The notes beneath the pieces were generated by a model that had not been told where the DNA came from, did no database searches, and worked only from the letters and a program-made list of their open reading frames with translations. Made by a program: the position numbers and the translations under genes. From Mumia sp. ZJ1417 (GTDB lineage Bacteria > Actinomycetota > Actinomycetes > Propionibacteriales > Nocardioidaceae): a stretch of DNA of 64,000 bases. Of this stretch, positions 1 through 64,000 are shown one piece after another. The stretch covers positions 930,001-994,000 of the forward strand of contig NZ_CP059901.1 in the NCBI RefSeq assembly GCF_014127285.1, written 5' to 3'. Numbering within the stretch: the stretch's first letter is position 1; the number at the start of each line of letters is the position of its first letter.

Positions 1-997
1 CCGCGGGCGGCGCGATCACCGCGCGATAGACCGACACCTTGTTCGCGACCCACTGGCCGACGGCGATCGAGTGGTCGCTCGCGACGGCTAGTCCCCGCGG
101 CGGCGCGGTTCCGAGGCCGGTGTTCGCACCCTGGAGCGACCGCGCAGGCGCCGTGCTCGCGTCGGCCCCGGCTGCGAAGACCTGCACCGCGGGGCTGAGC
201 TGGTTCGCGACGTAGACGAATCCGCGCCGGTCGACCTCGAGGTCCGAGGGGCCGTCCAGTCGCGTCGTCGCCCCGGTCAGCGTCCGCCGAGGCGCCGCGT
301 TGCCGTTGGCGGTCGCGGCGTACGCCGTCACGCTGTCGCCCGAGAAGTTCGCCACGAGCAGGTCGCCCCGCGCGTCGAACGCGAGGCCGACAGGACTGTC
401 GAGCTTGGTGAGATTTCCCTGGATCACACGGGTGGGAGTGGTCTTGTCGTTCGCGCTCGCGGCGAACACGAGGACGGCGTCCGGGGCGTGCTCGTTGGCG
501 ACGTACAGCGTGCCGCCAGGCCCGAGCTCGAGGTCGCACGGCTGTGTCAGCGCGGGCGACGTGATCGTACGGGCCGGGGTGACGTTGCCGTTGGCATCAG
601 GGGCAAAGACCCTGATCGCGGGGCTGGCGCCACGATCGCTCACGTAGATCTGCCCCGCCGCGTCGACCGTCACCCCGCACGGCGCCCCGAGCCCCGTCGC
701 GGAGCCCTGGATCCTCCGTGTCGGGGTCACGTCGCCGTTGCCGTTCGGGCCGTAGACGGTGACCCAGCCGACCTGGTTCGCGACGTACAGGTTGCCTGCG
801 CCGTCCCTGGCGACCCCCATCGCCTCGCTCAGGCCCGTACGGGCGCCCGCCAGCGTGCGGAGCGGGCTGTGGTCGAGGTCGTCGGCGGCGGGCGTCGCAC
901 TCGCGGCGGTCAGCGCCCCGGCGGCGAGAACGACGGCGGCGGCAGCGCCCGTCCCTCGGTGAAGTCTCTCGGTGGTTGTCGGTCCTGCTCGTGTCAT
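1..997 (-). CDS. Secreted NHL/SMP-30-like beta-propeller protein (3' end cut by window)
   Basis: The minus-strand frame from an ATG at 995-997 stays open to the window edge (about 332 residues seen, C-terminus missing). It begins with MTRAGPTTTERLHRG and a hydrophobic stretch (AAAVVLAAGALTAASATPA), a likely secretion signal. The rest is a run of repeats of roughly 45 residues, each with motifs such as GVARDGAGNLYVANQ, GVTVDAAGQIYVSDR and GLAFDARGDLLVANF, typical of NHL-type propeller blades. A purine-rich site (gaggggga) lies about 8 nt before the ATG and supports the start. Such proteins usually act outside the cell as binding or lactonase-like scaffolds; no catalytic residues can be assigned, so the role is unknown. 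It is divergent from the downstream ilvA. Confidence 0.75.
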   Translation of the reverse strand, partial: MTRAGPTTTERLHRGTGAAAAVVLAAGALTAASATPAADDLDHSPLRTLAGARTGLSEAMGVARDGAGNLYVANQVGWVTVYGPNGNGDVTPTRRIQGSATGLGAPCGVTVDAAGQIYVSDRGASPAIRVFAPDANGNVTPARTITSPALTQPCDLELGPGGTLYVANEHAPDAVLVFAASANDKTTPTRVIQGNLTKLDSPVGLAFDARGDLLVANFSGDSVTAYAATANGNAAPRRTLTGATTRLDGPSDLEVDRRGFVYVANQLSPAVQVFAAGADASTAPARSLQGANTGLGTAPPRGLAVASDHSIAVGQWVANKVSVYRAVIAPPA

Positions 998-1079
998 CGT
1001 GGTGTCCCCCTCACCATCCTCTCGACGCTAGGTCGAGTGCGGGCCACCTCGCTGCGGCTTTCATGCTTAGGCTGGTGGC

Positions 1080-2294
1080 ATGCCGGTCACCCTGGACGAC
1101 GTGCGCGCTGCCGAGAAGCTGCTCGCCGGCGTCGCTGTCCGCACCCCCGTCGAGCCTTCGCGTGCGCTCAGTGCGCTGATCGGTCGACAGGTCGTGCTCA
1201 AGTGCGAGAACCTCCAACGCGCCGGGTCGTTCAAGATCCGCGGTGCCTACGTCCGCATCGCACGGCTCTCCGCCGAGGAGCGGGCACACGGCGTCGTCGC
1301 GGCCAGCGCCGGCAACCATGCGCAAGGTGTCGCCCTCGCCGCCTCGCTGCTCGGGACCACCGCGACCGTCTTCATGCCCGAGGGCGCGCCGTTGCCCAAG
1401 CTTGCGGCGACCCGCGAGTACGGGGCGAGGATCGAGCTCGCCGGCACGTCGGTCGAGTCCGCGCTCGTGGCGGCGCACGCCTATGCCGAGCGCGTCGGTG
1501 CCGTGCTCATCCACCCGTTCGACCATCCCGACATCGTCGCCGGACAGGGGACGCTGGGGCTCGAGGTCCTCGAGCAGGTCCCCGACGCCACGACGATCGT
1601 CATCCCGGTGGGTGGGGGTGGGCTCGTCGCGGGGGTCGCGCTCGCCGCACGGGCGATCAACCCGAGCATCCGGGTCATCGGGGTGCAGTCCGAGCGGGTC
1701 GCGCCATACCCGCAGTCGTTGCGCGCGGGCCGACCGGTGTCCGTGGACGCACAGCGCACGATGGCCGACGGCATCGCGGTGTCGCGGCCCGGCGACGTCC
1801 CGTACGAGGAGATCGCCCGCTACGTGGACCGCGTCGTCACCGTCACGGAGGAGTCGCTCAGCCAGGCGCTCCTCATGCTCCTCGAACGCGCCAAGCTCGT
1901 CGTGGAGCCGGCAGGTGCCGCCGGCGTCGCCGCGCTGCTGGAGCATCCCGACGTCTTCGCCGACGACCCCGGTCCCGTCGTCAGCGTCCTCAGCGGCGGC
2001 AACATCGATCCGCTGCTCCTCATGAACGTCGTCCGCCACGGCCTGGCGGCAGCCGGCCGCTTCCTGTCTTTCCGGGTCCGGATCTCCGACCGCCCGGGTT
2101 CCCTCGACGAGCTCCTGAGGATCCTCGCCGAGATGCAGGTCAGCGTCCTCGACGTCGTCCATGAGCGCACCGGCTCGACCCTCGCCATCGACGAGGTCGA
2201 GGTGACGCTGAGCGTGGAGACGCGCGGTCCGGAGCACCGGTTCGCGGTGGAGCAGATGCTGCGCGACCACGGGTACGTCATCACCTACACGTGA
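1080..2294 (+). CDS. ilvA: Threonine ammonia-lyase (PLP-dependent, ACT domain)
   Basis: 404-residue cytosolic enzyme converting L-threonine to 2-oxobutanoate and ammonia, the entry to isoleucine synthesis or threonine breakdown. The PLP lysine sits in GSFKIRGAY (about residue 51), the glycine-rich phosphate loop in PVGGGGLVAG (about 180), and SAGNHAQG is the substrate loop. Residues 325-404 (SFRVRISDRPGSLDELLRIL...) form one ACT domain, the arrangement of the roughly 400-residue short form rather than the two-ACT biosynthetic form. The ATG at 1080 fits the family N-terminus. It converges with greA; a GC hairpin lies just after the stop. Serine dehydratase activity is also possible in this family. 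Confidence 0.93.
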   Translation: MPVTLDDVRAAEKLLAGVAVRTPVEPSRALSALIGRQVVLKCENLQRAGSFKIRGAYVRIARLSAEERAHGVVAASAGNHAQGVALAASLLGTTATVFMPEGAPLPKLAATREYGARIELAGTSVESALVAAHAYAERVGAVLIHPFDHPDIVAGQGTLGLEVLEQVPDATTIVIPVGGGGLVAGVALAARAINPSIRVIGVQSERVAPYPQSLRAGRPVSVDAQRTMADGIAVSRPGDVPYEEIARYVDRVVTVTEESLSQALLMLLERAKLVVEPAGAAGVAALLEHPDVFADDPGPVVSVLSGGNIDPLLLMNVVRHGLAAAGRFLSFRVRISDRPGSLDELLRILAEMQVSVLDVVHERTGSTLAIDEVEVTLSVETRGPEHRFAVEQMLRDHGYVITYT

Positions 2295-2312
2295 CGTCCC
2301 GGACATGCCAGC

Positions 2313-2338
2313 GCCCGCCGCCCCGGAGGGCGACGGGC
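2313..2338. terminator. GC-rich hairpin between convergent ilvA and greA
   Basis: An 11-bp stem (gcccgccgccc at 2313-2323 against gggcgacgggc at 2328-2338, one mismatch) with a 4-nt loop sits 18 nt after the ilvA stop. There is no T-tract, which is common for actinobacterial terminators. It could serve both convergent genes. Confidence 0.45.
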
Positions 2339-2349
2339 ACAGGTCTCGA

Positions 2350-2411
2350 CAGGCTCGACCAACGGCGGCGTTGGCTCGACCAACAGCGGCGTTGGCTCGA
2401 CCAACAGCGCC
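2350..2411. repeat. 21-bp tandem repeat with TCGACC core
   Basis: Three consecutive 21-bp units start at 2350, 2371 and 2392 (the last is 20 bp). Each contains ggctcgaccaac followed by a gcgg/gcgc tail; the second and third carry gttggctcgaccaac, which can fold as a 5-bp hairpin (GTTGG/CCAAC around CTCGA). The leading piece ggtctcgacaggctcgacc (2343-2361) recurs inside the MFS gene near 47.58 kb, so it belongs to a dispersed family. Confidence 0.75.
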
Positions 2412-2414
2412 TTG

Positions 2415-2924
2415 TCAGGCGACGTACGGCTTGGCGTCGACGATCTTGACGGTCACGTCGCGCCCGTTGGGTGCGGCGTACGTGGCGGTGTCACCGGCCT
2501 TCTTGCCGTTGATCGCGGCGCCCAGCGGCGACTGCGGGGAGTAGACCTCGATGTCGACCGACGCGTCCAGGCCGAGCATCTCGCGCGAGCCGAGCAAGAA
2601 AGTCTCGGTGTCGTCGTCGCCGGCGAACATGATGGTCACGACCATCCCGGGCTCGACCAGCCCGTCGTCGGCGGGCTGCTCGCCCACCTCGGCGCGGCGC
2701 AGCATGTCCTCGAGCTGGCGGATGCGGGCCTCGGACTTGCCCTGCTCCTCGCGAGCGGCGTGGTAGCCCCCGTTCTCACGGAGGTCGCCCTCGTCGCGCG
2801 CCTCGGCGATCTTGGTGGCGATCTCCGCACGAGCAGGTCCGCGAAGATGGTCCAGCTCGGCCCGCAGACGGTCGTACGCCTCCTGGGTCAGCCAGATCGT
2901 GTTCTCTTCGTTGCTCGTCGTCAT
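2415..2924 (-). CDS. greA: Transcription elongation factor GreA
   Basis: 169-residue RNA polymerase secondary-channel factor that stimulates transcript cleavage and rescues backtracked complexes. The N-terminal coiled coil is visible (residues about 10-80), with the acidic tip in AEARDEGDLRENGGY, where the conserved D and E residues coordinate magnesium. The C-terminal FKBP-like globular domain (SPLGAAINGKKAGDTATY) is complete. The frame stays open far upstream, but the ATG at 2922-2924 matches the family N-terminus (MTTSNEENTIWLTQEAYDRL) and has a gaggagct ribosome site. It lies downstream of the DUF4307 gene on the same strand, as in mycobacteria (Rv1080c-Rv1081c). A 6-bp hairpin (ccccag/ctgggg, 2951-2971) lies between them. 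Confidence 0.96.
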   Translation of the reverse strand: MTTSNEENTIWLTQEAYDRLRAELDHLRGPARAEIATKIAEARDEGDLRENGGYHAAREEQGKSEARIRQLEDMLRRAEVGEQPADDGLVEPGMVVTIMFAGDDDTETFLLGSREMLGLDASVDIEVYSPQSPLGAAINGKKAGDTATYAAPNGRDVTVKIVDAKPYVA

Positions 2925-3025
2925 GGGGATAGCTCCTCGGATGTAACAAACCCCAGACATCACGCCTGGGGCCGGAAACCACGAGCCTAGCAATTCTGCG
3001 GCCCTGGGCCAAGGCGTGACGTGCC

Positions 3026-3430
3026 TCAGGAGGTGAGGCGGCACTCCTGGATGACGACGGTGACGGCACGCCGCTCCGTGCTGACCACGTCGGTGGTGGC
3101 GGTGTTGCCGGTCGTGGTACGGGGGATCGTGATCGTCTTCTCGCCGACGTACGACTTGTCCTGCGCCTGGGCGGCGACGTCGCACTCGGCCGGCTTGCCC
3201 GAGGAGTGGAACACCCGGAGGGTCACCGACGTCTCGTGGTCGGAGAGCACGTCGAAGGCCACCACGTCGGCCTGGAAGCTGTCCTCGGTCTGGTACTGCG
3301 CGACGAACCATGCCGCGATCACGCCGAGCGTGACGCCGACGACGGCGATCACCGTCCACGTCCGGCGACTCAGACCCTTGCTGCGACGTCCGTACCGGCT
3401 GGCGGTCAGGTCGGGCTGGGTGGTGGGCAT
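3026..3430 (-). CDS. DUF4307 single-pass membrane protein
   Basis: 134 residues starting MPTTQPDLTASRYGRR, a basic cytoplasmic head, then one membrane helix (about residues 25-45, TVIAVVGVTLGVIAAWFVAQ), then an extracytoplasmic beta-rich domain (about 50-134) with two cysteines (AECDVA, QECRLTS) that could pair. This matches DUF4307, found between greA and mca across Actinobacteria (Rv1081c position). Function is unknown. The ATG at 3428-3430 is preferred over upstream in-frame starts, which would run into the divergent mca gene. The divergent intergenic space is only about 50 nt. Confidence 0.85.
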   Translation of the reverse strand: MPTTQPDLTASRYGRRSKGLSRRTWTVIAVVGVTLGVIAAWFVAQYQTEDSFQADVVAFDVLSDHETSVTLRVFHSSGKPAECDVAAQAQDKSYVGEKTITIPRTTTGNTATTDVVSTERRAVTVVIQECRLTS

Positions 3431-3480
3431 GACACCATTGTGACCGAGTGGACCACGCGATCGACCGGAGGAGTCCTGCT

Positions 3481-4356
3481 GTGGCGGAGAAGCTGCGCCT
3501 GATGCACGTGCACGCGCATCCCGACGACGAGTCGAGCAAAGGCGCCGCATCGACGGCGAAGTACGTCGCAGAGGGGGTCGACGTCCACGTCGCGACTTGT
3601 ACGGGGGGTGAGCGCGGGTCGATCCTCAACCCGAGCTTCGACCACCCCGGGATCATCGACAACCCCGAGCTGATCGGTGAGATCCGTCGCGAGGAGATGG
3701 ACCGCGCCCGCGAGATCCTCGGGATCAAGCAGGACTGGCTCGGGTTCGTCGACTCGGGCTGGCCCGAGGGCGATCCGCCGCCGCCGCTGCCCGAGGGCTG
3801 CTTCGCGCTGGTCCCGGTCGAGGAGGCCGCGAAGCCGCTGATCGCGCTGATGCGCTCGTTCCGCCCGCACGTCGTCACCACGTACGACGAGAACGGCGGC
3901 TACCCTCACCCCGACCACATCATGTGCCACAAGGTCAGCGTCTACGCGTTCGAGAAGGCCGGTGATCCGGACGCGTACCCGGAGCTCGGCGAGCCGTGGC
4001 AGCCCCAGAAGCTCTATTACCACCGCGGCTTCACGCGTGTGCGTGCCGAGGCCGTCGATAGCGCGCTGGTACGGCACGGTCTCGAGCCGATCTACGCGGA
4101 GCGCATGAAGGACTGGAAGGTCGACCCCGCCGAGGAGGAGGCCATGCTCACCACGCGGGTGCCGTGCGCCGACTACTTCGGCGTCGCCGACGACGCCCTG
4201 CGCGCCCACGCGACCCAGATCGACCCCGACGGGCACTGGTTCGCCGTTCCGCTGGAGGTGCGCGCCGAGGCCTGGCCCACCGAGGACTACCAGCTGGTGC
4301 GCTCGTTCGTCGAGACCACGACCCCCGAGGACGACCTGTTCGCCGGACTGCGCTGA
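3481..4356 (+). CDS. mca: Mycothiol S-conjugate amidase
   Basis: Zinc amidase of the LmbE/PIG-L family that cleaves mycothiol S-conjugates to a mercapturic acid and GlcN-Ins, part of thiol-based detoxification. The metal motif HAHPDDE is at about residues 9-15, the later GGYPHPDH motif at about 140, and the tail YQLVRSFVETT is typical of Mca rather than MshB. I chose the GTG at 3481 (VAEKLRLMHVHAHPDD, 291 residues), preceded by ggaggag at 3467-3473; the alternative GTG at 3448 adds 11 residues without a clear ribosome site. Known mycobacterial Mca is of similar length. Its presence implies a mycothiol-producing actinobacterium. Confidence 0.93.
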   Translation: MAEKLRLMHVHAHPDDESSKGAASTAKYVAEGVDVHVATCTGGERGSILNPSFDHPGIIDNPELIGEIRREEMDRAREILGIKQDWLGFVDSGWPEGDPPPPLPEGCFALVPVEEAAKPLIALMRSFRPHVVTTYDENGGYPHPDHIMCHKVSVYAFEKAGDPDAYPELGEPWQPQKLYYHRGFTRVRAEAVDSALVRHGLEPIYAERMKDWKVDPAEEEAMLTTRVPCADYFGVADDALRAHATQIDPDGHWFAVPLEVRAEAWPTEDYQLVRSFVETTTPEDDLFAGLR

Positions 4357-4390
4357 CCGGGCGGCGGCCCGGCGGGCGTACGCTGGTGAT

Positions 4391-4594
4391 ATGTCCACCG
4401 CCGTGCTCGCCGCCGCCGAGCAGATCAACTTCAAGCCCGCAGGCTGGGTCGCGCTCCTGATCATCCTCGGGCTGTGCGTGGGGCTCTTCTTCCTGATGCG
4501 CAGCATGGCGCACCAGATGAAGAAGGTCGACTTCGACGAGAAGGCTACCGAGCGGCCCCGTCGGTCGGCGCAGCCGCCGAACGACGACGCCTGA
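4391..4594 (+). CDS. Small single-pass membrane protein downstream of mca
   Basis: 67 residues: a short N-terminus, one helix (about residues 18-37, WVALLIILGLCVGLFFLMRS), and a basic cytoplasmic tail. The same kind of small membrane protein follows mca in mycobacteria (Rv1083 position), and the 34-nt gap suggests co-transcription with mca. No function is known; it may help anchor or organise something at the membrane, but that is only inference. Confidence 0.75.
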   Translation: MSTAVLAAAEQINFKPAGWVALLIILGLCVGLFFLMRSMAHQMKKVDFDEKATERPRRSAQPPNDDA

Positions 4595-4603
4595 GCGACG
4601 GGC

Positions 4604-5248
4604 TCAGCGCCCGAGCCGGCGTCCGCCCGCCATCGCCGCCGCGGCGATCACGACCGCGAGCACCGCGATGAGCGAGAGCGTCACGACCACCTGGCCCCAC
4701 CCGACGGCAGCCGCGTCGAGGAAGTCGTACGGGACGGGGAGCGGTGGCTCGCCCTCCGGCCCGACGAAGCGCGGGTCCGAGACGGCGCCGCGTACCAGCG
4801 TGTAGACGACCCATGCGACCGGCCAGGCCAGGAACCACCACGCACGCCGCTCGAGGCGGGGCCTCAGCAGGAAGAACCCGACCACCGAGCCGACCGGCAC
4901 CAGGGTGTGGAGCACGAGGTCGTACCACGCCTCGACCCCGTGCAGCGTCTGCTGGCCCGCGAGCAGCAGGTGGTAGACGGCGCCCGTGATGACGATGCCG
5001 ACGAGGCCCGCGAGGTAGACCGGCTGCCACCAGCCGGCGATCTTGCCCCGCAGGGCGATGACGACGGCGGCGACGAGGACGAGGATGTTCGACTCGATCG
5101 TGAAGTACGAGAAGAAGTTGACGAGGCTGCGTCCCTCGGTGACGACGGTGACGGCCTGCCCGACCGTCGCCCATGTCCCCAGCACTGCCAGGACGCCGAA
5201 CCAGACCCGGACGCTCATCCCGCCGGTGCGGGCCGCAGTGTCGTGCAC
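4604..5248 (-). CDS. Pr6Pr-family integral membrane protein
   Basis: 214 residues with about six hydrophobic helices. Motifs typical of the Pr6Pr/FAR-17a-like family are present: NFFSYFTIESNILV near residue 45, the GAVYHLLLAG segment near 90 and the VGWGQVVVTLSL segment near the end. The family is found in many actinobacteria and has no proven enzymatic role. The first ATG is at 5248; MSVRVWFG at 5218 is an alternative internal start that begins right at the first helix. It converges with the mca-side small protein gene with a 9-nt gap. Confidence 0.75.
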   Translation of the reverse strand: MHDTAARTGGMSVRVWFGVLAVLGTWATVGQAVTVVTEGRSLVNFFSYFTIESNILVLVAAVVIALRGKIAGWWQPVYLAGLVGIVITGAVYHLLLAGQQTLHGVEAWYDLVLHTLVPVGSVVGFFLLRPRLERRAWWFLAWPVAWVVYTLVRGAVSDPRFVGPEGEPPLPVPYDFLDAAAVGWGQVVVTLSLIAVLAVVIAAAAMAGGRRLGR

Positions 5249-5329
5249 GCGCTCAATCTAGCTGGACCCCTGCGGTCGTGCGCCCGGCGCGCTCGGGCGC
5301 GTGTCAGTGCCGTGAGCGAGGCTGGTGCC

Positions 5330-5695
5330 GTGGCGAGACCTGATGTTCCTCTCGAGATGCTCGACCGGCTCCGTGCCGTCCTCCTCGTCCTCCCGTCGTG
5401 CGACGAGGAGGACGCGTGGGTCGGCGTGCGCTGGCGCGTGGGCTCGGCGACGGTGGCCCATGTGTTCGGCGGCGAGGACGGGCTGTTCCGCATCACCTTC
5501 CGCGCCGATGCGGGCGAGCTGATGGCGTTCGAGCGGCTGGGTCCGCCGTACTTCCGCGGGGAGTGGGGCGACAACGTCGTGGGGATGCTGCTCGACGACG
5601 ACACCGACTGGGACGAGCTCTCCGAGCTCCTCGTCGACGCCTACTGCATCCAGGCGCCGGCCAGGCTGGTCGCGCTCGTCCAGCGTCCGACCTAG
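5330..5695 (+). CDS. MmcQ/YjbR-family DNA-binding-fold protein
   Basis: About 121 residues with the features of the MmcQ/YjbR (CyaY-like double-wing) family: an N-terminal helix (LDRLRAVLLVLPSCDEEDAW), a strand with VGVRWRVGSATVAHVF, FRADAGEL, then WGDNVVGMLLDDDTDWDELSELLVDAY. The frame is open well upstream, but similarity begins here. GTG at 5330 has gcgagg at a workable distance; GTG at 5312 would add six residues. Its stop overlaps the stop of the convergent methyltransferase by 4 nt. The molecular role is unknown. Confidence 0.75.
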   Translation: MARPDVPLEMLDRLRAVLLVLPSCDEEDAWVGVRWRVGSATVAHVFGGEDGLFRITFRADAGELMAFERLGPPYFRGEWGDNVVGMLLDDDTDWDELSELLVDAYCIQAPARLVALVQRPT

Positions 5696-6273
5696 GCGGG
5701 CAGCTCGCGCGCGACCGCGAGGACGTCGTATGCGTCGCCGGCGGGCGTCGCGCGCACGACGTGACGCAGCGACAGCATCTCCATGCCGTCGAGCGCGGTC
5801 GCCAGGGACGCCACGGTCGGCAGGACCTCGGGAGAGCGCGGACCGCCGACGCCGTACGCGAGGTTGTCCCGCGCATGGCCGAGGTAGACGACCCTGCCGG
5901 CCGGACGCAGCCACGTGCGTGCACGCTCGAGCACCAGCGGCAGCTGATCGGTCTGGAGGTAGGCGATCAGCACGAGGTCGACGCGTTCTTTCGGCTCCCA
6001 CGTGAGGGCGTCACCGACCAGCCAGCGCACCGTGTCACCCGTCGCGTCCCACTCACGCTCGGCGTCCGCGATCGCGACCGGCGAGAAGTCGATGGCCTCC
6101 ACCTGCCAGCCGCGGGTGGCGAGCCAAGCGGCGTGCCGGCCGTCCCCGCATGCGAGGTCCACGGCTCGCCCTGGCGACAGCGCGACGAGCTCAGCGACGA
6201 GCGTCGCGTTGGGGACGGCGCCGAACGGGCGGGGCTGCTCTGCGTAGCGGCGGTCCCAGTCGCTGGAGTCCAT
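5692..6273 (-). CDS. Class I SAM-dependent methyltransferase
   Basis: 193 residues with a Rossmann methyltransferase core: motif I VDLACGDGRHAAWLA (about residues 38-52), the acidic motif II in VEAIDFSP, and motif III/IV region VRWLVGDALTWEP...VDLVLIAY. The start MDSSDWDRRYAEQPRPFGAVPN is typical of the UbiE/TehB-like small methyltransferases of actinobacteria. The substrate cannot be told from sequence. It lies downstream of a DUF1206 gene on the same strand with a 15-nt gap. Confidence 0.85.
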   Translation of the reverse strand: MDSSDWDRRYAEQPRPFGAVPNATLVAELVALSPGRAVDLACGDGRHAAWLATRGWQVEAIDFSPVAIADAEREWDATGDTVRWLVGDALTWEPKERVDLVLIAYLQTDQLPLVLERARTWLRPAGRVVYLGHARDNLAYGVGGPRSPEVLPTVASLATALDGMEMLSLRHVVRATPAGDAYDVLAVARELPA

Positions 6274-6288
6274 GCCCGCAGCCTAGGG

Positions 6289-7137
6289 TCAGCGGCGCTT
6301 GACGTGGCGCGCCCAGCCGAAGCAGTACGCGCCGAAGGCCGCGAGCCCCAAGGCGACAAGGGTCAGCAGGTACGGCCCGAACGGCTGCTCGCGCAGGGTC
6401 CGGAGCGCGTCGTCGAGGCCACCTGCACGGTCCGGGTCGTGGTCGATCGCGGCGAGGATGAAGAGCACCCCGATGATCGCGAGCGCGATCCCCTTGGCGA
6501 CGTAGCCGACCTGGCCGAGCCGGACGATCGCCGACCCGCTCGTCCCGCTCGACGCCGACGGGTCGAGGTCGTGCTCGAACGACCGCGTCACACCGCGATA
6601 GCCCTGGTAGCCGGCGAGAGCGAGCGTCGCGAGCCCGACGAGCGCCACGATCCAGGGACCGCCGGGTGCTCCCATGACGCGAGCAGTCAGCGTCTCCTCG
6701 CTGCCGCCCGAGCCACCCGAGCCGCCGCCACCCGACGTACCGGACGCCTGGCGGGCCGCGAGCACGGCGAGAGCGCCGTACAGGACGGCCTTGCCCGCCG
6801 CCGAGACCCGCTTGAACGTGCGCTTGGCGCCGTCCTTGTCGCGGAACCCCCACACGGCGTCCGCCAGCTGCCACAGCACCAGGGCCACGAAGCCGACAGC
6901 GGTCACCCAGAGCAGCGCCTTGCCGGGCCCGCTCTCGGAGACCATCGCCAGCGCACCCGATTGGCTCGCATCCTCCTGGGTGCCGCCCCACGCGACCTGC
7001 AGCGCGATCCACGCGACCAGGAGATGGACGATGCCGTACGCGACGAGCCCCACGCGCGCCCCGACCTCGAGCGCCTTGCTGTCGCGGACCTCACGGCCGG
7101 CCTGCTTGCCCTTGCCCTTGCCCTTCACGTTCGTCAT
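6289..7137 (-). CDS. DUF1206 membrane protein
   Basis: 282 residues with a lysine/glycine-rich head (MTNVKGKGKGKQAGRE) and about six membrane helices arranged as three similar hairpins (VARVGLVAYGIVHLLVAW; AAGKAVLYGALAVLAARQ; GQVGYVAKGIALAIIGVLF), the triplicated DUF1206 pattern. A Gly/Ser-rich loop (SGGGGSGGSGG) joins the second hairpin. Function is unknown. The ATG at 7137 is followed directly by the expected sequence. It is divergent from the small HhH protein gene. Confidence 0.85.
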   Translation of the reverse strand: MTNVKGKGKGKQAGREVRDSKALEVGARVGLVAYGIVHLLVAWIALQVAWGGTQEDASQSGALAMVSESGPGKALLWVTAVGFVALVLWQLADAVWGFRDKDGAKRTFKRVSAAGKAVLYGALAVLAARQASGTSGGGGSGGSGGSEETLTARVMGAPGGPWIVALVGLATLALAGYQGYRGVTRSFEHDLDPSASSGTSGSAIVRLGQVGYVAKGIALAIIGVLFILAAIDHDPDRAGGLDDALRTLREQPFGPYLLTLVALGLAAFGAYCFGWARHVKRR

Positions 7138-7213
7138 CCGGGCATGGTGTCACCCCGCCCGGTCAGGACCGCGACCCGGCTACGCTTCTCGTTCTTCGAC
7201 CGCAGGAGGATCC

Positions 7214-7426
7214 ATGCCACCCGAGGACTCGCCCGTCCCGACCGAGTACCCGACGGCGCTCGGTCGCACCGCCCGGCGTGAGCTGGCGCGGCACGGCTAC
7301 ACCACGTACGCGCAGCTCACCGACGTCACGCCGAAGGACCTCCTGGCGATCCATGGCGTCGGACCGAAGGCCGTGCGCATCCTCGGTGAGGAGCTCAGCG
7401 CGCGCGGGCTCGCGTTCGCGGACTGA
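7214..7426 (+). CDS. Small helix-hairpin-helix protein
   Basis: 70 residues whose C-terminal half carries a helix-hairpin-helix motif, LLAIHGVGPKAVRILGEEL (about residues 44-62), as in non-specific DNA-binding modules of RNA polymerase alpha-CTD, RecA-related and ligase proteins. The open frame extends upstream, but the ATG at 7214 has a strong aggagga site 4-10 nt before it. It probably binds DNA; no partner is visible. Confidence 0.75.
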   Translation: MPPEDSPVPTEYPTALGRTARRELARHGYTTYAQLTDVTPKDLLAIHGVGPKAVRILGEELSARGLAFAD

Positions 7427-7429
7427 TCG

Positions 7430-7960
7430 TCAGGACTTTGAGGCCTCGTCGATCTCTGCCTCGAGTGCCTTCTCGTCGGCGCGCAGCTCCTTCTTGGTGA
7501 CCTTGGCGGCGCGACGCAGGTTCCCTTCGACCCGTGACTCCATGTCGGTCGCCGCGACCACGACCAGACCACTCTGACCGTCGTCCAGCAGCTCGCCGAG
7601 CTCCTTCAGGTCGTGGCGGCTCATCCCTCGCGTCACGTGGCCGGCGAGCGCGCCGAGAGCGCCTCCGCCCACGCCCCCGACGATGAGAGCGCCGCCGATC
7701 GTGATCGCCGGGAAGAGCGCGACCAGCGCGCCGCCCACCAGGCCGATGCCGAGGCCGCCCCACGCTCCGTGGCGAGTCGGCTGCTCGTGCTTCTTGACGA
7801 TCTTGACCTTGCCGTCCTCGTGCTTGGAGATCACCGCCGCGTCGTAGGTGTCCAGCAGGTCGGCGTCTTTGTACAGCGCCTTCACCGCGTCGTAGTCGGC
7901 AACGGCGTCGTCCTCGTTGTCATAGCTGGCGCCGAAGACGATCAGCGTGTCGAGTGCCAT
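7430..7960 (-). CDS. DUF1269 membrane-associated protein
   Basis: 176 residues. A soluble N-terminal alpha/beta part ([23 protein letters not shown]) is followed by one glycine-rich hydrophobic hairpin (about residues 70-110, [16 protein letters not shown] and [19 protein letters not shown]), then a charged helical tail rich in Lys and Glu. This is the DUF1269/DUF1269-like architecture. These proteins are often stress-inducible, but nothing here proves it. The stop lies 4 nt from the convergent HhH gene stop. Confidence 0.8.
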
Positions 7961-8120
7961 GTCGTTCTCCTCTGGTTGCGGAGACCGCGTGGCCGAACTG
8001 CCACACGCTCCCTGTGAGCGTAACGATTTATCCGAGATGGGTGTGATGACCGAAATGGGGGCTTTTCTCTCCGTTTCGCCGGGGTGGGGTGCAGGAGCGG
8101 GCTGGTCCTACGGTGGAGGC

Positions 8121-10124
8121 ATGGCCAACCGACTCAGCCGCGCCACGTCTCCGTACCTCCTGCAGCACGCCGACAACCCCGTCGACTGGCACGAGTGGGG
8201 CGAGGAGGCGTTGGCGCTCGCCGCCGAGCGCGACGTCCCGGTGCTGCTGAGCGTCGGATACGCCGCGTGCCACTGGTGTCACGTGATGGCGCACGAGTCG
8301 TTCGAGGACGTGGACACGGCGGCGTATCTCAACGCGCACTTCGTTCCGGTCAAGGTCGACCGCGAGGAGCGTCCCGACGTCGATGCGGTCTACATGCGGG
8401 CGACCACCGCGATGACCGGCCAGGGCGGGTGGCCGATGACGGTCGTGCTCACGCCGACCGGCGACCCGTTCTTCGCCGGCACCTACTTCCCACCCGAGCC
8501 GAGGCACGGGATGCCGGCGTTCCGGCAGGTGCTCGAGGCCGTCGCCGACGTGTGGCAGACACGGCGCGGCGACGTCGACCGGATCAGTGCCGACGTCGTC
8601 GGGCACCTCGGCGCGCTCGAGGATGCCACCGGGCCCGCGCTCGACGCCGACGCCCTGGACACCGCCGTCCGTGGTCTCGCCGCCCAGTACGACGCGGCGA
8701 ACGGCGGCTTCGGGGGCGCGCCGAAGTTCCCGCCGTCGATGTGCCTGGAGCTTCTGCTGCGCTACGCGGCCCGCACAGGCTCCGCAGACGCGCTCGCGAT
8801 GGTCGAGCACACGGTCGAGGCGATGGCGCGCGGCGGGATGTACGACCAGCTCGGCGGCGGGTTCGCGCGTTACTCGGTCGACGCCGGTTGGGTGGTGCCG
8901 CACTTCGAGAAGATGCTGTACGACAACGCGCTCCTGCTGCGCGTCTCTCTCCACCTGTGGCGCCAGACCGGTTCGGACCTGGCGCTGCGCGTGGTGCGGG
9001 AGACAGCTGACTTCCTCCTCACCGACCTCGCGACGGCCGAGGGCGGGTTCGCATCCGCGCTGGACGCCGACACCGACGGCGTCGAAGGGGCGTTCTACGT
9101 CTGGACCCCGGCGCAGCTCGTCGACGTGGTCGGCGAGGCGGACGGCGCCTGGGCCGCGCAGCTGCTGAGCATCACGGCGGACGGGACCTTCGAGCACGGG
9201 ACGTCGACGGCACAGCTGCGTGAGGACCCTGACGACCTCGCGCGCTGGGCCGATGTCCGGGGGCGGCTCGCGACCGCCCGCCGCGCCGAGCGGACAGCGC
9301 CTGCTCGTGACGACAAGGTCGTCGCCGCATGGAACGGGCTCGCCGTCACCGCCCTCGCCGAGGCGGGGGTGCTGCTCGGCGAGCCGGAGTACGCCGACGC
9401 GGCCGTCGTCGCGGCGACGCTGCTCGCGACCTTGCACACGGGCGACGACGGCCGCCTCGTCCGGACCTCGCGCGACGGCGTCCCGTCGGCCAACGCGGGG
9501 GTCCTCGAGGACTACGGCTGTGTCGCCGAGGCATACCTCGCGGTCCTCGGGGTGACCGGTGACGCGGTGTGGCTCACGCGGGCGCGCGCGCTGCTCGACG
9601 TCGTGCTCGCGCACTTCCGGGTCGCACCTGACGCTGACCCGGCCGAGGGGAGGGGCTTCTACGACACCGCCGATGATGCGCAGGCCTTGGTCGTACGGCC
9701 CCGCGACCTCGCCGACAACGCCACGCCTTCGGGGACGTCGGCGGTCGCTGCCGCGTTCGTGTCGGCGGGGGCGATCACGGGGGAGGGCCGCTATCGGTCC
9801 GCGGCCGAGGAGGCGGTGCGCTCGGCGTCCGCGCTGGCCACCGGGTCGCCGCGATTCGCCGGATGGACGCTCGCCGTCGCCGAGGCGCTGCTCGCGGGGC
9901 CGCTCGAGATCGCCGTGGTCGGGGAGGGCGACGGTGCCGCGGCGCTACACCGCGCCGCGCTGGCGCTCCCGTCGCCCGGCGCGGTGGTCGTCGCCGCTCC
10001 GGTCGGGACACCGCTGCCGCTGTTCGAGGCCAAGGACCTCGTCGACGGACGTCCTGCTGCGTACGTGTGCCGCGGGTTCGTCTGCGAGCGTCCGGTGACC
10101 GACCCCGCCGCACTCACGTCGTAG
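8121..10124 (+). CDS. DUF255 thioredoxin-fold / glycan-hydrolase-like protein (YyaL/SPATA20 family)
   Basis: 667 residues. The N-terminal third is a thioredoxin-like domain with the signature [14 protein letters not shown] and the CHWCHVM active-site-like motif (about residues 52-58); the rest resembles an (alpha/alpha)6 barrel seen in N-acyl-glucosamine epimerase-like proteins ([35 protein letters not shown]). The reaction is not established for the family. The ATG at 8121 follows a gtggagg site; the frame upstream has no similarity. The Mycobacterium tuberculosis homologue position is Rv1084, beside the same neighbours. Confidence 0.9.
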
Positions 10125-10147
10125 GCGAGGTCGGACCGTCAGCCGGG

Positions 10148-10702
10148 TCAGCTCAGCACGCTGGCCGGCGACAGCGAGACGGGGAACGGACGGGTGAGGT
10201 CGACGGTCTCGTCGCCGACCGCCCGCGCCACCTCGACGTACTCGCCGTCGACGAGGTCCCAGCAGATCAGCGACCGCTCGTACGGCTCCGGGTCGATCAC
10301 CCAGTACGACGCCGCACCCGCGAACTCGTACCGGGACTTTTTGAGCAGCAGATCGATGCTGCGGGTGCTGGGAGAGATCACCTCGATGGCGAGCAGTGGT
10401 GGCGCGTTCAGGACACGGCCGTCCACGTCGGCGCGATGAGCGACGACGACGTCGGGTCGCACCACCGAGTCCTCGGCGAGGACGACGTCGAGCGGGGAGA
10501 CGAAGACCTTCATCTCCGGTGGGCACGACGCTCGGAGAAGGACCGTGAGCTCGAGGACGGCGTCCTGGTGCTCCGGAGACGGGGCCGGCGTCACGATGAG
10601 CGAGCCGTCGATGAGCTCGTACCGGTGTCCGTCGTCGGGGATGGAGTCGAGGTCGGCCCGCGTCAGCGGCCGTAGAGGGGGCAGGCCGATAGGGTGCGTC
10701 AT
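10148..10702 (-). CDS. Uma2-family PD-(D/E)XK nuclease-fold protein
   Basis: 184 residues with the Uma2/DUF820 pattern: RYELIDGSLIVTPAPSPEHQ, then SVVRPDVVVAHRADVD, LLAIEVISPSTRSIDLLLKKSRY, and a final YWVIDPE. The residues E (in RYELIDG), D (RPDVV), E (AIEV) and K form the expected PD-(D/E)XK site. Such genes are numerous in some bacteria and may act as nucleases, though activity is mostly untested. A single isolated copy is seen here, between the DUF255 gene and hemolysin III gene, absent from the mycobacterial order. Confidence 0.85.
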   Translation of the reverse strand: MTHPIGLPPLRPLTRADLDSIPDDGHRYELIDGSLIVTPAPSPEHQDAVLELTVLLRASCPPEMKVFVSPLDVVLAEDSVVRPDVVVAHRADVDGRVLNAPPLLAIEVISPSTRSIDLLLKKSRYEFAGAASYWVIDPEPYERSLICWDLVDGEYVEVARAVGDETVDLTRPFPVSLSPASVLS

Positions 10703-10725
10703 CCTCCCAGGCTAGGCGGTCGGCC

Positions 10726-11427
10726 TCAGGTCGTGTACGCGGCGATAGAGATGCCGACGTAGTGCACGATGAACGCCGCGATCGTCAGCGTATGGAACAC
10801 CTCGTGGAACCCGAACCATCGCGGGAACGGGTCGGGGAAACGCAGTCCGTACACGACCGCGCCGAGTGAGTAGAGGCCCCCTCCGACGATGATCAGCACG
10901 AGGACCGCGGTCGACGAGGCGGCGGCGAACTCGTCGAGCCAGAACAGGGCCGCCCAGCCCAGCAGCACGTAGATCGGGGTGTAGAGCCATCGCGGTGCGT
11001 GCACCCAGCACACCCGGAATGCCACCCCGCCGATCGCGCCGACCCACACGAGCGTGAGCAGAATCGTGGCGTCGTGGGGGGCGAGGAGGATCAGCGCGAA
11101 CGGCGTGTACGAGCCGGCGATGAGCAAGAAGATGTTGGCGTGGTCGAAGCGCTTGAGCAGCATCTCGGCGCGAGGGCCCCAGCGTCCAACGTGGTAGACG
11201 GCGCTGACTCCGAACAGCAGCAGCGCGCTGGCCATGTAGATCGCCACGCCCGTCTTAGACCTCGCGCCGGGGGCGAGCACGAGGAGGACCACGAACGCGA
11301 CCAGGGCGAGTGGCCAGGTGGCGGCGTGGAGCCAGCCGCGCAGTCTAGGCTTGATCTCGACCACGACGTCGCGGATACGATCGCCGACGTCGAAGGAAGC
11401 TGGGGGGAACGCCTCATGCTTACTCAC
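10726..11427 (-). CDS. Hemolysin III / PAQR-type membrane protein
   Basis: About 233 residues with seven predicted helices and the conserved PAQR residues: SAVYHVGRW (His after the second helix), RFDHANIFLLIAGSYTP, and FHEVFHTLTIAAFIVHY (HxxxH near the end), which together form a metal site in this superfamily. The longest frame starts at 11478, inside the divergent promoter region; I prefer GTG at 11427 (VSKHEAFPPASF), which leaves the 18-bp palindrome outside the gene. The same divergent pairing with a Z-prenyl synthase occurs in mycobacteria (Rv1085c/Rv1086). The true role is unknown despite the name. Confidence 0.85.
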   Translation of the reverse strand: MSKHEAFPPASFDVGDRIRDVVVEIKPRLRGWLHAATWPLALVAFVVLLVLAPGARSKTGVAIYMASALLLFGVSAVYHVGRWGPRAEMLLKRFDHANIFLLIAGSYTPFALILLAPHDATILLTLVWVGAIGGVAFRVCWVHAPRWLYTPIYVLLGWAALFWLDEFAAASSTAVLVLIIVGGGLYSLGAVVYGLRFPDPFPRWFGFHEVFHTLTIAAFIVHYVGISIAAYTT

Positions 11428-11448
11428 AAGTACGACCTTAACGAACGA

Positions 11449-11466
11449 ACCTACGCGAGCGTAGGT
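11449..11466. promoter_or_regulatory. Perfect 18-bp palindrome in divergent promoter region
   Basis: ACCTACGC-GA-GCGTAGGT, two perfect 8-bp arms with a 2-nt spacer, lies midway between the hemolysin III start (11427) and the prenyl synthase start (11492). Size and shape fit a TetR/FadR-type dimer operator that could control both genes. No regulator gene is adjacent, so the protein would be encoded elsewhere. Confidence 0.55.
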
Positions 11467-11491
11467 AACACTCCTCACGGGAGGACCATCG

Positions 11492-12253
11492 GTGTCGGTA
11501 CGCGACCTGCTCTACTCCGTCTATGAGCGACAGCTGCTCGGCAGCCTGCGTCAGGACCAGGTCCCGGCACACGTCGGCGTGATCGTCGACGGCAACCGGC
11601 GATGGGCCAAGGGGGCCGGCGGCGACGTCACCTCCGGCTACCAGGCGGGCGCCGACAAGATCATCGAGTTCCTCGGCTGGTGTGACGACCTCGACGTCAA
11701 GGTCGTCACCCTCTGGCTCCTGTCGGTCGACAACCTGCAGCGTCCCGAGCCCGAGATCCGGGCTCTCCTCGGTGTCATCGGCAACCTCGTCGACCAGCTG
11801 ACCGCGTTGCGCCGCTGGCACGTCCGCCTCATCGGCAACCTCGACCTCCTCCCCGACGATCTCGCGGGCTCCCTGCAGGAAGCCGTCGCGTCGACCAGCG
11901 ACACCGACGGCATGGAGGTCAACCTCTGCGTCGGGTACGGCGGACGCCAGGAGCTCGCCGACGCCGTCCGCTCGCTGCTGCGCGAGCAGTCCGAGCAGGG
12001 CCGCACGATCGACGAGGTCGCCGAGGTCCTCGACGTCGAGCACATCGCCGACCACCTCTACACCAAGGGCCAGCCCGACCCCGACCTCGTGATCCGCACG
12101 TCCGGAGAGCAGCGGCTGTCCGGCTTCCTCCTGTGGCAGAGCGTCCACAGCGAGTTCTACTTCTGCGAGGCCCTGTGGCCCGCGTTCCGGCGCGTCGACT
12201 TCCTGCGCGCCATCCGCTCGTACGCAGAGCGCGAGCGGCGCTTCGGTCAGTGA
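11492..12253 (+). CDS. Short-chain Z-isoprenyl diphosphate synthase (UppS superfamily)
   Basis: 253 residues of the cis-prenyltransferase family, which add isopentenyl units to an allylic diphosphate. The catalytic motif is VIVDGNRRWAKG (Asp about residue 27), with GYQAGADKI following, LWLLSVDN in the middle, and the C-terminal DLVIRTSGEQRLSGFLLWQS motif binding the pyrophosphate. Sequence and context resemble Rv1086, which makes (2Z,6E)-farnesyl diphosphate, rather than the long-chain undecaprenyl synthase; a second copy is therefore expected elsewhere. GTG start with gggagga upstream. The stop overlaps the next gene start (GTGA). Confidence 0.88.
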   Translation: MSVRDLLYSVYERQLLGSLRQDQVPAHVGVIVDGNRRWAKGAGGDVTSGYQAGADKIIEFLGWCDDLDVKVVTLWLLSVDNLQRPEPEIRALLGVIGNLVDQLTALRRWHVRLIGNLDLLPDDLAGSLQEAVASTSDTDGMEVNLCVGYGGRQELADAVRSLLREQSEQGRTIDEVAEVLDVEHIADHLYTKGQPDPDLVIRTSGEQRLSGFLLWQSVHSEFYFCEALWPAFRRVDFLRAIRSYAERERRFGQ

Positions 12254-12762
12254 CGCCGCGGTCAGGGGGCGTGCTGGTTGTCCTCGGTGTGCTCGGCGGT
12301 CTCGTCTTCTGGCTCAGCACGAGCAGCTCGTCGGTGGAGATCGCCAACCGGGACGCCGACGACTTCGCGCGGCTGCGGGCGGGTGACGGTGTCACCGCGA
12401 CCGGCACCATGACGGGGACGCAGGAGCGCCAGCAGGCAGCCCGCCGACGCATGGTGACCGTCCAGTGCGCCGTCTACACCTACCCGGACGGGGAGCGGAG
12501 CCGCCGGCTGACCAGCGGCTGCGCACGAAACCCCGACGACCTCCCCGACCTCGGCTCGACGGTGCCCGTGATCTTCGACCCCACCGGCCACACCGCGTTC
12601 GTGAACACCGACGAGACGGCGGCCCGCCTGGACCGCGCCCGTACCCGCGCCCCCTGGTATCAGTGGGGTGGGCTCGCGCTCGCCGCACTCTCCACGTCCG
12701 TCCTGGTCTGGAGCCTCGTACGACGCCTCACCCGGCGCGCGTGCCGAGCCCCGACCGCGTAA
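12250..12762 (+). CDS. DUF3592-like two-helix membrane protein
   Basis: 170 residues, with an N-terminal helix (about residues 5-22, [19 protein letters not shown]), a beta-rich external domain ([10 protein letters not shown]...[15 protein letters not shown]) and a second helix (about 140-160). The layout is that of DUF3592-type proteins. Its GTG overlaps the prenyl synthase stop in a GTGA arrangement, so the two are probably translated together. Function unknown; coupling to prenyl synthesis is suggested only by position. Confidence 0.7.
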
Positions 12763-13039
12763 CCAGACGTTCATCGCTTCGGTGGCGTGTCGCAACAGAA
12801 CACACGCGCGTCGGTCGTACGGTCGTCTCGTCGGCGGGCCCACATCCCACCGGCACCGGGAGGCCCGACCGTGCATCATCGATCGTTCGGAGCGCACGCC
12901 GTCACAGGCGTCGTCACGGCTTCGGTGCGCGCGGACGGAGGTGGTCCCGCCCCCGGGTCCGCCGCCCTCGTCCCGGCTCCATCTGCGAGAGAGTGAGCCG
13001 ACGCGGGGATGCGCGTGGGCTCGTGACGAGGAGACAGTC

Positions 13040-14356
13040 GTGGCTGCAGACAGTGTGACCTCCGCTCAGCGCCGGACGTACGTGATCGACACCAGCGTGC
13101 TTCTCGCCGATCCCCGGGCGCTGACCCGCTTCGCCGAGCACGAGATCGTCGTCCCGATCGTCGTCATCAGCGAGCTCGAAGACAAGCGGGCGCATCCCGA
13201 GCTCGGCTACTTCGCGCGCGCTGCGCTGCGGCTCCTCGACGACCTCCGGGTCCGCCACGGCACCCTCGACAGCCCGCTGCTCGTCAACGACGAGGGGGGC
13301 ACGGTCCGTGTCGAGCTCAACCACACCGACCCGGGCGCGCTTCCGTCGGGCTTTCGGCTCGGCGACAACGACACGCGGATCCTCTCGGTCGCCAAAAACC
13401 TGGCGGACGAGGGCAACGCCGTCACGCTCGTCTCCAAGGACCTGCCGATGCGGGTCAAGGCCTCGGCCGTCGGGCTCACGTCCGAGGAGTACCGCGCCGA
13501 GCTCGCGCTGGAGTCAGGCTGGACCGGCATGGCCGAGCTCGAGATCGCCGGCGCCGACGTGGACGTCCTGTACGAGGGCGGCTTCGTCGACCTCGAAGAG
13601 GCGCTGGACATGCCGTGCCACACCGGTCTGGTGCTGCTGTCCGAGCGGGGGAGCGCCCTCGGACGGGTCACTCCGGACAAGCGTGTGAAGCTCGTCCGCG
13701 GCGACCGTGAGGCGTTCGGGCTGCACGGCCGCTCGGCCGAGCAGCGAGTCGCTCTCGAGCTGCTGCTCGACCCCGAGATCGGGATCATCTCGATGGGTGG
13801 GCGCGCCGGTACGGGCAAGTCCGCGCTCGCGCTGTGCGCCGGTCTGGAGGCCGTGATGGAGCGGCGGATGCACAAGAAGGTCGTGGTATTCAGGCCGTTG
13901 TACGCCGTCGGCGGTCAGGACCTCGGCTACCTGCCGGGCTCCGAGGCCGAGAAGATGGGGCCGTGGGCACAGGCCGTGTTCGACACGCTCGGCGCCGTCA
14001 CGTCCGGTGACCTCGTCGAGGAGGTTATCGACCGCGGGATGCTCGAGGTCCTCCCGCTGACCCACATCCGCGGCCGCTCGCTGCACGACGCCTTCGTGAT
14101 CGTGGACGAGGCGCAGTCGCTCGAGCGCAACGTGCTGCTCACCGTCCTGTCGCGCATCGGGGCCAACTCGCGTGTCGTCCTCACCCACGACGTCGCCCAG
14201 CGCGACAACCTGCGGGTCGGACGGTACGACGGGGTGGTGGCCGTGGTCGAGAAGCTCAAGGGCCATCCGCTGTTCGCCCACGTCACGCTCACGCGGTCGG
14301 AGCGTTCGCCGGTCGCGGCGCTCGTCACGGAGATGCTCGAAGACCCCGCCTTGTAG
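13040..14356 (+). CDS. phoH2: PIN-PhoH fusion protein (PhoH2)
   Basis: 438 residues: an N-terminal PIN ribonuclease domain ([15 protein letters not shown], with acidic residues at VISELED and [10 protein letters not shown], about residues 12-150) joined to a C-terminal PhoH RNA-helicase-like ATPase (about 220-438) with Walker [13 protein letters not shown] and Walker [10 protein letters not shown]. Mycobacterial PhoH2 is described as an RNA helicase/RNase toxin-like protein. The GTG at 13040 has gaggaga upstream; the longer open frame upstream is not conserved in look. The 277 bases between 12763 and 13039 hold no gene I can support. Confidence 0.93.
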
Positions 14357-14453
14357 CGCCGTGTCGGGCTGCACGAGTCCCACCGCTGTGGTTCAGTGTG
14401 AGAGGTCACGTACGTCAGGCGTCCCAGGACGCATCAACGGACGGGAGCAGTCG

Positions 14454-15776
14454 ATGGGGACGAAGGCTGGGCGGCGGTTGGCGGCTGCCGTCGCCGTGGT
14501 CGGCACGGCAGCAGGACTGGCCGCGTGCGGCGGCGAGTCGAGCGGGGACACACCGACGCTCACCTGGTACATCAACCCGGACGTCTCTAACCTCGAGCCG
14601 TACGTCACGGGTGAGGACGGCAAGCAAGCTCCGGGTGGTCAGGCGTACCTCGCACTGAAGTGCAGCGAGGAGTCCGACGGCCTTTATGACATCAAGGTGG
14701 AGCTGCTGCCGAACGACGCGTCGCAGCAGCGCGAGCAGCTCGTCCGACGCCTCGCGGCAGAGGACACGTCGATCGACCTGATGAGCCTCGACCCGGCGTT
14801 CACCGCGGAGTTCGCCAATGCCGGCTTCCTTGAGACGATGCCCAAGGAGCAGCAGACCACCCTCTCGGAGGGCATGCTCGACGGCGCCGTCGCGGCGGCG
14901 ACGTACGACGACAACCTGGTTGCGGTGCCGCTCTGGTCGAACACCCAGGTGCTTTGGTACAGGAAGTCCGTCGCCGAGAAGGCTGGGCTCGACATGACCC
15001 AGCCGGTGACCTGGGACCAGGTCATCGACGCCGCTGAGGAGACCCGCACCACCGTCAGCGTGCAGGCCAAGCGGTACGAGGGCTACTCGGTCTGGATCAA
15101 CGCCCTCGTCTCGGGCGCGGGTGGTCAGATCGTCGAGGACCCCGAGGCGGGCAAGGACGCGAAGATCACCATCGACAGCCCTGCCGGCAAGGACGCTGCG
15201 GAGATCGTCTCCAAGCTCGGCAACTCGTCGGCCGCGCCGCCCGCGCTGTCGAACGCGGACGAGGGCGGCACGGTGGCATCGTTCTCGGCGGCCAACGGCG
15301 GGTTCCTCGTCAACTGGACGTACGTCTACTCCGATCCCAACGTCGCCCCGTTCAAGGATGACATCGGCTGGGCCCGCTACCCGCAGACCACCGACAGCGA
15401 CGAGAGCCGACCGCCGTACGGCGGCATCAACATCGGTGTCTCCCGCTACGGCAAGCACCCCGAGCTCGCCTACGACGCTGCGGCGTGCCTGACCTCGCAG
15501 GAGAGCCAGAAGACCTACGCGATGGCGTCCGGCAACCAGCCGGCGCGGTCGGCGGTCTACGACGACCCGGAGATGCAGAAGGCGTTCCCGATGGCTGCCC
15601 TGTGGCGCGAGAGCATCGACGCCGCTGCGCCGCGGCCGCTGACGCCGTACTGGAGCGACATCAGCACTGCGCTCTACTCGAGCTGGCACCCGCCGTCGTC
15701 GGTCGATCCGGACACCACCCCTGCCGAGTCGCAGCAATACATCGAGGACGTCTTGCAGGGCAAGGCACTTCTGTGA
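14454..15776 (+). CDS. lpqY: LpqY-like sugar-binding lipoprotein of ABC importer
   Basis: 440-residue extracellular solute-binding protein. A lipoprotein signal is clear: positively charged head, hydrophobic core and lipobox GLAAC (Cys about 24) followed by GGESSGD. The mature part has family marks shared with the trehalose-binding LpqY of mycobacteria: RRLAAEDTSIDLMSLD, AEFANAGF, NTQVLWYRKS, GGINIGVSRYGKHPE, SGNQPARSAVYDDPEMQKAFPM and RPLTPYWSDIS. Trehalose or a related disaccharide is the likely ligand, but this is inferred from resemblance. It is the first gene of a four-gene operon with the two permeases and the ATPase; ATG at 14454 follows gggag. Confidence 0.85.
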   Translation: MGTKAGRRLAAAVAVVGTAAGLAACGGESSGDTPTLTWYINPDVSNLEPYVTGEDGKQAPGGQAYLALKCSEESDGLYDIKVELLPNDASQQREQLVRRLAAEDTSIDLMSLDPAFTAEFANAGFLETMPKEQQTTLSEGMLDGAVAAATYDDNLVAVPLWSNTQVLWYRKSVAEKAGLDMTQPVTWDQVIDAAEETRTTVSVQAKRYEGYSVWINALVSGAGGQIVEDPEAGKDAKITIDSPAGKDAAEIVSKLGNSSAAPPALSNADEGGTVASFSAANGGFLVNWTYVYSDPNVAPFKDDIGWARYPQTTDSDESRPPYGGINIGVSRYGKHPELAYDAAACLTSQESQKTYAMASGNQPARSAVYDDPEMQKAFPMAALWRESIDAAAPRPLTPYWSDISTALYSSWHPPSSVDPDTTPAESQQYIEDVLQGKALL

Positions 15777-15801
15777 CGGGCGCGGCGGGAAGCAGGAGGC
15801 G

Positions 15802-16743
15802 ATGACGATGGCGACCACGACCGACGAGCCGAAACACGCAGCCACGGAGCGGCGGACGAAGACCCGTACGCCCGAGAGCGCCGAGAACCGGCTCGGCTGG
15901 AAGCTTGCCGGCCCTGCCGTCGCGGTGATGCTGCTGGTGACCGCGTGGCCGATGCTGCGGGCCCTCTATCTCTCGCTGTTCAACTACCGGCTGACCGACC
16001 CCGACAACCGTGAGTTCGTCGGGATCTCCAACTATGGAGTGGTCCTGTCGGACTCGCTATGGTGGCGCGCGGTAGGAGTGGCGGTGTTCATCATGGTCGT
16101 CACTGTGGCCGTCGAGCTGGTGATCGGCTTCGGGTTCGCGATGGTGATGAACAACATCCTCGTCGCCCGCGGGATCGTCCGGGCGTCGATCCTCGTCCCG
16201 TACGGGATCATCACCGTCGTCTCGGCGTACGCGTGGCTGTACGCGTTCCAACCGACGACCGGGTTCGTCAACCAGTGGCTTCACCTGGACCCCGGCACCA
16301 ACATGTTCGACGACTTCTGGGGGTCGATCTTCGTCATCTGCCTGGCCGAGATCTGGAAGACGACGCCGTTCGTGTCCCTGCTCCTGCTCGCCGGCCTCTC
16401 GCAGGTCCCGAACGACGCGATCGAGGCGGCGACCGTCGACGGCGCGACGTGGTGGCAGCGTCTCCGGAAGGTCATCCTGCCGTCGATGCGCGCCGCGATC
16501 ATGGTCGCCGTGCTCTTCCGGGCGCTCGACGCCTACCGCATCTTCGACAGCCCGTTCATCATGACCGGCTTCGCGAACGGGACCGCTCCACCGTCGGGTC
16601 TGGTCTACAACGCGATGATCCAACGCGTCGAGCTCGGCCTCGGGTCGGCCATGTCCGTGCTGCTGTTCCTCTCCGTGCTGATCATCGCGTTCGGACTGAT
16701 GAAGGTGTTCCGGGTGGACCTGAGCCAGGTGAGGGGAGACTGA
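15802..16743 (+). CDS. sugA: Sugar ABC transporter permease (SugA/MalF type)
   Basis: 313 residues with six membrane helices and the permease EAA loop EAATVDGATWWQRLRKVILP (about residues 212-231), which contacts the ATPase. A charged N-terminal tail of about 35 residues precedes the first helix (LAGPAVAVMLLVTAWPMLRALYLS). An aggaggcg site precedes the ATG at 15802. It lies 25 nt after the binding-protein gene and 1 nt before the second permease gene. It forms the membrane channel together with the next product. Confidence 0.88.
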   Translation: MTMATTTDEPKHAATERRTKTRTPESAENRLGWKLAGPAVAVMLLVTAWPMLRALYLSLFNYRLTDPDNREFVGISNYGVVLSDSLWWRAVGVAVFIMVVTVAVELVIGFGFAMVMNNILVARGIVRASILVPYGIITVVSAYAWLYAFQPTTGFVNQWLHLDPGTNMFDDFWGSIFVICLAEIWKTTPFVSLLLLAGLSQVPNDAIEAATVDGATWWQRLRKVILPSMRAAIMVAVLFRALDAYRIFDSPFIMTGFANGTAPPSGLVYNAMIQRVELGLGSAMSVLLFLSVLIIAFGLMKVFRVDLSQVRGD

Positions 16744-16744
16744 C

Positions 16745-17743
16745 ATGTCACCGCGTCGCAAGGCCCGCGTGCTGTGGTCGCTGGTCGCGATCCTGATCGG
16801 GTTGCTCTTCGCCGGAGCCGGGCTGTGGCTCATCGAGCGGCCCGACCTGTGGCTGTGGCTGATCACCGGCACCGTCTTCGTGATCACCGGTGCGGTCGGG
16901 CTGCTGCTCGGTGAGAAGGCCCCGCAGATCTCGTGGGGATCGATCCTGGGCGCGGAGCTCATCGTGCTCTACACGCTGACTCCGGTGGTCTACCTCGTCT
17001 CGCTGTCCCTCAAGGGCGGCAACGCCGACGTCAACCAGGGCGGGTTCCTGCCGCACGACCCGGGGTTCGACAACTTCGAGACCGTCTTCAAGTTCGACCT
17101 GTTCCAGCACGCGCTGATCAACTCGTTTGGCATCTCGGTCATCGCGACGACGATCTCGGTGGTCCTGGCGACCTTCGCCGCGTACGCGATCGCGAGGCTG
17201 CGGTTCCGGGGCAAGAAGTTCGTGCTCTCGATGGCTCTGGCGATCGCGATGTTCCCGGTCGTCGCGCTAGTCGGCCCGTTGTTCGACATGTGGCGCGCGA
17301 TCGGCATCTACGACACCTGGCTCGGCCTGATCATCCCCTACCTCTCTTTCACGCTCCCGATGTCGATCTGGGTCCTCTCGGCGTTCTTCCGCGAGATCCC
17401 GTGGGAGATGGAGCAAGCGGCCCAGGTCGACGGGGCGACGTCGTGGCAGGCCTTCCGCAAGGTCATCGTTCCTCTTGCGGCGCCCGGCGTCTTCACGGCC
17501 GCGATCATCACGTTCTTCTTCGCGTGGAACGACTTCGTGTTCGGCATATCCCTGACATCGACGACCCGAGCGATCCCCGTCCCGGCGTCGCTGGCGTTCT
17601 TCACCGGCGCGTCACAGTTCGACCAGCCGATCGCGGCGATCGCGGCGGCCTCGGTCGTCGTGACCGTCCCGATCTTCATCATCGTCCTCCTGTTCCAGCG
17701 CAAGATCGTCTCCGGCCTCACGTCCGGTGCAGTGAAGGGTTGA
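16745..17743 (+). CDS. sugB: Sugar ABC transporter permease (SugB/MalG type) with extra N-terminal helices
   Basis: 332 residues. The C-terminal part has the usual six-helix MalG fold with EAA loop EQAAQVDGATSWQAFRKVIVP (split by position about 222-242) and the WNDFVFG segment. The first 80 residues add two more hydrophobic helices (VLWSLVAILIGLLFAGAGLW; WLWLITGTVFVITGAVGLLL) ahead of the domain, making it longer than the usual 270-280 residues. The ATG at 16745 is 1 nt after the sugA stop, so translation is coupled. Partner of SugA. Confidence 0.87.
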   Translation: MSPRRKARVLWSLVAILIGLLFAGAGLWLIERPDLWLWLITGTVFVITGAVGLLLGEKAPQISWGSILGAELIVLYTLTPVVYLVSLSLKGGNADVNQGGFLPHDPGFDNFETVFKFDLFQHALINSFGISVIATTISVVLATFAAYAIARLRFRGKKFVLSMALAIAMFPVVALVGPLFDMWRAIGIYDTWLGLIIPYLSFTLPMSIWVLSAFFREIPWEMEQAAQVDGATSWQAFRKVIVPLAAPGVFTAAIITFFFAWNDFVFGISLTSTTRAIPVPASLAFFTGASQFDQPIAAIAAASVVVTVPIFIIVLLFQRKIVSGLTSGAVKG

Positions 17744-17746
17744 CCC

Positions 17747-18988
17747 ATGGCCACCATCGAGATGAAGAACATCGTCAAGCAGTACGGGGACAATGCTCCG
17801 GCCGTGCGCGACGTCAGCCTCGAGATCGCCGATGGCGAGTTCGTGATCCTCGTGGGTCCGTCCGGCTGCGGCAAGTCCACGCTGCTGCGGATGATCGTCG
17901 GGCTCGAGGAGATCACCTCCGGTGACATGCTCATCGACGGCAAGCGGGTCAACGACCTCCCGCCGCGCGATCGCAACCTCGCCATGGTGTTCCAGAACTA
18001 CGCGCTCTATCCGCACCTGAACGTCTACGAGAACATCGCCTTCCCGTTGCGCCTGCACAAGGGCAGCTCCAACGAGGAGATCGACAAGAAGGTGCGCGAT
18101 GCTGCAGAGACGCTGGAACTCACCGAGTTCCTCGAACGCAAGCCAGCGAACCTGTCCGGCGGCCAGCGTCAGCGCGTCGCGATGGGGCGAGCGATCGTCC
18201 GCGATGCCCAGGCGTTCCTCTTCGACGAGCCGCTGTCGAACCTCGACGCGAAGCTGCGCGGCCAGATGCGGACCGAGATCGCGCGGCTCCAGCGCAAGCT
18301 CGGCGTGACGACCGTCTACGTGACCCACGACCAGACCGAGGCGATGACGCTCGGCGACCGGGTCGCGCTGCTCAAAAAGGGCGTGCTGCAGCAGGTCGCG
18401 ACGCCGCGTGAGCTCTACGAGAACCCGGTCAACCTGTTCGTTGCCGGCTTCATCGGGTCGCCGCCGATGAACATGCTCCCCGCCAGGCCGAAGGGCGACC
18501 AGCTCGAGCTGCCGTTCGTGTCGTTCACGATGCCGCCCGAGATGGCGGAGGCGACGAAGGGTCGCGAGCTGCTCATCGGCGGGATCCGGCCTGAGCACTT
18601 CACCGACGCCTCCGCATCGCGTGCTCCCGAAGGCGGAGTGCGCTTCACCGCCGGCGTGGACGTCGTCGAGTGGCTGGGCAACGAGCAGTACGCCTACATC
18701 CCGTTCGAGGCACCGCCGGAGGTCCGCACGACGCTGGACGAGCTGGCGAAGGACCTCGACGGCGAGAAGATGCAGCAGCAGATCGTCGTGACGCTCGAGC
18801 CCACCACCCGGATTCGTGAGGGCGATGATGCCGAGCTCGTGATGGACGTGAGGAAGCTCCACCTCTTCGATCCCGAGACCGGCGAGAATCTCATGCTGCG
18901 GCCGCAGGGCGGTGGCGACGGCGATGCCGGGGCCGCACGTCCTGCCTCCGCGGCGGGCGGGCACGCGGCGCCGACCGACGAGGGGTAG
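17747..18988 (+). CDS. sugC: Sugar ABC transporter ATPase (SugC/MsmK/UgpC type)
   Basis: 413-residue ATPase with Walker A GPSGCGKST (about residues 37-45), Q-loop FQNYALYPH, signature LSGGQRQRVAMGRAI, Walker B FLFDEPLSNLD and switch His in THDQTEAMTLGD. Residues beyond 240 form the regulatory OB/TOBE-like domain of the MalK group (FIGSPPMNMLPARPKG; LLIGGIRPEHF), with an acidic and Ala/Gly-rich tail. It energises the SugAB channel. Other substrates than trehalose cannot be ruled out because MalK-type ATPases can serve several importers. Confidence 0.9.
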   Translation: MATIEMKNIVKQYGDNAPAVRDVSLEIADGEFVILVGPSGCGKSTLLRMIVGLEEITSGDMLIDGKRVNDLPPRDRNLAMVFQNYALYPHLNVYENIAFPLRLHKGSSNEEIDKKVRDAAETLELTEFLERKPANLSGGQRQRVAMGRAIVRDAQAFLFDEPLSNLDAKLRGQMRTEIARLQRKLGVTTVYVTHDQTEAMTLGDRVALLKKGVLQQVATPRELYENPVNLFVAGFIGSPPMNMLPARPKGDQLELPFVSFTMPPEMAEATKGRELLIGGIRPEHFTDASASRAPEGGVRFTAGVDVVEWLGNEQYAYIPFEAPPEVRTTLDELAKDLDGEKMQQQIVVTLEPTTRIREGDDAELVMDVRKLHLFDPETGENLMLRPQGGGDGDAGAARPASAAGGHAAPTDEG

Positions 18989-19150
18989 GCCGGGTCCACG
19001 CGCCCGCCCGTACGATTCTCAGGAAAGTCCGTTTGCGCAGGTCAGGGCCGCATCTGCGGGAGTTTAGGCGAGTTGTCCGGTTGATTACGGTTTGATCTCG
19101 TCGCACGCTGGGTAAATCCGCGTCCATTCCTTTCCCCCGGAGGACATAGC

Positions 19151-19861
19151 GTGTCATCCCCCTATACCCGTGCGCGCCGAAAAGCCGCACGGGCCCCGCT
19201 CGCGAGCCGTCTTCTGACTCGTGCGCGTACCCCGCGAGCCCGCATCGCGGTCACCCTGTCCGCGCTGGCGACGCTTGCGCTCGTCGGTGGTGCCGTCGCC
19301 GGAGCCACGGCGGCTCCACCCGAGGCCGAGGTGGCGTCTGTCCGCGGCCTCGAGGTGCTGAAGGGCGAGTCGTCCGGCGAGACCGGTGACCGCGCCGAGC
19401 CCCAGACCTCGCGCTCCGGCGAGCGGCCCGCGCCTACGCCGTCCGCCGCGGACGTCAAGAAGCAGAAGGCCGCAGAGCTCAAGAAGCAGAAGGCCGCGAA
19501 GGCCGCCAAGGCGGCACAGAAGCGCAAGGCCGAGAAGGCCAGGATCGCCAAGATGCAGGCCAAGAATCCCCGCAAGATCGCCAGGTCGATGCTCGCCGAC
19601 TTCGGGTTCGGCCAGCGCCAGTTCTCGTGCCTCAACAGCCTGTGGGTCGGCGAGAGCAACTGGCGCTGGAACGCCGACAACCCGACGTCCAGCGCGTACG
19701 GCATCCCGCAGTCGCTGCCCGGGTCCAAGATGGCCTCGGCCGGCAAGGACTGGAAGGCCAACCCGGCCACGCAGATCGAGTGGGGCCTGGGCTACATCAA
19801 GGACGCGTACGGCACGCCGTGCTCGGCGCTGTCGTTCAAGCAAGGCAACGGCTGGTACTGA
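19151..19861 (+). CDS. Secreted lytic-transglycosylase-like protein
   Basis: 236 residues. A long basic head and a hydrophobic core (ITLSALATLALVGGAVAGATAAPP around residues 35-57) form a signal peptide. A Lys/Ala-rich coiled-coil-like linker (KKQKAAELKKQKAAKAAKAA) follows, then a C-terminal SLT-like domain (about 140-236): FSCLNSLWVGESNWRWNADN has the catalytic Glu in GESNW, and SAYGIPQSLPGSKM and WGLGYIKDAYGTPCSA match small actinobacterial transglycosylases. It would cleave peptidoglycan outside the membrane. GTG at 19151 follows a strong ggagga site. The 162 bases upstream hold no gene; I looked for a c-di-AMP riboswitch and did not find its core motifs. Confidence 0.82.
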   Translation: MSSPYTRARRKAARAPLASRLLTRARTPRARIAVTLSALATLALVGGAVAGATAAPPEAEVASVRGLEVLKGESSGETGDRAEPQTSRSGERPAPTPSAADVKKQKAAELKKQKAAKAAKAAQKRKAEKARIAKMQAKNPRKIARSMLADFGFGQRQFSCLNSLWVGESNWRWNADNPTSSAYGIPQSLPGSKMASAGKDWKANPATQIEWGLGYIKDAYGTPCSALSFKQGNGWY

Positions 19862-19865
19862 CCAA

Positions 19866-19907
19866 CCCGGGTCAGTATCTGGCGCCCCCGGGTCAGTGTT
19901 TCCGGTG
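19866..19907. repeat. Two 21-bp spaced copies of CCCGGGTCAGT
   Basis: CCCGGGTCAGT occurs at 19866 and at 19887, a 21-bp period, in the 60-bp gap between the transglycosylase and esterase genes. The unit resembles the 21-bp tandem at 22259-22331 (same CCCGGGTC core and period). Confidence 0.6.
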
Positions 19908-19939
19908 ACACTCTCGCCGCGGTGGACCACGATGTCGGT

Positions 19940-20842
19940 ATGTCCCTCCCGACTGCCGGTCCGCCGGCGCATCCGATCACGCGCCGCAGACTCCTCGTCG
20001 GGCTCGGCGCCACGGTGGCGGTGACGGCGACCGGCGCGGGCGCGTTCGCGGTCGGCCGCGACGTCCTCGACGGGCCGGACGGCAAGGTACCCCGCGTCGA
20101 GGGCGGTGAGGTCATCGGAGGGTCGTTCGCTTCGAAGGCACGCCGTGGACGGTCGTGCGGATGGGCGATCGCGTGGCCACCGGGGCACCGCGAGAACCTT
20201 CCTGTCACCGTCGTCCTCCACGGCCGCGGCAACGATCATGCCTCGGCCTTCAGCAGCCGCTACCTCGGCCTGGACCGCTTCCTCGTCGCGGCGGTACGCG
20301 GCGGCGCGGCGCCGTTCGCCCTCGCGAGCGTCGACGGAGGCGAGTCGTACTGGCATCGCCGAGCCGACGGCGACGACGCCGCCGCGATGGTCATCGACGA
20401 GCTGCTGCCGCTCCTGGAGCGCCGCGGGCTGCGTACTGAGCGGATCGGGCTCGCCGGTTGGTCGATGGGCGGCTTCGGCGCGCTGCACCTCGCACGGACG
20501 CTCGGGCGCGGCCGCGTCGCCGGGGTCGCTGTGATGAGCCCGGCACTGTGGCGCTCGTACGACGACACCACGCCGGGTGCGTATGACGACGCGGCGGACT
20601 TCGCGCGCGTGAGCGTCATGAAGCGCCAACGCAGCCTCGCGGGAACCCGTCTGCGTGTTGACTGCGGGCGAGGCGACCCGTTCTACGACGCGACGCGAGA
20701 CTTCGTCGAGGGCTTCGACACACGACCTGCGGGCGACTTCGAACGTGGCGGTCACGACGTCGGCTACTGGCGGAGGATGGCCCCGACCCAGCTGAGGTTC
20801 CTGGCGGCGGCTCATGCCGCGGCGGATAACGTGACGGCATGA
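19940..20842 (+). CDS. Exported alpha/beta-hydrolase, esterase-D-like
   Basis: About 300 residues. The start region PITRRRLLVGLGATVAVTATGAGAF carries a twin-arginine-like RRR followed by a hydrophobic core, suggesting Tat export. The catalytic serine lies in GLAGWSMGGFGAL (GxSxG), the acid probably in RVDCGRGDPFYD, and the His in GGHDVGYW. PVTVVLHGRGNDHAS provides the oxyanion region. This is the putative-esterase (antigen-85/EsD-like) fold. GTG at 19922 is an alternative start six codons upstream. Its stop overlaps the next gene (ATGA), so both are probably co-translated. The substrate is unknown. Confidence 0.82.
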   Translation: MSLPTAGPPAHPITRRRLLVGLGATVAVTATGAGAFAVGRDVLDGPDGKVPRVEGGEVIGGSFASKARRGRSCGWAIAWPPGHRENLPVTVVLHGRGNDHASAFSSRYLGLDRFLVAAVRGGAAPFALASVDGGESYWHRRADGDDAAAMVIDELLPLLERRGLRTERIGLAGWSMGGFGALHLARTLGRGRVAGVAVMSPALWRSYDDTTPGAYDDAADFARVSVMKRQRSLAGTRLRVDCGRGDPFYDATRDFVEGFDTRPAGDFERGGHDVGYWRRMAPTQLRFLAAAHAAADNVTA

Positions 20843-22254
20843 GCGACCCGAGGACTGACGACGACCCCGGCGTGCGCAGGCGTGCCGGGATCTTCGGCAT
20901 GGTCGGGCCCGCAGTGCTCGCCGTGCTGTGCGGCGGGGCGTACGCGACGTTGTCGCTGCTGCGCTTCGGCCGGTACGAGACGCCGTCATGGGACAACGCG
21001 ATCTTCGAGCAGGCGATCGCCGCGTACTCGCGCCTCGAGGCGCCGATCGTCGACATCAAGGGCCCCGGCTACCACATCCTGGGCGACCACTTCTCGCCGA
21101 TCACCGCGCTCGTGGCGCCGTTCTACCGGATGTTCCCCGACGGACGGACGCTGCTCGTCGCCCAGGCGGTGCTCGTCGCGCTGTCGGTCTGGGTGATCGC
21201 GCGCGGCGCCGTACGGCTGCTCGGCACGGCAGGTGGTCTCGCCGTCGGGCTCGCGTACGGGCTGTCGTTCGGCATCGCCTCGGCGGTGTGGGTCGACTTC
21301 CATGAGGTCGCGTTCGCCGCGCTGTTCCTCGCGCTCGCCGGCATCGCGTACGTCGAACGGCGCTGGCGAGCCGCGGCGCTGTGGTCCCTGCCGCTCTTGC
21401 TCGTCAAGGAGGACCTCGGCCTCACCGTGCTAGCGGTCGGCGTCGCCCTCGCGCTGTCGGGCGCCCGCAGGATCGGCCTGGCGACCGCCCTGGCCGGGCT
21501 CGGCGGCTTCCTGCTCACCCTGTTCGTGATCATCCCGGCGTTGAACCCCGGAGGCGGGTACGACTACGTCAGCGTCATCGGCGCGGGCGAGGAGGCTGGG
21601 CCAGGTCCGTGGGAGACGTTCTGGACGGGGTGGGACGCCAAGCTGCCCACGCTGATCGCGACCTTCGGGGTCACCGGCTTCCTCGCGCTGCGCTCGCCGT
21701 GGGTGCTCGTCGCGGGACCGACCCTGCTGTGGCGCTTCGTCGGCGACAATCCCTACTACTGGGGCACCGACTGGCACTACGGCCTGGTGCTCATGCCGAT
21801 CGTCTTCGCGGCGATGCTCGACGCGATCGTGCGGCTGCGCGAGGGCGGTGCGCCGGCTTGGATGCGCCGCTACGCCACGCACGTCCCGGCAGTGGCCGCT
21901 GCCGTCGCGCTCGCGCTGGTCTCGCAGTTCCCGCTGGCCAAGCTCGCCGACGCGGCGACGTACGAGGCCAGCCCGCGTGCCGCCGCCGCGCGGGAGGTGC
22001 TCGACCTGGTCCCCGAGGGGGCGAGCGTCGAGACGGACATCGGACTCATCACCCACCTGTCGACGGGGCGGACGGTCTACTGGACCGGCACGGTCGGAGA
22101 CACGGTGCCTGACTGGGTGGTGATCGACGCCTATGCCGGGTGGGGCCAGGCCGCGCCCGACGCCGTCGCGTACGCCGAGGTCCAGCACCCCGGGACGGAG
22201 TGGGAGCTCGCCCTCGACCGCGACGGCTACCAGGTCGCGCGCCGCATCTCCTGA
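20839..22254 (+). CDS. DUF2079 polytopic membrane protein
   Basis: 471 residues with about ten hydrophobic helices and the DUF2079 marks: RYETPSWDNAIFEQAIAAYS near the N-terminus (the WDxxxFxQ motif with an acidic residue resembling glycosyltransferase-C membrane enzymes), GDHFSPITALVAPFY, and YYWGTDWHYGLVLMPIVFAAM. It may be a lipid-linked sugar transferase, judged only by fold resemblance. The ATGA overlap ties it to the esterase gene. A 21-bp tandem repeat follows the stop immediately. Confidence 0.85.
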   Translation: MSDPRTDDDPGVRRRAGIFGMVGPAVLAVLCGGAYATLSLLRFGRYETPSWDNAIFEQAIAAYSRLEAPIVDIKGPGYHILGDHFSPITALVAPFYRMFPDGRTLLVAQAVLVALSVWVIARGAVRLLGTAGGLAVGLAYGLSFGIASAVWVDFHEVAFAALFLALAGIAYVERRWRAAALWSLPLLLVKEDLGLTVLAVGVALALSGARRIGLATALAGLGGFLLTLFVIIPALNPGGGYDYVSVIGAGEEAGPGPWETFWTGWDAKLPTLIATFGVTGFLALRSPWVLVAGPTLLWRFVGDNPYYWGTDWHYGLVLMPIVFAAMLDAIVRLREGGAPAWMRRYATHVPAVAAAVALALVSQFPLAKLADAATYEASPRAAAAREVLDLVPEGASVETDIGLITHLSTGRTVYWTGTVGDTVPDWVVIDAYAGWGQAAPDAVAYAEVQHPGTEWELALDRDGYQVARRIS

Positions 22255-22258
22255 CGCT

Positions 22259-22331
22259 CCCGGGTCGGGTTCTGCGCCTCCCGGGTCGGGTTCTGCGCCT
22301 CCCGGGTCGGGTTCTGCGCCTCCCGGGTCGG
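22259..22331. repeat. 21-bp tandem repeat, 3.5 copies, CCCGGGTCGGG core
   Basis: Three identical 21-bp units start at 22259, 22280 and 22301, each beginning CCCGGGTCGGGTTCTGCGCC and ending with a T, followed by a partial unit (CCCGGGTCGG) at 22322-22331. The array starts 4 nt after the DUF2079 stop. It is non-coding and may form stem structures through the CCCGGG cores. Confidence 0.85.
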
Positions 22332-22353
22332 CGCGCACGCCAGACTGTGCGGC

Positions 22354-22734
22354 ATGCCCCGACCTCTCGTCCTCCTGCTCGGCGCTGCCCTCGGCACGTT
22401 CGCGACCCTGGCCGCCCTCCTGGTCGTACGGACGGTGATCGGGAGCACCAACCTCGGCGTCGACGAGCGGACCCTCGCCTGCGGGACCGAGTCGGGCCCG
22501 GCGCAGGTCTGTGTCGTACGGCGGGAGCGCACGGAGCTGCTGGTGGTCCCAGGCCTGCGGGAGATCACCGTCCGGCGTACGGGGATCCCTCGGATGCTCG
22601 TCGCTGATGACCCGTTCGGCTCCTCCGCGGACGATGCGCTGCACGTCGACCTCGCCGGCGGCGTCACGGTCCGCGGCCCCGCGTACGCCCTGCGCTGGGA
22701 AGCCGCCGAGGTCGACTCGCTCCTCACGGACTGA
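22354..22734 (+). CDS. Small protein with N-terminal membrane helix
   Basis: 126 residues: an N-terminal hydrophobic helix (about residues 4-25, LVLLLGAALGTFATLAALLVV) followed by a soluble beta-rich part (ERTLACGTESGPAQVCVVRRERTELLVVPG) with two cysteines. I do not recognise the family. No good ribosome site is visible before the ATG. It lies between the repeat array and the fumC 3' end, with codon use like its neighbours. Confidence 0.55.
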   Translation: MPRPLVLLLGAALGTFATLAALLVVRTVIGSTNLGVDERTLACGTESGPAQVCVVRRERTELLVVPGLREITVRRTGIPRMLVADDPFGSSADDALHVDLAGGVTVRGPAYALRWEAAEVDSLLTD

Positions 22735-22753
22735 GGCCTCGGTACGAGTCAGA

Positions 22754-24148
22754 TCATGGGTGCGTCATCGACAAGACGTCGAGCGCCGCGTCGAGCTCCT
22801 CGAGGGTGACCTTGCCGTCGTCCACGAAGCCCATGTCGAGCACCGTCTGGCGGATCGTCTTCTTCTCCTTGAGCGCCGTCTTGGCGACCTTGGCGGCGTT
22901 CTCGTAGCCGACGTACTTGTTGAGCGGCGTCACGATCGACGGCGACGACTCGGCGAGCTCGGCGCAGCGCTCCTCGTTGGCGACCGTGTCGGCGATGCAC
23001 TTGTCGGCGAGGACGCGCGAGGAGTTGGCGAGCAGGCGGATCGACTCGAGCAGCGCCCGCGCCATCACCGGCATCTGCACATTGAGCTCGAAGGCACCCG
23101 ACTGACCGGCGAACGTGATCGTGGTGTCGTTGCCGATCACCTGTGAGCACACCATGAGCACGGCCTCGGGGACGACCGGGTTGACCTTGCCCGGCATGAT
23201 GCTCGAGCCCGGCTGCAGGTCCGGGAGCTGCAGCTCCCCGAGGCCCGTGCGCGGGCCGGAGCCCATCCACCGCAGGTCGTTGTTGATCTTGATGAGGCTG
23301 ACCGCGATCGTACGGAGCTGGCCGGAGAGCTCGACGAGACCGTCGCGCGCGCCCTGCGCCTCGAAGTGATCGACCGCCTCCGTCAGCGGCAGACCGGTCT
23401 CCTCGCCGAGGATCGCGATGACGCGCTGCGGGAAGCCGGCCGGCGTGTTGATGCCGGTGCCGACCGCCGTACCACCGAGCGGGACCTCCGCGACGCGGGG
23501 GAGCGCCGACCGGACGCGCTCGATGCCGCGACGGATCTGCGCCGCGTACCCGGCGAACTCCTGGCCGAGGGTCACCGGCGTCGCGTCCATGAGGTGCGTG
23601 CGGCCGGACTTCACGATCGCGGCCCACTCCGAGGCCTTCGCCTCGAACGCGGCCGCGAGGTGGTCGAGGCCCGGGATCAGGTCGTTCGTCGCGGCCTCGG
23701 TGGCGGCGACGTGGATCGACGTCGGGAAGGTGTCGTTGGACGACTGCGACGCGTTGACGTGGTCGTTCGGGTGGACGTCGCGACCCAGGCTGCGGGTCGC
23801 GAGCGTCGAGATGACCTCGTTCATGTTCATGTTGCTCGACGTGCCGGACCCGGTCTGGAAGACGTCGATCGGGAACTGGTCATCGTGCTTGCCGTCGGCC
23901 ACCTCCTGCGCGGCGGCGATGATGGCGTCGGCGACGTCCTGGTCGATGACGCCGAGCTCGGCGTTCGCCTTGGCGCAGGCCAGCTTCACCAGCGCGATCG
24001 CGCGGATGTGCTGCGGCTCCAGAGTGCTGCCGGAGATCGGGAAGTTCTCGACGGCGCGCTGCGTCTGGGCCTTGTAGAGCGCGTTGGCGGGCACCTTGAC
24101 CTCGCCCATGGTGTCGCGCTCGATGCGGTACTCGGTCTCAGTGCTCAT
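22754..24148 (-). CDS. fumC: Class II fumarate hydratase
   Basis: 464-residue iron-independent fumarase converting fumarate and malate in the TCA cycle, a tetramer. The superfamily signature [11 protein letters not shown] (about residue 316) holds the catalytic Ser loop; [14 protein letters not shown] and [18 protein letters not shown] are the fumarate-specific substrate motifs, and [17 protein letters not shown] closes the C-terminal domain. Length and order match FumC throughout. It is the last gene of a minus-strand cluster starting at glpX, 28 nt after the spermidine-synthase-like gene. Close glpX-fum linkage is also seen in mycobacteria. Confidence 0.96.
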
Positions 24149-24176
24149 GGGCCGAGATTATCCGTACGGCATGGGC

Positions 24177-24815
24177 TCAACGGCGGGGGACCCGCCCCCG
24201 CAGCAGCCAGTACGCCTCTTCGCGTCCCTGCAGCCGTACGGGGACCCGCTCGGCATACACGTGGGCGAAGGAGGCGGTCAGCGCCTCGCGCACCGGAGCG
24301 GAGTCGTCCATCGACCAGATGCATAGCTCGCCGCGCTCGCGCAGGCGCGCCGCGCAGGTCGCCACGAACGGCGCCTCGTACACGGCGGCGTTGGTGTCGT
24401 GAACGAGGAAGTTGGGCCCGTTGTCGACGTCGAGCAGGATCACGTCCACGCTCCGCTCGGGCAACGCGGCCACCACGGCCTGGACGTCGTCGACGCGCAG
24501 GGCGACCCGGCGGTCCTCGAGCAGGTCGGCGCCCGGCAGCGTGCCCTCGCGCATGAACGCGGGGATCGCGGACTCCAGCTCGGCGACGGTGACCTGCTTG
24601 ACGCGGCGGTCGGTGAGGATCTCGCGGAGCGTGAAGCCCATGCCGAGCCCGCCCACGACGACGTGCCTGGGGTCGGCGCACCCGGCGAGCGCGGCGCGGG
24701 CCAGGAGGCGCTCCGAGGTGGTCTCGACGTCGTCCATGACGAACACGCCGTTGACCCGCAGCTCGAGCGCGCCGTCCTCGCGTCGCCGGACGACCGCGTC
24801 ACCGCGTGTGTGCAT
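24177..24815 (-). CDS. Spermidine-synthase-like methyltransferase-fold protein
   Basis: 212 residues with a Rossmann core: HVVVGGLGMGFTLREIL (about residues 51-67) is the glycine-rich loop, VTVAELESAIPAFMREG supplies the acidic ribose-binding residue, and DVILLDVDNGPNFLV matches the fourth motif of spermidine synthases. It is shorter than true SpeE (about 280), with a reduced N-terminal beta domain, and lacks a clear catalytic Asp pair, so polyamine synthesis is not certain. The 17-nt overlap with the upstream alpha/beta hydrolase gene indicates an operon. Confidence 0.75.
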   Translation of the reverse strand: MHTRGDAVVRRREDGALELRVNGVFVMDDVETTSERLLARAALAGCADPRHVVVGGLGMGFTLREILTDRRVKQVTVAELESAIPAFMREGTLPGADLLEDRRVALRVDDVQAVVAALPERSVDVILLDVDNGPNFLVHDTNAAVYEAPFVATCAARLRERGELCIWSMDDSAPVREALTASFAHVYAERVPVRLQGREEAYWLLRGRVPRR

Positions 24816-25698
24816 GGGACCTCCGTGCGTTGCGGGCGATGGCGGTGGCGAAGAGACCTTCGAGCGCCACCGGGATCTCGTGCCCCATCCCGGGGACCAT
24901 CAGGAGCATCGCACCCGGTACGGCGGCCGCGGTCGCGCGGCCCCCTGACGGGTCGACCATCCGGTCGGCGCCCCCGTGGATCACGAGCGTCGGCACACGG
25001 ACGTCGCCGAGGGCGTGGGTGCGGTCGGGCTGGGTCAACACCGCGAGCATGTGCCGCATCGTGCCCTGGATCGACCAGCCGCGTCCGTACGTCTCATGGG
25101 CGCGCTCCTCGACCGCAGCGGGCGGCAGGCCGTAGAGGCGGCTCGAGATCGCCCGCGCGCTGCGCATCGACTGGCGGACGTAGCCGTCCTCGCCCACGCC
25201 GCCGGTCGCGAGCAGCATGCCGGCGAGTCGGGGGTGCTGCCACCCGACCGTGCGGCGGCCCGTCGTCGACATGATCGACGTCAGGGAGAGGACGCGGTCC
25301 GGGTGCTCGATCGCCATCGTCTGCGCGACCATCCCACCCATCGACTGACCGACGACGTGCGCGGCGTCGATGCCGAGCGCGTCCAGCAGCCCCACGGCGT
25401 CGTCCGCGAGGTCGGACAACGTGTACGGCACGTGGCGGCGCGACCCCGCAGCCGTGGCCGCGACCTGCCGGCGGGTCACCGGTCGGTCGTCGAGACGCGT
25501 CGAGCGCCCGGTGTCACGGTTGTCGTACCGGATCACGTGGAATCCCCGGGCCGCCAACTCCTCGCAGAACTCGGTCCGCCACCAGTTCATCGGGCATCCC
25601 AGTCCCATGATCAGGAGCAGGGCGGGATCGTGAGCGTCACCGAAGGTCTCGTACGCGAGGGTGATCCCGCTGTCGAGGGTGGCGAGGCGTTCGGTCAC
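24799..25698 (-). CDS. Alpha/beta-fold hydrolase
   Basis: 299 residues with a complete catalytic set: nucleophile Ser in VVGQSMGGMVAQTMA (about 128), acid in PTLVIHGGADRMVDP and His in VPGMGHEIPV. The N-terminal LLLIMGLGCPMNWWRTEF and RYDNRDTGRSTR motifs place it with the aclacinomycin-methylesterase-like/epoxide-hydrolase-like group of actinobacteria. I chose GTG at 25698 (VTERLATLDSGITLAYETFG); the longer upstream frame lies inside the kinase gene and is a shadow. It overlaps that kinase by 4 nt and the next gene by 17 nt. Confidence 0.87.
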   Translation of the reverse strand: MTERLATLDSGITLAYETFGDAHDPALLLIMGLGCPMNWWRTEFCEELAARGFHVIRYDNRDTGRSTRLDDRPVTRRQVAATAAGSRRHVPYTLSDLADDAVGLLDALGIDAAHVVGQSMGGMVAQTMAIEHPDRVLSLTSIMSTTGRRTVGWQHPRLAGMLLATGGVGEDGYVRQSMRSARAISSRLYGLPPAAVEERAHETYGRGWSIQGTMRHMLAVLTQPDRTHALGDVRVPTLVIHGGADRMVDPSGGRATAAAVPGAMLLMVPGMGHEIPVALEGLFATAIARNARRSHAHTR

Positions 25699-26618
25699 GC
25701 CTCCATCGTAGGCAGCAGCTCCCGCCGCCACGGGGGATCGGCGCCCGGCCGCGAGCAGGTGATCGCTGCCGCGCGGGCCGCGAGCGTCCCGAGCCACGTG
25801 AGGGCGTCGGCGTCGTACGAGGGCCGTCCGAGCCACTCGCGGACGGCGAGGCCCGCGAGCAGCGCCGCCATGAAGGAGTCGCCGGCGCCGATCGTGTCGG
25901 CGACCGTGACCGGCGGTGCGGCGAGCTCCACGCAGACGTCGCCGCTGGTCAACCGAGCCCCGGCACCGCCACGGGTGAGCACCACGAGCCGTGGCCCGGA
26001 AGCCGCGATCTCGTCGGCGTAGACGGACGGCTCGAGGTCCGGACGCAGCGTGCGCGCATCCTCGTCGCTCAGCTTCACGAACGACGCGCGGGCGACGATC
26101 CGGTCGACCCGGCGCCGTACGTCGGTGAGGTCCGGGGTGATCGCGGGGCGGACGTTCGGGTCGTACGAGACCGCGACGCCTGCCGCGTACGCCTCGTCGA
26201 CGAGACGACCGACCGCGTCGGCACCCGGCAGCAGCGTCGCGCCGATCGAGCCCACGTGGACGAGGTCGAAGTCGCTCGCGCTCGGCATCTCGGTCGGGTC
26301 CCACGCGAGGTCGAACCGGTACGAGGCCACACCGTCGGCGTCGAGCCGCGCCTGAGCCAGAGACGTGTCTCCGTGGTGAGGCGGGAGCGAGCGGAGGTCG
26401 ACGTCAGAGGCGTCGACGTGGTCGCGGATCAGCTCGCCGTACTCGTCGTCGTCGCCGACCTGCGCCGCGAGCGTCGTGAGCACGTCGAGCCGGGCCAGCC
26501 CCACCGCGACGTTGAGCGGCGAACCGCCCGGACGTGCCTCGACGAGGCCCGTCGGGCTCTCGGTGAGGTCGACCAGCGCCTCGCCGACGACCAGCGTCCG
26601 GGCTGTGGGCACGGGCAT
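25695..26618 (-). CDS. PfkB-family carbohydrate kinase (fructokinase-like)
   Basis: 307 residues of the ribokinase/PfkB fold. The N-terminal signature is RPGGSPLNVAVGLARLD, and the ATP/anion-hole signature with catalytic Asp is TIGAGDSFMAALLAG (about residues 238-252). ALVDLTESPTGLVEARPGG at the start is typical of actinobacterial fructokinase-like members. It would phosphorylate a monosaccharide in the cytosol; fructose is the best guess, given the adjacent fructose-bisphosphatase gene glpX 6 nt upstream. Confidence 0.85.
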   Translation of the reverse strand: MPVPTARTLVVGEALVDLTESPTGLVEARPGGSPLNVAVGLARLDVLTTLAAQVGDDDEYGELIRDHVDASDVDLRSLPPHHGDTSLAQARLDADGVASYRFDLAWDPTEMPSASDFDLVHVGSIGATLLPGADAVGRLVDEAYAAGVAVSYDPNVRPAITPDLTDVRRRVDRIVARASFVKLSDEDARTLRPDLEPSVYADEIAASGPRLVVLTRGGAGARLTSGDVCVELAAPPVTVADTIGAGDSFMAALLAGLAVREWLGRPSYDADALTWLGTLAARAAAITCSRPGADPPWRRELLPTMEA

Positions 26619-26624
26619 CGCGTG

Positions 26625-27662
26625 TCAGCCGTCGTAGTCGATCGCGGCGTACGCCCTGAGCTTCTCCATGCGGTGCTCGGAGATGATCTTGCGGTACGTG
26701 CCGGAGCGCGAGCGCATCACGAGCGACTCCGTGACGGCGATGCCCGAGCCGTAGCGGACCCCGTTCATCAGCTCGCCGTCGGTGATGCCGGTCGCGACGA
26801 AGAAGCAGTCGTCGCCCTTCACGAGGTCGTCCGTGCCGAGCACGGCATCGACGTCGAGCCCGGCGTCGACGGCCTTCTGGCGCTCCTCGTCGTCGGTCGG
26901 CCAGAGCTTGCCCTGGATCGCACCGCCGAGGGCCTTCATCGCGCAGGCGCTGATGATCCCCTCCGGCGTGCCGCCGACGCCGGCGAGGATGTCGACGCCG
27001 GTGCCAGGGCGTGCCGCGTAGATCGAGCCCGCGACGTCGCCATCGGAGATGAACTTGATGCGGGCGCCGGTCGCGCGGATCTCGTCGACGAGCTGCGAGT
27101 GACGCGGTCGGTCGAGGACGCAGACCGTGACCGACGAGACGGAGAGGTTCTTGGCCTTGGCGACCAGCCGGATGTTCTCTGAGATCGGGAGGCGGATGTC
27201 GATGACGTCGGCGGCCTCGGGGCCCACGGCGAGCTTGTCCATGTAGAAGACGGCGGACGGGTCGAACATCGCCCCACGAGGCGCGACCGCGAGCACGGAC
27301 ACGGCGCCGGGCATGCCCTTGGCGGTCAGGGTGGTGCCGTCGATCGGGTCGACGGCGACGTCGGCAGCCGGACCGGTGCCGTCACCGACCTGCTCGCCGT
27401 TGAAGAGCATCGGCGCGTTGTCCTTCTCGCCCTCGCCGATGACGACGACGCCGCTCATGCCGACGGTGTTGATCAGCGACCGCATCGCGTTCACCGCGAC
27501 ACCGTCCGCGCCGTTCTTGTCTCCCCGCCCGACCCAGCGTCCAGCAGCCATAGCCGCAGCCTCGGTGACCCGGACGAGGTCCAGGGCGAGGTTGCGGTCG
27601 GGTGCCTCCGCGGCGGGGGTGAGTGGGCCTGGCAGCTTCGATCCGTGCGCGCTGGCGGTCAT
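26625..27662 (-). CDS. glpX: Class II fructose-1,6-bisphosphatase
   Basis: 345 residues; hydrolyses fructose-1,6-bisphosphate to fructose-6-phosphate in gluconeogenesis, metal-dependent. Motifs are clear: [32 protein letters not shown], and [15 protein letters not shown] (about residues 99-113, Asp-Pro-Ile-Asp metal site), and [20 protein letters not shown]. The ATG at 27662 gives [13 protein letters not shown]. It heads the tight cluster glpX, PfkB kinase, hydrolase, spermidine-synthase-like, fumC, a plausible operon. The FBPase of many actinobacteria is only of this class. Confidence 0.95.
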
Positions 27663-28232
27663 GGCCGCATCTTACGTCCGGGGCGCCGCGCGGCCGGGGG
27701 CGGCATTTTCGCGGACCGCACCACAATTGCCGCCGGTGCTCGCTGGCGGCACTGGCTGGCGGCGCAGCGGTGCGGCTGTCAGGAGGGCGACCATCTGATT
27801 GACTCTTGGGTCTTCGGGTCGGTGCTCTCTTCTGGATCGTCGCGTCGAGAGGTTGGTGCGAGCGAGCGTGGTCGACGCGATAAGACGATCCCCTGGCCGG
27901 GGGTGTTCCACGCGAATGCTGCATGCGCGATCGTCTTTCGCAGCCACCGTCCCCGTGGAGCGCTTGAGCGGACGGTGGCGCGCCGTCACTGCTCTTGTCG
28001 GCATGGGCCCGCATTCGCGATCGCGGTCTGGGCGTTCGCTCGCTCTCCGGTGAGTTGACCTTCATCAGGAGTCGAACGTCGCTCGCGGAGCAGTTTGGTC
28101 CACAACGTGCCGACGAGTCTGGAAAGGGCGCCTCGGGTTATCACGGGTTGGTCACGTTCCGGCAGATGGAGTGGTGTTCCACTGTAGCGGCCCGCGAGAT
28201 TTGCGGCTGTGATGCTGCCGTCGGGGTAGCGA
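27663..28232. other. 570-bp intergenic stretch before the RHS gene
   Basis: No convincing gene on either strand; the open frames here look like shadows. It holds the divergent promoters of glpX and the RHS gene. One hairpin stands out: CCACCGTCC at 27944-27952 against GGACGGTGG at 27970-27978, a perfect 9-bp stem. Parts of it (for example 27790-27850) are less GC-rich than the neighbouring genes, in keeping with the edge of an accessory segment. Confidence 0.6.
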
Positions 28233-31200
28233 ATGATGCGGCAGGTTGTACCTGATGTCGTTGGTCGTCGTTGGTCGTCGTTGGTCGTCGCGGTTGTGAC
28301 TCTGGCGCTGGTTGCAGGACTGCTGGCGGGGTCGCCAGCGGCGGCTGAGCCTTCGGCTCCAGCGGACCCACCACCAGCGAAGGCTGCGTCGGATTCGGAC
28401 GGCGACGGCGTGACGGAGCGTCCGGATGCGGTGTCGGCGGCGGTCACCGCCCGGCTTACTGGCGAACCGGTGGAGGACCTGTCCGCTCGTACCGAGTCAG
28501 CGCAGGTGTTTGCGAACCCGGATGGAACGTGGACGTCGGAGACGGCGTCGGGGCCTGTCCGCGTCGCCGACGACGCCGGGGCATGGCGCGTCATCGACAC
28601 GGACGTGGTCGCGACCGCCGACAATGAGGGTTTGGCGGCGCGGTATGCGTCGGCGGATGTGGTGTTCTCCGACGGCGGGGACAAGACGTTCGCGACGGTG
28701 ACCGACAAGGACGGCAACCGGTCGTCGTTCGGGTGGCCGACGGTGCTGCCGAAACCGGTCGTGGACGGCAACATCGTTACCTATCCCGGCGCGGTCGAGA
28801 ACGGCGATCTTGTGGTGACGGCCTTGCCGACGGGGTTCTCGCACTCGGTTGTGCTGCGTGAGGCACCGACGGGTCCGTTGGAGATCCCGATCCCGCTGGA
28901 GACCCCGGAGGGTGAGCTGATTGAGAAGGCCAACGGGTCGCTGGTGCTGAAGGCGGACGGCAAGAAGGTGGTCACCGCCCCGCAGCCGCTGATGTGGGAT
29001 GCCACTGAAGGCCACGACGGGCTCCCGGCGAATGTCGAGCCGGTCGAGACCGCCGTTGAGACCAGCGGCAGCGGTGCCAAGGAGAAGCAGACGCTGGTGC
29101 TGTCGCCCGACGAGGCGTGGCTGTCCGACCCGGCGACCCAGTATCCGGTCACGGTGGACCCGTCCTACACCAGCTACGCCAACGGCGACTCCTGGGTCCA
29201 GAACGCCGACTACACCACCAGCCAAGGCGGCTCGAGCGAGCTTCGGGCGGGCACGTACGACGCCGGCGGTCACAAGGCGCGCTCGTTCGTGAAGTTCATC
29301 GGCATGCTGGCAGACAACGGCGGGTCCGGTCAGGACATCGTCTCGGCGACGTTCAAGATGCGGAACTGGTACTCCGGCTCGTGCACAGCTTCGGCCATCC
29401 GGATCAGCCGCATCACCGAGACCTGGTCAGTCCCAGATTTGACCTGGGCGAACCAACCGACGGTCACCTCAACCGGCTCGAGTACGTTCTCGCCCGCCTA
29501 CGGCTACTCAGCATCGTGTGTCGCCGACGGCAGCCAGGCGACCTGGGATGCAACCGCGATCGTCCAGGCGTGGGCCAACGGGTCTACCAACTGGGGCATC
29601 CGGGTCGCCGCCGACAACGAGGCCAGCAACTACACCTGGCGCAAGTACCGCTCCAGCGAGCACTCTAACCCCGATACGCGCCCACGGATGGCGGTTACCT
29701 ACAACTCATACCCAAACACGGCCGGAACTCCTTCGGTCACGACCTCGCCTGCAAGCTCGTCCGGGTACTCGGTACTGCTCACTCCGACCCTTCGGTCCAC
29801 GGTGGCGGACCCCAACGGTGGCAACGTGCGGGGTATCTTCGAGGTCTACCAAGGAGCAACACTCAAGTGGACCGGGACGTCCGCCTACGTCGCGTCTGGT
29901 TCGAGCGCATCTGTGACGGTCCCGGCCGGGACACTCGCTCACGGCGTCGCCTACTCGGTAAAGGTGCGCGCCAACGACGGAAGTCTGAGCTCGAAGGCAT
30001 ACTCGGCCTCGACGGCTTTCACGACCGACACCGCGAAGCCCGCGGTAGCGATAACCGCATCGGCTTTCACAAATGGGCAATGGCGGCAGGACACGCCGTC
30101 GTCGAACGTGTTTACGCTAACAGGTGCCAGCGATACTGCATCGTTCGCGTACACATTAGACGGCGTGTCCAAGCCTCGGTTGTCTGCGGGAACGGGCGGC
30201 GCCGCATCGCTGGCGTGGCTTCCCGGGAAGGGCTCCCACAAGCTGACGGTGACCCCGACTGACAAGGCCGGCAATGTCGGATCGACGGCAACCTTTACCT
30301 TCGGGTACGGCGGCGCGTCGTTCCTTGCACCCAGCAGTTCCACTCGCTCGACAGCGATGTTCGCCGTGCAGGTGTCTGGTCCCCCGAATGCCACCACAGC
30401 GGCACTGTCGTGGCGCTACTCGGGGCAAACCGCGTGGCATCCGGTCCAGGGACTCGCCGACGATGGTGAGCCGTGGCTGGGAACGGTCACGAACGCCAGC
30501 GACGGATCGGCGTCGACCTCACCTGCGCTTCTGTGGGACGCAACGGCGCAGGAAGACCCCGCAAGCGCTGCGGTGCCGAAGGCGGCGATCAAGGCGCCTG
30601 CCCTGATCGAGCTGAATGCGTGCTTCACCTACGCGGGAACGCCGTCGCAGGTGTGCTCGGGGCCGCGGAAGGTCCAGCTCGTCGACAATGCATTCGGCCC
30701 GAACCTCCCCGTGACCGCGGTCGGGCCGGCCCAGGTGGCGCTGCTGACGGGTGAGATGTCGTTGATGGAGACTGACGCCACCGACACGTTGGCGGGAGTG
30801 GGGCGCACGTTCTCCTCGTTCGACCGATCGACCACGACGCCCGGGCCGTTCGGACCAGGCTGGTCGGACACACTGCTCGCCCCGGGCGAATCCACTGCAG
30901 AGTTGCTTGATCACCGCGCCAAGGACCGTACCTTCGTGCTGGTCACCGCAGGCGGCGCGTCCCAGATGTTCACAACGGTGGACCCGGGCATCGACCCGAC
31001 GGCACCGAACGGGCCTGTGCAGTTCCGACCGGCCGGTGTCGACGACGGAAGCCGCCTCACCCTCGACGGTGCCACGGTGACGTTGACGCGGGCACCGTCC
31101 TCGGAGACGGTGTGGGAGCAGGGCGAGGACGGATCGTGGGTCCTGCTCGAGGCAAGCAACACACCCGAGGAAGAGCCCGAGACGACCTTTACGTTCGATG

Positions 31201-32894
31201 ACGACAGGTTCCTCACCTGGATCGCCGAAACCGAACCCGGGGCTGCCGCAACCTGCACGGCGTCGGTTCAGGAGACGGGTTGTCGGGGTCTCAAGGTCAA
31301 CTACACCGGCACCGGCGATGCTCGACGGGTTTCGACCATCCAACGTGTCGTGGCTGGGCGGCCTGCGGTAACGCTGGCGACCTACACCTACGCCGCCGGG
31401 CGTCTCGGCACGGTGTGTAGCCGCGACCCCGACGGTGCAGGCGCCGGCAAGCCGTTGTGCTCGACGTATGAGTACGACACGACGACGGTCGCCGGTCGTA
31501 CCCTGCTGAAGCGGTTCGCGCCGCCGGGGCAAGTCTCGTGGCAGTTCACCTACGACGCCTCCGGTCGTCTGACGACGGTCACCCGTCCGCTGGATGAGCA
31601 CTCGAACGACGCCACCGGGACGCCCGTCACCTGGACCGTGTCCTACGACCTTGCGACCATCACGGCGGGGCTACCTGACCTCTCTGCGGCATCAGCCGCG
31701 GAGTGGGGGCAGAGCACGGGCCGACGAAGGCCTACGCCGTCTTCAGCCCTGATCACATCCCGGCGGCAACCCCGACGAGCGCGGACCTCGAACACGCGAG
31801 CCTGTGGTTCGTCGATGCTGTCGGTGCAGTCACCAACACCGCGATCCACGGCAACGTCGACGGCATCGGTCAGTGGCTCGTCGATTCGATCTGGTATGAG
31901 AACGGCAACGTGGTGCGGACACTCGACGGCGCCGGGCGTGCGCGCGCACTGGCCGCACCGGCCGCCGAGCGCCCGAGCGTGGCCGCGGAGGCGTCAGCCT
32001 TCACCGTCTACAACGACGACGGCGACGACGATCCCGACGACGGTGACGGCACCCGAGCGGAAGATCAGTTCGGGCCCGTCCGCACCGCCACGCTGCGTGA
32101 CGGCACGACTGGCCCGTACCGACCCCACCAGAGCTTCACCTACGACGACGAAGACCCCACACTCGGTGGCGACAACAAGCCAGAACTGCCGGCCGGAAAG
32201 ACCTCTTTCAATCTCGTTGTCGAAACGACTCGCTCTGCCGCCGATCCCGACTTCGGAGGCGCCCACGATCCCACGATGGTTCGGCTCGACTATTCACCTG
32301 TCGCCGAAGGCGACGGCAACGGTTGGACACTCGGGAGGCCGACCCGCCAACGCATCCGACTCGACGATGGGTCGTGGTCGACTACGGTCACGCGCTACGA
32401 CGCTGCCGGGGCCGAAATCGAGAGTCGGCTTCCCGGCGGAGCATCGGACAGCTCGGGGGTCGGATCCGATGCCTATGCGACGGTCACGACCTACTTCGCA
32501 GTCGACGCCGTCGACGGAGACTGTCGAGCGAACCTTGCCAGCGAGCAACAGCGCCGGGCCTGGATCGGGCTCACCTGCAAGGTCGGTCCTGCCGTGCAAC
32601 CGACCGACCCCTCTATCCCGATCGTCTACTACGCGGACTATGACGAGGACCTCCAGCCCACGCGCATTGAAGAGACGTCCGGTTCGGACACCCGGGTCAC
32701 GACCCACACCTACGACGCGCTCGGGCGAAGCGTCGCCACCACGGTCCAAGCACCCGGCGACACCCGCACGTCCACATTCGAATACGACCCCGAGTCCGGC
32801 CTGCCGACCACGCAGTCGGCCGCCGGTGCGAGCGTCCTCACCGAGTACGACAGCTGGGGACGGGCCTGGAAGTACACCGACGCGAGCGGGATGA
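28233..32894 (+). CDS. RHS-repeat secreted toxin, 5' part (frame lost near 31705)
   Basis: Formal frame of 1553 residues, but only the first about 1159 (to about 31709) read as protein; the rest is out of frame. The N-terminus is a signal peptide (basic head, then LVVAVVTLALVAGLLAGSPAAA). A DNRLRE-type domain spans about residues 300-485 (ARSFVKFIGMLA, ISRITETWSVPDLTWANQP), followed by fibronectin-like segments and the start of the RHS shell (TLAGVGRTFSSFDRS, GPFGPGWSDTLLAPGE, YEYDTTT, FTYDASGRLTTVTRP). Such proteins wrap and export a C-terminal toxin. A 10-bp tandem repeat lies inside the signal-peptide codons (28257-28290). The continuation is the overlapping frame 31703-34591. Confidence 0.85.
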   Translation: MMRQVVPDVVGRRWSSLVVAVVTLALVAGLLAGSPAAAEPSAPADPPPAKAASDSDGDGVTERPDAVSAAVTARLTGEPVEDLSARTESAQVFANPDGTWTSETASGPVRVADDAGAWRVIDTDVVATADNEGLAARYASADVVFSDGGDKTFATVTDKDGNRSSFGWPTVLPKPVVDGNIVTYPGAVENGDLVVTALPTGFSHSVVLREAPTGPLEIPIPLETPEGELIEKANGSLVLKADGKKVVTAPQPLMWDATEGHDGLPANVEPVETAVETSGSGAKEKQTLVLSPDEAWLSDPATQYPVTVDPSYTSYANGDSWVQNADYTTSQGGSSELRAGTYDAGGHKARSFVKFIGMLADNGGSGQDIVSATFKMRNWYSGSCTASAIRISRITETWSVPDLTWANQPTVTSTGSSTFSPAYGYSASCVADGSQATWDATAIVQAWANGSTNWGIRVAADNEASNYTWRKYRSSEHSNPDTRPRMAVTYNSYPNTAGTPSVTTSPASSSGYSVLLTPTLRSTVADPNGGNVRGIFEVYQGATLKWTGTSAYVASGSSASVTVPAGTLAHGVAYSVKVRANDGSLSSKAYSASTAFTTDTAKPAVAITASAFTNGQWRQDTPSSNVFTLTGASDTASFAYTLDGVSKPRLSAGTGGAASLAWLPGKGSHKLTVTPTDKAGNVGSTATFTFGYGGASFLAPSSSTRSTAMFAVQVSGPPNATTAALSWRYSGQTAWHPVQGLADDGEPWLGTVTNASDGSASTSPALLWDATAQEDPASAAVPKAAIKAPALIELNACFTYAGTPSQVCSGPRKVQLVDNAFGPNLPVTAVGPAQVALLTGEMSLMETDATDTLAGVGRTFSSFDRSTTTPGPFGPGWSDTLLAPGESTAELLDHRAKDRTFVLVTAGGASQMFTTVDPGIDPTAPNGPVQFRPAGVDDGSRLTLDGATVTLTRAPSSETVWEQGEDGSWVLLEASNTPEEEPETTFTFDDDRFLTWIAETEPGAAATCTASVQETGCRGLKVNYTGTGDARRVSTIQRVVAGRPAVTLATYTYAAGRLGTVCSRDPDGAGAGKPLCSTYEYDTTTVAGRTLLKRFAPPGQVSWQFTYDASGRLTTVTRPLDEHSNDATGTPVTWTVSYDLATITAGLPDLSAASAAEWGQSTGRRRPTPSSALITSRRQPRRARTSNTRACGSSMLSVQSPTPRSTATSTASVSGSSIRSGMRTATWCGHSTAPGVRAHWPHRPPSARAWPRRRQPSPSTTTTATTIPTTVTAPERKISSGPSAPPRCVTARLARTDPTRASPTTTKTPHSVATTSQNCRPERPLSISLSKRLALPPIPTSEAPTIPRWFGSTIHLSPKATATVGHSGGRPANASDSTMGRGRLRSRATTLPGPKSRVGFPAEHRTARGSDPMPMRRSRPTSQSTPSTETVERTLPASNSAGPGSGSPARSVLPCNRPTPLSRSSTTRTMTRTSSPRALKRRPVRTPGSRPTPTTRSGEASPPRSKHPATPARPHSNTTPSPACRPRSRPPVRASSPSTTAGDGPGSTPTRAG
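28257..28290 (+). repeat. 10-bp tandem repeat in RHS signal-peptide codons
   Basis: GTCGTTGGTC is repeated three times (28257, 28267, 28277) plus GTCG. The period of 10 is not a multiple of three, so gain or loss of one unit would change the reading frame just after the start codon. Confidence 0.85.
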
Positions 32895-34591
32895 CATCGA
32901 CCACCACATTCACCGTCGACGACCAAATTGCAACCGTCGACGACGGCGCCGGAAACTACAGTTTCGTCTACGACGGAAACACCGGCGAGCACCGAGGGCT
33001 CGCGACCGCGGTCACGGTTGGTGGCCTCATCGACGGCGCAGCCGGGACCTTCTCCCTCACGCACGACGCACGCGGCGCCCAGACGTCGGTCACCTACCCC
33101 AACGGGATGTCGTCCCGCACCACCACCAACGAGGCCGGCGTTAGAACAGGGCTGGAGTACCTCGACCCTGACGAACAGCCGATCCTCACCTTCGGCGCCA
33201 CAACCGATGTGCGCGGGCGCACGATCGCCAGCTCATCCGACGTCTCAAGCCAGGCCTACTCCTTCGATGACCTCGGCCGACTGACGCAAGTCCAAGACAG
33301 TCGGGCAGGTGAGTGCCTCACTCGTACCTACGGATTCACCCCAGCGTCCGAGCGAAAAACCTTCGCAGCCTTCGCAGCGGCCGAAGACGGAACTTGCCAG
33401 AGCGCAACACCTTCCGTCCAGGAGATCAGCGAGTACGACACCGCATCGCGGATCCGTGACGACGGCTATGCCTACGACGGCTTCGGTAGAACCATCACCA
33501 TCCCCAAGTCAGACACCGGTCCGGGCGCTGTTAGCGCGTTGGGCGTGAGTTACTTCGCGAACGATATGGTGGAGTCACTCACCCAGGATGTCGACAACGG
33601 AATGGGCGGGACGAATCAGCGTCGGATCTCCTATGTGCTCGAACCGATCGACCGTATCGGATCGATCATCAATGCAAGCAACGACGTCGAGGGCAGTCGT
33701 CTCAGGTACCGGTACTCCGACGACTCCGACTCCCCAACGAGTGTCCAATCCTCCATCGACGGCGGAGACACCTGGACCAGCACCCGATACGTCACCCTGC
33801 CCGACCTCGGCATGGTCGCCTCCGTCTCGGGCACCGACACCGTGTTTCAGCTGGCAAACCTTCACGGGGACATCGTCGCAACACAGAACCAGACCCCCGA
33901 CGTCCCCATCGCGATCGACACCTATACCGAAAGTGACGAATACGGCAACCCGATCGAGTCGGCCCACTCGAGCCGATACGGGTGGCTCGGCTCCCATCAG
34001 CGATCGTCCGACACCCTCGGCGGACTGGTGCTCATGGGCGCCCGCCTCTACAACCCCAGCACCGGCCTCTTCACCTCCCCAGACCCCATCCGCAACGGCG
34101 GAGCAAACCCGTACGCGTATCCCACCGACCCCATCAACGTCTGGGACCCAACTGGGGCGGGATGGGCGGATCTCGGTAATCTGGCGCTCGTCTTTTTCGA
34201 GACTGCGCTAGGTACATTTTGTAGGACGACTGGACTTGCTGGCTTCGCCTGCGCTGCCGGCCTTGGCGGGCTTATGGGTGCCGCGGGGTACGCCTTTAAA
34301 GTAGGGTTCTCGTCGAATAAGTTCAGCTGGAACGGGCTTGGGATGGCGGCTAGCTACGGAGCACTTGCCGGAGTTGTAGGGTACATCGGCCCAAAATTCG
34401 GGAACTGGGTTAAGAGCAATGCGGAGAAGTTGATCCGCGGTACTAACCGGGCGATTGACCGCATGGCAAAGAAGCTTCGGAAATTTGCTGGCAAGTATGG
34501 TTTGCGGAGTCTGGCGAATAGGGTCACTGATTTTGTAGTCACTGTCAGGTACTATGTCGAGTACTTCTTCAGAATCTGGCTCTATGAATAG
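31703..34591 (+). CDS. RHS-repeat secreted toxin, 3' part with toxin tip
   Basis: 962 residues in the -1 frame relative to the 5' part; the junction is a five-G run at 31705-31709. Restoring one G would join ...AEWG to AEHGPTKAYAVF... and give a protein of about 2,119 residues. The segment carries many YD-repeats (YDALGRSVATT, FEYDPESGLPTTQ, YSFDDLGRLTQV, YAYDGFGRTITIP) and the RHS core closing motif LMGARLYNPSTGLFTSPDPI...NPYAYPTDPINVWDPTG, ending near 34158. The remaining about 143 residues are a variable tip: two glycine-rich hydrophobic segments, a basic helix (KSNAEKLIRGTNRAIDRMAK) and an aromatic end. The DNA of the tip is AT-richer: 34501-34560 has 28 G+C of 60. Confidence 0.85.
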   Translation: MGAEHGPTKAYAVFSPDHIPAATPTSADLEHASLWFVDAVGAVTNTAIHGNVDGIGQWLVDSIWYENGNVVRTLDGAGRARALAAPAAERPSVAAEASAFTVYNDDGDDDPDDGDGTRAEDQFGPVRTATLRDGTTGPYRPHQSFTYDDEDPTLGGDNKPELPAGKTSFNLVVETTRSAADPDFGGAHDPTMVRLDYSPVAEGDGNGWTLGRPTRQRIRLDDGSWSTTVTRYDAAGAEIESRLPGGASDSSGVGSDAYATVTTYFAVDAVDGDCRANLASEQQRRAWIGLTCKVGPAVQPTDPSIPIVYYADYDEDLQPTRIEETSGSDTRVTTHTYDALGRSVATTVQAPGDTRTSTFEYDPESGLPTTQSAAGASVLTEYDSWGRAWKYTDASGMTSTTTFTVDDQIATVDDGAGNYSFVYDGNTGEHRGLATAVTVGGLIDGAAGTFSLTHDARGAQTSVTYPNGMSSRTTTNEAGVRTGLEYLDPDEQPILTFGATTDVRGRTIASSSDVSSQAYSFDDLGRLTQVQDSRAGECLTRTYGFTPASERKTFAAFAAAEDGTCQSATPSVQEISEYDTASRIRDDGYAYDGFGRTITIPKSDTGPGAVSALGVSYFANDMVESLTQDVDNGMGGTNQRRISYVLEPIDRIGSIINASNDVEGSRLRYRYSDDSDSPTSVQSSIDGGDTWTSTRYVTLPDLGMVASVSGTDTVFQLANLHGDIVATQNQTPDVPIAIDTYTESDEYGNPIESAHSSRYGWLGSHQRSSDTLGGLVLMGARLYNPSTGLFTSPDPIRNGGANPYAYPTDPINVWDPTGAGWADLGNLALVFFETALGTFCRTTGLAGFACAAGLGGLMGAAGYAFKVGFSSNKFSWNGLGMAASYGALAGVVGYIGPKFGNWVKSNAEKLIRGTNRAIDRMAKKLRKFAGKYGLRSLANRVTDFVVTVRYYVEYFFRIWLYE

Positions 34592-34660
34592 GCCAGGCGC
34601 TGTACGCGATTTGAAGCGACTGAATTCGAAGGCTTTCCTCTTCAGGAGAGGGTTTCCGAT

Positions 34661-34993
34661 ATGTGGTCGTTAATTCTCGAATCCGCGCCTTGGGTTGCGA
34701 CTGCTCTGGCCGGCGGGATATTCGGCCATGTCTTTTGGCGGTGGTTCGATCGCCGGATGCCGGATGGCTGGCGGCCGACGCTGGCGGTCATCGGAATCCT
34801 CATTGCGATCTTCGGTGCATCGCTCACTGCCCTGGCTCTGCTTCCCGAATCGAAGCAGATCACGGGTCTATTTGTCGCTCTATCTGCAGCCTCCCCGCTC
34901 TTCGCGGTCTTGGCGATCGCCAGGAAGGCGCGTCATTCGGTTAGCGTGCGCCTGGAACGGAACGGCGCGAATGATGATCAGATCGACGCGTAG
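34661..34993 (+). CDS. Candidate membrane immunity protein for the RHS tip
   Basis: 110 residues beginning MWSLILESAPWVATALAGG. It has about three hydrophobic helices (residues about 8-26, 41-62 and 66-88: WRPTLAVIGILIAIFGASLTALALL; ITGLFVALSAASPLFAVLAIA) and a charged tail. A clear ribosome site (aggagagg, 34644-34652) precedes the ATG. It starts 69 nt after the RHS stop on the same strand in the same AT-richer DNA, the standard position of an immunity gene in polymorphic toxin loci. I recognise no family. Assignment as immunity protein rests on position and size. Confidence 0.6.
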   Translation: MWSLILESAPWVATALAGGIFGHVFWRWFDRRMPDGWRPTLAVIGILIAIFGASLTALALLPESKQITGLFVALSAASPLFAVLAIARKARHSVSVRLERNGANDDQIDA

Positions 34994-35074
34994 ATGCAGG
35001 GAGACGCTCACCAACCTCGTCGATCGCGCCCGGGCCAACGCAAAGTGCGGGCGCGCGGTGCGGATTTCGCGGCG

Positions 35075-36088
35075 TCAGTCCTCGAACGTCGTCACCTCGG
35101 TCTCCTTGACGCTCGCCCATACGGAGACGCCCTCGTGCAGGTCGAGCGCGGCGACGGCCTCGCGGGTCACGTCGGCGACCAGAGGCACCGCCCCGCGTAG
35201 GTGCACGCGGACGGCGTCGCCGTGCGGGACGAGGCTCACGATCCGCAGCTGCCAGAGGTTGCGCGCGGACGTGACGGGCTCTTCGCGGAAGAGCGTGACC
35301 GCGGTCGGGCTGAAGGTCCGGTACGTGTCGCCGTCGCGCATCAGGTTGCGTCCCATCAGGTGCGCGACGTAGTCCGTACGGGGCCTGCGGGAGATCTCGT
35401 CGGGCGTGCCGGCCTGGGTGAGCCGGCCCTCCTCGATGACCGCCACCCGGTCCGCGAGCACGAACGCGTCGAGCGGGTCGTGCGAGACCAGCACCGTGAC
35501 GCCGCCGAAGTCGCGCACGTGCTGGCGTAGGAACGCCCGCACCTCCGTCGTCACCGAGACGTCGAGCGCGGACGTCGGCTCATCGAGGAGCAGCAGGGCG
35601 GGATCACAGGCGAGCGCCCGTACGATCGCGATCCGCTGGCGTTGACCGCCGGACAACCGGGCCGCCTTGCGAGCGGCCAGGTCGGCAAGCCCCGTACGGG
35701 TCAGGATCTCGTCGGCGCGCTCCCGGGCAGCGCGGCCACGCCGCGTACGCGACACCGAGGCGGCGCCCACGTGGTGGCGAAGGCCGAACGCCACGTTGTC
35801 GCGGACCGACAGGTGCGGGAACAGCAGCGGGTCCTGAAACACCATCGTCAGGTCACGCTGGGGAGTCGGCGTCCGGACACCCGACGCCGTGTCCTCCAGG
35901 ACGGCGCCGCCGAGGACGACGTGGCCCTCGTCGAGCGGTGTGAGCCCGGCGAGAGCGCGCAGCAGCGTGCTCTTGCCGGCGCCGTTCGGGCCCACCAGCG
36001 CGAGGACCTCGGCGGGCGGCACCGCGAAGGCGACCTCGGCGTCGAACGTCCCACGACGCAGCCGCAGCCTCGCGTCGAGCCCAGTCAC
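35075..36088 (-). CDS. modC: Molybdate ABC transporter ATPase
   Basis: 337 residues: Walker A GPNGAGKSTLLR (about residues 33-44), Q-loop MVFQDPLLFPHLS, signature LSGGQRQRIAIVRAL, Walker B LLLLDEPTSALD, switch His VLVSHDP. The C-terminal part (about 260-337: GRNLMRDGDTYRTF; VHLRGAVPLVADVTREAVAALDL) is a TOBE/Mop domain that binds oxyanions. GTG at 36088 overlaps the modB stop by 4 nt; the longer frame upstream is a shadow of modB. Last gene of regulator-modA-modB-modC. Confidence 0.9.
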   Translation of the reverse strand: MTGLDARLRLRRGTFDAEVAFAVPPAEVLALVGPNGAGKSTLLRALAGLTPLDEGHVVLGGAVLEDTASGVRTPTPQRDLTMVFQDPLLFPHLSVRDNVAFGLRHHVGAASVSRTRRGRAARERADEILTRTGLADLAARKAARLSGGQRQRIAIVRALACDPALLLLDEPTSALDVSVTTEVRAFLRQHVRDFGGVTVLVSHDPLDAFVLADRVAVIEEGRLTQAGTPDEISRRPRTDYVAHLMGRNLMRDGDTYRTFSPTAVTLFREEPVTSARNLWQLRIVSLVPHGDAVRVHLRGAVPLVADVTREAVAALDLHEGVSVWASVKETEVTTFED

Positions 36089-36903
36089 GCCTGCCCCGCC
36101 CATGCGCGGCCGGTCCACGACGAGCGCAGCGCCACGAGGACCGCGACGCTGATCGCCAGCAGGATCACGCTCAGCATGATGGCCGTGTCGGCGTCGGACT
36201 GCATCGCCCCATAGATCTGCAACGGCATCGTGCGGGTCACCCCGGGCACGCTCCCCGCGAACGTGATCGTCGCCCCGAACTCGCCGAGCGCCCGCGCCCA
36301 CGCCAGGGCCGCACCCGCGGCGATCCCGGGTGCGGCCAGCGGCAGCGTGATCCGCCAGAACGTGACGAGACGGTGGGCGCCGAGCGTCGCGGCGACCTCG
36401 TCGTACCGGTGGCCCGCGGTCCGCAGCGCACCTTCGACGCTCATCACGAGGAAGGGGAGTGCGACGAACGACTGGGCGAGGACGACCGCCACCGTGGTGA
36501 ACGGGATCGTGACGCCGAAGGCCTCATCGAGCCACTGCCCGACGACACCCCGCCGCCCGAACACCATCAGCAGGGCCACGCCGCCGACCACCGGCGGGAG
36601 GACCAGCGGCACGTTCACGAGCGCCCGGACGACGCTGCGCCCGCGGAACTCCGTACGGGCGAGCACCCAGGCCAGAGGCACCCCGAGCACAAGGCACACG
36701 GCGGTGGCGACCGTCGACGTGACCAGGCTCAGCCGGAGCGCGTCGAGGATCTCCGGCTTGCCGAGCCGCTCCAGGAACGTGCCCCACGGAGCACGCAGCA
36801 GCAGCCCGCCGAGCGGGAGCAGCAGGAGGAGGAGGCCGACGACGGACGGGATGACAAGCGTGACCGGCACCCGTCCGAGGGCGGGAGCGCCCCGACTGGT
36901 CAC
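36085..36903 (-). CDS. modB: Molybdate ABC transporter permease
   Basis: 272 residues with five to six helices (VTLVIPSVVGLLLLLLPLGGLLL first) and the permease motifs of ModB/CysT: SLVTSTVATAVCLVLGVPLAWVLAR, NVPLVLPPVVGGVALL and the EAA loop EVAATLGAHRLVTFWRITLP, then WARALGEFGATITFAGS, which is diagnostic for molybdate/tungstate permeases. Four-base overlaps with modA and modC show tight translational coupling. Confidence 0.92.
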   Translation of the reverse strand: MTSRGAPALGRVPVTLVIPSVVGLLLLLLPLGGLLLRAPWGTFLERLGKPEILDALRLSLVTSTVATAVCLVLGVPLAWVLARTEFRGRSVVRALVNVPLVLPPVVGGVALLMVFGRRGVVGQWLDEAFGVTIPFTTVAVVLAQSFVALPFLVMSVEGALRTAGHRYDEVAATLGAHRLVTFWRITLPLAAPGIAAGAALAWARALGEFGATITFAGSVPGVTRTMPLQIYGAMQSDADTAIMLSVILLAISVAVLVALRSSWTGRAWAGQA

Positions 36904-37685
36904 GCGGCTGGCCCGAACCCGTGCTGCGCGAGGACCTTCTGCCCCTGCTTGCTCGTGACGAGGTCGACCCAGTCGCGACCGAGGTCGGCGCCCTGGGAAT
37001 CGACGAGGACGACGATCGGATCGACGTTGACGACCTCCGAGGCATTCTCCGCCTCAACCGTCTCGACGTCGTCGCCGGCCGCCTGCGCGTCGGAGCGGTA
37101 GACCAGCCCGGCGTCGACCTCGCCGAGCGTCACCTTGGTGAGGACGCCTTTCACGTTCTGCTCCTCGGTCGTCGGCTTCGCGGTGTTGCCGTCGAGGGCG
37201 AGCAGGCGCTGCGCGGCGTCGCCGCACGGTGATTGCGGCACGCACACGGCGAACGTGGCGCGGCCCAGATCCTGAACGCCGCGGACCTTGCCGGGGTTGT
37301 CGGGCGGGGTCGCGATGACGAGGGTGTTGCTCGCGAAGAGCACGGGGTCACCGTCGGCGGCGTCCGCCTCGACGACCTTGCGCATCGTCGTCTCGTCGGC
37401 GGTCGCGAGGACGTCGGCGGGTGCGCCCTGGATCACCTGCTCCGCGAGCACGGCCGAGGAGTCGTACGTCAGCCGGACGTCCACCCCGTCGTGCTGCTGC
37501 TCGAATACCGTCTCCAGGTCGTCGAAGGCCTCGGTCAGCGAGGCGGCTGCGAGGACGGTGAGCGTACGGTCCCGCGCCGCGCCGCGCTCGTCCTTGTCGG
37601 CGCCCCCGCAGCCGGCGAGGACGAGGGAGGTGGCGGCTGCGGCGAGCGCGAGGCCCGCGCCCGTACGGAACGGCGAACGGTTCAC
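36900..37685 (-). CDS. modA: Molybdate-binding lipoprotein
   Basis: 261 residues. Signal with lipobox SLVLAGC (Cys about 25) then GGADKDERG. The mature protein begins TLTVLAAASLTEAFDDLE, the family signature of ModA, with YDSSAVLAEQVIQGAPADVLATAD forming the oxyanion site (Ser pairs) and the late VDAGLVYRSDAQAAG motif. It captures molybdate (or tungstate) outside the membrane and delivers it to ModB. GTG at 37685 follows ggaggt and overlaps the regulator stop by 4 nt. Confidence 0.93.
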   Translation of the reverse strand: MNRSPFRTGAGLALAAAATSLVLAGCGGADKDERGAARDRTLTVLAAASLTEAFDDLETVFEQQHDGVDVRLTYDSSAVLAEQVIQGAPADVLATADETTMRKVVEADAADGDPVLFASNTLVIATPPDNPGKVRGVQDLGRATFAVCVPQSPCGDAAQRLLALDGNTAKPTTEEQNVKGVLTKVTLGEVDAGLVYRSDAQAAGDDVETVEAENASEVVNVDPIVVLVDSQGADLGRDWVDLVTSKQGQKVLAQHGFGPAA

Positions 37686-38080
37686 GGGGTGACCTCCAGG
37701 GTGACGTTCGTGGCCTTCACGCCGGCGAACGCGACGACCCCGACCTCGAGGCCGAGGTCGCTCACGGCCTCGGCGCTGATGAGGGAGACGATCCGGTAAG
37801 GCCCGCAGCACAGCTCGACCTGCGCCATCACCGTGTCGGCGACGACCCGGGTCACGATGCCGCGCAACTGGTTGCGGGTGCTGCGGACCTGGCTGCGCTC
37901 GGGGTCCGCGGGGGCGTCGGCGAGCTCGACGGCGAGTGTGGCGAGGTCACGTCCCTCCACTGCTGCGGCGCCGTTCGCGAGCCGCGTCGGGGCGAACCGC
38001 CCCTGGTCGGCCCAGCGACGGACCGTGTCGTCGCTGACGCCGAGGAGCTCGGCGGCCTCGGAATAGCGATACGCAGGCAC
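37682..38080 (-). CDS. HTH-TOBE molybdate-responsive regulator
   Basis: 132 residues in two parts: an N-terminal MerR/excisionase-like winged helix (YRYSEAAELLGVSDDTVRRWADQG, residues about 4-27) and a C-terminal Mop/TOBE domain (RNQLRGIVTRVVADTVMAQVELCCG...VVAFAGVKATNVTLEV), which binds molybdate. It is smaller than ModE of Proteobacteria but has the same logic. As first gene of the mod operon it probably controls its own transcription; a 12-bp palindrome sits 23 bases upstream of its start (38103-38114). Confidence 0.85.
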   Translation of the reverse strand: MPAYRYSEAAELLGVSDDTVRRWADQGRFAPTRLANGAAAVEGRDLATLAVELADAPADPERSQVRSTRNQLRGIVTRVVADTVMAQVELCCGPYRIVSLISAEAVSDLGLEVGVVAFAGVKATNVTLEVTP

Positions 38081-38102
38081 GGCGGCAGACTAGCAGAAAT
38101 GA

Positions 38103-38114
38103 CCGCATATGCGG
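38103..38114. promoter_or_regulatory. Palindrome CCGCATATGCGG upstream of mod operon
   Basis: Perfect 12-bp palindrome between the divergent mod-regulator start (38080) and the DUF4245 gene start (38201). The position suits an operator for the HTH-TOBE regulator, but no protein-DNA data exist here. Confidence 0.4.
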
Positions 38115-38200
38115 AGTGGATGAGGAGATTCGGCTCGTGTGTGCGGAGTATTGGCGAGTGGGTGGTTCGGTTGCCTGGGGGCGCCTGGGAGAATGGCCGG

Positions 38201-38806
38201 GTGAGCAGCACCGATCCTTCCCCGACGCCCGGGCAGCCGACGCAGGAGCAGCCGACGCCGGAGCCGGACCAGGCCCCCGCGAAGCCGCGGTCGACGTACG
38301 GCAACCCGGCGTTCGCCGACATCGCCCGCTCGATGGGTGTCTTGGCGGTGATCGTGGTCGGGCTGTACCTGGCTGGGCAGTTCTTCTGGGGCAACACGCC
38401 CGACGAGCGGCCGCCGGTCGCGTACGAGCAGACCGTCGAGGATGTACGTCAGACGGCTCCGTACCCGGTGTATTCGCCCACCTCGCTTCCTGACGGGTGG
38501 CGTGCGAACGGCGTCACGTTCAAGCCTGGCGAGTCCGGGCGGTGGCACCTGGGGGTTCTCACCGAGGACGACCGCTACATCGGCCTCGAGCAGGCGCTCG
38601 ACTCCGCGCCGCGGATGATCGAGGCCTATGCGCCCGGCGTCGAGCAGCGTGCGGACGTCGAGGTCGCCGGCAAGACCTGGCAGCTGTGGACCGGCGGCGG
38701 CGAGACCACCTTCGTCCGCGAGGAGGGGGAGATGACGGTGCTCGTCACCGGGCCCGCCCCCCGCGAGGACATCGAGCGTTTCATGGGGCTCCTCTCCTCC
38801 GAGTAG
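38201..38806 (+). CDS. DUF4245 membrane-anchored protein
   Basis: 201 residues: a Pro/Glu-rich cytoplasmic head (TPGQPTQEQPTPEPDQAP), one membrane helix (about residues 43-65, SMGVLAVIVVGLYLAGQFFW), then a soluble external domain with the DUF4245 marks APYPVYSPTSLPDGWRANGVTFKPG and AGKTWQLWTGGGETTFVREEG. GTG at 38201 is preferred: the frame reaches back to 38099 but that part looks non-coding and covers the palindrome. In mycobacteria a DUF4245 gene sits beside glpX; here the RHS and mod genes lie between them. Confidence 0.8.
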   Translation: MSSTDPSPTPGQPTQEQPTPEPDQAPAKPRSTYGNPAFADIARSMGVLAVIVVGLYLAGQFFWGNTPDERPPVAYEQTVEDVRQTAPYPVYSPTSLPDGWRANGVTFKPGESGRWHLGVLTEDDRYIGLEQALDSAPRMIEAYAPGVEQRADVEVAGKTWQLWTGGGETTFVREEGEMTVLVTGPAPREDIERFMGLLSSE

Positions 38807-38815
38807 CCCCTCGAC

Positions 38816-39070
38816 TCACTGCGCGGCGGCTCCCGAGTCACCGCGCTGCGCCGCCTTCTCCTGAGCGCGCTGCAGGCGCGCCCGCGCGCCGTCGAGCCAC
38901 TGCTGGCAGATCGCGGCCAGCTCTTCGCCGCGCTCCCACAGCGTGAGCGACTCCTCGAGCGTCGTCCCGCCGGCCTCGAGCCTGGAGACGACCTCGGCGA
39001 GCTCCTCGCGTGCCTGCTCGTACGGGATCTCCGGGGTCGACGCGGTGGCGTCGTCGCTCGGCTCGGTCAT
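38816..39070 (-). CDS. xseB: Exodeoxyribonuclease VII small subunit
   Basis: 84 residues with the XseB coiled-coil core [19 protein letters not shown] and [24 protein letters not shown]. The small subunit binds XseA to make the single-strand exonuclease that trims DNA into oligonucleotides. The ATG overlaps the xseA stop by 4 nt, so the two subunits are co-translated. It converges with the DUF4245 gene. Confidence 0.95.
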
Positions 39071-40320
39071 CGGGACTCCTCGTCGTCATCGGTGAGGTCG
39101 GCGTGCGGTGAAGGGGCGGTAGAGAGCGTACGGAGGGTGGCGTGGCCGTCGACCACCCGCAGGGACACCTCGGCATCGGGGGAAAGCTGGTCGATCGACG
39201 TGATGACGGTGCCGTCAGCGGTTTGTGCGACCGCGTAGCCACGCTCGAGCGTCCGCAGCGGCGACAGTGCGCGCACCCGGGCGAGCTGCGCGGCGGCGTC
39301 GTGGTGCGCGAGGTCGAGCCGGTGGCCGAGCGACCGGCGTGCCCGCCCCAGGAGCTCGTCGACGCGGGCGGTCTGCTCGTCGATCAGCGTCGCGGGTCGG
39401 GCCAGCGACGGCCGGCTCCGGACCGCGTCGAGCCGGTGCTGTTCGCGCCCGAGGCGCTGGTCGACCGCGTACCAGGCGCGGCGGCGCAGCTGGGTCAGGT
39501 GCTGGAGCTCGTCGGCGACGGCCGGGACGACCCGCTTCGCCGCGTCGGTGGGCGTGGACGCACGGACGTCGGCGACGTGGTCGAGGAGGGGCACGTCGGG
39601 CTCGTGGCCGATCGCGCTCACCACCGGCGTACGGGCGGCGGCGACGGCGCGCACGAGGCCCTCGTCTGAAAACGGCAGGAGGTCCTCGACGGAGCCGCCG
39701 CCGCGGGCGACGATGATGACGTCCACCGACTCGTCGGCGTCGAGCGCGCGCAGCGCGGTGATGACCTGAGCGGCGGACGAGTTGCCCTGCATGAGCGCGT
39801 ACGAGATCTCGAACTCCACACCGGGCCAGCGCAGGCGTGCGTTCTCGAGGATGTCGCGCTCGGCTGCCGAGCCCTTGCCCGTGATCAGGCCGATGCGGTG
39901 CGGGAGGAACGGCAGCGGCCGCTTGCGTGCGGCGTCGAACAGGCCCTCGGCGGCGAGCAGCTGGCGACGCTGCTCGATGCGGGCCAGCAGCTCGCCCATG
40001 CCGACGGGGCGGATCTCGCGCGCGTTGAGCGACAAGGTGCCGTTGGCGGGATAGAAGTCGGGCTTGGCGTGGACGACGACCCGCGCGCCCTCCGTGATCG
40101 GCGTGGCGGAGCGGTCGAGGACGATCCGGCGGCAGGTCACCGACATCGAGATCTTGGCATCGAGGTCGCGCAGGGTCAGGAAGCACACCCCTTGGCGACG
40201 GGTGAGCTGAGCGATCTCGCCCTCGATCCACTGGGCGCCGAGCCGTGCGATGTAGTCGCCCATCAGCTGGGAGATCACGCGCAGCGGCGCGGGTGAGTCA
40301 GGGGTGGTCTCGAGGGCCAT
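39067..40320 (-). CDS. xseA: Exodeoxyribonuclease VII large subunit
   Basis: 417 residues. The N-terminal OB-fold ([37 protein letters not shown]) is followed by the catalytic domain with [25 protein letters not shown] and the [27 protein letters not shown] motif (about residues 205-230), then [26 protein letters not shown], and a long helical tail. Normal family length and order. Partner of XseB; mycobacterial order is the same (Rv1107c-Rv1108c), with ispH divergent next to it. Confidence 0.95.
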
Positions 40321-40399
40321 GCAGCAACCCTAGGCGCATCGGCAGACAGCAAGCGGCGACGGCGCCAGGAGCTGTGGAGGACTCCCCTACGATGGGGGC

Positions 40400-41401
40400 A
40401 TGGCTTCGGACACCGTGACACTCGGCATGCCCGCGCTCGGCGCGGACCGCGATCTCCTGCTCGCCGCGCCACGCGGCTACTGTGCAGGCGTCGACCGCGC
40501 CGTCATCACGGTCGAGAAGGCGCTCGACCTGTACGGGGCGCCCGTCTACGTCCGCAAGCAGATCGTCCACAACAAGCACGTCGTGCAGACCCTCGAGCAC
40601 CGCGGCGCCGTCTTCGTCGAGGAGCTCGACGAGGTGCCGACCGGCGCCACGGTCGTGTTCTCGGCGCACGGCGTCTCGCCGGCCGTCCACGACGACGCTT
40701 CCGCCCGCGGACTCAAGACCATCGACGCGACCTGCCCGCTGGTGACCAAGGTGCACCACGAGGCGAAGCGGTTCGCCCGTGAGGACTACCGCATCCTGCT
40801 GATCGGGCATGCCGGTCACGAGGAGGTCGAAGGCACCCACGGCGAGGCACCCGAGGCGATCACGCTCGTCGAGACCGTCGCCGATGTCGAGGCGCTGTCG
40901 TTCCCTGCGGACACCAAGCTCTCCTGGCTGTCGCAGACCACGCTCAGCGTGGACGAGACGATGGCGATCGTCGATGCGCTGCGCGCGAAGTTCCCGCAGC
41001 TGGAGGACCCGCCGAGCGACGACATCTGCTACGCCACCCAGAACCGCCAGCTCGCGGTCAAGGAGATCTCCGAGGGCGCCGACCTGATGATCGTCGTCGG
41101 CTCGGCCAACTCGTCGAACTCCGTACGCCTCGTCGAGGTCGCGCTCGAGGCCGGAGCCAAGGCCTCGTACCGGGTCGACGACGTGAGCGAGATCCGCGAG
41201 GAGTGGCTCGAGGGTGTCGACAAGGTCGGCGTCACCTCCGGCGCGTCGGTGCCCGAGGAGCTGGTGCAGGGCGTGATCGCGTTCCTCAACGAGCGCGGCT
41301 TCCCGCCCGCGACCGCGGTGCACACCGCCGAGGAGAGCCTGATCTTCGCGCTTCCGCCGGAGCTGCGCCGCGACCTGCGCAAGGCCGGCCAGCCCGTCTG
41401 A
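40400..41401 (+). CDS. ispH: 4-hydroxy-3-methylbut-2-enyl diphosphate reductase
   Basis: 333 residues; last step of the MEP isoprenoid pathway, giving IPP and DMAPP by a [4Fe-4S] enzyme. The three cluster cysteines are in [13 protein letters not shown] (about 35), [14 protein letters not shown] (about 119) and [11 protein letters not shown] (about 210); the acid-base Glu lies in [11 protein letters not shown] and substrate contacts in [11 protein letters not shown]. It supplies precursors for the Z-prenyl synthase encoded near 11.5 kb. It converges with npdG over a long inverted repeat. Confidence 0.96.
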
Positions 41402-41408
41402 CGCAGCT

Positions 41409-41492
41409 CCGTCCCGTCCGCGATTCGGGCACTTTCCCACCGATCGCGTGCGCCGAAGCAGGGGGAAACTGCCCGAATCGCGGACGGGACGG
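41409..41492. terminator. Long inverted repeat between convergent ispH and npdG
   Basis: Left arm 41409-41438 (core cgtccgcgattcgggca) pairs with right arm 41461-41492, with one mismatch (C41432 against C41469) over the 28-bp core 41411-41438; loop 41439-41460. There is no T-tract. It could act as a bidirectional terminator, but the arms are longer than usual. Confidence 0.65.
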
Positions 41493-41500
41493 GACCAGGC

Positions 41501-42184
41501 TCAGGCGCGGGCGTCCTCGGGCAGGCCCGCCAGGTGCAGGCCCGAGCGGACCTTGTAGCGCTTGTTCACGTTGATCAGCACGGCCGTGAAGGGCTCGAGC
41601 TGGCGTGCGATCCGCAGGGCGCCGGCGTCGATGCCGCGCAGGCCGCTGACCGTACGGGCGAGGTCGGCGACGAGGTCCTTCGACTCCGCGTCGTCCCCGC
41701 ACACGAGCACGTCCTCGTGCGACAGCGGCTCCGGCGTCTTCCACAGCGACAGTGCGGCCACGTGGTGGAACGCGCCGACGACCTTCGCGCTCGGGACCGC
41801 GGCCTGCGTGAGCTCAGCAGCGGACTCCGGCAGCGTCAGACCGTACGGGCCGGCGGCGTCGAACGCGAGGGGGTTCACGCAGCTGATCACCGTCTTGCCG
41901 TCGAGGACCGGAGCGAGATCGGCGACGAGCTCGACGTAGCCGTCCCACGGCACGGCGAGCAGCACGATGTCCGCCCCGGCGGCGGCGTCGGTGTTGGTCG
42001 CGCCGGACAGCGTGCCGGTGCCACCGTTCTCGGCGACGCGTGCCGCGATCTCCTCGGCCTTCTCGCCGGCGCGCTCGGCCGAGCGCGATCCGATGACGAC
42101 GGTGTGGCCCGCGAGGGCGAAGCGGTAGGCGAGTCCGCGACCCTGGGGCCCGGTTCCTCCGACGACGGCGATGGTGTGAGTCAT
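41501..42184 (-). CDS. npdG: NADPH-dependent F420 reductase
   Basis: 227 residues; transfers hydride between NADPH and coenzyme F420. The N-terminal Rossmann loop IAVVGGTGPQGRGLAYRFALAG and the phosphate-binding IGSRSAERA (Ser-Arg for NADPH) are typical. ADIVLLAVPWDGYVELV, VVGAFHHVAALSL and LVCGDDAESKDLV are conserved in the Fno/NpdG family. Its gene is divergent from fbiC, which makes the F420 chromophore precursor, with about 90 bp between starts, suggesting shared control. Confidence 0.9.
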   Translation of the reverse strand: MTHTIAVVGGTGPQGRGLAYRFALAGHTVVIGSRSAERAGEKAEEIAARVAENGGTGTLSGATNTDAAAGADIVLLAVPWDGYVELVADLAPVLDGKTVISCVNPLAFDAAGPYGLTLPESAAELTQAAVPSAKVVGAFHHVAALSLWKTPEPLSHEDVLVCGDDAESKDLVADLARTVSGLRGIDAGALRIARQLEPFTAVLINVNKRYKVRSGLHLAGLPEDARA

Positions 42185-42271
42185 GGTGTCCTTCGCTCAG
42201 ACTGAGTGCTGCCTTCCATGGCAGGACGCATCGTCTCACGCGTGACGGAACGGGATTACGATGAGGCGATC

Positions 42272-44791
42272 ATGACGAGCGATCGCGAGATCCGACGGGC
42301 GCTGGCCCGCGCAGAGGCCGGGAAGTCCCTCGACCACGACGAGGCGCTGGCGCTGGCGTCGGCGCGAGGCGACGACCTCGTCCGCCTGTCCGCCGTCGCC
42401 ACCCGCGTGCGGGACGCGGCGATGGAGGCCGCAGGCCGGCCCGGCGTCGTCACGTACTCCCGCAAGGTCTTCATCCCCGTCACCCGGCTGTGCCGAGACC
42501 GCTGCCACTACTGCACGTTCGCGACGACGCCGAACCGCGTCGACGCGCCTTTCCTATCACCGGACCAGATCGTCGCGATCGCGGCGCAGGGCGCGGCTCA
42601 GGGGTGCAAAGAGGCCTTGTTCACGCTCGGCGACCGTCCGGAGGACCGCTGGCCCCAGGCCGAGGAGTGGCTCCACGAGCACGGCTACGACGACACGCTG
42701 TCGTACGTGCGGGCGATGGCGATCCGTGTGCTCGAGGAGACGGGCCTCCTGCCGCACCTCAACCCTGGCGTGATGTCGTGGGCGGAGCTGCAGCGGCTGC
42801 GGCCGGTCGCGCCGTCGATGGGCATGATGCTCGAGACGACGGCGACGCGCCTGTGGTCGGAGCCGGGCGGTCCGCACTATGCCTCCCCCGACAAGGACCC
42901 GGCGCTGCGGATCCGCGTGCTCGAGGACGCCGGGCGCATCGGCATCCCGTTCACCACCGGCATCCTCGTCGGGATCGGCGAGACCGTGTCCGAGCGTGTC
43001 GACGCGCTGTTCGAGCTGCGCCGGATCGCGCGGACGTACGGCTCGGTGCAGGAGGTGATCGTCCAGAACTTCCGCGCCAAGGACGACACGGCGATGCGCA
43101 ACGAGCCTGACCTGGGCGTCGAGGAGTACCTCGCGACGCTCGCTACCGCGCGGATCGTCCTCGGCCCGTCGGTGACGATCCAGGCGCCGCCGAACCTGTC
43201 CGACCCAGCCTCGATCGCACCGCTGCTCGCGGCTGGCGTCGACGACTGGGGCGGGGTCTCGCCGGTCACGCCGGACCACGTGAACCCCGAGCGTCCCTGG
43301 CCGCAGATCGACGACCTCGCTCGCTGGACCGCCGAGTCCGGGCTGCAGCTGTCCGAGCGGCTGACCGCGCACCCGCGCTTCGTCCGCGAGACGTTGTCGG
43401 GGGAGCGGCCGTGGTTCGACACCCGGCTGGCGCCGCACGTGTCTGCGCTGGCCGCACCCGACGGCCTCGCCGCCGCCGACGCGCCGGTGGTCGGGCGCCC
43501 GTGGCAGGAGCCCGAGACCCCGATGGAGGCCGCCGGTCGTACGGAGCTGCACACTGAGGTCGACACCGTCGGGCGCAGCGCGGACCGGCGCAGCGACTTC
43601 GCGGGGGTCTACGGCGACTGGGACGAGGTACGCGAGCACGCCTCGCGCACCTCCGTACCAGTCGGGCTCCCGTCCGTCCCCGCGCGGCTCGACGCCGACG
43701 TCCGGACGGCGCTGTCGCGGGCAGAGGCGACGCCGGGCGGGTTGTCCGACGCCGACTACCTCGCGCTGATGACCGCCGAGGGCCCGGCGCTCGACGCGGT
43801 CTGCCGTCTCGCCGACGACCTGCGGCGCGACGCGGTCGGTGACGACGTCACGTACGTCGTCAACAGGAACATCAACTTCACCAACGTCTGCTACGTCGGG
43901 TGCCGGTTCTGCGCGTTCGCGCAGCGCAAGTCCGACGCCGACGCCTACACGCTCTCGCTTGACCAGATCGGCGACCGCGTCCGTGAGGCGGTCGAGCTCG
44001 GCGCGACCGAGGTCTGCCTGCAGGGCGGCATCTCACCCGACCTCGGCCCCTCGGCCTACGCCGACATCGTGCGTGCCGTGAAGGCGGCGTCGCCCGGCAT
44101 CCATGTCCACGCGTTCAGCCCGATGGAGGTCGTGACCGCGTCGGCGAAGGCCGGGCGCTCGATCCGCGACTGGCTGACCGAGCTGCACGAAGCAGGCCTC
44201 GACACCATCCCGGGGACCGCCGCCGAGATCCTCGACGACGACGTGCGCTGGGTGCTCACCAAGGGCAAGCTGCCCGCCGCGCAGTGGATCGAGGTCGTCG
44301 AGACGGCGCACTCGCTCGGGATCCGGTCGAGCTCGACGATGATGTACGGCCACGTGGACAACCCGCGCCACTGGGTCGGGCATTTGCGGACGCTCTCCGA
44401 GGTGCAGGACCGTACGGGCGGCTTCACCGAGTTCGTCGCACTCCCGTTCATCCACACGAACGCGCCGATCTATCTCGCGGGCGTCGCCCGCCCCGGACCG
44501 TCCATGCGCGACAACCGGGCCGTGCACGCACTCGCCCGGATCATGCTGCACGGACGGATCGACAACATCCAGACGTCGTGGGTCAAGCTCGGCACCGAGG
44601 GGACGCGCGCGATGCTGCAGGGCGGTGCGAACGACCTCGGCGGCACGTTGATGGAGGAGACGATCAGCCGGATGGCCGGGTCGCAGCACGGCTCGGCGAA
44701 GACCGTCGAGGAGTTGCGAGTGATCGCCGAAGGGATCGGGCGTCCGGTGCGTGAGCGTCGTACGGACTACGTGCACCAGCGGGTGGCCTGA
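42272..44791 (+). CDS. fbiC: FO synthase (CofG-CofH fusion)
   Basis: 839 residues joining two radical-SAM enzymes that build 7,8-didemethyl-8-hydroxy-5-deazariboflavin for coenzyme F420. The CofG half has cluster motif CRDRCHYC (about residues 74-81) and the CofH half CYVGCRFC (about 545-552). [18 protein letters not shown] and [30 protein letters not shown] are conserved in the CofH half. Fusion is normal for actinobacteria. The frame opens at 42206, but ATG at 42272 follows gatgaggc and fits the N-terminus of known FbiC. Confidence 0.95.
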
Positions 44792-44894
44792 CCGAATCAC
44801 CCCGCGCGGGCGATGCCGGGTGTCGCGCGGCGCGTGAGAGTTGATCCGGCTGGCGCAGTGTGCGCCGGCCGATGACTTGCGGAAAGGCACCCCA

Positions 44895-45278
44895 ATGGAC
44901 GATTTCTGGGACTTCTTCTGGCTCCTCGTGTGGAGCTTCGTCTTCGTGGCGTACCTGATCCTGCTCTTCCAGATCCTGACTGACCTCTTCCGCGACCGTG
45001 ACCTCAGCGGGTGGTGGAAGGCGGTGTGGGTGATCTTCTTGATCATCTTCCCGTTCTTGACGGCGCTCGTGTACCTCATCGCGCGCGGCGGCGGCATGGC
45101 CGAGCGGCAGATCGCGTCGATTCGGGCGGCCAAGGCGGAGACGGATCAGTACATCCAGCAGACTGCGGGGCATGCGAGCCCTGCGCACCAGATCGAGACG
45201 GCGAAGGCGCTCCTTGACGCCGGCACCATCACGCAGGCGGAGTTCGACCACCTGAAGGCGAAGGCGCTCGCCGGCTGA
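44895..45278 (+). CDS. PLDc_N-SHOCT small membrane protein
   Basis: 127 residues: an N-terminal phospholipase D nuclease-like N-terminal hairpin of two helices (FFWLLVWSFVFVAYLILLF; WVIFLIIFPFLTALVYLIAR with the RDLSGWWKAVW link) and a C-terminal SHOCT motif (IETAKALLDAGTITQAEFDHLKAKAL). Such proteins are common in actinobacteria; SHOCT probably mediates oligomerisation. ATG at 44895 follows ggaaagg. Its 3' end overlaps the convergent DUF6542 gene by 50 nt. Confidence 0.85.
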   Translation: MDDFWDFFWLLVWSFVFVAYLILLFQILTDLFRDRDLSGWWKAVWVIFLIIFPFLTALVYLIARGGGMAERQIASIRAAKAETDQYIQQTAGHASPAHQIETAKALLDAGTITQAEFDHLKAKALAG

Positions 45279-45744
45279 CCGCTCCCACCGGGACGGAGCT
45301 GCGCCACATCACGGCGCCGAGCGACAGTCCGAAGGCGACGACGAGCGCGATCGCGTGATGGGCGAGGGCGACCACGATCATCTGGACGACCGAGGCGTCG
45401 GGGGGCGTGCCGGGCTCGTCGATCGCCGACGGCCGGGCGATCGCGACGACGAGCAGCACCGCGAGCAGCGCGATCGGCGGGACGACCATCGGCGCATACA
45501 GGGCGCTCCGTGCGGCGGCCAGCGCGTTGGTTGCCGACACCAGGACGAACATCGTGTCGAAGAACCAGCCGAGCCGGCCGGTCGTCGCGATCTCGAGCCA
45601 GGCTGTGGAGAACGCAAGGGTGACCGCGACGAGAGCGATGCCTCGTGCGGTCAGGTCCGCCTCGGCGGCACGGGCCGTCCACGCCCTGCGGTGGCGCGGC
45701 TTCGACCGTTGCGGCCCACGTGAGAGCCTGGCCCACTGCTGCAC
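45229..45744 (-). CDS. DUF6542-type membrane protein
   Basis: 171 residues with four hydrophobic segments (RGIALVAVTLAFSTAWLEI; FFDTMFVLVSATNALAA; PIALLAVLLVVAIARP; MIVVALAHHAIALVVAFGL) and a Pro/Arg-rich tail. The same kind of protein lies between lytB2/ispH and ychF in mycobacteria (Rv1111c position). Function unknown. The 50-nt convergent overlap with the SHOCT protein gene is longer than usual; an earlier stop in either gene is not available. Confidence 0.75.
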   Translation of the reverse strand: MQQWARLSRGPQRSKPRHRRAWTARAAEADLTARGIALVAVTLAFSTAWLEIATTGRLGWFFDTMFVLVSATNALAAARSALYAPMVVPPIALLAVLLVVAIARPSAIDEPGTPPDASVVQMIVVALAHHAIALVVAFGLSLGAVMWRSSVPVGAVSRRAPSPSGGRTPPA

Positions 45745-45772
45745 GCACCCACGCTAGGGCGTCAGGGCACGA

Positions 45773-46930
45773 TCAGCCTGTACGGCGCGCCGTGTGCGGG
45801 CTGCTCGAGCCGTCGGAGCGAGCCTCCTCGGCCGACAGCAGCGCCTCGACGAGGGGGTCGGCAGGCGCCGGCTCGAGCTCGGGAGCCTGCAGTGCACGGG
45901 CGCGCGTCTCCACCGGCGCAGGCGCGTCGAGCTCGGTGTCGGGGGCGTGCATCTCGGACATCCGCCGTGCGGTGACCAGGACCCGGGTCTCGAGCGAGCC
46001 GACCGCGCCGTTGTAGGCGCCGACGGCGGCGTCGAGGCTGCGACCGACCTTGCCGAAGTGCTTGCCGAGCGTGCCGAGGCGCTCGTACAGCTCACGGGCG
46101 AGCGTGTGGACCTCGCGGGCCTGGTCGGCGAGCTGCGCCTGGGTCCAGGCGTAGCCGACCGTCCGCAGCAGCGCGATCAGCGTGGTGGGGGTCGCGAGGA
46201 CGACGCGCTTCGCGGCGGCGTCCTCCAGCACCGACGGGTCGGCGTCGAGTGCGGCCGACAGGAACGCCTCGCCCGGCACGAAGAGCACCACGAACTCGGG
46301 CGCGGTGGGGAACTGGCGCCAGTAGGCCTTGGCAGCGAGCCCGTCGACATGCGTCCGGAGCTGGCGCGCATGTCGTCGCAGATGGGCGGCGTACTCGTCC
46401 TCGTCGTCGGCCTCGGTCGCATCGAGGAAGGCGTCGAGCGGGACCTTGGAGTCGACCACGACATGCTTGTCGCCGGCGAGGTGCACCACCATGTCGGGGC
46501 GTAGCGCGGCTCCGCTGTCACGGACCGTCGCCTGCAGGTCGAAGTCGACGCGGTCGACCATGCCGGCGAGCTCGGCGGCGCGCTGGAGGTGCATCTCGCC
46601 CCACCGGCCACGCACCTGTGGCTTGCGCAGCGCGGTGGACAGCGAGGCGGTCTCGCGCCGCAGCGACTCGCTGGTCGTACGGACCTGCTCGACCTGCTCG
46701 CGCAGCTGGCTCTGCCACGAGACACGCCCCTCCTCGATCTCGCGCAGGCGCGTGTCGAAGCGGTCGAGGCTCTCTTTGACCGGCCCGACGGCCCGCTCGG
46801 CGACGTGCGCCGAGAGCTGCGCGTGGTCGGTCGCGGTGTCGCCCTGGCGGCGCAGCAGGCCGCTGCCGAGGACCAGTCCGACGGCGAGTCCAGCGACCAG
46901 GGCGAGAAGCGCGACGAGGAGCAAGGTCAT
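45773..46930 (-). CDS. rmuC: DNA recombination protein RmuC
   Basis: 385 residues. One N-terminal membrane helix (LLLVALLALVAGLAVGLVLG), a coiled-coil region (about 35-105), then the RmuC nuclease-like core: KPQVRGRWGEMHLQRAAELAGM, KHVVVDSKVPLDAFLDA, and VVLATPTTLIALLRTVGYAW. The C-terminal tail is Pro/Glu rich. RmuC limits inversions at short inverted repeats in E. coli. The ATG overlaps the upstream MFS gene by 4 nt, an operon not expected from function. Confidence 0.92.
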   Translation of the reverse strand: MTLLLVALLALVAGLAVGLVLGSGLLRRQGDTATDHAQLSAHVAERAVGPVKESLDRFDTRLREIEEGRVSWQSQLREQVEQVRTTSESLRRETASLSTALRKPQVRGRWGEMHLQRAAELAGMVDRVDFDLQATVRDSGAALRPDMVVHLAGDKHVVVDSKVPLDAFLDATEADDEDEYAAHLRRHARQLRTHVDGLAAKAYWRQFPTAPEFVVLFVPGEAFLSAALDADPSVLEDAAAKRVVLATPTTLIALLRTVGYAWTQAQLADQAREVHTLARELYERLGTLGKHFGKVGRSLDAAVGAYNGAVGSLETRVLVTARRMSEMHAPDTELDAPAPVETRARALQAPELEPAPADPLVEALLSAEEARSDGSSSPHTARRTG

Positions 46931-48324
46931 GCGGTCAGGTTGTCAGCGGCGACTGACACTTCTCGGGAGTGCGCCCCGCGCGTCGCGGCGTGTCGGGCCA
47001 CCCACGCCGCCGCCGTCCCGGCCGCCGCGAAGAGCGCCCCGAGCACGACCCACCCGACCGTGCCGTGCTCGATCGCCGTCGCCGTCACGAGGACCGGCGA
47101 CACCATCGCCGCGACGGCGTACCCGGTCTGGGTCAGTCCCTGGTACGCGCCGGCACGCCGCGGGTCGGCGAGCTCGAACGCCATGCCCCACCCGCCGGCT
47201 TCACCGAGGATCTCGCCCAGCCCGTGGACCAGAGCAGCCACGACGAGGAGGCCGCACGCGGTCACGACGTCGCCGTAGCCCGCCAGCGCGTACGCCACGC
47301 ACGCCCCGGCGAGGAGCCACGACCCCCGCCGCACGGCGACCCCGGCCCGGCGGACGTCGTGCGTGCCTAGTGAGGCACGGACCTGCAGCGATGCGACCAC
47401 GACCGTGTTGAGGACGAGCAGCACCGAGACCATGGCGGTCGGTGCCTCCGTGGTCGCGATCCACAGCGGCACTCCGACGGTCTGCAGCCCGAAGTGCATC
47501 GCGACCACGGCGTTGGCGACCACGCTGGCCACGTATGTGCGGTCGCGCCACGGCGACGGGCTGCGGACGGGCGTGGTCTCGACAGGCTCGACCGGCGGGG
47601 TCTGGGCGGGCGTGGTCTCGACAGGCTCGACCGGCGGGGTCTGGGCGAGCGTGGTCTCGACGGGCTCGACCGGCGGGGTCTGGGCGGGCGTGGTCTCGAC
47701 GGGCTCGACCGGCGGGGTCTGGGCGAGCATCGCCTCCGCGAGCGCGGGCACGGCGCGCGGGAGCCGGACGACCGGGACCGCCGCCACGAGCAGGAGGATG
47801 CCCGCGGCGAGCATCGCGGCCCGGTACGCGGCTGAGGTGTCCACGACGAGCGCGGCCGCTGCGGTGACGGTGCCGAGTCCGATGCACACGTTGGTGACGA
47901 CGCGCATCCGCGCCCGGAGGGTGACCCTTTCGGGTCCGACGTACCAGCGCGCGATGATCGCCTGCTTCGCCGTCCCCTGCGCCGAACGTGTGCCGACCGC
48001 GACGCAGGCGACGAGGACGAAGTCGAGAGCGTCTGCGGCGAAGGTGTACGCGAGCATCGCCATGCCGTTCAGCGTCATCGCCCACGACTGCACGTGGTGG
48101 GCGCCGACCCGGTCCGACAACCAGCCCCCTCCGTACGAGGCGCCGACCCCGACGCCTCCGGCGATGCCGAGCCCGAGCCCGACGGTGGTGGCCTCCAGAC
48201 CGATCACGCGGGTGAAGTAGAGCGCGCTCACGGTGTAGAAGACGCCGCTCGACAGGGAGTGTGCCGCCGTGCTGAGAGTGAGAGCCCGGGCGACCCGGTC
48301 GCGCGGGAAGAATGTCTCGATCAC
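46927..48324 (-). CDS. MFS transporter with in-frame 13-residue repeats
   Basis: 465 residues, about twelve helices (SLSSGVFYTVSALYFTRVIG; VGLGLGIAGGVGVGASYGGGWLSDRVG carrying the loop 2-3 motif GxLaDRxG). The central cytoplasmic loop between helices 6 and 7 contains four tandem copies of AQTPPVEPVETTP encoded by a 39-bp DNA repeat (47571-47726), the same DNA motif that occurs between ilvA and greA. Substrate unknown. It is divergent from a DUF5937-HTH regulator, a typical exporter-repressor pair. GTG at 48324. Confidence 0.85.
   Translation of the reverse strand: MIETFFPRDRVARALTLSTAAHSLSSGVFYTVSALYFTRVIGLEATTVGLGLGIAGGVGVGASYGGGWLSDRVGAHHVQSWAMTLNGMAMLAYTFAADALDFVLVACVAVGTRSAQGTAKQAIIARWYVGPERVTLRARMRVVTNVCIGLGTVTAAAALVVDTSAAYRAAMLAAGILLLVAAVPVVRLPRAVPALAEAMLAQTPPVEPVETTPAQTPPVEPVETTLAQTPPVEPVETTPAQTPPVEPVETTPVRSPSPWRDRTYVASVVANAVVAMHFGLQTVGVPLWIATTEAPTAMVSVLLVLNTVVVASLQVRASLGTHDVRRAGVAVRRGSWLLAGACVAYALAGYGDVVTACGLLVVAALVHGLGEILGEAGGWGMAFELADPRRAGAYQGLTQTGYAVAAMVSPVLVTATAIEHGTVGWVVLGALFAAAGTAAAWVARHAATRGAHSREVSVAADNLTA
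47571..47726. repeat. 39-bp in-frame tandem repeat, four copies, inside MFS gene
   Basis: Units start at 47571, 47610, 47649 and 47688. Each contains gtggtctcgac(a/g)ggctcgacc followed by ggcggggtctgggcg; copies differ only at the a/g and at the last base. Thirty-nine bases keep the frame and encode a 13-residue Pro/Glu/Thr-rich loop. Confidence 0.9.
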
Positions 48325-48379
48325 GGATCAGTTCTCGCCGATCGCGCGGGGAGTGCGAAGAGATATAGCATATGACTTC

Positions 48380-49384
48380 ATGGTCGGCCTCCTCGAGTAC
48401 GAGCTGAACGGCAGGGATCTGGGCGATGTCCGCTTCGCGATCTCGCCGATCAATGAGCTGGCCCTGTCGCTGCGGACGTTCCGGGAACCGGGCCGCTTCC
48501 CTGTCCACCTTCCGTGGCTTCGCGAGACGCAGGACGCCCGTGACCGGCTCGACACGACGATGCTTCGCGCGCTCAGCAACGCCTCCTTGTCGACGCCGGA
48601 CTTTCTCAGCCCGCGGCCGGACAGTCCACTGACCCGCATCGACACCGAGCTGCAGGCGCTGGCGCGAGTCGAGGAAGGGCGCCTGGGCGCCGACCTCCGC
48701 GCGGTCCATCCGGAGGGCCTTCCGTACCCGTTGCGGGGGTCCCTCGAGGCGGCCCGCCGCCGCATGCTGCGTGCGCTGCAGGCGTACTGGGACTCCTGCT
48801 TCGCCCCGTGGTGGCCACGGATGCGTGGCGTCCTGCAGGCCGACATCGTGCACCGTGGTCGTGTCGCGGCCACGGAGGGCGTCGGCGCGATGCTCGGAGG
48901 GATCAGCGACCGCGTCTCCCTCGACGGCGACGTCGTACGGGTGCGGCTGAACTCGCCCCTGCGCACCCGGCGCCCGACGGGTGGTGAGGGACTGACCCTC
49001 GTCCCGAGCCTTTTCACCCGCGGCGCGAGTGTGCCGATCGGGAAGGACGAGCCGCCGATGATCATGTACGGGGTGCGTGGTGCGGGGACACTTTGGCAGG
49101 CGGAGGCGCGGCGTTCGTCAAGGGTGCTCGCCGACCTGCTCGGGGCGACACGCGCGGGCCTCCTCACGGCGCTCGCGTCGCCGGCCTCGTCGACGGAGCT
49201 GGCCGGGCGGCTCGGGGTGACCACGCCTGCGGTCAACCAGCACCTGCGGGCAATGCGCGGCGCCGGGCTGCTCACGAGCGCGCGGCACGGGAGGTCGGTG
49301 CTCTACCTGCGCTCGGAGCTCGGGGATGCGCTCGTCGCTGGGGGAGGACGGATGTCGGTCCCGAGTGGTACGAACGAGGGATGA
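48380..49384 (+). CDS. DUF5937 / ArsR-type HTH regulator
   Basis: 334 residues. The first about 240 match the DUF5937 pattern (LEYELNGRDLGDVRFAISPINELALSLR; YWDSCFAPWWPRMRGVLQADI; LTLVPSLFTRGASV) and the C-terminal about 80 hold an ArsR-like winged helix (SRVLADLLGATRAGLLTALAS...STELAGRLGVTTPAVNQHLRAMRGAGLLTSARHGRSVLYL). The ATG at 48380 has no ribosome site, but TATAGC at 48364-48369 lies about one promoter-length upstream, so the mRNA may be leaderless. Divergent from the MFS transporter, which it probably represses. Confidence 0.82.
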   Translation: MVGLLEYELNGRDLGDVRFAISPINELALSLRTFREPGRFPVHLPWLRETQDARDRLDTTMLRALSNASLSTPDFLSPRPDSPLTRIDTELQALARVEEGRLGADLRAVHPEGLPYPLRGSLEAARRRMLRALQAYWDSCFAPWWPRMRGVLQADIVHRGRVAATEGVGAMLGGISDRVSLDGDVVRVRLNSPLRTRRPTGGEGLTLVPSLFTRGASVPIGKDEPPMIMYGVRGAGTLWQAEARRSSRVLADLLGATRAGLLTALASPASSTELAGRLGVTTPAVNQHLRAMRGAGLLTSARHGRSVLYLRSELGDALVAGGGRMSVPSGTNEG

Positions 49385-49998
49385 CCGAACTGCCGAGGCC
49401 CAGCTCACTGCCGCTCCCGATCCAGACCGAGCGACTCGTGCTGCGCCCGTATGGCCACCGCGACGCGCCGCGGGTGCTCGACATCCACCGCAGGCTCGAC
49501 GTGATCCGATGGCTCGGCGACCCCCCGTACACGCCGATGGCCTCACTCGTGGAGGCCGCAGCATGGATCGACGACCTCAACCGCCTGCATGAGGCCGACC
49601 CTCGCTGCGTCGGTCTCGCGGCAGAGGTGCGCGAGAGCGGCGTCGTCGCGGGCACGGTGATGATCGCGCCGTGTCCCCACAGTGAGCCGCTCGACCTGCA
49701 GGTCGGCTGGCATCTCCATCCGGACTCGACCGGTCGCGGCTACGCCACGGAGGGTGCTCGCGGATTGCTCGACGCGGCGTACGCGCACCTCGACGGCACC
49801 GCACCGGACCGGCCACTGCTCGATCTGGTGTGGTGCGGCATGTTCCCGGACAACAAAGGGTCGGCCGCGATCGCGAGGCGGCTCGGCCTCGAGGATCTCG
49901 GCGTGCGTGACGACCCCTGGTACGACGGTGACAGCCAGCTCTTCCAGACGACCCGCGACCACTGGACGGGAGCCCGTCGGGAGCGCCCCGTACGCTAG
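49381..49998 (+). CDS. GNAT N-acetyltransferase
   Basis: 205 residues of the RimJ/RimL-like group: IQTERLVLRPYGHRDAPRVLDI at the start, DLQVGWHLHPDSTGRGYATEGARGLLDAAY with the acetyl-CoA loop (RGYATEG) at about residues 118-124, and NKGSAAIARRLGLEDLG near the end. The acceptor is unknown. Its ATG overlaps the regulator stop (ATGA). ychF starts 6 nt after its stop. Confidence 0.85.
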   Translation: MTELPRPSSLPLPIQTERLVLRPYGHRDAPRVLDIHRRLDVIRWLGDPPYTPMASLVEAAAWIDDLNRLHEADPRCVGLAAEVRESGVVAGTVMIAPCPHSEPLDLQVGWHLHPDSTGRGYATEGARGLLDAAYAHLDGTAPDRPLLDLVWCGMFPDNKGSAAIARRLGLEDLGVRDDPWYDGDSQLFQTTRDHWTGARRERPVR

Positions 49999-50004
49999 TT
50001 CCTC

Positions 50005-51081
50005 GTGGCACTCAGCATCGGCATCGTCGGACTCCCCAACGCGGGCAAGTCGACCCTCTTCAACGCTCTGACCAAGAACGACGTCCTCGCGGCGAACTAC
50101 CCGTTCGCGACGATCGAGCCCAACGTCGGCGTGGTCGGTGTTCCCGACCCGCGGCTCGACGAGCTGGCGAAGATCTTCGGCTCGGAGAAGATCATCCCCG
50201 CGACCGTGCAGTTCGTCGACATCGCCGGCATTGTCCGCGGTGCGTCGGAGGGTGAGGGTCTCGGCAACAAGTTCCTCAGCCACATCCGCGAGTCCGACGC
50301 CATCTGCCAGGTGACGCGTGTGTTCCGTGACCCCGACGTCACTCACGTCGACGGCAAGGTCTCGCCGAGCGACGACATCGAGACGATCCGCACCGAGCTG
50401 ATCCTCGCCGACCTCCAGACCCTCGAGAACGCCCTCCCGCGTATGGAGAAGGACGCGAAGAAGGACAAGGAGCTCGTGCCGGTCGTGGAGGCCGTCAGGG
50501 AGGCCCGTACCCATCTCGAGGCGGGCACGGGCGTGTTCGCCGCGGGGCTCGACGCGGCGCCGCTGCGCGACCTGCACCTGCTCTCGGCCAAGCCGCAGCT
50601 GTTCGTCTTCAACTGCGATTCTGACGAGCTCGCCGACGAGGAGCTCAAGCAGCGGATGCGCGACATCGTCGCTCCCGCCGAGGCCGTCTTCCTCGACGCG
50701 AAGTTCGAGGCCGAGCTGGTCGAGCTCGGTGACGACGACGAGGCCCGCGAGATGCTCGCCGAGATGGGCATCGACGAGCCCGGGCTCGACGTGCTTGCGC
50801 GGGTCGGGTTCGAGACGCTCGGCCTGCAGACGTACCTCACCGCCGGGCCCAAGGAGGCTCGCGCTTGGACCATCAAGAAGGGTGCCACCGCCCCCGAGGC
50901 GGCCGGCGTCATCCACACCGACTTCCAGCGCGGATTCATCAAGGCCGAGATCGTGTCGTACGACGATCTCGTCGCCGCCGGCTCGATGAGTGCGGCGAAG
51001 TCGGCGGGCAAGGTCCGTATGGAGGGCAAGGACTACGTGATGGCCGACGGCGACGTGGTGGAGTTTCGTTTCAATGTGTAG
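50005..51081 (+). CDS. ychF: YchF/Obg-family ATPase
   Basis: 358 residues; a ribosome-associated P-loop protein that prefers ATP. The P-loop is [14 protein letters not shown] (about residues 8-21), the switch region [14 protein letters not shown], and G3 [21 protein letters not shown]. The G4 position reads FNCDSDE instead of NKxD, which is the family reason for ATP use. A central coiled coil and C-terminal TGS domain ([41 protein letters not shown]) complete it. Mycobacterial equivalent is Rv1112, in the same place after ispH. Confidence 0.95.
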
Positions 51082-52096
51082 GCGAGTTCCGGTCCAACGT
51101 CTGGTCCCTGCCCGTAGCTCCGGCTCTGACAATGCCTCGATAGATGTCGAACGAACCCTTGGGGATGTAGTCGTCATCGAGCAGGCCAAGGGTGCCGACC
51201 GCTTGACCGCCTGACGTGTCCGCGTCGCGGAGCCCAAAATACTCGCACACCGTGATGTTGAGTTCTTCTGCCACGTGCTCGAGCGTCGCCACCATCTGAG
51301 TGATCGACCGGGCTTGCGCAGCTGCAGTTCGGCCGTTTCCGCTCGGTGAGCCGAACTCCGCGATGTGGATGGGTTTCCGGTGGGGAATCTTCGCTGCTGC
51401 GAGGCTGTGCAGGCGAAGGTGTCGTACCGCATTCTCAGTGAGAGCTGGAACGGCTTCTGGCGGGATGGGCGAGAAGGCATCAGGGTAGAGACCGAGGCCG
51501 ACGTAGTCGACGTAGTCGGCGAACTGTTCTGCAGGCACGTTCGCAAGCATCTGCCAGAACTCGTCGTCGCCGCCCAGCCAATCGGCCGGCTCAGCGACCG
51601 AGAAACCGACCTGTACGTGTGCGGGTGCCGCCCGCTTTGCGTGGGGGAGTCCTTGTACGAGGGCTTCCATGACTCCCGGCGAGCTCCCATCGATCAATGG
51701 GATGGGGAAGTTCGGTTCCAAGGTCACTTGGAGGTACCGGACAATGTGTCCGTAACGCTGCAGAACGGCATCGAGAAACGCGAGCCATCCGGATATGTCC
51801 TCAGTCGAGGGGAGATAGCTGACCACAAGATCCAGCTCACGTCGGCTCTGGAGATACCACTGGTCAGGCATGGTGAGGCCAGCGAGTTCATCTCCGGCAC
51901 CGAGTGAACGGACGATTTCTGGGTCTGGATCGGCACCTAGGAAGTGGATGTACTCGCGGATCACGTGCGGGGATCCGCCTGTGAGGTCGTCGACGGCCGA
52001 GGCGATTCTTTCGGGGCGATCCGGCTTTGCGCTGGTTGTGCCCGCGCGGCCGGCGACATAGATGCCGTACTGCATGAGGGCTTGTCTCCAATCCAT
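51071..52096 (-). CDS. TIM-barrel glycoside-hydrolase-like protein
   Basis: 341 residues, cytosolic (no signal). The pattern of alternating strands and helices, with LQVTLEPNFPIPL (candidate acid/base Glu, about 122) and KPIHIAEFGSPSGNGRT (candidate nucleophile Glu, about 250) at the ends of strands, resembles clan-A glycosidases. I recognise no exact family or substrate. ATG at 52096 follows tggagaa. It overlaps the PadR gene by 136 nt in another frame, and its 3' end overlaps ychF by 11 nt. Codon use is less GC-biased than the neighbours, which suggests acquisition. Confidence 0.6.
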   Translation of the reverse strand: MDWRQALMQYGIYVAGRAGTTSAKPDRPERIASAVDDLTGGSPHVIREYIHFLGADPDPEIVRSLGAGDELAGLTMPDQWYLQSRRELDLVVSYLPSTEDISGWLAFLDAVLQRYGHIVRYLQVTLEPNFPIPLIDGSSPGVMEALVQGLPHAKRAAPAHVQVGFSVAEPADWLGGDDEFWQMLANVPAEQFADYVDYVGLGLYPDAFSPIPPEAVPALTENAVRHLRLHSLAAAKIPHRKPIHIAEFGSPSGNGRTAAAQARSITQMVATLEHVAEELNITVCEYFGLRDADTSGGQAVGTLGLLDDDYIPKGSFDIYRGIVRAGATGRDQTLDRNSPTH

Positions 52097-52656
52097 TCGA
52101 TTTCTCCAGATTCAATTCGGTCGCGGAGCTGTTCAAGCCAGCTCGCTTCCGAGGCGAGCATGCGCAGCCAGTATTCGACCTCGATCATTTTGATCTCGGC
52201 GAGATCGGTGGGGCTGTCACTGAGATCGGCGATCTCCTGCCGGATCCGACGGGTTCTCTCATCGAGGGCGTCCTCAGCTCGCTCCTTGCCGAGGAGGCCG
52301 ATGTAGGCGAGCGCGGTGACAAAGTCGGCATCCATGGCGGGCGCGGTGCGGATGGTTTCCTCGACTCGGTGCCGCATGTGTGTGAAGCCAGCCTCGGTGA
52401 GGTCATAGATCGTCCGCGGCGGCCGGTTTCCCACACGTTCAGGCGAGCGTGGCGTGACGAGGTCAGCGTCGGCCAGCGACTTGGCGAGAGTGGTGATGCT
52501 GCTTCGGGAGGCGTGGAGATGTCGGTAACGGTCGTTGAGGCGCGAAGTAAGCCCATACGGGTGGTCCGCCTGCTCGAGGAGGAGCCCCAGGGCGGGTAGC
52601 GACAACTTGCTGTGGAGGGCGTTCGTCGGCACACGAGGAACGATAGACGTATACAT
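51961..52656 (-). CDS. PadR-family transcriptional regulator
   Basis: 231 residues. Winged helix at residues about 15-85 (LSLPALGLLLEQADHPYGLTSRLND; SSITTLAKSLADADLVTP; RTIYDLTEAGFTHM) and the PadR C-terminal helical dimer domain to about residue 190 (EYWLRMLASEASWLEQLRDRIES). The last about 45 residues lie over the glycosidase-like gene and have the composition of an out-of-frame read. ATG at 52656 sits inside a near-palindrome (52643-52660), so it may be leaderless and autorepressed; GTG at 52632 is an alternative start. It probably controls the downstream glycosidase-like gene. Confidence 0.75.
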   Translation of the reverse strand: MYTSIVPRVPTNALHSKLSLPALGLLLEQADHPYGLTSRLNDRYRHLHASRSSITTLAKSLADADLVTPRSPERVGNRPPRTIYDLTEAGFTHMRHRVEETIRTAPAMDADFVTALAYIGLLGKERAEDALDERTRRIRQEIADLSDSPTDLAEIKMIEVEYWLRMLASEASWLEQLRDRIESGEIEWIGDKPSCSTASMSPAARAQPAQSRIAPKESPRPSTTSQADPRT

Positions 52657-52669
52657 CTATTGCCGGCAA
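52643..52669. promoter_or_regulatory. Candidate PadR operator overlapping its own start
   Basis: ATAGACGTATACATCTAT (52643-52660) is an 18-bp palindrome with one mismatched pair and contains the GTATAC core; TTGCCGGCAA (52660-52669) is a perfect 10-bp palindrome beside it. PadR operators commonly have an ATGTATAC-like core, so autoregulation is likely. Confidence 0.5.
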
Positions 52670-53296
52670 ACGGGGGCTGTTGCACGGAGAGGTGACAGCC
52701 GAGTGGCCTAACCAGTGAGTTGGGCTGGAGGGGTTTCCGCCGTGACGAAGCCGTACCCGAAGGAGCTCCGCGGGCGACCTGGCCCGCGTGGCCAGCGACG
52801 TCAGCGGATGCGTGGTCAATGCCGACCGCGCGAGGATCCCAATTCAGGAGCCGAGAACGTGTGCGCGCCCTGAGCCGTCACGACATGGTCCGCCTCGAGA
52901 CCATCATGACCACGCCTGCCATCCAGGCTGCGCGGCTCATCACTGTCATCTCATCGTGCAGGATGGGCGGGTGGAAAGGATGTCGCGCGCCCGTCCACTG
53001 CCATCACGCTCGCGGCGAGGCCCATGTCTTGTTGCGGACCTGTTGCCATCCGCTCCGGTTCGGGGCCGGAGCGGAGTGATCGAGAGTGGTTTGTGGCCTG
53101 TGTCGATCATTGTTCGCACCCACCTCAGCGACCCGGGCAGCTGGTCCGCACGTGGTTTCCGCAAGAAGTCCGCGACACACCGTCGTTTGCCGTCAACGGT
53201 CCAAAGCTCCGCTTCAACGTCTGACCGGATGCGGCAGCGAAAGTCGGGTGGGATGCCGACCCTCCGGGCGAGGATCGTGGTCGAAAGGAGGACCAC
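52657..53296. other. 640-bp stretch without an intact gene
   Basis: No frame here looks like a working protein. The only recognisable piece is a short IS-like remnant at about 52741-52870. The 3' end holds the promoter of the AraC gene, with a strong aaaggagga site at 53285-53293. The region reads as decayed or acquired DNA between the PadR and AraC regulators. Confidence 0.55.
52741..52872 (+). pseudogene. Possible remnant of IS3-type transposase orfA start
   Basis: The frame from GTG 52741 reads VTKPYPKELR, very like the usual beginning of IS3-family OrfA proteins (M-[TP]-K-P-Y-P-K-E-F-R). After ten residues similarity is lost; the next frame reads DLARVASDVSG, which could be a frameshifted continuation. 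No helix-turn-helix or terminal inverted repeats were found. Tentative. Confidence 0.3.
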
Positions 53297-54163
53297 ATGA
53301 TCGGCACTCTCAACTCCCTGGTCGACCTGGTTGAACTCGATGTCGGCGAGCCCCTCGACGTCGACGCCTTCGCTCGCAAGCACGCCACCACGGAGTATCA
53401 CCTTCGGCGAATGTTCTCGGCGCTGGCGCAGATGCCCCTGTCGGAGTATGCGCGCCGCCGGCGGATGACGCGTGCGGCGGCCGACCTCGTCTCCGGTGCG
53501 CCCAGCCTGCTGGACGTCGCCGTGGCGTACGGCTATGGCTCGGCCGAGGCGTTTGGGCGTGCCTTTCGCGCGGTGCACGGGATCAGTCCCGCGGACGCGC
53601 GTGAACGTGGTGGTCCGCTCAGCACCCAGCCCATGCTCAGATTCCGTCTGAGCGTAGAAGGGAGCGTCCCCATGGACGTCACCATCACCACTCGCCCTGC
53701 CTTCGCGCTCGCCGGACACGCGGCGCAGGTCCCGCTCCTCCACCAGGGTGTCAACCCGCACATCCAGGAGCACATCGCGGCTCTCGCGCCGGAGGAGCAC
53801 GCGCGACTCAAGGCGCTCTCCAACACCGAGCCGCCTGGCATCTTGGCCGTCACGGAAGGCGTCGATCCGGAGGCGCCTGAAGGATCACCCCTCACGTACC
53901 TGCACGGAGTGGCGGTCACCGACACGACGCCAGTGCCAGAAGATCTCGACGTGATCGCGCTCGAGGCGGGGACGTGGGCTGTGTTCTCTTCGCAGGGGCC
54001 CTTCCCGGAGACGTTGCAGCAGCTGTGGGCGGCGACGGCGACGGACTGGTTCCCTTCGAACCCGTGGCGATTGCGTCCCGGTCCCTCGATCCTGCGCTAT
54101 CTCGAGTTCACGGGCACCCACGCCGCATGCGAGCTCTGGCTGCCCGTCGAGCGCGCGCGCTGA
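53297..54163 (+). CDS. AraC-family regulator with GyrI-like effector domain
   Basis: 288 residues. N-terminal AraC DNA-binding domain (about residues 5-100: LDVDAFARKHATTEYHLRRMFSAL and LLDVAVAYGYGSAEAFGRAFRAVHGISPADAR) followed by a GyrI/BmrR-like effector-binding domain (about 125-288, DVTITTRPAFALAGHAAQVP; GTWAVFSSQGPFPETLQQLWAATATDWFPSN). The layout is that of Rob/SoxS-like multidrug or small-molecule sensors. ATG at 53297 follows aaaggagga. No target operon is evident beside it. Confidence 0.88.
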   Translation: MIGTLNSLVDLVELDVGEPLDVDAFARKHATTEYHLRRMFSALAQMPLSEYARRRRMTRAAADLVSGAPSLLDVAVAYGYGSAEAFGRAFRAVHGISPADARERGGPLSTQPMLRFRLSVEGSVPMDVTITTRPAFALAGHAAQVPLLHQGVNPHIQEHIAALAPEEHARLKALSNTEPPGILAVTEGVDPEAPEGSPLTYLHGVAVTDTTPVPEDLDVIALEAGTWAVFSSQGPFPETLQQLWAATATDWFPSNPWRLRPGPSILRYLEFTGTHAACELWLPVERAR

Positions 54164-54276
54164 GGGCGTCCACGTGATCTGGCCTGCCGCCTGACGGGTT
54201 GCGACAAAACCCGGACATAACGCCCACTCGTCTGCATGCGCTCAGGGGACGTTGTGTGCAAACGGGGGAGTCTGGG

Positions 54277-55659
54277 ATGAGGAAGCTTCTGGTTCTCGGT
54301 GTGTCAGGGGTGTTGGCAGTCGGCCTTCAGGTCAACGTGGCCGCAGCAGCAGACAGGGAGACCGACGGACAGGCTGCGGCGCAGCAGGCGGAGCCGTCCG
54401 ACCCTCCGAAGGCTGAGGAGCCTGCCGAGGAGCCGGAGGCACCCGACGAGTCCGGAGGCGACGACGTCGCGTCCCCTGAGCCGTCGCCGGAGCCATCGAA
54501 GGACGACGAGGCCAAGCCTGAGACAAAGACCAGGCCAAGCCGGTGACGAAGAACGAGGCCAAGCCGGAGGTCGAGGACGAGACGCCCAAGCCCACGCCGA
54601 AGCGCCGGCGCGCGCCGACTTCGCGCCGTACAAGGTCGAGGCGTGGTGGAAGATGGCGCGCGTCGACGAGTCCGCGCTCGGCGGCTCGGGTCAGGTCTAC
54701 GCGGGGGCGTCCGAGCCCCCTCGACCTGCACGCCGACCCTCTACCGGGTCGTCTCGTACGACATCGAGAAGCAGGCCGACGAGGACCTGCTCCGCGAGCT
54801 GAAGGCAAGCGGCGTCTCGGCGGGAGAGGACGCGTCGCTCGACCCCGCGCCGTCGCGGATCGTCACGCTCGAGGACCCGTACCCGTGCGACCAGGAGGTC
54901 ACTCCTGTGAATCCGACCGTCCAGCAGGCGGTCTGCACGGGGCCAGGGCAGTACTCGCCGCCGTCGATCACGCTTCCGGCTGACACCGACCTGCTGTCGA
55001 CCACTGCCGACCCGGAGCCGGTCTTCGCCGACGACCTGCCGGACGGCTGGGTGGCGAACGCCGCTTACGGGTACGCCGACTACACGATCACGCTCACCGT
55101 CCCGGACTGCGTCGAGAAGGTGACGCCGCCGGCGCCGACCTGGGTCGACGACTGCGGCCCCGGCAACGGCTCCTGGGAGTTCACCGACACCGAGGCGTAC
55201 ACGTACTCCGAGACGGTCAACGAGGACGGGTCGATCACCGTGCGGGTGACGCCGAACGAGGGCTACTCGTTCCCGGAGGGCACCGTCACGGAGTGGACCG
55301 AGACCGACTCCGAAGAGCCGTGCCTCGTCGACGCGCCGCCACCGGTGTGGACCGACGACTGTGAGACGGTCGGCCGGTGGGAGTGCCGCCGGACGGCGAG
55401 CACTATCACTACGAGGTTGTCACCGGTCTCGGAGGAGTGCAGACGGTCACGCTCGTCGTCGACCTGCGCCAACCCGCAGACACGTGTGCCGGACAGCCCG
55501 GACACACCGGTCGGCTTCGAACCGCCGTCGAGCACGCCGCCGCTGCCGAACGCAGGTGGCACTGCGCTGGCCCCGGCCGCGTTGGGGCTGCTGTTCGTGG
55601 TGGCAGGCGGACTGCTGCTCGGTCTGCGCCGACGCTTGAGCGCCGCCGCGGTGCGCTGA
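54277..55659 (+). pseudogene. Sortase-anchored surface protein gene, multiply frameshifted
   Basis: Start ATG 54277 after gggggag gives a signal peptide (MRKLLVLGVSGVLAVGLQ...AAAADRE) and a Glu/Pro-rich stalk. Sensible protein then jumps frame at least five times: into DQAKPVTKNEAKPEVEDE near 54530, ARADFAPYKVEAWWKMARVD near 54605, TCTPTLYRVVSYDIEKQAD near 54725, VPPDGEHYHYEVVTGLGGV near 55385 and back to RVPDSPDTPVGFEPPSS near 55490. The C-terminus is a cell-wall sorting signal: PLPNAGG, hydrophobic helix (LGLLFVVAGGLLLGL) and RRR tail, stop at 55659. Two repeated modules with VWTDDC/TWVDDCG are seen. Either decayed or a poorly read stretch; the flanking genes are intact. Confidence 0.7.
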
Positions 55660-55678
55660 CGAGGCGCCGCAGTGGTGG

Positions 55679-56224
55679 TCAGGACCGCCGCCACTGTGGC
55701 GCGAGGACCGACCAGACCTCCATGTCGCGCCGTTCCCCTCGGTACAGATAGCTCTCGCGCAGCACGCCCTCCTTCGTCATCCCGAGGCGTCGCGCCACGG
55801 CGATGCTGGCCGCGTTCGCCGGACTGACCCGCCACTCCACGCGGTGGATGCCCCGCTCCTCGACAGCCCAGTCGATGATCACGCGGACGGACCGGCTGAC
55901 GAGGCCATTGCCCACGGCCGACGGCTCCAGCCAGCAGCCCGCCTCGGCCGTGCCCTGCGGGACGTCCATCGTCCGGAAGAGGACTCCTCCCACCAGCGTT
56001 CCCGCCACCCAGATCCCGAAGATCCGGCCGGTGTCGGTGGCAGCCTTCTCGGCGTACCGCTCGAGGAAGGCGCGGCTCGACTCCAGGTCGGTGACGGCGT
56101 CGGGGAGCGCGACATGCTGCCCGATGAACTCACGTCCTCGGTCCATGTGGTCGAGGAGCTCCTCTGCCCGCCATGGTTCGAGAGGGCCCAGCTCCGCACC
56201 GTCGCCCAGCGATGTCGCGTGCAT
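55679..56224 (-). CDS. GNAT acetyltransferase (RimJ/RimL type)
   Basis: 181 residues: MHATSLGDGAELGPLEPWRAEELLDHMD, then IWVAGTLVGGVLFRTMD, EAGCWLEPSAVGNGLVSRSVRVIIDWAVEERGIHRVEWRVSPANAASIAVARRLGMTKEG (given here in parts; CoA loop VGNGL near residue 116). It resembles ribosomal-protein acetyltransferases of the RimL group. The ATG at 56224 follows ggaggg; the longer frame upstream is not protein-like. It converges with the broken surface gene. Confidence 0.85.
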   Translation of the reverse strand: MHATSLGDGAELGPLEPWRAEELLDHMDRGREFIGQHVALPDAVTDLESSRAFLERYAEKAATDTGRIFGIWVAGTLVGGVLFRTMDVPQGTAEAGCWLEPSAVGNGLVSRSVRVIIDWAVEERGIHRVEWRVSPANAASIAVARRLGMTKEGVLRESYLYRGERRDMEVWSVLAPQWRRS

Positions 56225-56312
56225 CGTCACCCTCCAGGTCAGGACCGGCGCGCACCGGGCGGGAATCGTCTCACGACCGGACGCGAGAAGGCGTGGACGA
56301 GGCCGATCCGAG

Positions 56313-56666
56313 CTAGGTGCTGGCCTCCCACCCGTCGTACTCGCCGTCGGTGACCGAGGCGGCGAGGCTCTCGAAGAACGCGCGCGCCTCACGGACCGCG
56401 TCGGGCGAGACCACCGCCTCGTCTCGCTCGGCGACGATCACCCATCCGTTGCCGTCGGCGGCGGTGTCGACGTCCTGCACGTGCCAGCCGGCGTCGCGGG
56501 AGGCGTCGGCGACCGTACGAGCGCCCGACTCGTCGGCGGCATAGACGTAGTGCAACCAGTGACGCGGGTGCGCGAGGTCGCTGCGCTTGGAGAGTTCGGC
56601 GAGCAGGGCGTCGTCGAAGTCGTTGCCCGTCGACGGGAGCGTCGGTCTCCTCCTGAACAGCGCCAT
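56313..56666 (-). CDS. RraB-family ribonuclease E inhibitor-like protein
   Basis: 117 residues. GNDFDDALLAELSKRSDLAHPRHWLHYVYAADE and AGWHVQDVDTAADGNGWVIVAERDEAV match the RraB domain, which in E. coli binds RNase E and changes RNA decay. The acidic patch and SRDAGWHV region fit the family. In actinobacteria its partner is not proven. Start ATG at 56666 (MALFRRRPTLPSTG); the longer upstream frame looks non-coding. Confidence 0.8.
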   Translation of the reverse strand: MALFRRRPTLPSTGNDFDDALLAELSKRSDLAHPRHWLHYVYAADESGARTVADASRDAGWHVQDVDTAADGNGWVIVAERDEAVVSPDAVREARAFFESLAASVTDGEYDGWEAST

Positions 56667-56695
56667 GGGCGGAGTCTCCCATGGGAGTCGGCCGG

Positions 56696-57370
56696 CTACG
56701 CCCTGAGCGAGGGCTCGACCACGGCACGCTCGTTCGGAACGCCTTCGGCGTGGGCGACCGATCCGGAGCGACCGCGGGGCCACTCGCGGTAGTCGCGAAA
56801 CGCCACAGGGAGGCCGTGTGCCGCCTCGACGTCCGCGCTGTCGGTCACCTGGACGTGCACGTGCGGCTGGGTCGAGTTGCCGGAGTTGCCGCACTCACCG
56901 AGCTGCTCGCCCGTACGGACCGTGTCGCCGACCCCGACCCGCAGCGAGCCGCGCCGGAGGTGGACGAGCGTGACGAAAGCGCCCTCGGATGCGATCGTCA
57001 GGTGATTCCCCGCGATCGCGCGGATCCCCTCGCGGACCCGCCGCGCCTGCCCCAGCGCGTACCGGACGAGCGCGAGCTGCGAGCGCCGTGCCTCATGGTC
57101 GATCTCGCCGTCGTGCACCGCGACGACCGTCCCGTCGCACGGCGCGAGGATCGGGCGGCCGTACGCGAAGAACCGCTCCGGCGGCTCCGTCGCGAGGATC
57201 GTGCGCCAGTCCCTGGTGGGTGCAGTGCGGCCCCTGTCGTCGACGCCGACGAAATCGATCGCGTACGCGCTGCCCATCAGCAGCGTGCCGTGGCTCGGGA
57301 CACGGTGGGCGGGGCTGTTCTGGACGAGCCAGCGGCCGGTGAACGGCAGGTCGAGCACGACGGTCGTCAC
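56696..57370 (-). CDS. M23-fold (LytM-like) protein lacking a zinc ligand
   Basis: 224 residues with a LytM/M23 beta core: GDTVRTGEQLGECGNSGNSTQPHVHVQV has the final HxH motif (about residues 170-172) and HLTIASEGAFVTLVHLRRGS the first strand pair. The position of the usual first motif HxxxD reads AYAID (in LLMGSAYAIDFVG), so the first zinc His appears absent. No signal peptide is seen. GTG at 57370 is the likely start, with weak ribosome site. It may be a non-catalytic relative of peptidoglycan endopeptidases. Confidence 0.75.
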   Translation of the reverse strand: MTTVVLDLPFTGRWLVQNSPAHRVPSHGTLLMGSAYAIDFVGVDDRGRTAPTRDWRTILATEPPERFFAYGRPILAPCDGTVVAVHDGEIDHEARRSQLALVRYALGQARRVREGIRAIAGNHLTIASEGAFVTLVHLRRGSLRVGVGDTVRTGEQLGECGNSGNSTQPHVHVQVTDSADVEAAHGLPVAFRDYREWPRGRSGSVAHAEGVPNERAVVEPSLRA

Positions 57371-57380
57371 ACGACCGAGG

Positions 57381-57978
57381 CTACTGACACGTGAGATCGC
57401 CGGTCCCGTCTTCGCCGTCGTCGCACCCACGTGCGGACTCTGCCGTGCCCCGGAACGCGAGGGTGGGGCCGGACGCGTTCATGGTGCGCGGGCGGCCCAG
57501 CACCGACACGACAACCTCCGGCGAGTCACCGAAGCCGAGGGTCATGTTCTGCCAGAGGCAGCCGCTCGGGTCGGACACCATCCACGTCCAACTGGTCGTC
57601 GACCCGCCGCGCGGAAGCTCTTCCCCGCCGGTGCCGGAGACCAGGATCGCGCTGCCGTCGTCGGTGTTCGTCGACAGCACCCAGTTCAACGGGGCGCGCG
57701 ACGTCGCCCGCACACCGTTCGCGGTCGGCCACCGGATCGACTCCACGGTGATCGGCGCGGGGGAATCGTTCCGTACGACGACGGCGACGCGGCAGTGAAG
57801 CCGTGAGTCCACCCGTTGCTGCGGACGGGCTTCGCCGCGTGCGACTCCGGGTCGTCGCAGATCGGCGGTATGCCCGAGATCACGGTGACGCGGCCGGCGG
57901 ACCGCGGAGGCCGAGACCCCATCCGGCCGTACCGACGACCGTGAGGACGACCAGGGAGGCGAGGGCGATGACAAGCAT
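57381..57978 (-). pseudogene. Membrane-anchored protein gene, frameshifted twice
   Basis: Reading from ATG 57978 gives a helix (MLVIALASLVVLTVVGTAGW) that stops early; the next coding frame gives GRVTVISGIPPICDDPE and SHAAKPVRSNGWTHGF; the third gives HCRVAVVVRNDSPAPITVES through NMTLGFGDSPEVVVSVLG to the stop at 57381. All three parts look like protein of one gene: an N-terminal anchor and an external Ig-like or carbohydrate-like domain with Cys residues. The cause is either decay or base errors. Family unknown. Confidence 0.6.
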
Positions 57979-58150
57979 TCGGCGGCTGCGAGGTACGTGC
58001 GGATCATCGCGAACTCCAACACCGCCTCGCAGGCGATTCGCGGATCCGGAGTGGCCGGCGACCGTTTTTGGCCCGTTGCACCGCCCTGACTGGTATGACA
58101 CCAGCGCCGCTTAACCTGGGCACCCCGTCCCCTCACGAGGAGCTGATTCC

Positions 58151-58990
58151 TTGTCCACCCCGGACATCCACCGTGCCGAACCTGGGCCCGTCCCCGCCCG
58201 CCCGATCTCACCGGCCGGGGCGGTGCCGCCCGACCCCACCGCCGCCGTCTCGATCCGCAACCTGTGCAAGTCCTTCGGTGAGAAGCTCGCGGTCGGCGGC
58301 GTGAGCCTCGACATCCCTGCCGGCTCGTTCTACGGCATCGTGGGCCCCAACGGTGCGGGCAAGACGACGACCCTCTCGATGGCGACGGGCCTGCTGCGAC
58401 CTGACCTCGGTCACGTCTCGATCCATGGCGTCGACGTCTGGCGCAGCCCGTACGAGGCCAAGCGTCTTCTGGGGGTGCTTCCCGACGGGCTGCGTCTGTT
58501 CGACCGGCTGACCGGTGCTCAGCTCATCGCGTACGCCGGCGAGCTCCGCGGGCTCGACCGCGCCACCGTGCGTTCCCGTACGGCCGACCTGCTCGGCGCG
58601 CTCGGTCTCACCGAGGCTGCCGACACCCTGGTCGTCGACTACTCGGCAGGCATGACCAAGAAGGTCGCGCTCGCGTCCGCGCTCGTCCACGCCCCCCGCG
58701 TGATCGTCCTCGACGAGCCGTTCGAATCGGTCGATCCGATCTCGGCCGCGGGCATCCGCGAGCTCCTGACCGGGTTCGTGCAGACCGGCGGCACGGTCGT
58801 CGTGTCCTCGCACGTGATGGACCTCGTCCAGCGGATGTGCTCCCACGTCGCGGTGATCGCGCGCGGCCTTCTCCTCGCCTCCGGGACGGTCGACGAGGTG
58901 CGCGCCGGAGAGTCGCTCGAGGACAGGTTCGTGCAGCTCGTCGGCGGGCCGCAGTCCACGGGAGGGTTGTCGTGGTTGCAGTCATCCTGA
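58151..58990 (+). CDS. ABC-2-type transporter ATPase
   Basis: 279 residues with Walker A GPNGAGKTTTLS (about residues 71-82), signature variant YSAGMTKKVALASAL, Walker B VIVLDEPFESVDP and SSHVMDLVQRM switch region. The first about 35 residues are a Pro-rich tail. TTG at 58151 (gagg upstream) is the likely start. Its last 19 nt overlap the permease gene, which follows on the same strand; the pair forms an exporter of unknown substrate. Confidence 0.87.
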   Translation: MSTPDIHRAEPGPVPARPISPAGAVPPDPTAAVSIRNLCKSFGEKLAVGGVSLDIPAGSFYGIVGPNGAGKTTTLSMATGLLRPDLGHVSIHGVDVWRSPYEAKRLLGVLPDGLRLFDRLTGAQLIAYAGELRGLDRATVRSRTADLLGALGLTEAADTLVVDYSAGMTKKVALASALVHAPRVIVLDEPFESVDPISAAGIRELLTGFVQTGGTVVVSSHVMDLVQRMCSHVAVIARGLLLASGTVDEVRAGESLEDRFVQLVGGPQSTGGLSWLQSS

Positions 58991-60537
58991 GGATGAAGCT
59001 GACGCTGGTCCTCAACGGGTTCCGGCGCTCGGTGTGGCAGACGGTCGGATTCGTCCTGGCTTCGTTGTACGCCCTCTTCGTCGTCGGTGTCGTCCTCGCG
59101 GCGTCTATCGGTCTCTCATTCGTCGACATCGACCTGGCGCGCGACGTTCTGGTGGTCGGGAGTGCGGTCGTGGTCGTCGGGTGGTGGGTGCTGCCGCTGC
59201 TGAGCTTCGGGCTCGACGCGACGCTCGACCCGCGGCGCTTCCAGCAGTTCGCGATCCCGCGCCGCGACCTGGTGACCGGCCTCGCGGTTGCGGGGATGGT
59301 CGGTGTCCCGGGAGCCGCGACCGTTCTGGCGGCGCTGTCGACGTCGCTCGCATGGTGGCACGAGCCGATCGCGTTGATCGCCGCGGTCGTCGGCGCCGCG
59401 CTCGGGGTCGCGATGTGCGCGGTCGGTTCGCGCGCCTTGGCGGCGCTGATCGCTCCGCTGATGGAGTGGCGCCGCTTTCGCGAGGTCGCGGCCGTCGTCG
59501 TCATCGTGCCGCTGATCATGCTCGCGCCGATGGCCAGCCGCCTGATCGGCACCATGGGGGATCCCGACGAGTGGTTGCCGCAGGTCGCCGACGTGCTGTC
59601 GTGGACCCCGTTCGGGGCTCCGTGGTCGCTCGGCGGCGATGTCGCAGAGGGCCAGTGGCTGTTCGCCGGAGCTCGCCTCCTCGTCTCGGTCGCATCCGTC
59701 GCGCTGCTGCTCGTGGCGTGGGATGCCGCACTCACGCGGACCCTCGTACGCCCGCCGTCGCGGGGCCCGGTCGCGCGCGGCCAGGGCTACGGCTGGTTCG
59801 ACCGCCTGCCCGCGACGCGTTCGGGTGCGATCGCCGCGCGATGCCTCACGTACTGGCAGCGTGACCCGCGCTACGCCGGCTCGGTGGCGTTCTTGCCGTT
59901 CATCCCGATCCCGTTCATCGTGTTCGGCGGACTCGAGGGCAACACCAGCTTGCTGCTGATGGCGCCGATCGTCGCGTACGTGCTGGGCTTCGCGATCTCG
60001 GCCGACTTGTCGTACGACAACACGGCCTTCTGGCTCCACGTGACGACCGGCGTGCGCGGTGTCGCCGATCGCTGGGGACGCGTGACCGCTGCGTCGATCC
60101 TGGCCGTGCCCACGGTCCTGCTCCTCGCGGTCGGCGGAGCCTGGGCCTCGGGTGAATGGGACCGGTTGCTTGCCGTGCTCGGGGCTTCGTTCGGCGTGCT
60201 GATGGTGGCGCTCGGAGCGTCGTCGGTGCTGTCGGCACGCTTCCTCTACGCGGTCCAGAAGCCGGGCGAGGGCATGTTCGCGCAGCCGCAGGGATCGACG
60301 ACGGCGATCCTCGTCGCCCAGACGATCGGGATGCTCGCCGTCGGCCTGCTGTCCGCCCCGACCCTCGTCGCGTTCACGATCGCCCTCGCGACAGGTGGGA
60401 TGTGGGCGACCGCGCTCACGGTGGTGCTCGGTCTCGGCTCGGGCATCGCGCTGCTGATCATCGGTGTCCGCAAGGGCGGGGAGATCGTGGACCGCCGCGG
60501 GCCCGAGATTCTGCAGCAGATCGCCGCCTGGGCCTGA
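58972..60537 (+). CDS. ABC-2-type transporter membrane subunit
   Basis: 521 residues with about twelve hydrophobic segments. It starts at GTG 58972 (VVAVILRMKLTLVLNGFRRSVWQ), just after gggaggg, and overlaps the ATPase gene by 19 nt. The conserved middle LTYWQRDPRYAGSVAFLPFIPIPF and AISADLSYDNTAFWLHVTTGVRGVADRWGR mark the actinobacterial ABC-2 exporter group. A strong intrinsic terminator (60561-60609) closes the operon. Confidence 0.85.
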   Translation: MVAVILRMKLTLVLNGFRRSVWQTVGFVLASLYALFVVGVVLAASIGLSFVDIDLARDVLVVGSAVVVVGWWVLPLLSFGLDATLDPRRFQQFAIPRRDLVTGLAVAGMVGVPGAATVLAALSTSLAWWHEPIALIAAVVGAALGVAMCAVGSRALAALIAPLMEWRRFREVAAVVVIVPLIMLAPMASRLIGTMGDPDEWLPQVADVLSWTPFGAPWSLGGDVAEGQWLFAGARLLVSVASVALLLVAWDAALTRTLVRPPSRGPVARGQGYGWFDRLPATRSGAIAARCLTYWQRDPRYAGSVAFLPFIPIPFIVFGGLEGNTSLLLMAPIVAYVLGFAISADLSYDNTAFWLHVTTGVRGVADRWGRVTAASILAVPTVLLLAVGGAWASGEWDRLLAVLGASFGVLMVALGASSVLSARFLYAVQKPGEGMFAQPQGSTTAILVAQTIGMLAVGLLSAPTLVAFTIALATGGMWATALTVVLGLGSGIALLIIGVRKGGEIVDRRGPEILQQIAAWA

Positions 60538-60560
60538 TCCCCGACGTACGTCACGACATC

Positions 60561-60609
60561 AGGACCCGACGTTCCTCCCCGAACAGGGGGTGGAACGTCG
60601 GGTCCTTTT
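60561..60609 (+). terminator. Intrinsic terminator after the ABC exporter operon
   Basis: Perfect 15-bp stem: AGGACCCGACGTTCC at 60561-60575 pairs with GGAACGTCGGGTCCT at 60592-60606, loop 16 nt, followed by TTTT at 60606-60609. It lies 24 nt after the permease stop. Confidence 0.9.
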
Positions 60610-60622
60610 GTCGGGATCTGCG

Positions 60623-60934
60623 TCAGGCGACCTCGTACGACCACAGCTCGCTCGTGACGGCGACAGGGGGCTTCTTCTCGCTGCCCTCGCCGCCACCCGC
60701 GCCACGGTGCCCATGAGCGAAGGCCGGCGACGTCTTCCACGCCTCGAACGCAGCCTCGTCGCGCCAGCGCGTGATGACGAGCCATGTCGTGCGGTCGTCG
60801 GTGGGCTTGAGCAGCTCGAAGCCTTCGAAGCCATCCACCCCGTCGACGGCGCCCGCGCGGGCGGCGAAGCGGTGGGCGAGCTCGTCCCCGGACTCGGCGG
60901 GGACCGTGATCGCGTTGATCTTGATAAGGGTCAT
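60623..60934 (-). CDS. mhuD: MhuD/IsdG-like heme-degrading monooxygenase
   Basis: 103 residues of the antibiotic-monooxygenase (ABM) fold with strong likeness to mycobacterial MhuD, which opens heme to a mycobilin and releases iron: KINAITVP (Asn7), ELAHRFAARAGAVDGVDGFEGFELLKP, VITRWRDEAAFEAW (Trp66) and AFAHGHRG with His74/His76 at the position of the heme-ligand His75. The residue numbers are from ATG 60934. The terminator of the exporter operon precedes its 3' end. Assignment is by resemblance. Confidence 0.78.
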   Translation of the reverse strand: MTLIKINAITVPAESGDELAHRFAARAGAVDGVDGFEGFELLKPTDDRTTWLVITRWRDEAAFEAWKTSPAFAHGHRGAGGGEGSEKKPPVAVTSELWSYEVA

Positions 60935-60979
60935 ACGTCCGATGCTAGGCCGGTCGTTCGTGACGGCGGCGAGTGGAGG

Positions 60980-61459
60980 TCACGGCCTCGGCCGCAGAAG
61001 GCGAGCTCCGAGGACGGAGAGCAGCACCGCCGACACGGCCGTCGCCGCGGCGACTCCCAGCCACACGCCGTTGCTCCCGGAGCTCCCGATCGCGTCGTCG
61101 AACAGCGGGGTGAGGCTCAGGAGGGCGTAGCCGGCGGCCACGACGAGCAGCGGGACGAAGACCAGAGCGAGGGCGCCGCCGAGTGCACGGGCGTACCCGA
61201 GGTCGGCGGATCGCCCGATCACCAGTCCCGCCACGAGGCCGGTGACGGCCAGCTCCACGATCGGGACGCCCAGGAAGACGACATGATCGCCCGTCTGGAC
61301 CTCGTCGTTCATGAAGTAGGCCAGCATCCAGGCCATGGGGAGCGCGAACAGCAGCACGACCACGGAGGCGATCAACGGTCCGGCGACACGTGCGACAGAC
61401 CGCCCGGTCGAGCCGCCCGGGAGGGTTCCAGGGATGTCCGAGGTGTGAGGCTTCGTCAT
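60980..61459 (-). CDS. Four-helix membrane protein
   Basis: 159 residues with four hydrophobic helices (VAGPLIASVVVLLFALPMAW; VPIVELAVTGLVAGLVIG; GALALVFVPLLVVAAGYALL; LGVAAATAVSAVLLSVLG). The ATG at 61459 (MTKPHTSDIPG) follows cctcggagc; a start at 61477 would add six residues. I recognise no family. It is divergent from nagA. Confidence 0.6.
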   Translation of the reverse strand: MTKPHTSDIPGTLPGGSTGRSVARVAGPLIASVVVLLFALPMAWMLAYFMNDEVQTGDHVVFLGVPIVELAVTGLVAGLVIGRSADLGYARALGGALALVFVPLLVVAAGYALLSLTPLFDDAIGSSGSNGVWLGVAAATAVSAVLLSVLGARLLRPRP

Positions 61460-61514
61460 GCTCCGAGGGTGGCACACGGCGGGTCGGCCGCCGTCGGCGC
61501 TCTAGGCTGATCCC

Positions 61515-62645
61515 GTGGCCCACCCGACTCTCCTTCCTGAGCACGTCGACGCCGAGCGCCTCGTGCTTCCCGACGGCGTCCTCGAGCACGGGTGGGTCGA
61601 GCATCGCGATGGCGTCGTGACCGCGGTCGGCCGCAGCGACGCGCCGGTGCCAGGGGCGTACCCGCTGCTCCTCCCCGGCTTCGTCGACCTCCACTGCCAC
61701 GGAGGCGGCGGCGCGTCCTTCGACGGTGGCCTGGACGCCGCGCGGACCGCGGCACGCGCCCACGCCCGGCACGGGACGACGGCCATGCTCGCGAGCCTCG
61801 TGTCGGCGCCGGTGGACGTCCTCGCCGAGCAGGTACGAGGGCTCGCCGCGGCGATCCGTACGGGCGAGCTCGGGCCCGTCCGCGGCATCCACCTCGAGGG
61901 CCCGTTCCTCTCGCCGGACCACCGCGGCGCGCACGACCCGGACGCGCTGACCCTCCCGACGGAGGAGGCGGTGGCGACACTCATCGAGGCAGGCGGCGGT
62001 CTCGTCCGGATGGTGACGCTTGCTCCTGAGCTGCGCGGCGGGCTCGAGGCCATCGAGCAGCTCGCCGCCGCGGGGGTCGTCGCGGCTGTCGGGCACACCG
62101 ACGCCGACTACGCGCTGGCCGCCGAGGCGTTCGCCCGCGGCGCGACCGTGCTGACCCACGCGTCGAACGCCATGCTCCCGATCCACCACCGCGCCCCCGG
62201 CCCGATCGTGGCCGCGCTCGACGCTCCGGGGGTCGCGCTCGAGCTCATCCTCGACGGGGTCCACCTGCACGACGCTTGGGCGCGCCGGCTGCTCCTCGAT
62301 GCCGGATCACGCGGAGTGCTTGTCACGGACGCGATGGCTGCCGCCGACGCGCGCGACGGCGCGTACGAGCTCGGAGGGCTCATCGTCGAGGTTGCCGACG
62401 GCACCGCGCGACTCGTCGACACCGGCGCGATCGCGGGCAGCACGCTGACGATGGACACGGCGGTACGACGCGCGCTGGGCGTGCTGGGGCTCGATCCCGT
62501 CGCCGTCGCCAGCGCCGCATCGTGCGCTCCGGCGACCGCGCTCGGCCTGCCCGGAGGAACGATCGCGGTCGGCGGTCCGGCGAACCTCGTCGCGCTCGAC
62601 GCCTCGTACGAGATCGCCGCGGTGCTCTCCGCGCCGACCCCCTGA
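61515..62645 (+). CDS. nagA: N-acetylglucosamine-6-phosphate deacetylase
   Basis: 376 residues; removes acetate from GlcNAc-6-phosphate in amino-sugar recycling. Amidohydrolase marks are complete: metal loop DLHCHGGGGASF (about 59), EGPFLSPDHRGAHDP, AVGHTDADYALAAEA, LTHASNAMLPIHHR, LELILDGVHLHD and VTDAMAAADARDG with the catalytic Asp (about 275). GTG start at 61515. No nagB or transporter lies in view; the gene is alone between divergent and convergent neighbours. Confidence 0.93.
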   Translation: MAHPTLLPEHVDAERLVLPDGVLEHGWVEHRDGVVTAVGRSDAPVPGAYPLLLPGFVDLHCHGGGGASFDGGLDAARTAARAHARHGTTAMLASLVSAPVDVLAEQVRGLAAAIRTGELGPVRGIHLEGPFLSPDHRGAHDPDALTLPTEEAVATLIEAGGGLVRMVTLAPELRGGLEAIEQLAAAGVVAAVGHTDADYALAAEAFARGATVLTHASNAMLPIHHRAPGPIVAALDAPGVALELILDGVHLHDAWARRLLLDAGSRGVLVTDAMAAADARDGAYELGGLIVEVADGTARLVDTGAIAGSTLTMDTAVRRALGVLGLDPVAVASAASCAPATALGLPGGTIAVGGPANLVALDASYEIAAVLSAPTP

Positions 62646-62647
62646 CG

Positions 62648-63889
62648 TCATACGAGACGAGGGTCGTGACCCTCATCCGGGATGACGTCCGGGGCGGGTT
62701 CGGAGGGAGCGGGAGCGAGCGCGGCGGCGATCGCCGTCGTCGCCGGCACCGCGAGCACGAGGCCGATGAGTCCGACGAGAGTCCGTGCGATCTCGGCACC
62801 GACCTGCTCGGTCCCAGCGATCTCGATCAGCGAGCGGTCGTACGCGGCGACGAGCAGCAGCACCGTCATCGCCGTGCCCGCGTACGCAAAGACCAGCGTG
62901 TAGACGCTGGAGGCGATGTGGTCGCGCCCGATCCGCATCGCCGACACGAACGTGCTGCGCCGGCTCGCCTCGGGCTGAGCGGCCCGCAGCTCCCACACCG
63001 CGCTGGCCTGCGTCACCGTGACGTCGTTGAGGACACCGAGCCCCGCGATCACCATCGACGCCGTGACGACACCCGACAGGCTGATCTGCCCCGCGACCGC
63101 CATGAGGATCTGGTCGTCCTCCGACGAGATGCCCGTCAGGTGGGTCCAGTCGGTCGTGAACCATCCCAGGACTGCTGTCAGTGCGATGCCGATCAACGTC
63201 CCGAACAGTGCCGCGGTGGTGCGGATCGAGACGCCGTGGACGAGGTAGAGGACGACGAGCATGATCGTGCTCGACCCCACGACCGCGACGATGAGCGGAT
63301 TCTCGCCGGCGAGCAGCGCGGGCAGGACGAACACCACGATCGCGCCGATCGTGGCGACCACTCCGACGATCGCGAGCAGACCTCGCCACCGCGCGACAGC
63401 GACGATGACGCCCGCGCACGCGAGGCCGAGCCAGACGAGCGGTATACCGCGGTCGAAGTCGAGGAACTCGAACGTCGGCTCGGTGGCGCCCTCGGGCTCG
63501 ACCCGTACGAGCTCGACGGAGTCGCCGACCTCCATACCCGTACGGAACACCGCCGGCTGGACGGTCACGGTCGCGGACTCGTCGCCCGCCGTCCGTACGA
63601 GCAGCTCACCGCAGTCACCCTCGACGGCAGGCAGCCCGTCGGGCCCGACCGCTCCGCCGCCGCAGTCGATGGCACGTACGTCGGTGACCGTGCCGGACAC
63701 GATCGACACGCCCTGCGTCCCGTACGGGTTGGGTGCTTTGGCGACGTCGTCCGCGTCCGGCCACAGGACCCAGACTGCGACGCCGAGCACGAGGGCCAGC
63801 GCTCCGACGACGCCGGCGAGCACGGTCGCCAGGCCGCGCCGCCCCTCGTCCTCGCCGGTCCCGAAGTGGCTGTGGAGGTCGTGGGTCAC
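62648..63889 (-). CDS. YibE/F-family multi-pass membrane protein
   Basis: 413 residues. An N-terminal helix (GVVGALALVLGVAVWVLWP), an external domain of about 120 residues (GVSIVSGTVTDVRAIDCGGG...VEGDCGELLVRTA), then seven helices with YibE/F marks: LAIVGVVATIGAIVVFVLPALLAGEN, VHGVSIRTTAALFGTLIGI and GLGVLNDVTVTQASAVWELR. Function unknown; some members affect surface properties. It converges with nagA with a 2-nt gap. Confidence 0.88.
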   Translation of the reverse strand: MTHDLHSHFGTGEDEGRRGLATVLAGVVGALALVLGVAVWVLWPDADDVAKAPNPYGTQGVSIVSGTVTDVRAIDCGGGAVGPDGLPAVEGDCGELLVRTAGDESATVTVQPAVFRTGMEVGDSVELVRVEPEGATEPTFEFLDFDRGIPLVWLGLACAGVIVAVARWRGLLAIVGVVATIGAIVVFVLPALLAGENPLIVAVVGSSTIMLVVLYLVHGVSIRTTAALFGTLIGIALTAVLGWFTTDWTHLTGISSEDDQILMAVAGQISLSGVVTASMVIAGLGVLNDVTVTQASAVWELRAAQPEASRRSTFVSAMRIGRDHIASSVYTLVFAYAGTAMTVLLLVAAYDRSLIEIAGTEQVGAEIARTLVGLIGLVLAVPATTAIAAALAPAPSEPAPDVIPDEGHDPRLV

Positions 63890-63932
63890 GGGCCAAGCGT
63901 CCCATGTCCGCAGGCGGGTACGAGGCCGCCCG

Positions 63933-64000
63933 TCAGGTGTCGCCGGCGGCGTCGGCGATCACGTCGATCACCCCGGCGAGAGTGAAGTCCCTGGCCGTCA
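63933..64000 (-). CDS. 3' end of a gene cut by the window
   Basis: The last 22 codons of a minus-strand frame (TARDFTLAGVIDVIADAAGDT, stop at 63933-63935). Too little for a family. It may be transcribed toward the YibE/F gene, 43 nt away. Confidence 0.35.
   Translation of the reverse strand, partial: TARDFTLAGVIDVIADAAGDT

Follow-up and report, generated by a model that had tools for sequence, protein, structure and literature searches.

The question raised by this locus is whether the variable end of an RHS gene and the small membrane-protein gene behind it form a toxin-immunity pair and, if they do, whether the membrane-type partner tells us how such a toxin would act. The locus lies within the window analysed here, a stretch of 64,000 nucleotides that corresponds to bases 930001-994000 of a one-contig 4.19-Mb genome; gene content and G+C point to an actinobacterium, perhaps one of the Nocardioidaceae. 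The features of the locus are collected in Table 1. Systems in which an immunity gene sits next to an RHS tip are known, as is a pore-forming RHS tip with a membrane immunity protein (Tse5/Tsi5); what is new here is the sequence pair and a small census of the tips of the family.

Table 1. Features of the RHS locus, numbered from the first base of the window
Feature	Position	Strand	Remarks
glpX	26625-27662	-	left flank of the island
Island missing from four of five sister genomes	27738-35031	.	between glpX and modC; edges good to tens of bases
RHS N-part	28233-31701	+	signal-peptide-like start (by eye in the translation), DNRLRE/CBM96-type domain, first YD repeats; from the ORF table, open in its own frame
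RHS C-part of core	31703-34159	+	further repeats and RHS-associated core domain; ends at the D..X17..D..G boundary; frame differs from N-part
Variable C-terminal tip, 143 aa, candidate toxin	34160-34591, including stop	+	weakly hydrophobic Gly-rich segments, basic amphipathic helix, aromatic end
Ribosome binding site AGGAGAGG of the neighbour gene	34644-34651	+	ends 9 nt upstream of the start codon (ATG)
Candidate immunity protein of the membrane type, 110 aa	34661-34993	+	hydrophobic segments, AF2 model
modC	from about 35075	-	right flank of the island

A split RHS gene

Profile searches found a DNRLRE domain (NCBIfam, E 2.4e-24) and CBM96 (Pfam, 39.4 bits against a cut-off of 26) in the N-part and the Rhs_assc_core domain TIGR03696 (NCBIfam, 51.6 bits against a cut-off of 32.5, E 9.8e-14) in the C-part, and RHS_repeat was matched at 27 bits (Pfam cut-off 22). 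We class these pieces as parts of an RHS gene and not this copy as a working toxin. According to the ORF table, the two parts lie in different frames that meet near 31.70 kb, whereas in all eight relatives compared, the N-part and C-part, searched separately, aligned back to back in a single frame, with the N-part query ending at residues 480-499 of 500 and the C-part starting at residues 2-12. These eight loci (L004 and L021-L027) have open frames of 1968-2423 aa; the comparison left out L028/L029, which are from the same genus, and L030, which is the same gene as L027. A ninth relative, from the same genus (G004, L028/L029), has an open frame of just 640 aa, and several core matches among the family genomes fall in short frames or are interrupted by stops, some of them near contig ends, so incomplete RHS copies do occur. 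Past the break in the window, 962 codons are open in the C-part, and the third positions in the core are of the coding type. The break at 31.70 kb is either that of a broken copy or an assembly error, and a sequencing error is possible. As sequenced, the split gene may fail to yield a full-length protein, and the lack of a single intact frame from the export signal to the tip weakens the claim that it works. The same genome holds a second RHS gene (C1:631139), read in a single open frame of 2109 aa; its tip is unrelated, and the 230-aa protein encoded next to it has no membrane segments.

The tip, its neighbour and their island

The earlier note, made from the letters of the window, had the core end at NPYAY...DPTG, and this reading stood, with the last base of DPTG at 34156, as did the coordinates and lengths it gave for tip and neighbour; the frame break in the RHS gene is not mentioned in it. 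When the whole C-part (962 aa) was used as the query, matches in other RHS genes stopped at residues 818-820, the tip boundary, wherever they reached that far. A second query, the last 260 core residues, gave 37 matches in 27 of the 335 family genomes, which were resolved to 30 loci including the window's own (L047), with 7 matches not assigned to a locus. In 28 of the 30 loci, the core ends in two aspartates 21 residues apart followed by the D..G pattern, the exceptions being L063, with a spacing of 22, and L072, without the glycine; 4 of the 28 are without the proline after the first aspartate. Past this boundary, the tips are mostly unlike each other in an all-against-all comparison.

Tip and neighbour also share a composition of their own. 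The stretch 34160-34993 has a G+C content of 56.5%, the lowest for its length in the window: when segments of 834 nt were sampled at 20-nt steps (3159 in all), no more than 2 had so little G+C or less, and the minimum fell on the segment that starts at 34161, which is the stretch itself. A hand count agreed with the 28 of 60 G+C that had been given for 34501-34560. At third codon positions, the C-part of the core has a G+C fraction of 0.79, against 0.61 for the tip and 0.69 for the neighbour. The two genes further belong to an island of 7.3 kb that, besides the RHS gene with its tip and the neighbour, includes about 0.5 kb ahead of the RHS start. In four sister genomes, the gap between glpX and modC is 83 (G004), 108 (G005), 137 (G003), or 169 bp (G002), and for G003, alignment to the window breaks off near 27737 and resumes near 35032; the fifth sister (G001) has some 4.2 kb between the two genes, which contain other open frames. 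It is on these three lines, boundary, composition, and island, that we take the cassette to be more than a chance association, and the position, composition, and island linkage of the neighbour fit a cognate immunity gene behind an RHS tip. The neighbour is present once in the genome, as is the pair of tip and neighbour. With the cassette placed exactly at the point of exchange, no known family for either member in the searches made, and an RHS island that four of five sisters lack, the proposal of a candidate toxin-immunity pair holds up, and we consider it very probable that tip and neighbour form a polymorphic toxin-immunity cassette, in which the tip would be toxic and the neighbour would protect against it.

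The tip has two Gly/Ala-rich stretches (residues 25-43 and about 58-76) that had been described as glycine-rich hydrophobic segments. They are glycine rich, but their hydrophobicity is weak: the best segment, 25-43, has a Kyte-Doolittle mean of 1.40 and an unfavourable octanol-scale sum, and the second stays below 1.3, where the usual cut for a membrane segment is 1.6. The basic helix and the aromatic end described earlier are both present. The helix, at residues about 85-115, is strongly amphipathic, with a maximum hydrophobic moment of 0.84 for the C-terminal half of the tip against a mean of 0.51 in shuffles of the C-terminal 68 residues (P 0.002), which places the window tip second among the 29 tips compared. 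The tip has a net charge of +11 and no histidine, a catalytic Cys/His/Asp constellation is not visible, and no nuclease motif was seen when the tip was read for one. Two matches to the glycine-zipper pattern (G/A/S)xxxGxxxG were found, a count like that of shuffled tips (mean 1.14, P 0.32), and the zipper was rejected as evidence. A single-sequence AF2 model of the tip is all helical (H3-23, H28-48, H58-113, and H116-142) at low confidence (mean pLDDT 59), and a Foldseek search of this model against the PDB gave 0 matches at E 0.001.

The neighbour, with its own ribosome binding site, is of the three-helix membrane type that had been ascribed to it, both in its hydrophobic segments, two of them clear (residues 43-61 and 69-87) and one weaker (4-22, mean 1.36), and in its single-sequence AF2 model, which has three long helices (mean pLDDT 72) and 0 Foldseek matches in the PDB at E 0.001. 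By the positive-inside rule, basic stretches stay inside, and the basic stretches of the protein would place its C-terminus there, with the N-terminus predicted to be outside.

Searches for relatives of the tip returned no known toxin family; a match of that kind would have spoken against the pair. Weak matches, none above noise, were all that Pfam, NCBIfam, PHROGs, and PADLOC gave, the best PADLOC match (LeoBC, 0.0026) being read as helical noise; the best E value among PDB sequences was 0.53, tblastn against plasmids and phages gave no match, and pattern scans of genome contigs and viral contigs gave none that was confirmed. In genome sets that overlap one another, the tip found its own copy only in 6 genus and 341 family genomes and, at E 0.001, in 394 class genomes, while 391 order genomes gave its own copy and 16 weak matches of at most 21.9 bits; four of these 16 were opened (L031, L035, L040, and L042), and none lies in an RHS gene. 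A likeness to the same-genus tip of L064 (phmmer 0.0014 in a set of 30 sequences, BLAST 21.6 bits) did not survive a control with 200 shuffled tips, at least 15 of which scored 21.6 bits or more and the best 25.4, and it was rejected. For the neighbour, no curated cut-off was reached in Pfam or NCBIfam (best Pfam match PF22285, 0.0028), matches in PADLOC (0.038) and to a PHROG holin (0.14) were weak, the best PDB sequence was at 0.054, plasmids, phages, and genome contigs gave nothing, and the 6 genus genomes gave its own copy only. At E 0.01, 17 of the 341 family genomes were hit, by its own copy and 16 weak matches (best 2.4e-5, 29% identity); the latter lie inside open frames of 219 to 1771 aa and were read from the table as hydrophobic background. 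Conservation of the neighbour away from RHS genes, which would count against a pair, was not found in these searches. Tip and neighbour thus appear by sequence to be an orphan pair, with no convincing relative and no known family in the searches made, those for the neighbour covering genus and family genomes. In the open-licence literature on pore-forming Rhs and on actinobacterial or WapA-type RHS toxins, no paper was recognised as describing the pair, which says little, and none was found there on a Nocardioid Rhs toxin with its immunity protein.

Tips and neighbours across the family

The counts that follow refer to 27 relatives, from which the window's own locus, L063 (which runs off its contig), and L072 (a 12-residue remnant) were left out. 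Likenesses among tips were limited to the pairs L048/L049, L053/L065, and L055/L070 and to a group that shares HINT or a basic linker (L060, L066, L067, L073, and L074); in L048/L049, tip and neighbour are conserved together, at 72% and 84%. Behind most of the relatives' tips there is a close downstream gene, which in most relatives overlaps the tip gene or nearly touches it, compared to a gap of 69 nt between tip stop and neighbour start in the window. The tip is lower in G+C than its own core by at least 0.02 in 22 of the 27. A Pfam scan, also of 27 relatives' tips but with L049 left out and the cut-off tip of L063 included, left 24 under every cut-off; only the tips of L060, L073, and L074 reached one, all through HINT, which is followed by DUF4258 in L060 and by Cytotoxic in L073. 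Since most of the relatives' tips match nothing, matching no known toxin is the rule here.

Membrane neighbours were found for nine of the 27 relatives (L052, L054, L056, L057, L058, L059, L062, L064, and L071). Each was chosen by hand among the three ORFs next downstream; for L054 and L071, this meant skipping a short overlapping ORF that has no segments, and the neighbour of L064 is a 58-aa ORF with one segment above 1.5. Membrane proteins make up about a quarter of bacterial proteins, and nine of 27 is modestly above that share. A hydrophobic segment comparable to that of the window tip occurs in the first 80 residues of seven of the 27 tips, and for six of these (L053, L060, L065, L066, L068, and L075; the exception is L059), the neighbour is without membrane segments. 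The expected association of hydrophobic tips with membrane neighbours was therefore not found (1 of 7, versus 8 of the 20 tips without such a segment). Nor was it found for amphipathic tips: among the four with the highest moments, the window tip alone has a membrane neighbour, those of L060, L068, and L075 being without membrane segments. As both properties go mostly with non-membrane neighbours, neither marks a membrane toxin, and the Gly-rich part of the window tip may be a linker, as the earlier note had itself cautioned, or an entry segment.

The tip of L052 contains what we take to be a phospholipase-A2-like motif; it has no Pfam match, and its neighbour has four membrane segments. With such a tip among the nine that have a membrane neighbour, a neighbour of this type points to the envelope and not to a pore. 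The family comparison weakens two steps of the earlier argument, the one that started from the hydrophobic segments of the tip and the one that led from membrane immunity to a pore.

Known systems and the mode of action

Tse5 of Pseudomonas aeruginosa is a pore-forming RHS tip, and for Tsi5, the protein that confers immunity to it, two membrane helices are predicted (PMC9637101, PMC10684867). The likeness lies in an RHS core that ends in a variable tip of comparable length (Tse5-CT, residues 1169-1317), predicted to be helical and without predicted enzyme activity, and in an immunity protein that is integral to the membrane, the window neighbour being of the membrane type by its segments. The differences are delivery, through the T6SS for Tse5 but from a putatively secreted wall-type RHS protein in the window, and the two predicted helices of Tsi5 against three. 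The canonical DPXGX18DPXG aspartyl protease motif of Tse5-type cleavage was present in none of the 30 loci, the window included, whose boundary has the two aspartates 21 apart and is missing the first glycine, and a Tse5-type filing was rejected on this ground. CDI ionophore toxins of the CT-EC93 kind combine a helical membrane toxin and an N-terminal entry part with a small, very hydrophobic immunity protein and strong polymorphism (PMC11630599). The likeness is a helical tip, predicted for the window by a low-confidence model, and a small hydrophobic partner; CdiA, in contrast, is not an RHS protein and is Gram-negative, the ionophore domain has five helices, and the E. coli immunity proteins have 72-100 residues and two helices (PMC11630599). 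We rejected this filing on the 110-residue, three-segment partner; the tip model shows four helices at low confidence. The T7SS membrane-depolarising toxins EsxX/ExiCD and TspA/TsaI come from Gram-positive producers with membrane-bound immunity against a toxin that arrives from outside; they are LXG or T7SS substrates rather than RHS proteins, and their defining feature is a glycine zipper (PMC12744356). With the count of that motif at chance level in the window tip, we do not file the tip with EsxX, TelE, and TspA. Tox-WTIP is described as a predicted non-enzymatic two-helix membrane pore-forming domain with RHS repeats among its settings (PMC3482391); this filing was rejected as well, since Wx[ST]IP is absent and none of the four tryptophans of the tip stands, by eye, in that context.

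Our best explanation, which we hold tentatively and at close to an even chance, is an RHS-delivered helical membrane toxin that is blocked by a three-helix immunity protein. The RHS shell, a secreted wall-type protein, would export the 143-residue tip, which would act as a small all-helical toxin on the cytoplasmic membrane of competing bacteria: its basic amphipathic helix would bind to the surface of the lipid, and the helices next to it would insert and make the membrane permeable to ions. The 110-residue protein in the producer's own membrane would block the tip there. A target at the level of the membrane is somewhat favoured in our judgement, whereas a pore or ionophore is a more doubtful proposition, if a reasonable one. 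Membrane action of the tip is possible on the combination of a membrane neighbour, no enzyme signature, a helical, amphipathic, and basic tip, and the precedents of Tse5 and CDI; the weakness of the tip segments, the zipper count at chance, the low-confidence model, the 69-nt gap, the frame break, and the lack of a homologue all speak against a membrane toxin.

Some of the same observations can be read otherwise. The Gly-rich part (residues about 1-76) could be a linker or entry segment, with a toxin confined to the last 65-70 basic residues that acts on nucleic acid or ribosomes inside the cell and a membrane protein that blocks its entry. Zhang et al. suggested that immunity proteins with two helices could act by keeping a toxin from being taken up (PMC3482391), and the net charge of the tip would suit such a toxin. 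Hydrophobic segments also precede the HINT/DUF4258 tip of L060 and the tips of L053 and L065, in which a presumed GIY-YIG-like motif gives a nuclease look. We nevertheless regard this as unlikely, as the tip has no nuclease motif that could be seen and no Pfam or NCBIfam match, its low-confidence model is helical throughout, and 65-70 residues are small for an enzyme. Still less probable is a tip that works as an enzyme on the envelope, or as a toxin against lipid or cell wall that forms no pore. The precedent for this is L052: its phospholipase-A2-like motif, unmatched in Pfam, beside a four-segment neighbour indicates that membrane immunity is not specific to pores, but a tip with no histidine, no visible catalytic constellation, and no match in Pfam or NCBIfam does not look like such an enzyme.

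That the gene end is dead, with the tip drifted or truncated after the frame break and inactive and the neighbour a leftover, we also consider improbable, though marginally less so than an envelope enzyme. The break stands out against eight continuous relatives, broken copies such as that of G004 occur, and the tip matches nothing; yet most other tips match nothing either, the long open frame past the break retains coding-type third positions in its core, the neighbour has an open frame preceded by a ribosome site, and the break itself may be a sequencing error.

If the membrane-toxin explanation is pursued to its furthest extent, tip and partner would be founders of a new family of membrane-active RHS toxins in Gram-positive actinobacteria, helical proteins that strike the cytoplasmic membrane from the outer side without having to be imported and are countered by membrane immunity, and up to 9 of the 27 other RHS loci could share this mode with unrelated sequences; we think this rather unlikely, if a shade less so than a toxin behind an entry linker. 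The RHS tips of the family Nocardioidaceae are largely unclassified, as the Pfam scan of the relatives indicates, and for the one described here, the membrane partner points to the envelope. If our best explanation is true, the pair would add a secreted, probably Gram-positive case to the pore-forming RHS toxins, of which Tse5 is the case found in the literature surveyed.

Interval between glpX and modC

The genes glpX and modC are separated by only 83-169 bp in four sister genomes, whereas they enclose a 7.3-kb RHS unit in the window and stand about 4.2 kb apart, with different open frames between them, in the fifth sister (L089), and the interval therefore looks like an exchange slot. The window RHS gene changes reading frame partway along its length. 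Alignment of its N-part and C-part revealed a single uninterrupted frame across the matching position in all eight relatives compared, and the window gene is either damaged or carries a sequencing error.

Coordinates of the interval and RHS features
Feature	Location	Description
glpX-modC interval	27738-35031 (window)	7.3-kb RHS unit
Frame change	about 31680-31720 (window)	Window RHS gene
L004/L075	G000:C1 from about 631139	This genome's second RHS gene, outside the window
L028/L029	G004:C6:12203-13726	RHS locus of a same-genus genome
L052	G286:C1:3879502	RHS tip and overlapping downstream ORF

Other RHS loci and their neighbours

The second RHS gene of this genome stays open in a single frame over 2109 aa and has a basic, 117-aa tip unrelated to that of the window, and it is overlapped by a 230-aa gene without membrane segments. 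The L028/L029 locus is confined to a 640-aa open frame whose tip has a hydrophobic end and is overlapped by a 58-aa membrane-type ORF; judged by sequence, it is a further incomplete RHS copy with a membrane neighbour. The L052 tip had no match in Pfam, and it holds a Cys/His-Asp/Cys stretch that we take to be a phospholipase-A2-like motif. With its overlapping 154-aa ORF of four membrane segments, L052 is a candidate lipase tip with membrane immunity.

Relatedness of tips between loci

All-against-all comparison showed a sole case in which tip and downstream gene were kept together in two genomes, namely, L048 and L049 (72% identity between tips and 84% between downstream genes); the L048 tip, the one of the two included in the Pfam scan, fell below every cut-off. 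The same comparison gave 46% identity over 107 aa for the tips of L053 and L065, both presumably GIY-YIG-like by motif. Since each of these related tips lies behind a hydrophobic segment of its own, their sequences suggest that linker and toxin may be exchanged separately.
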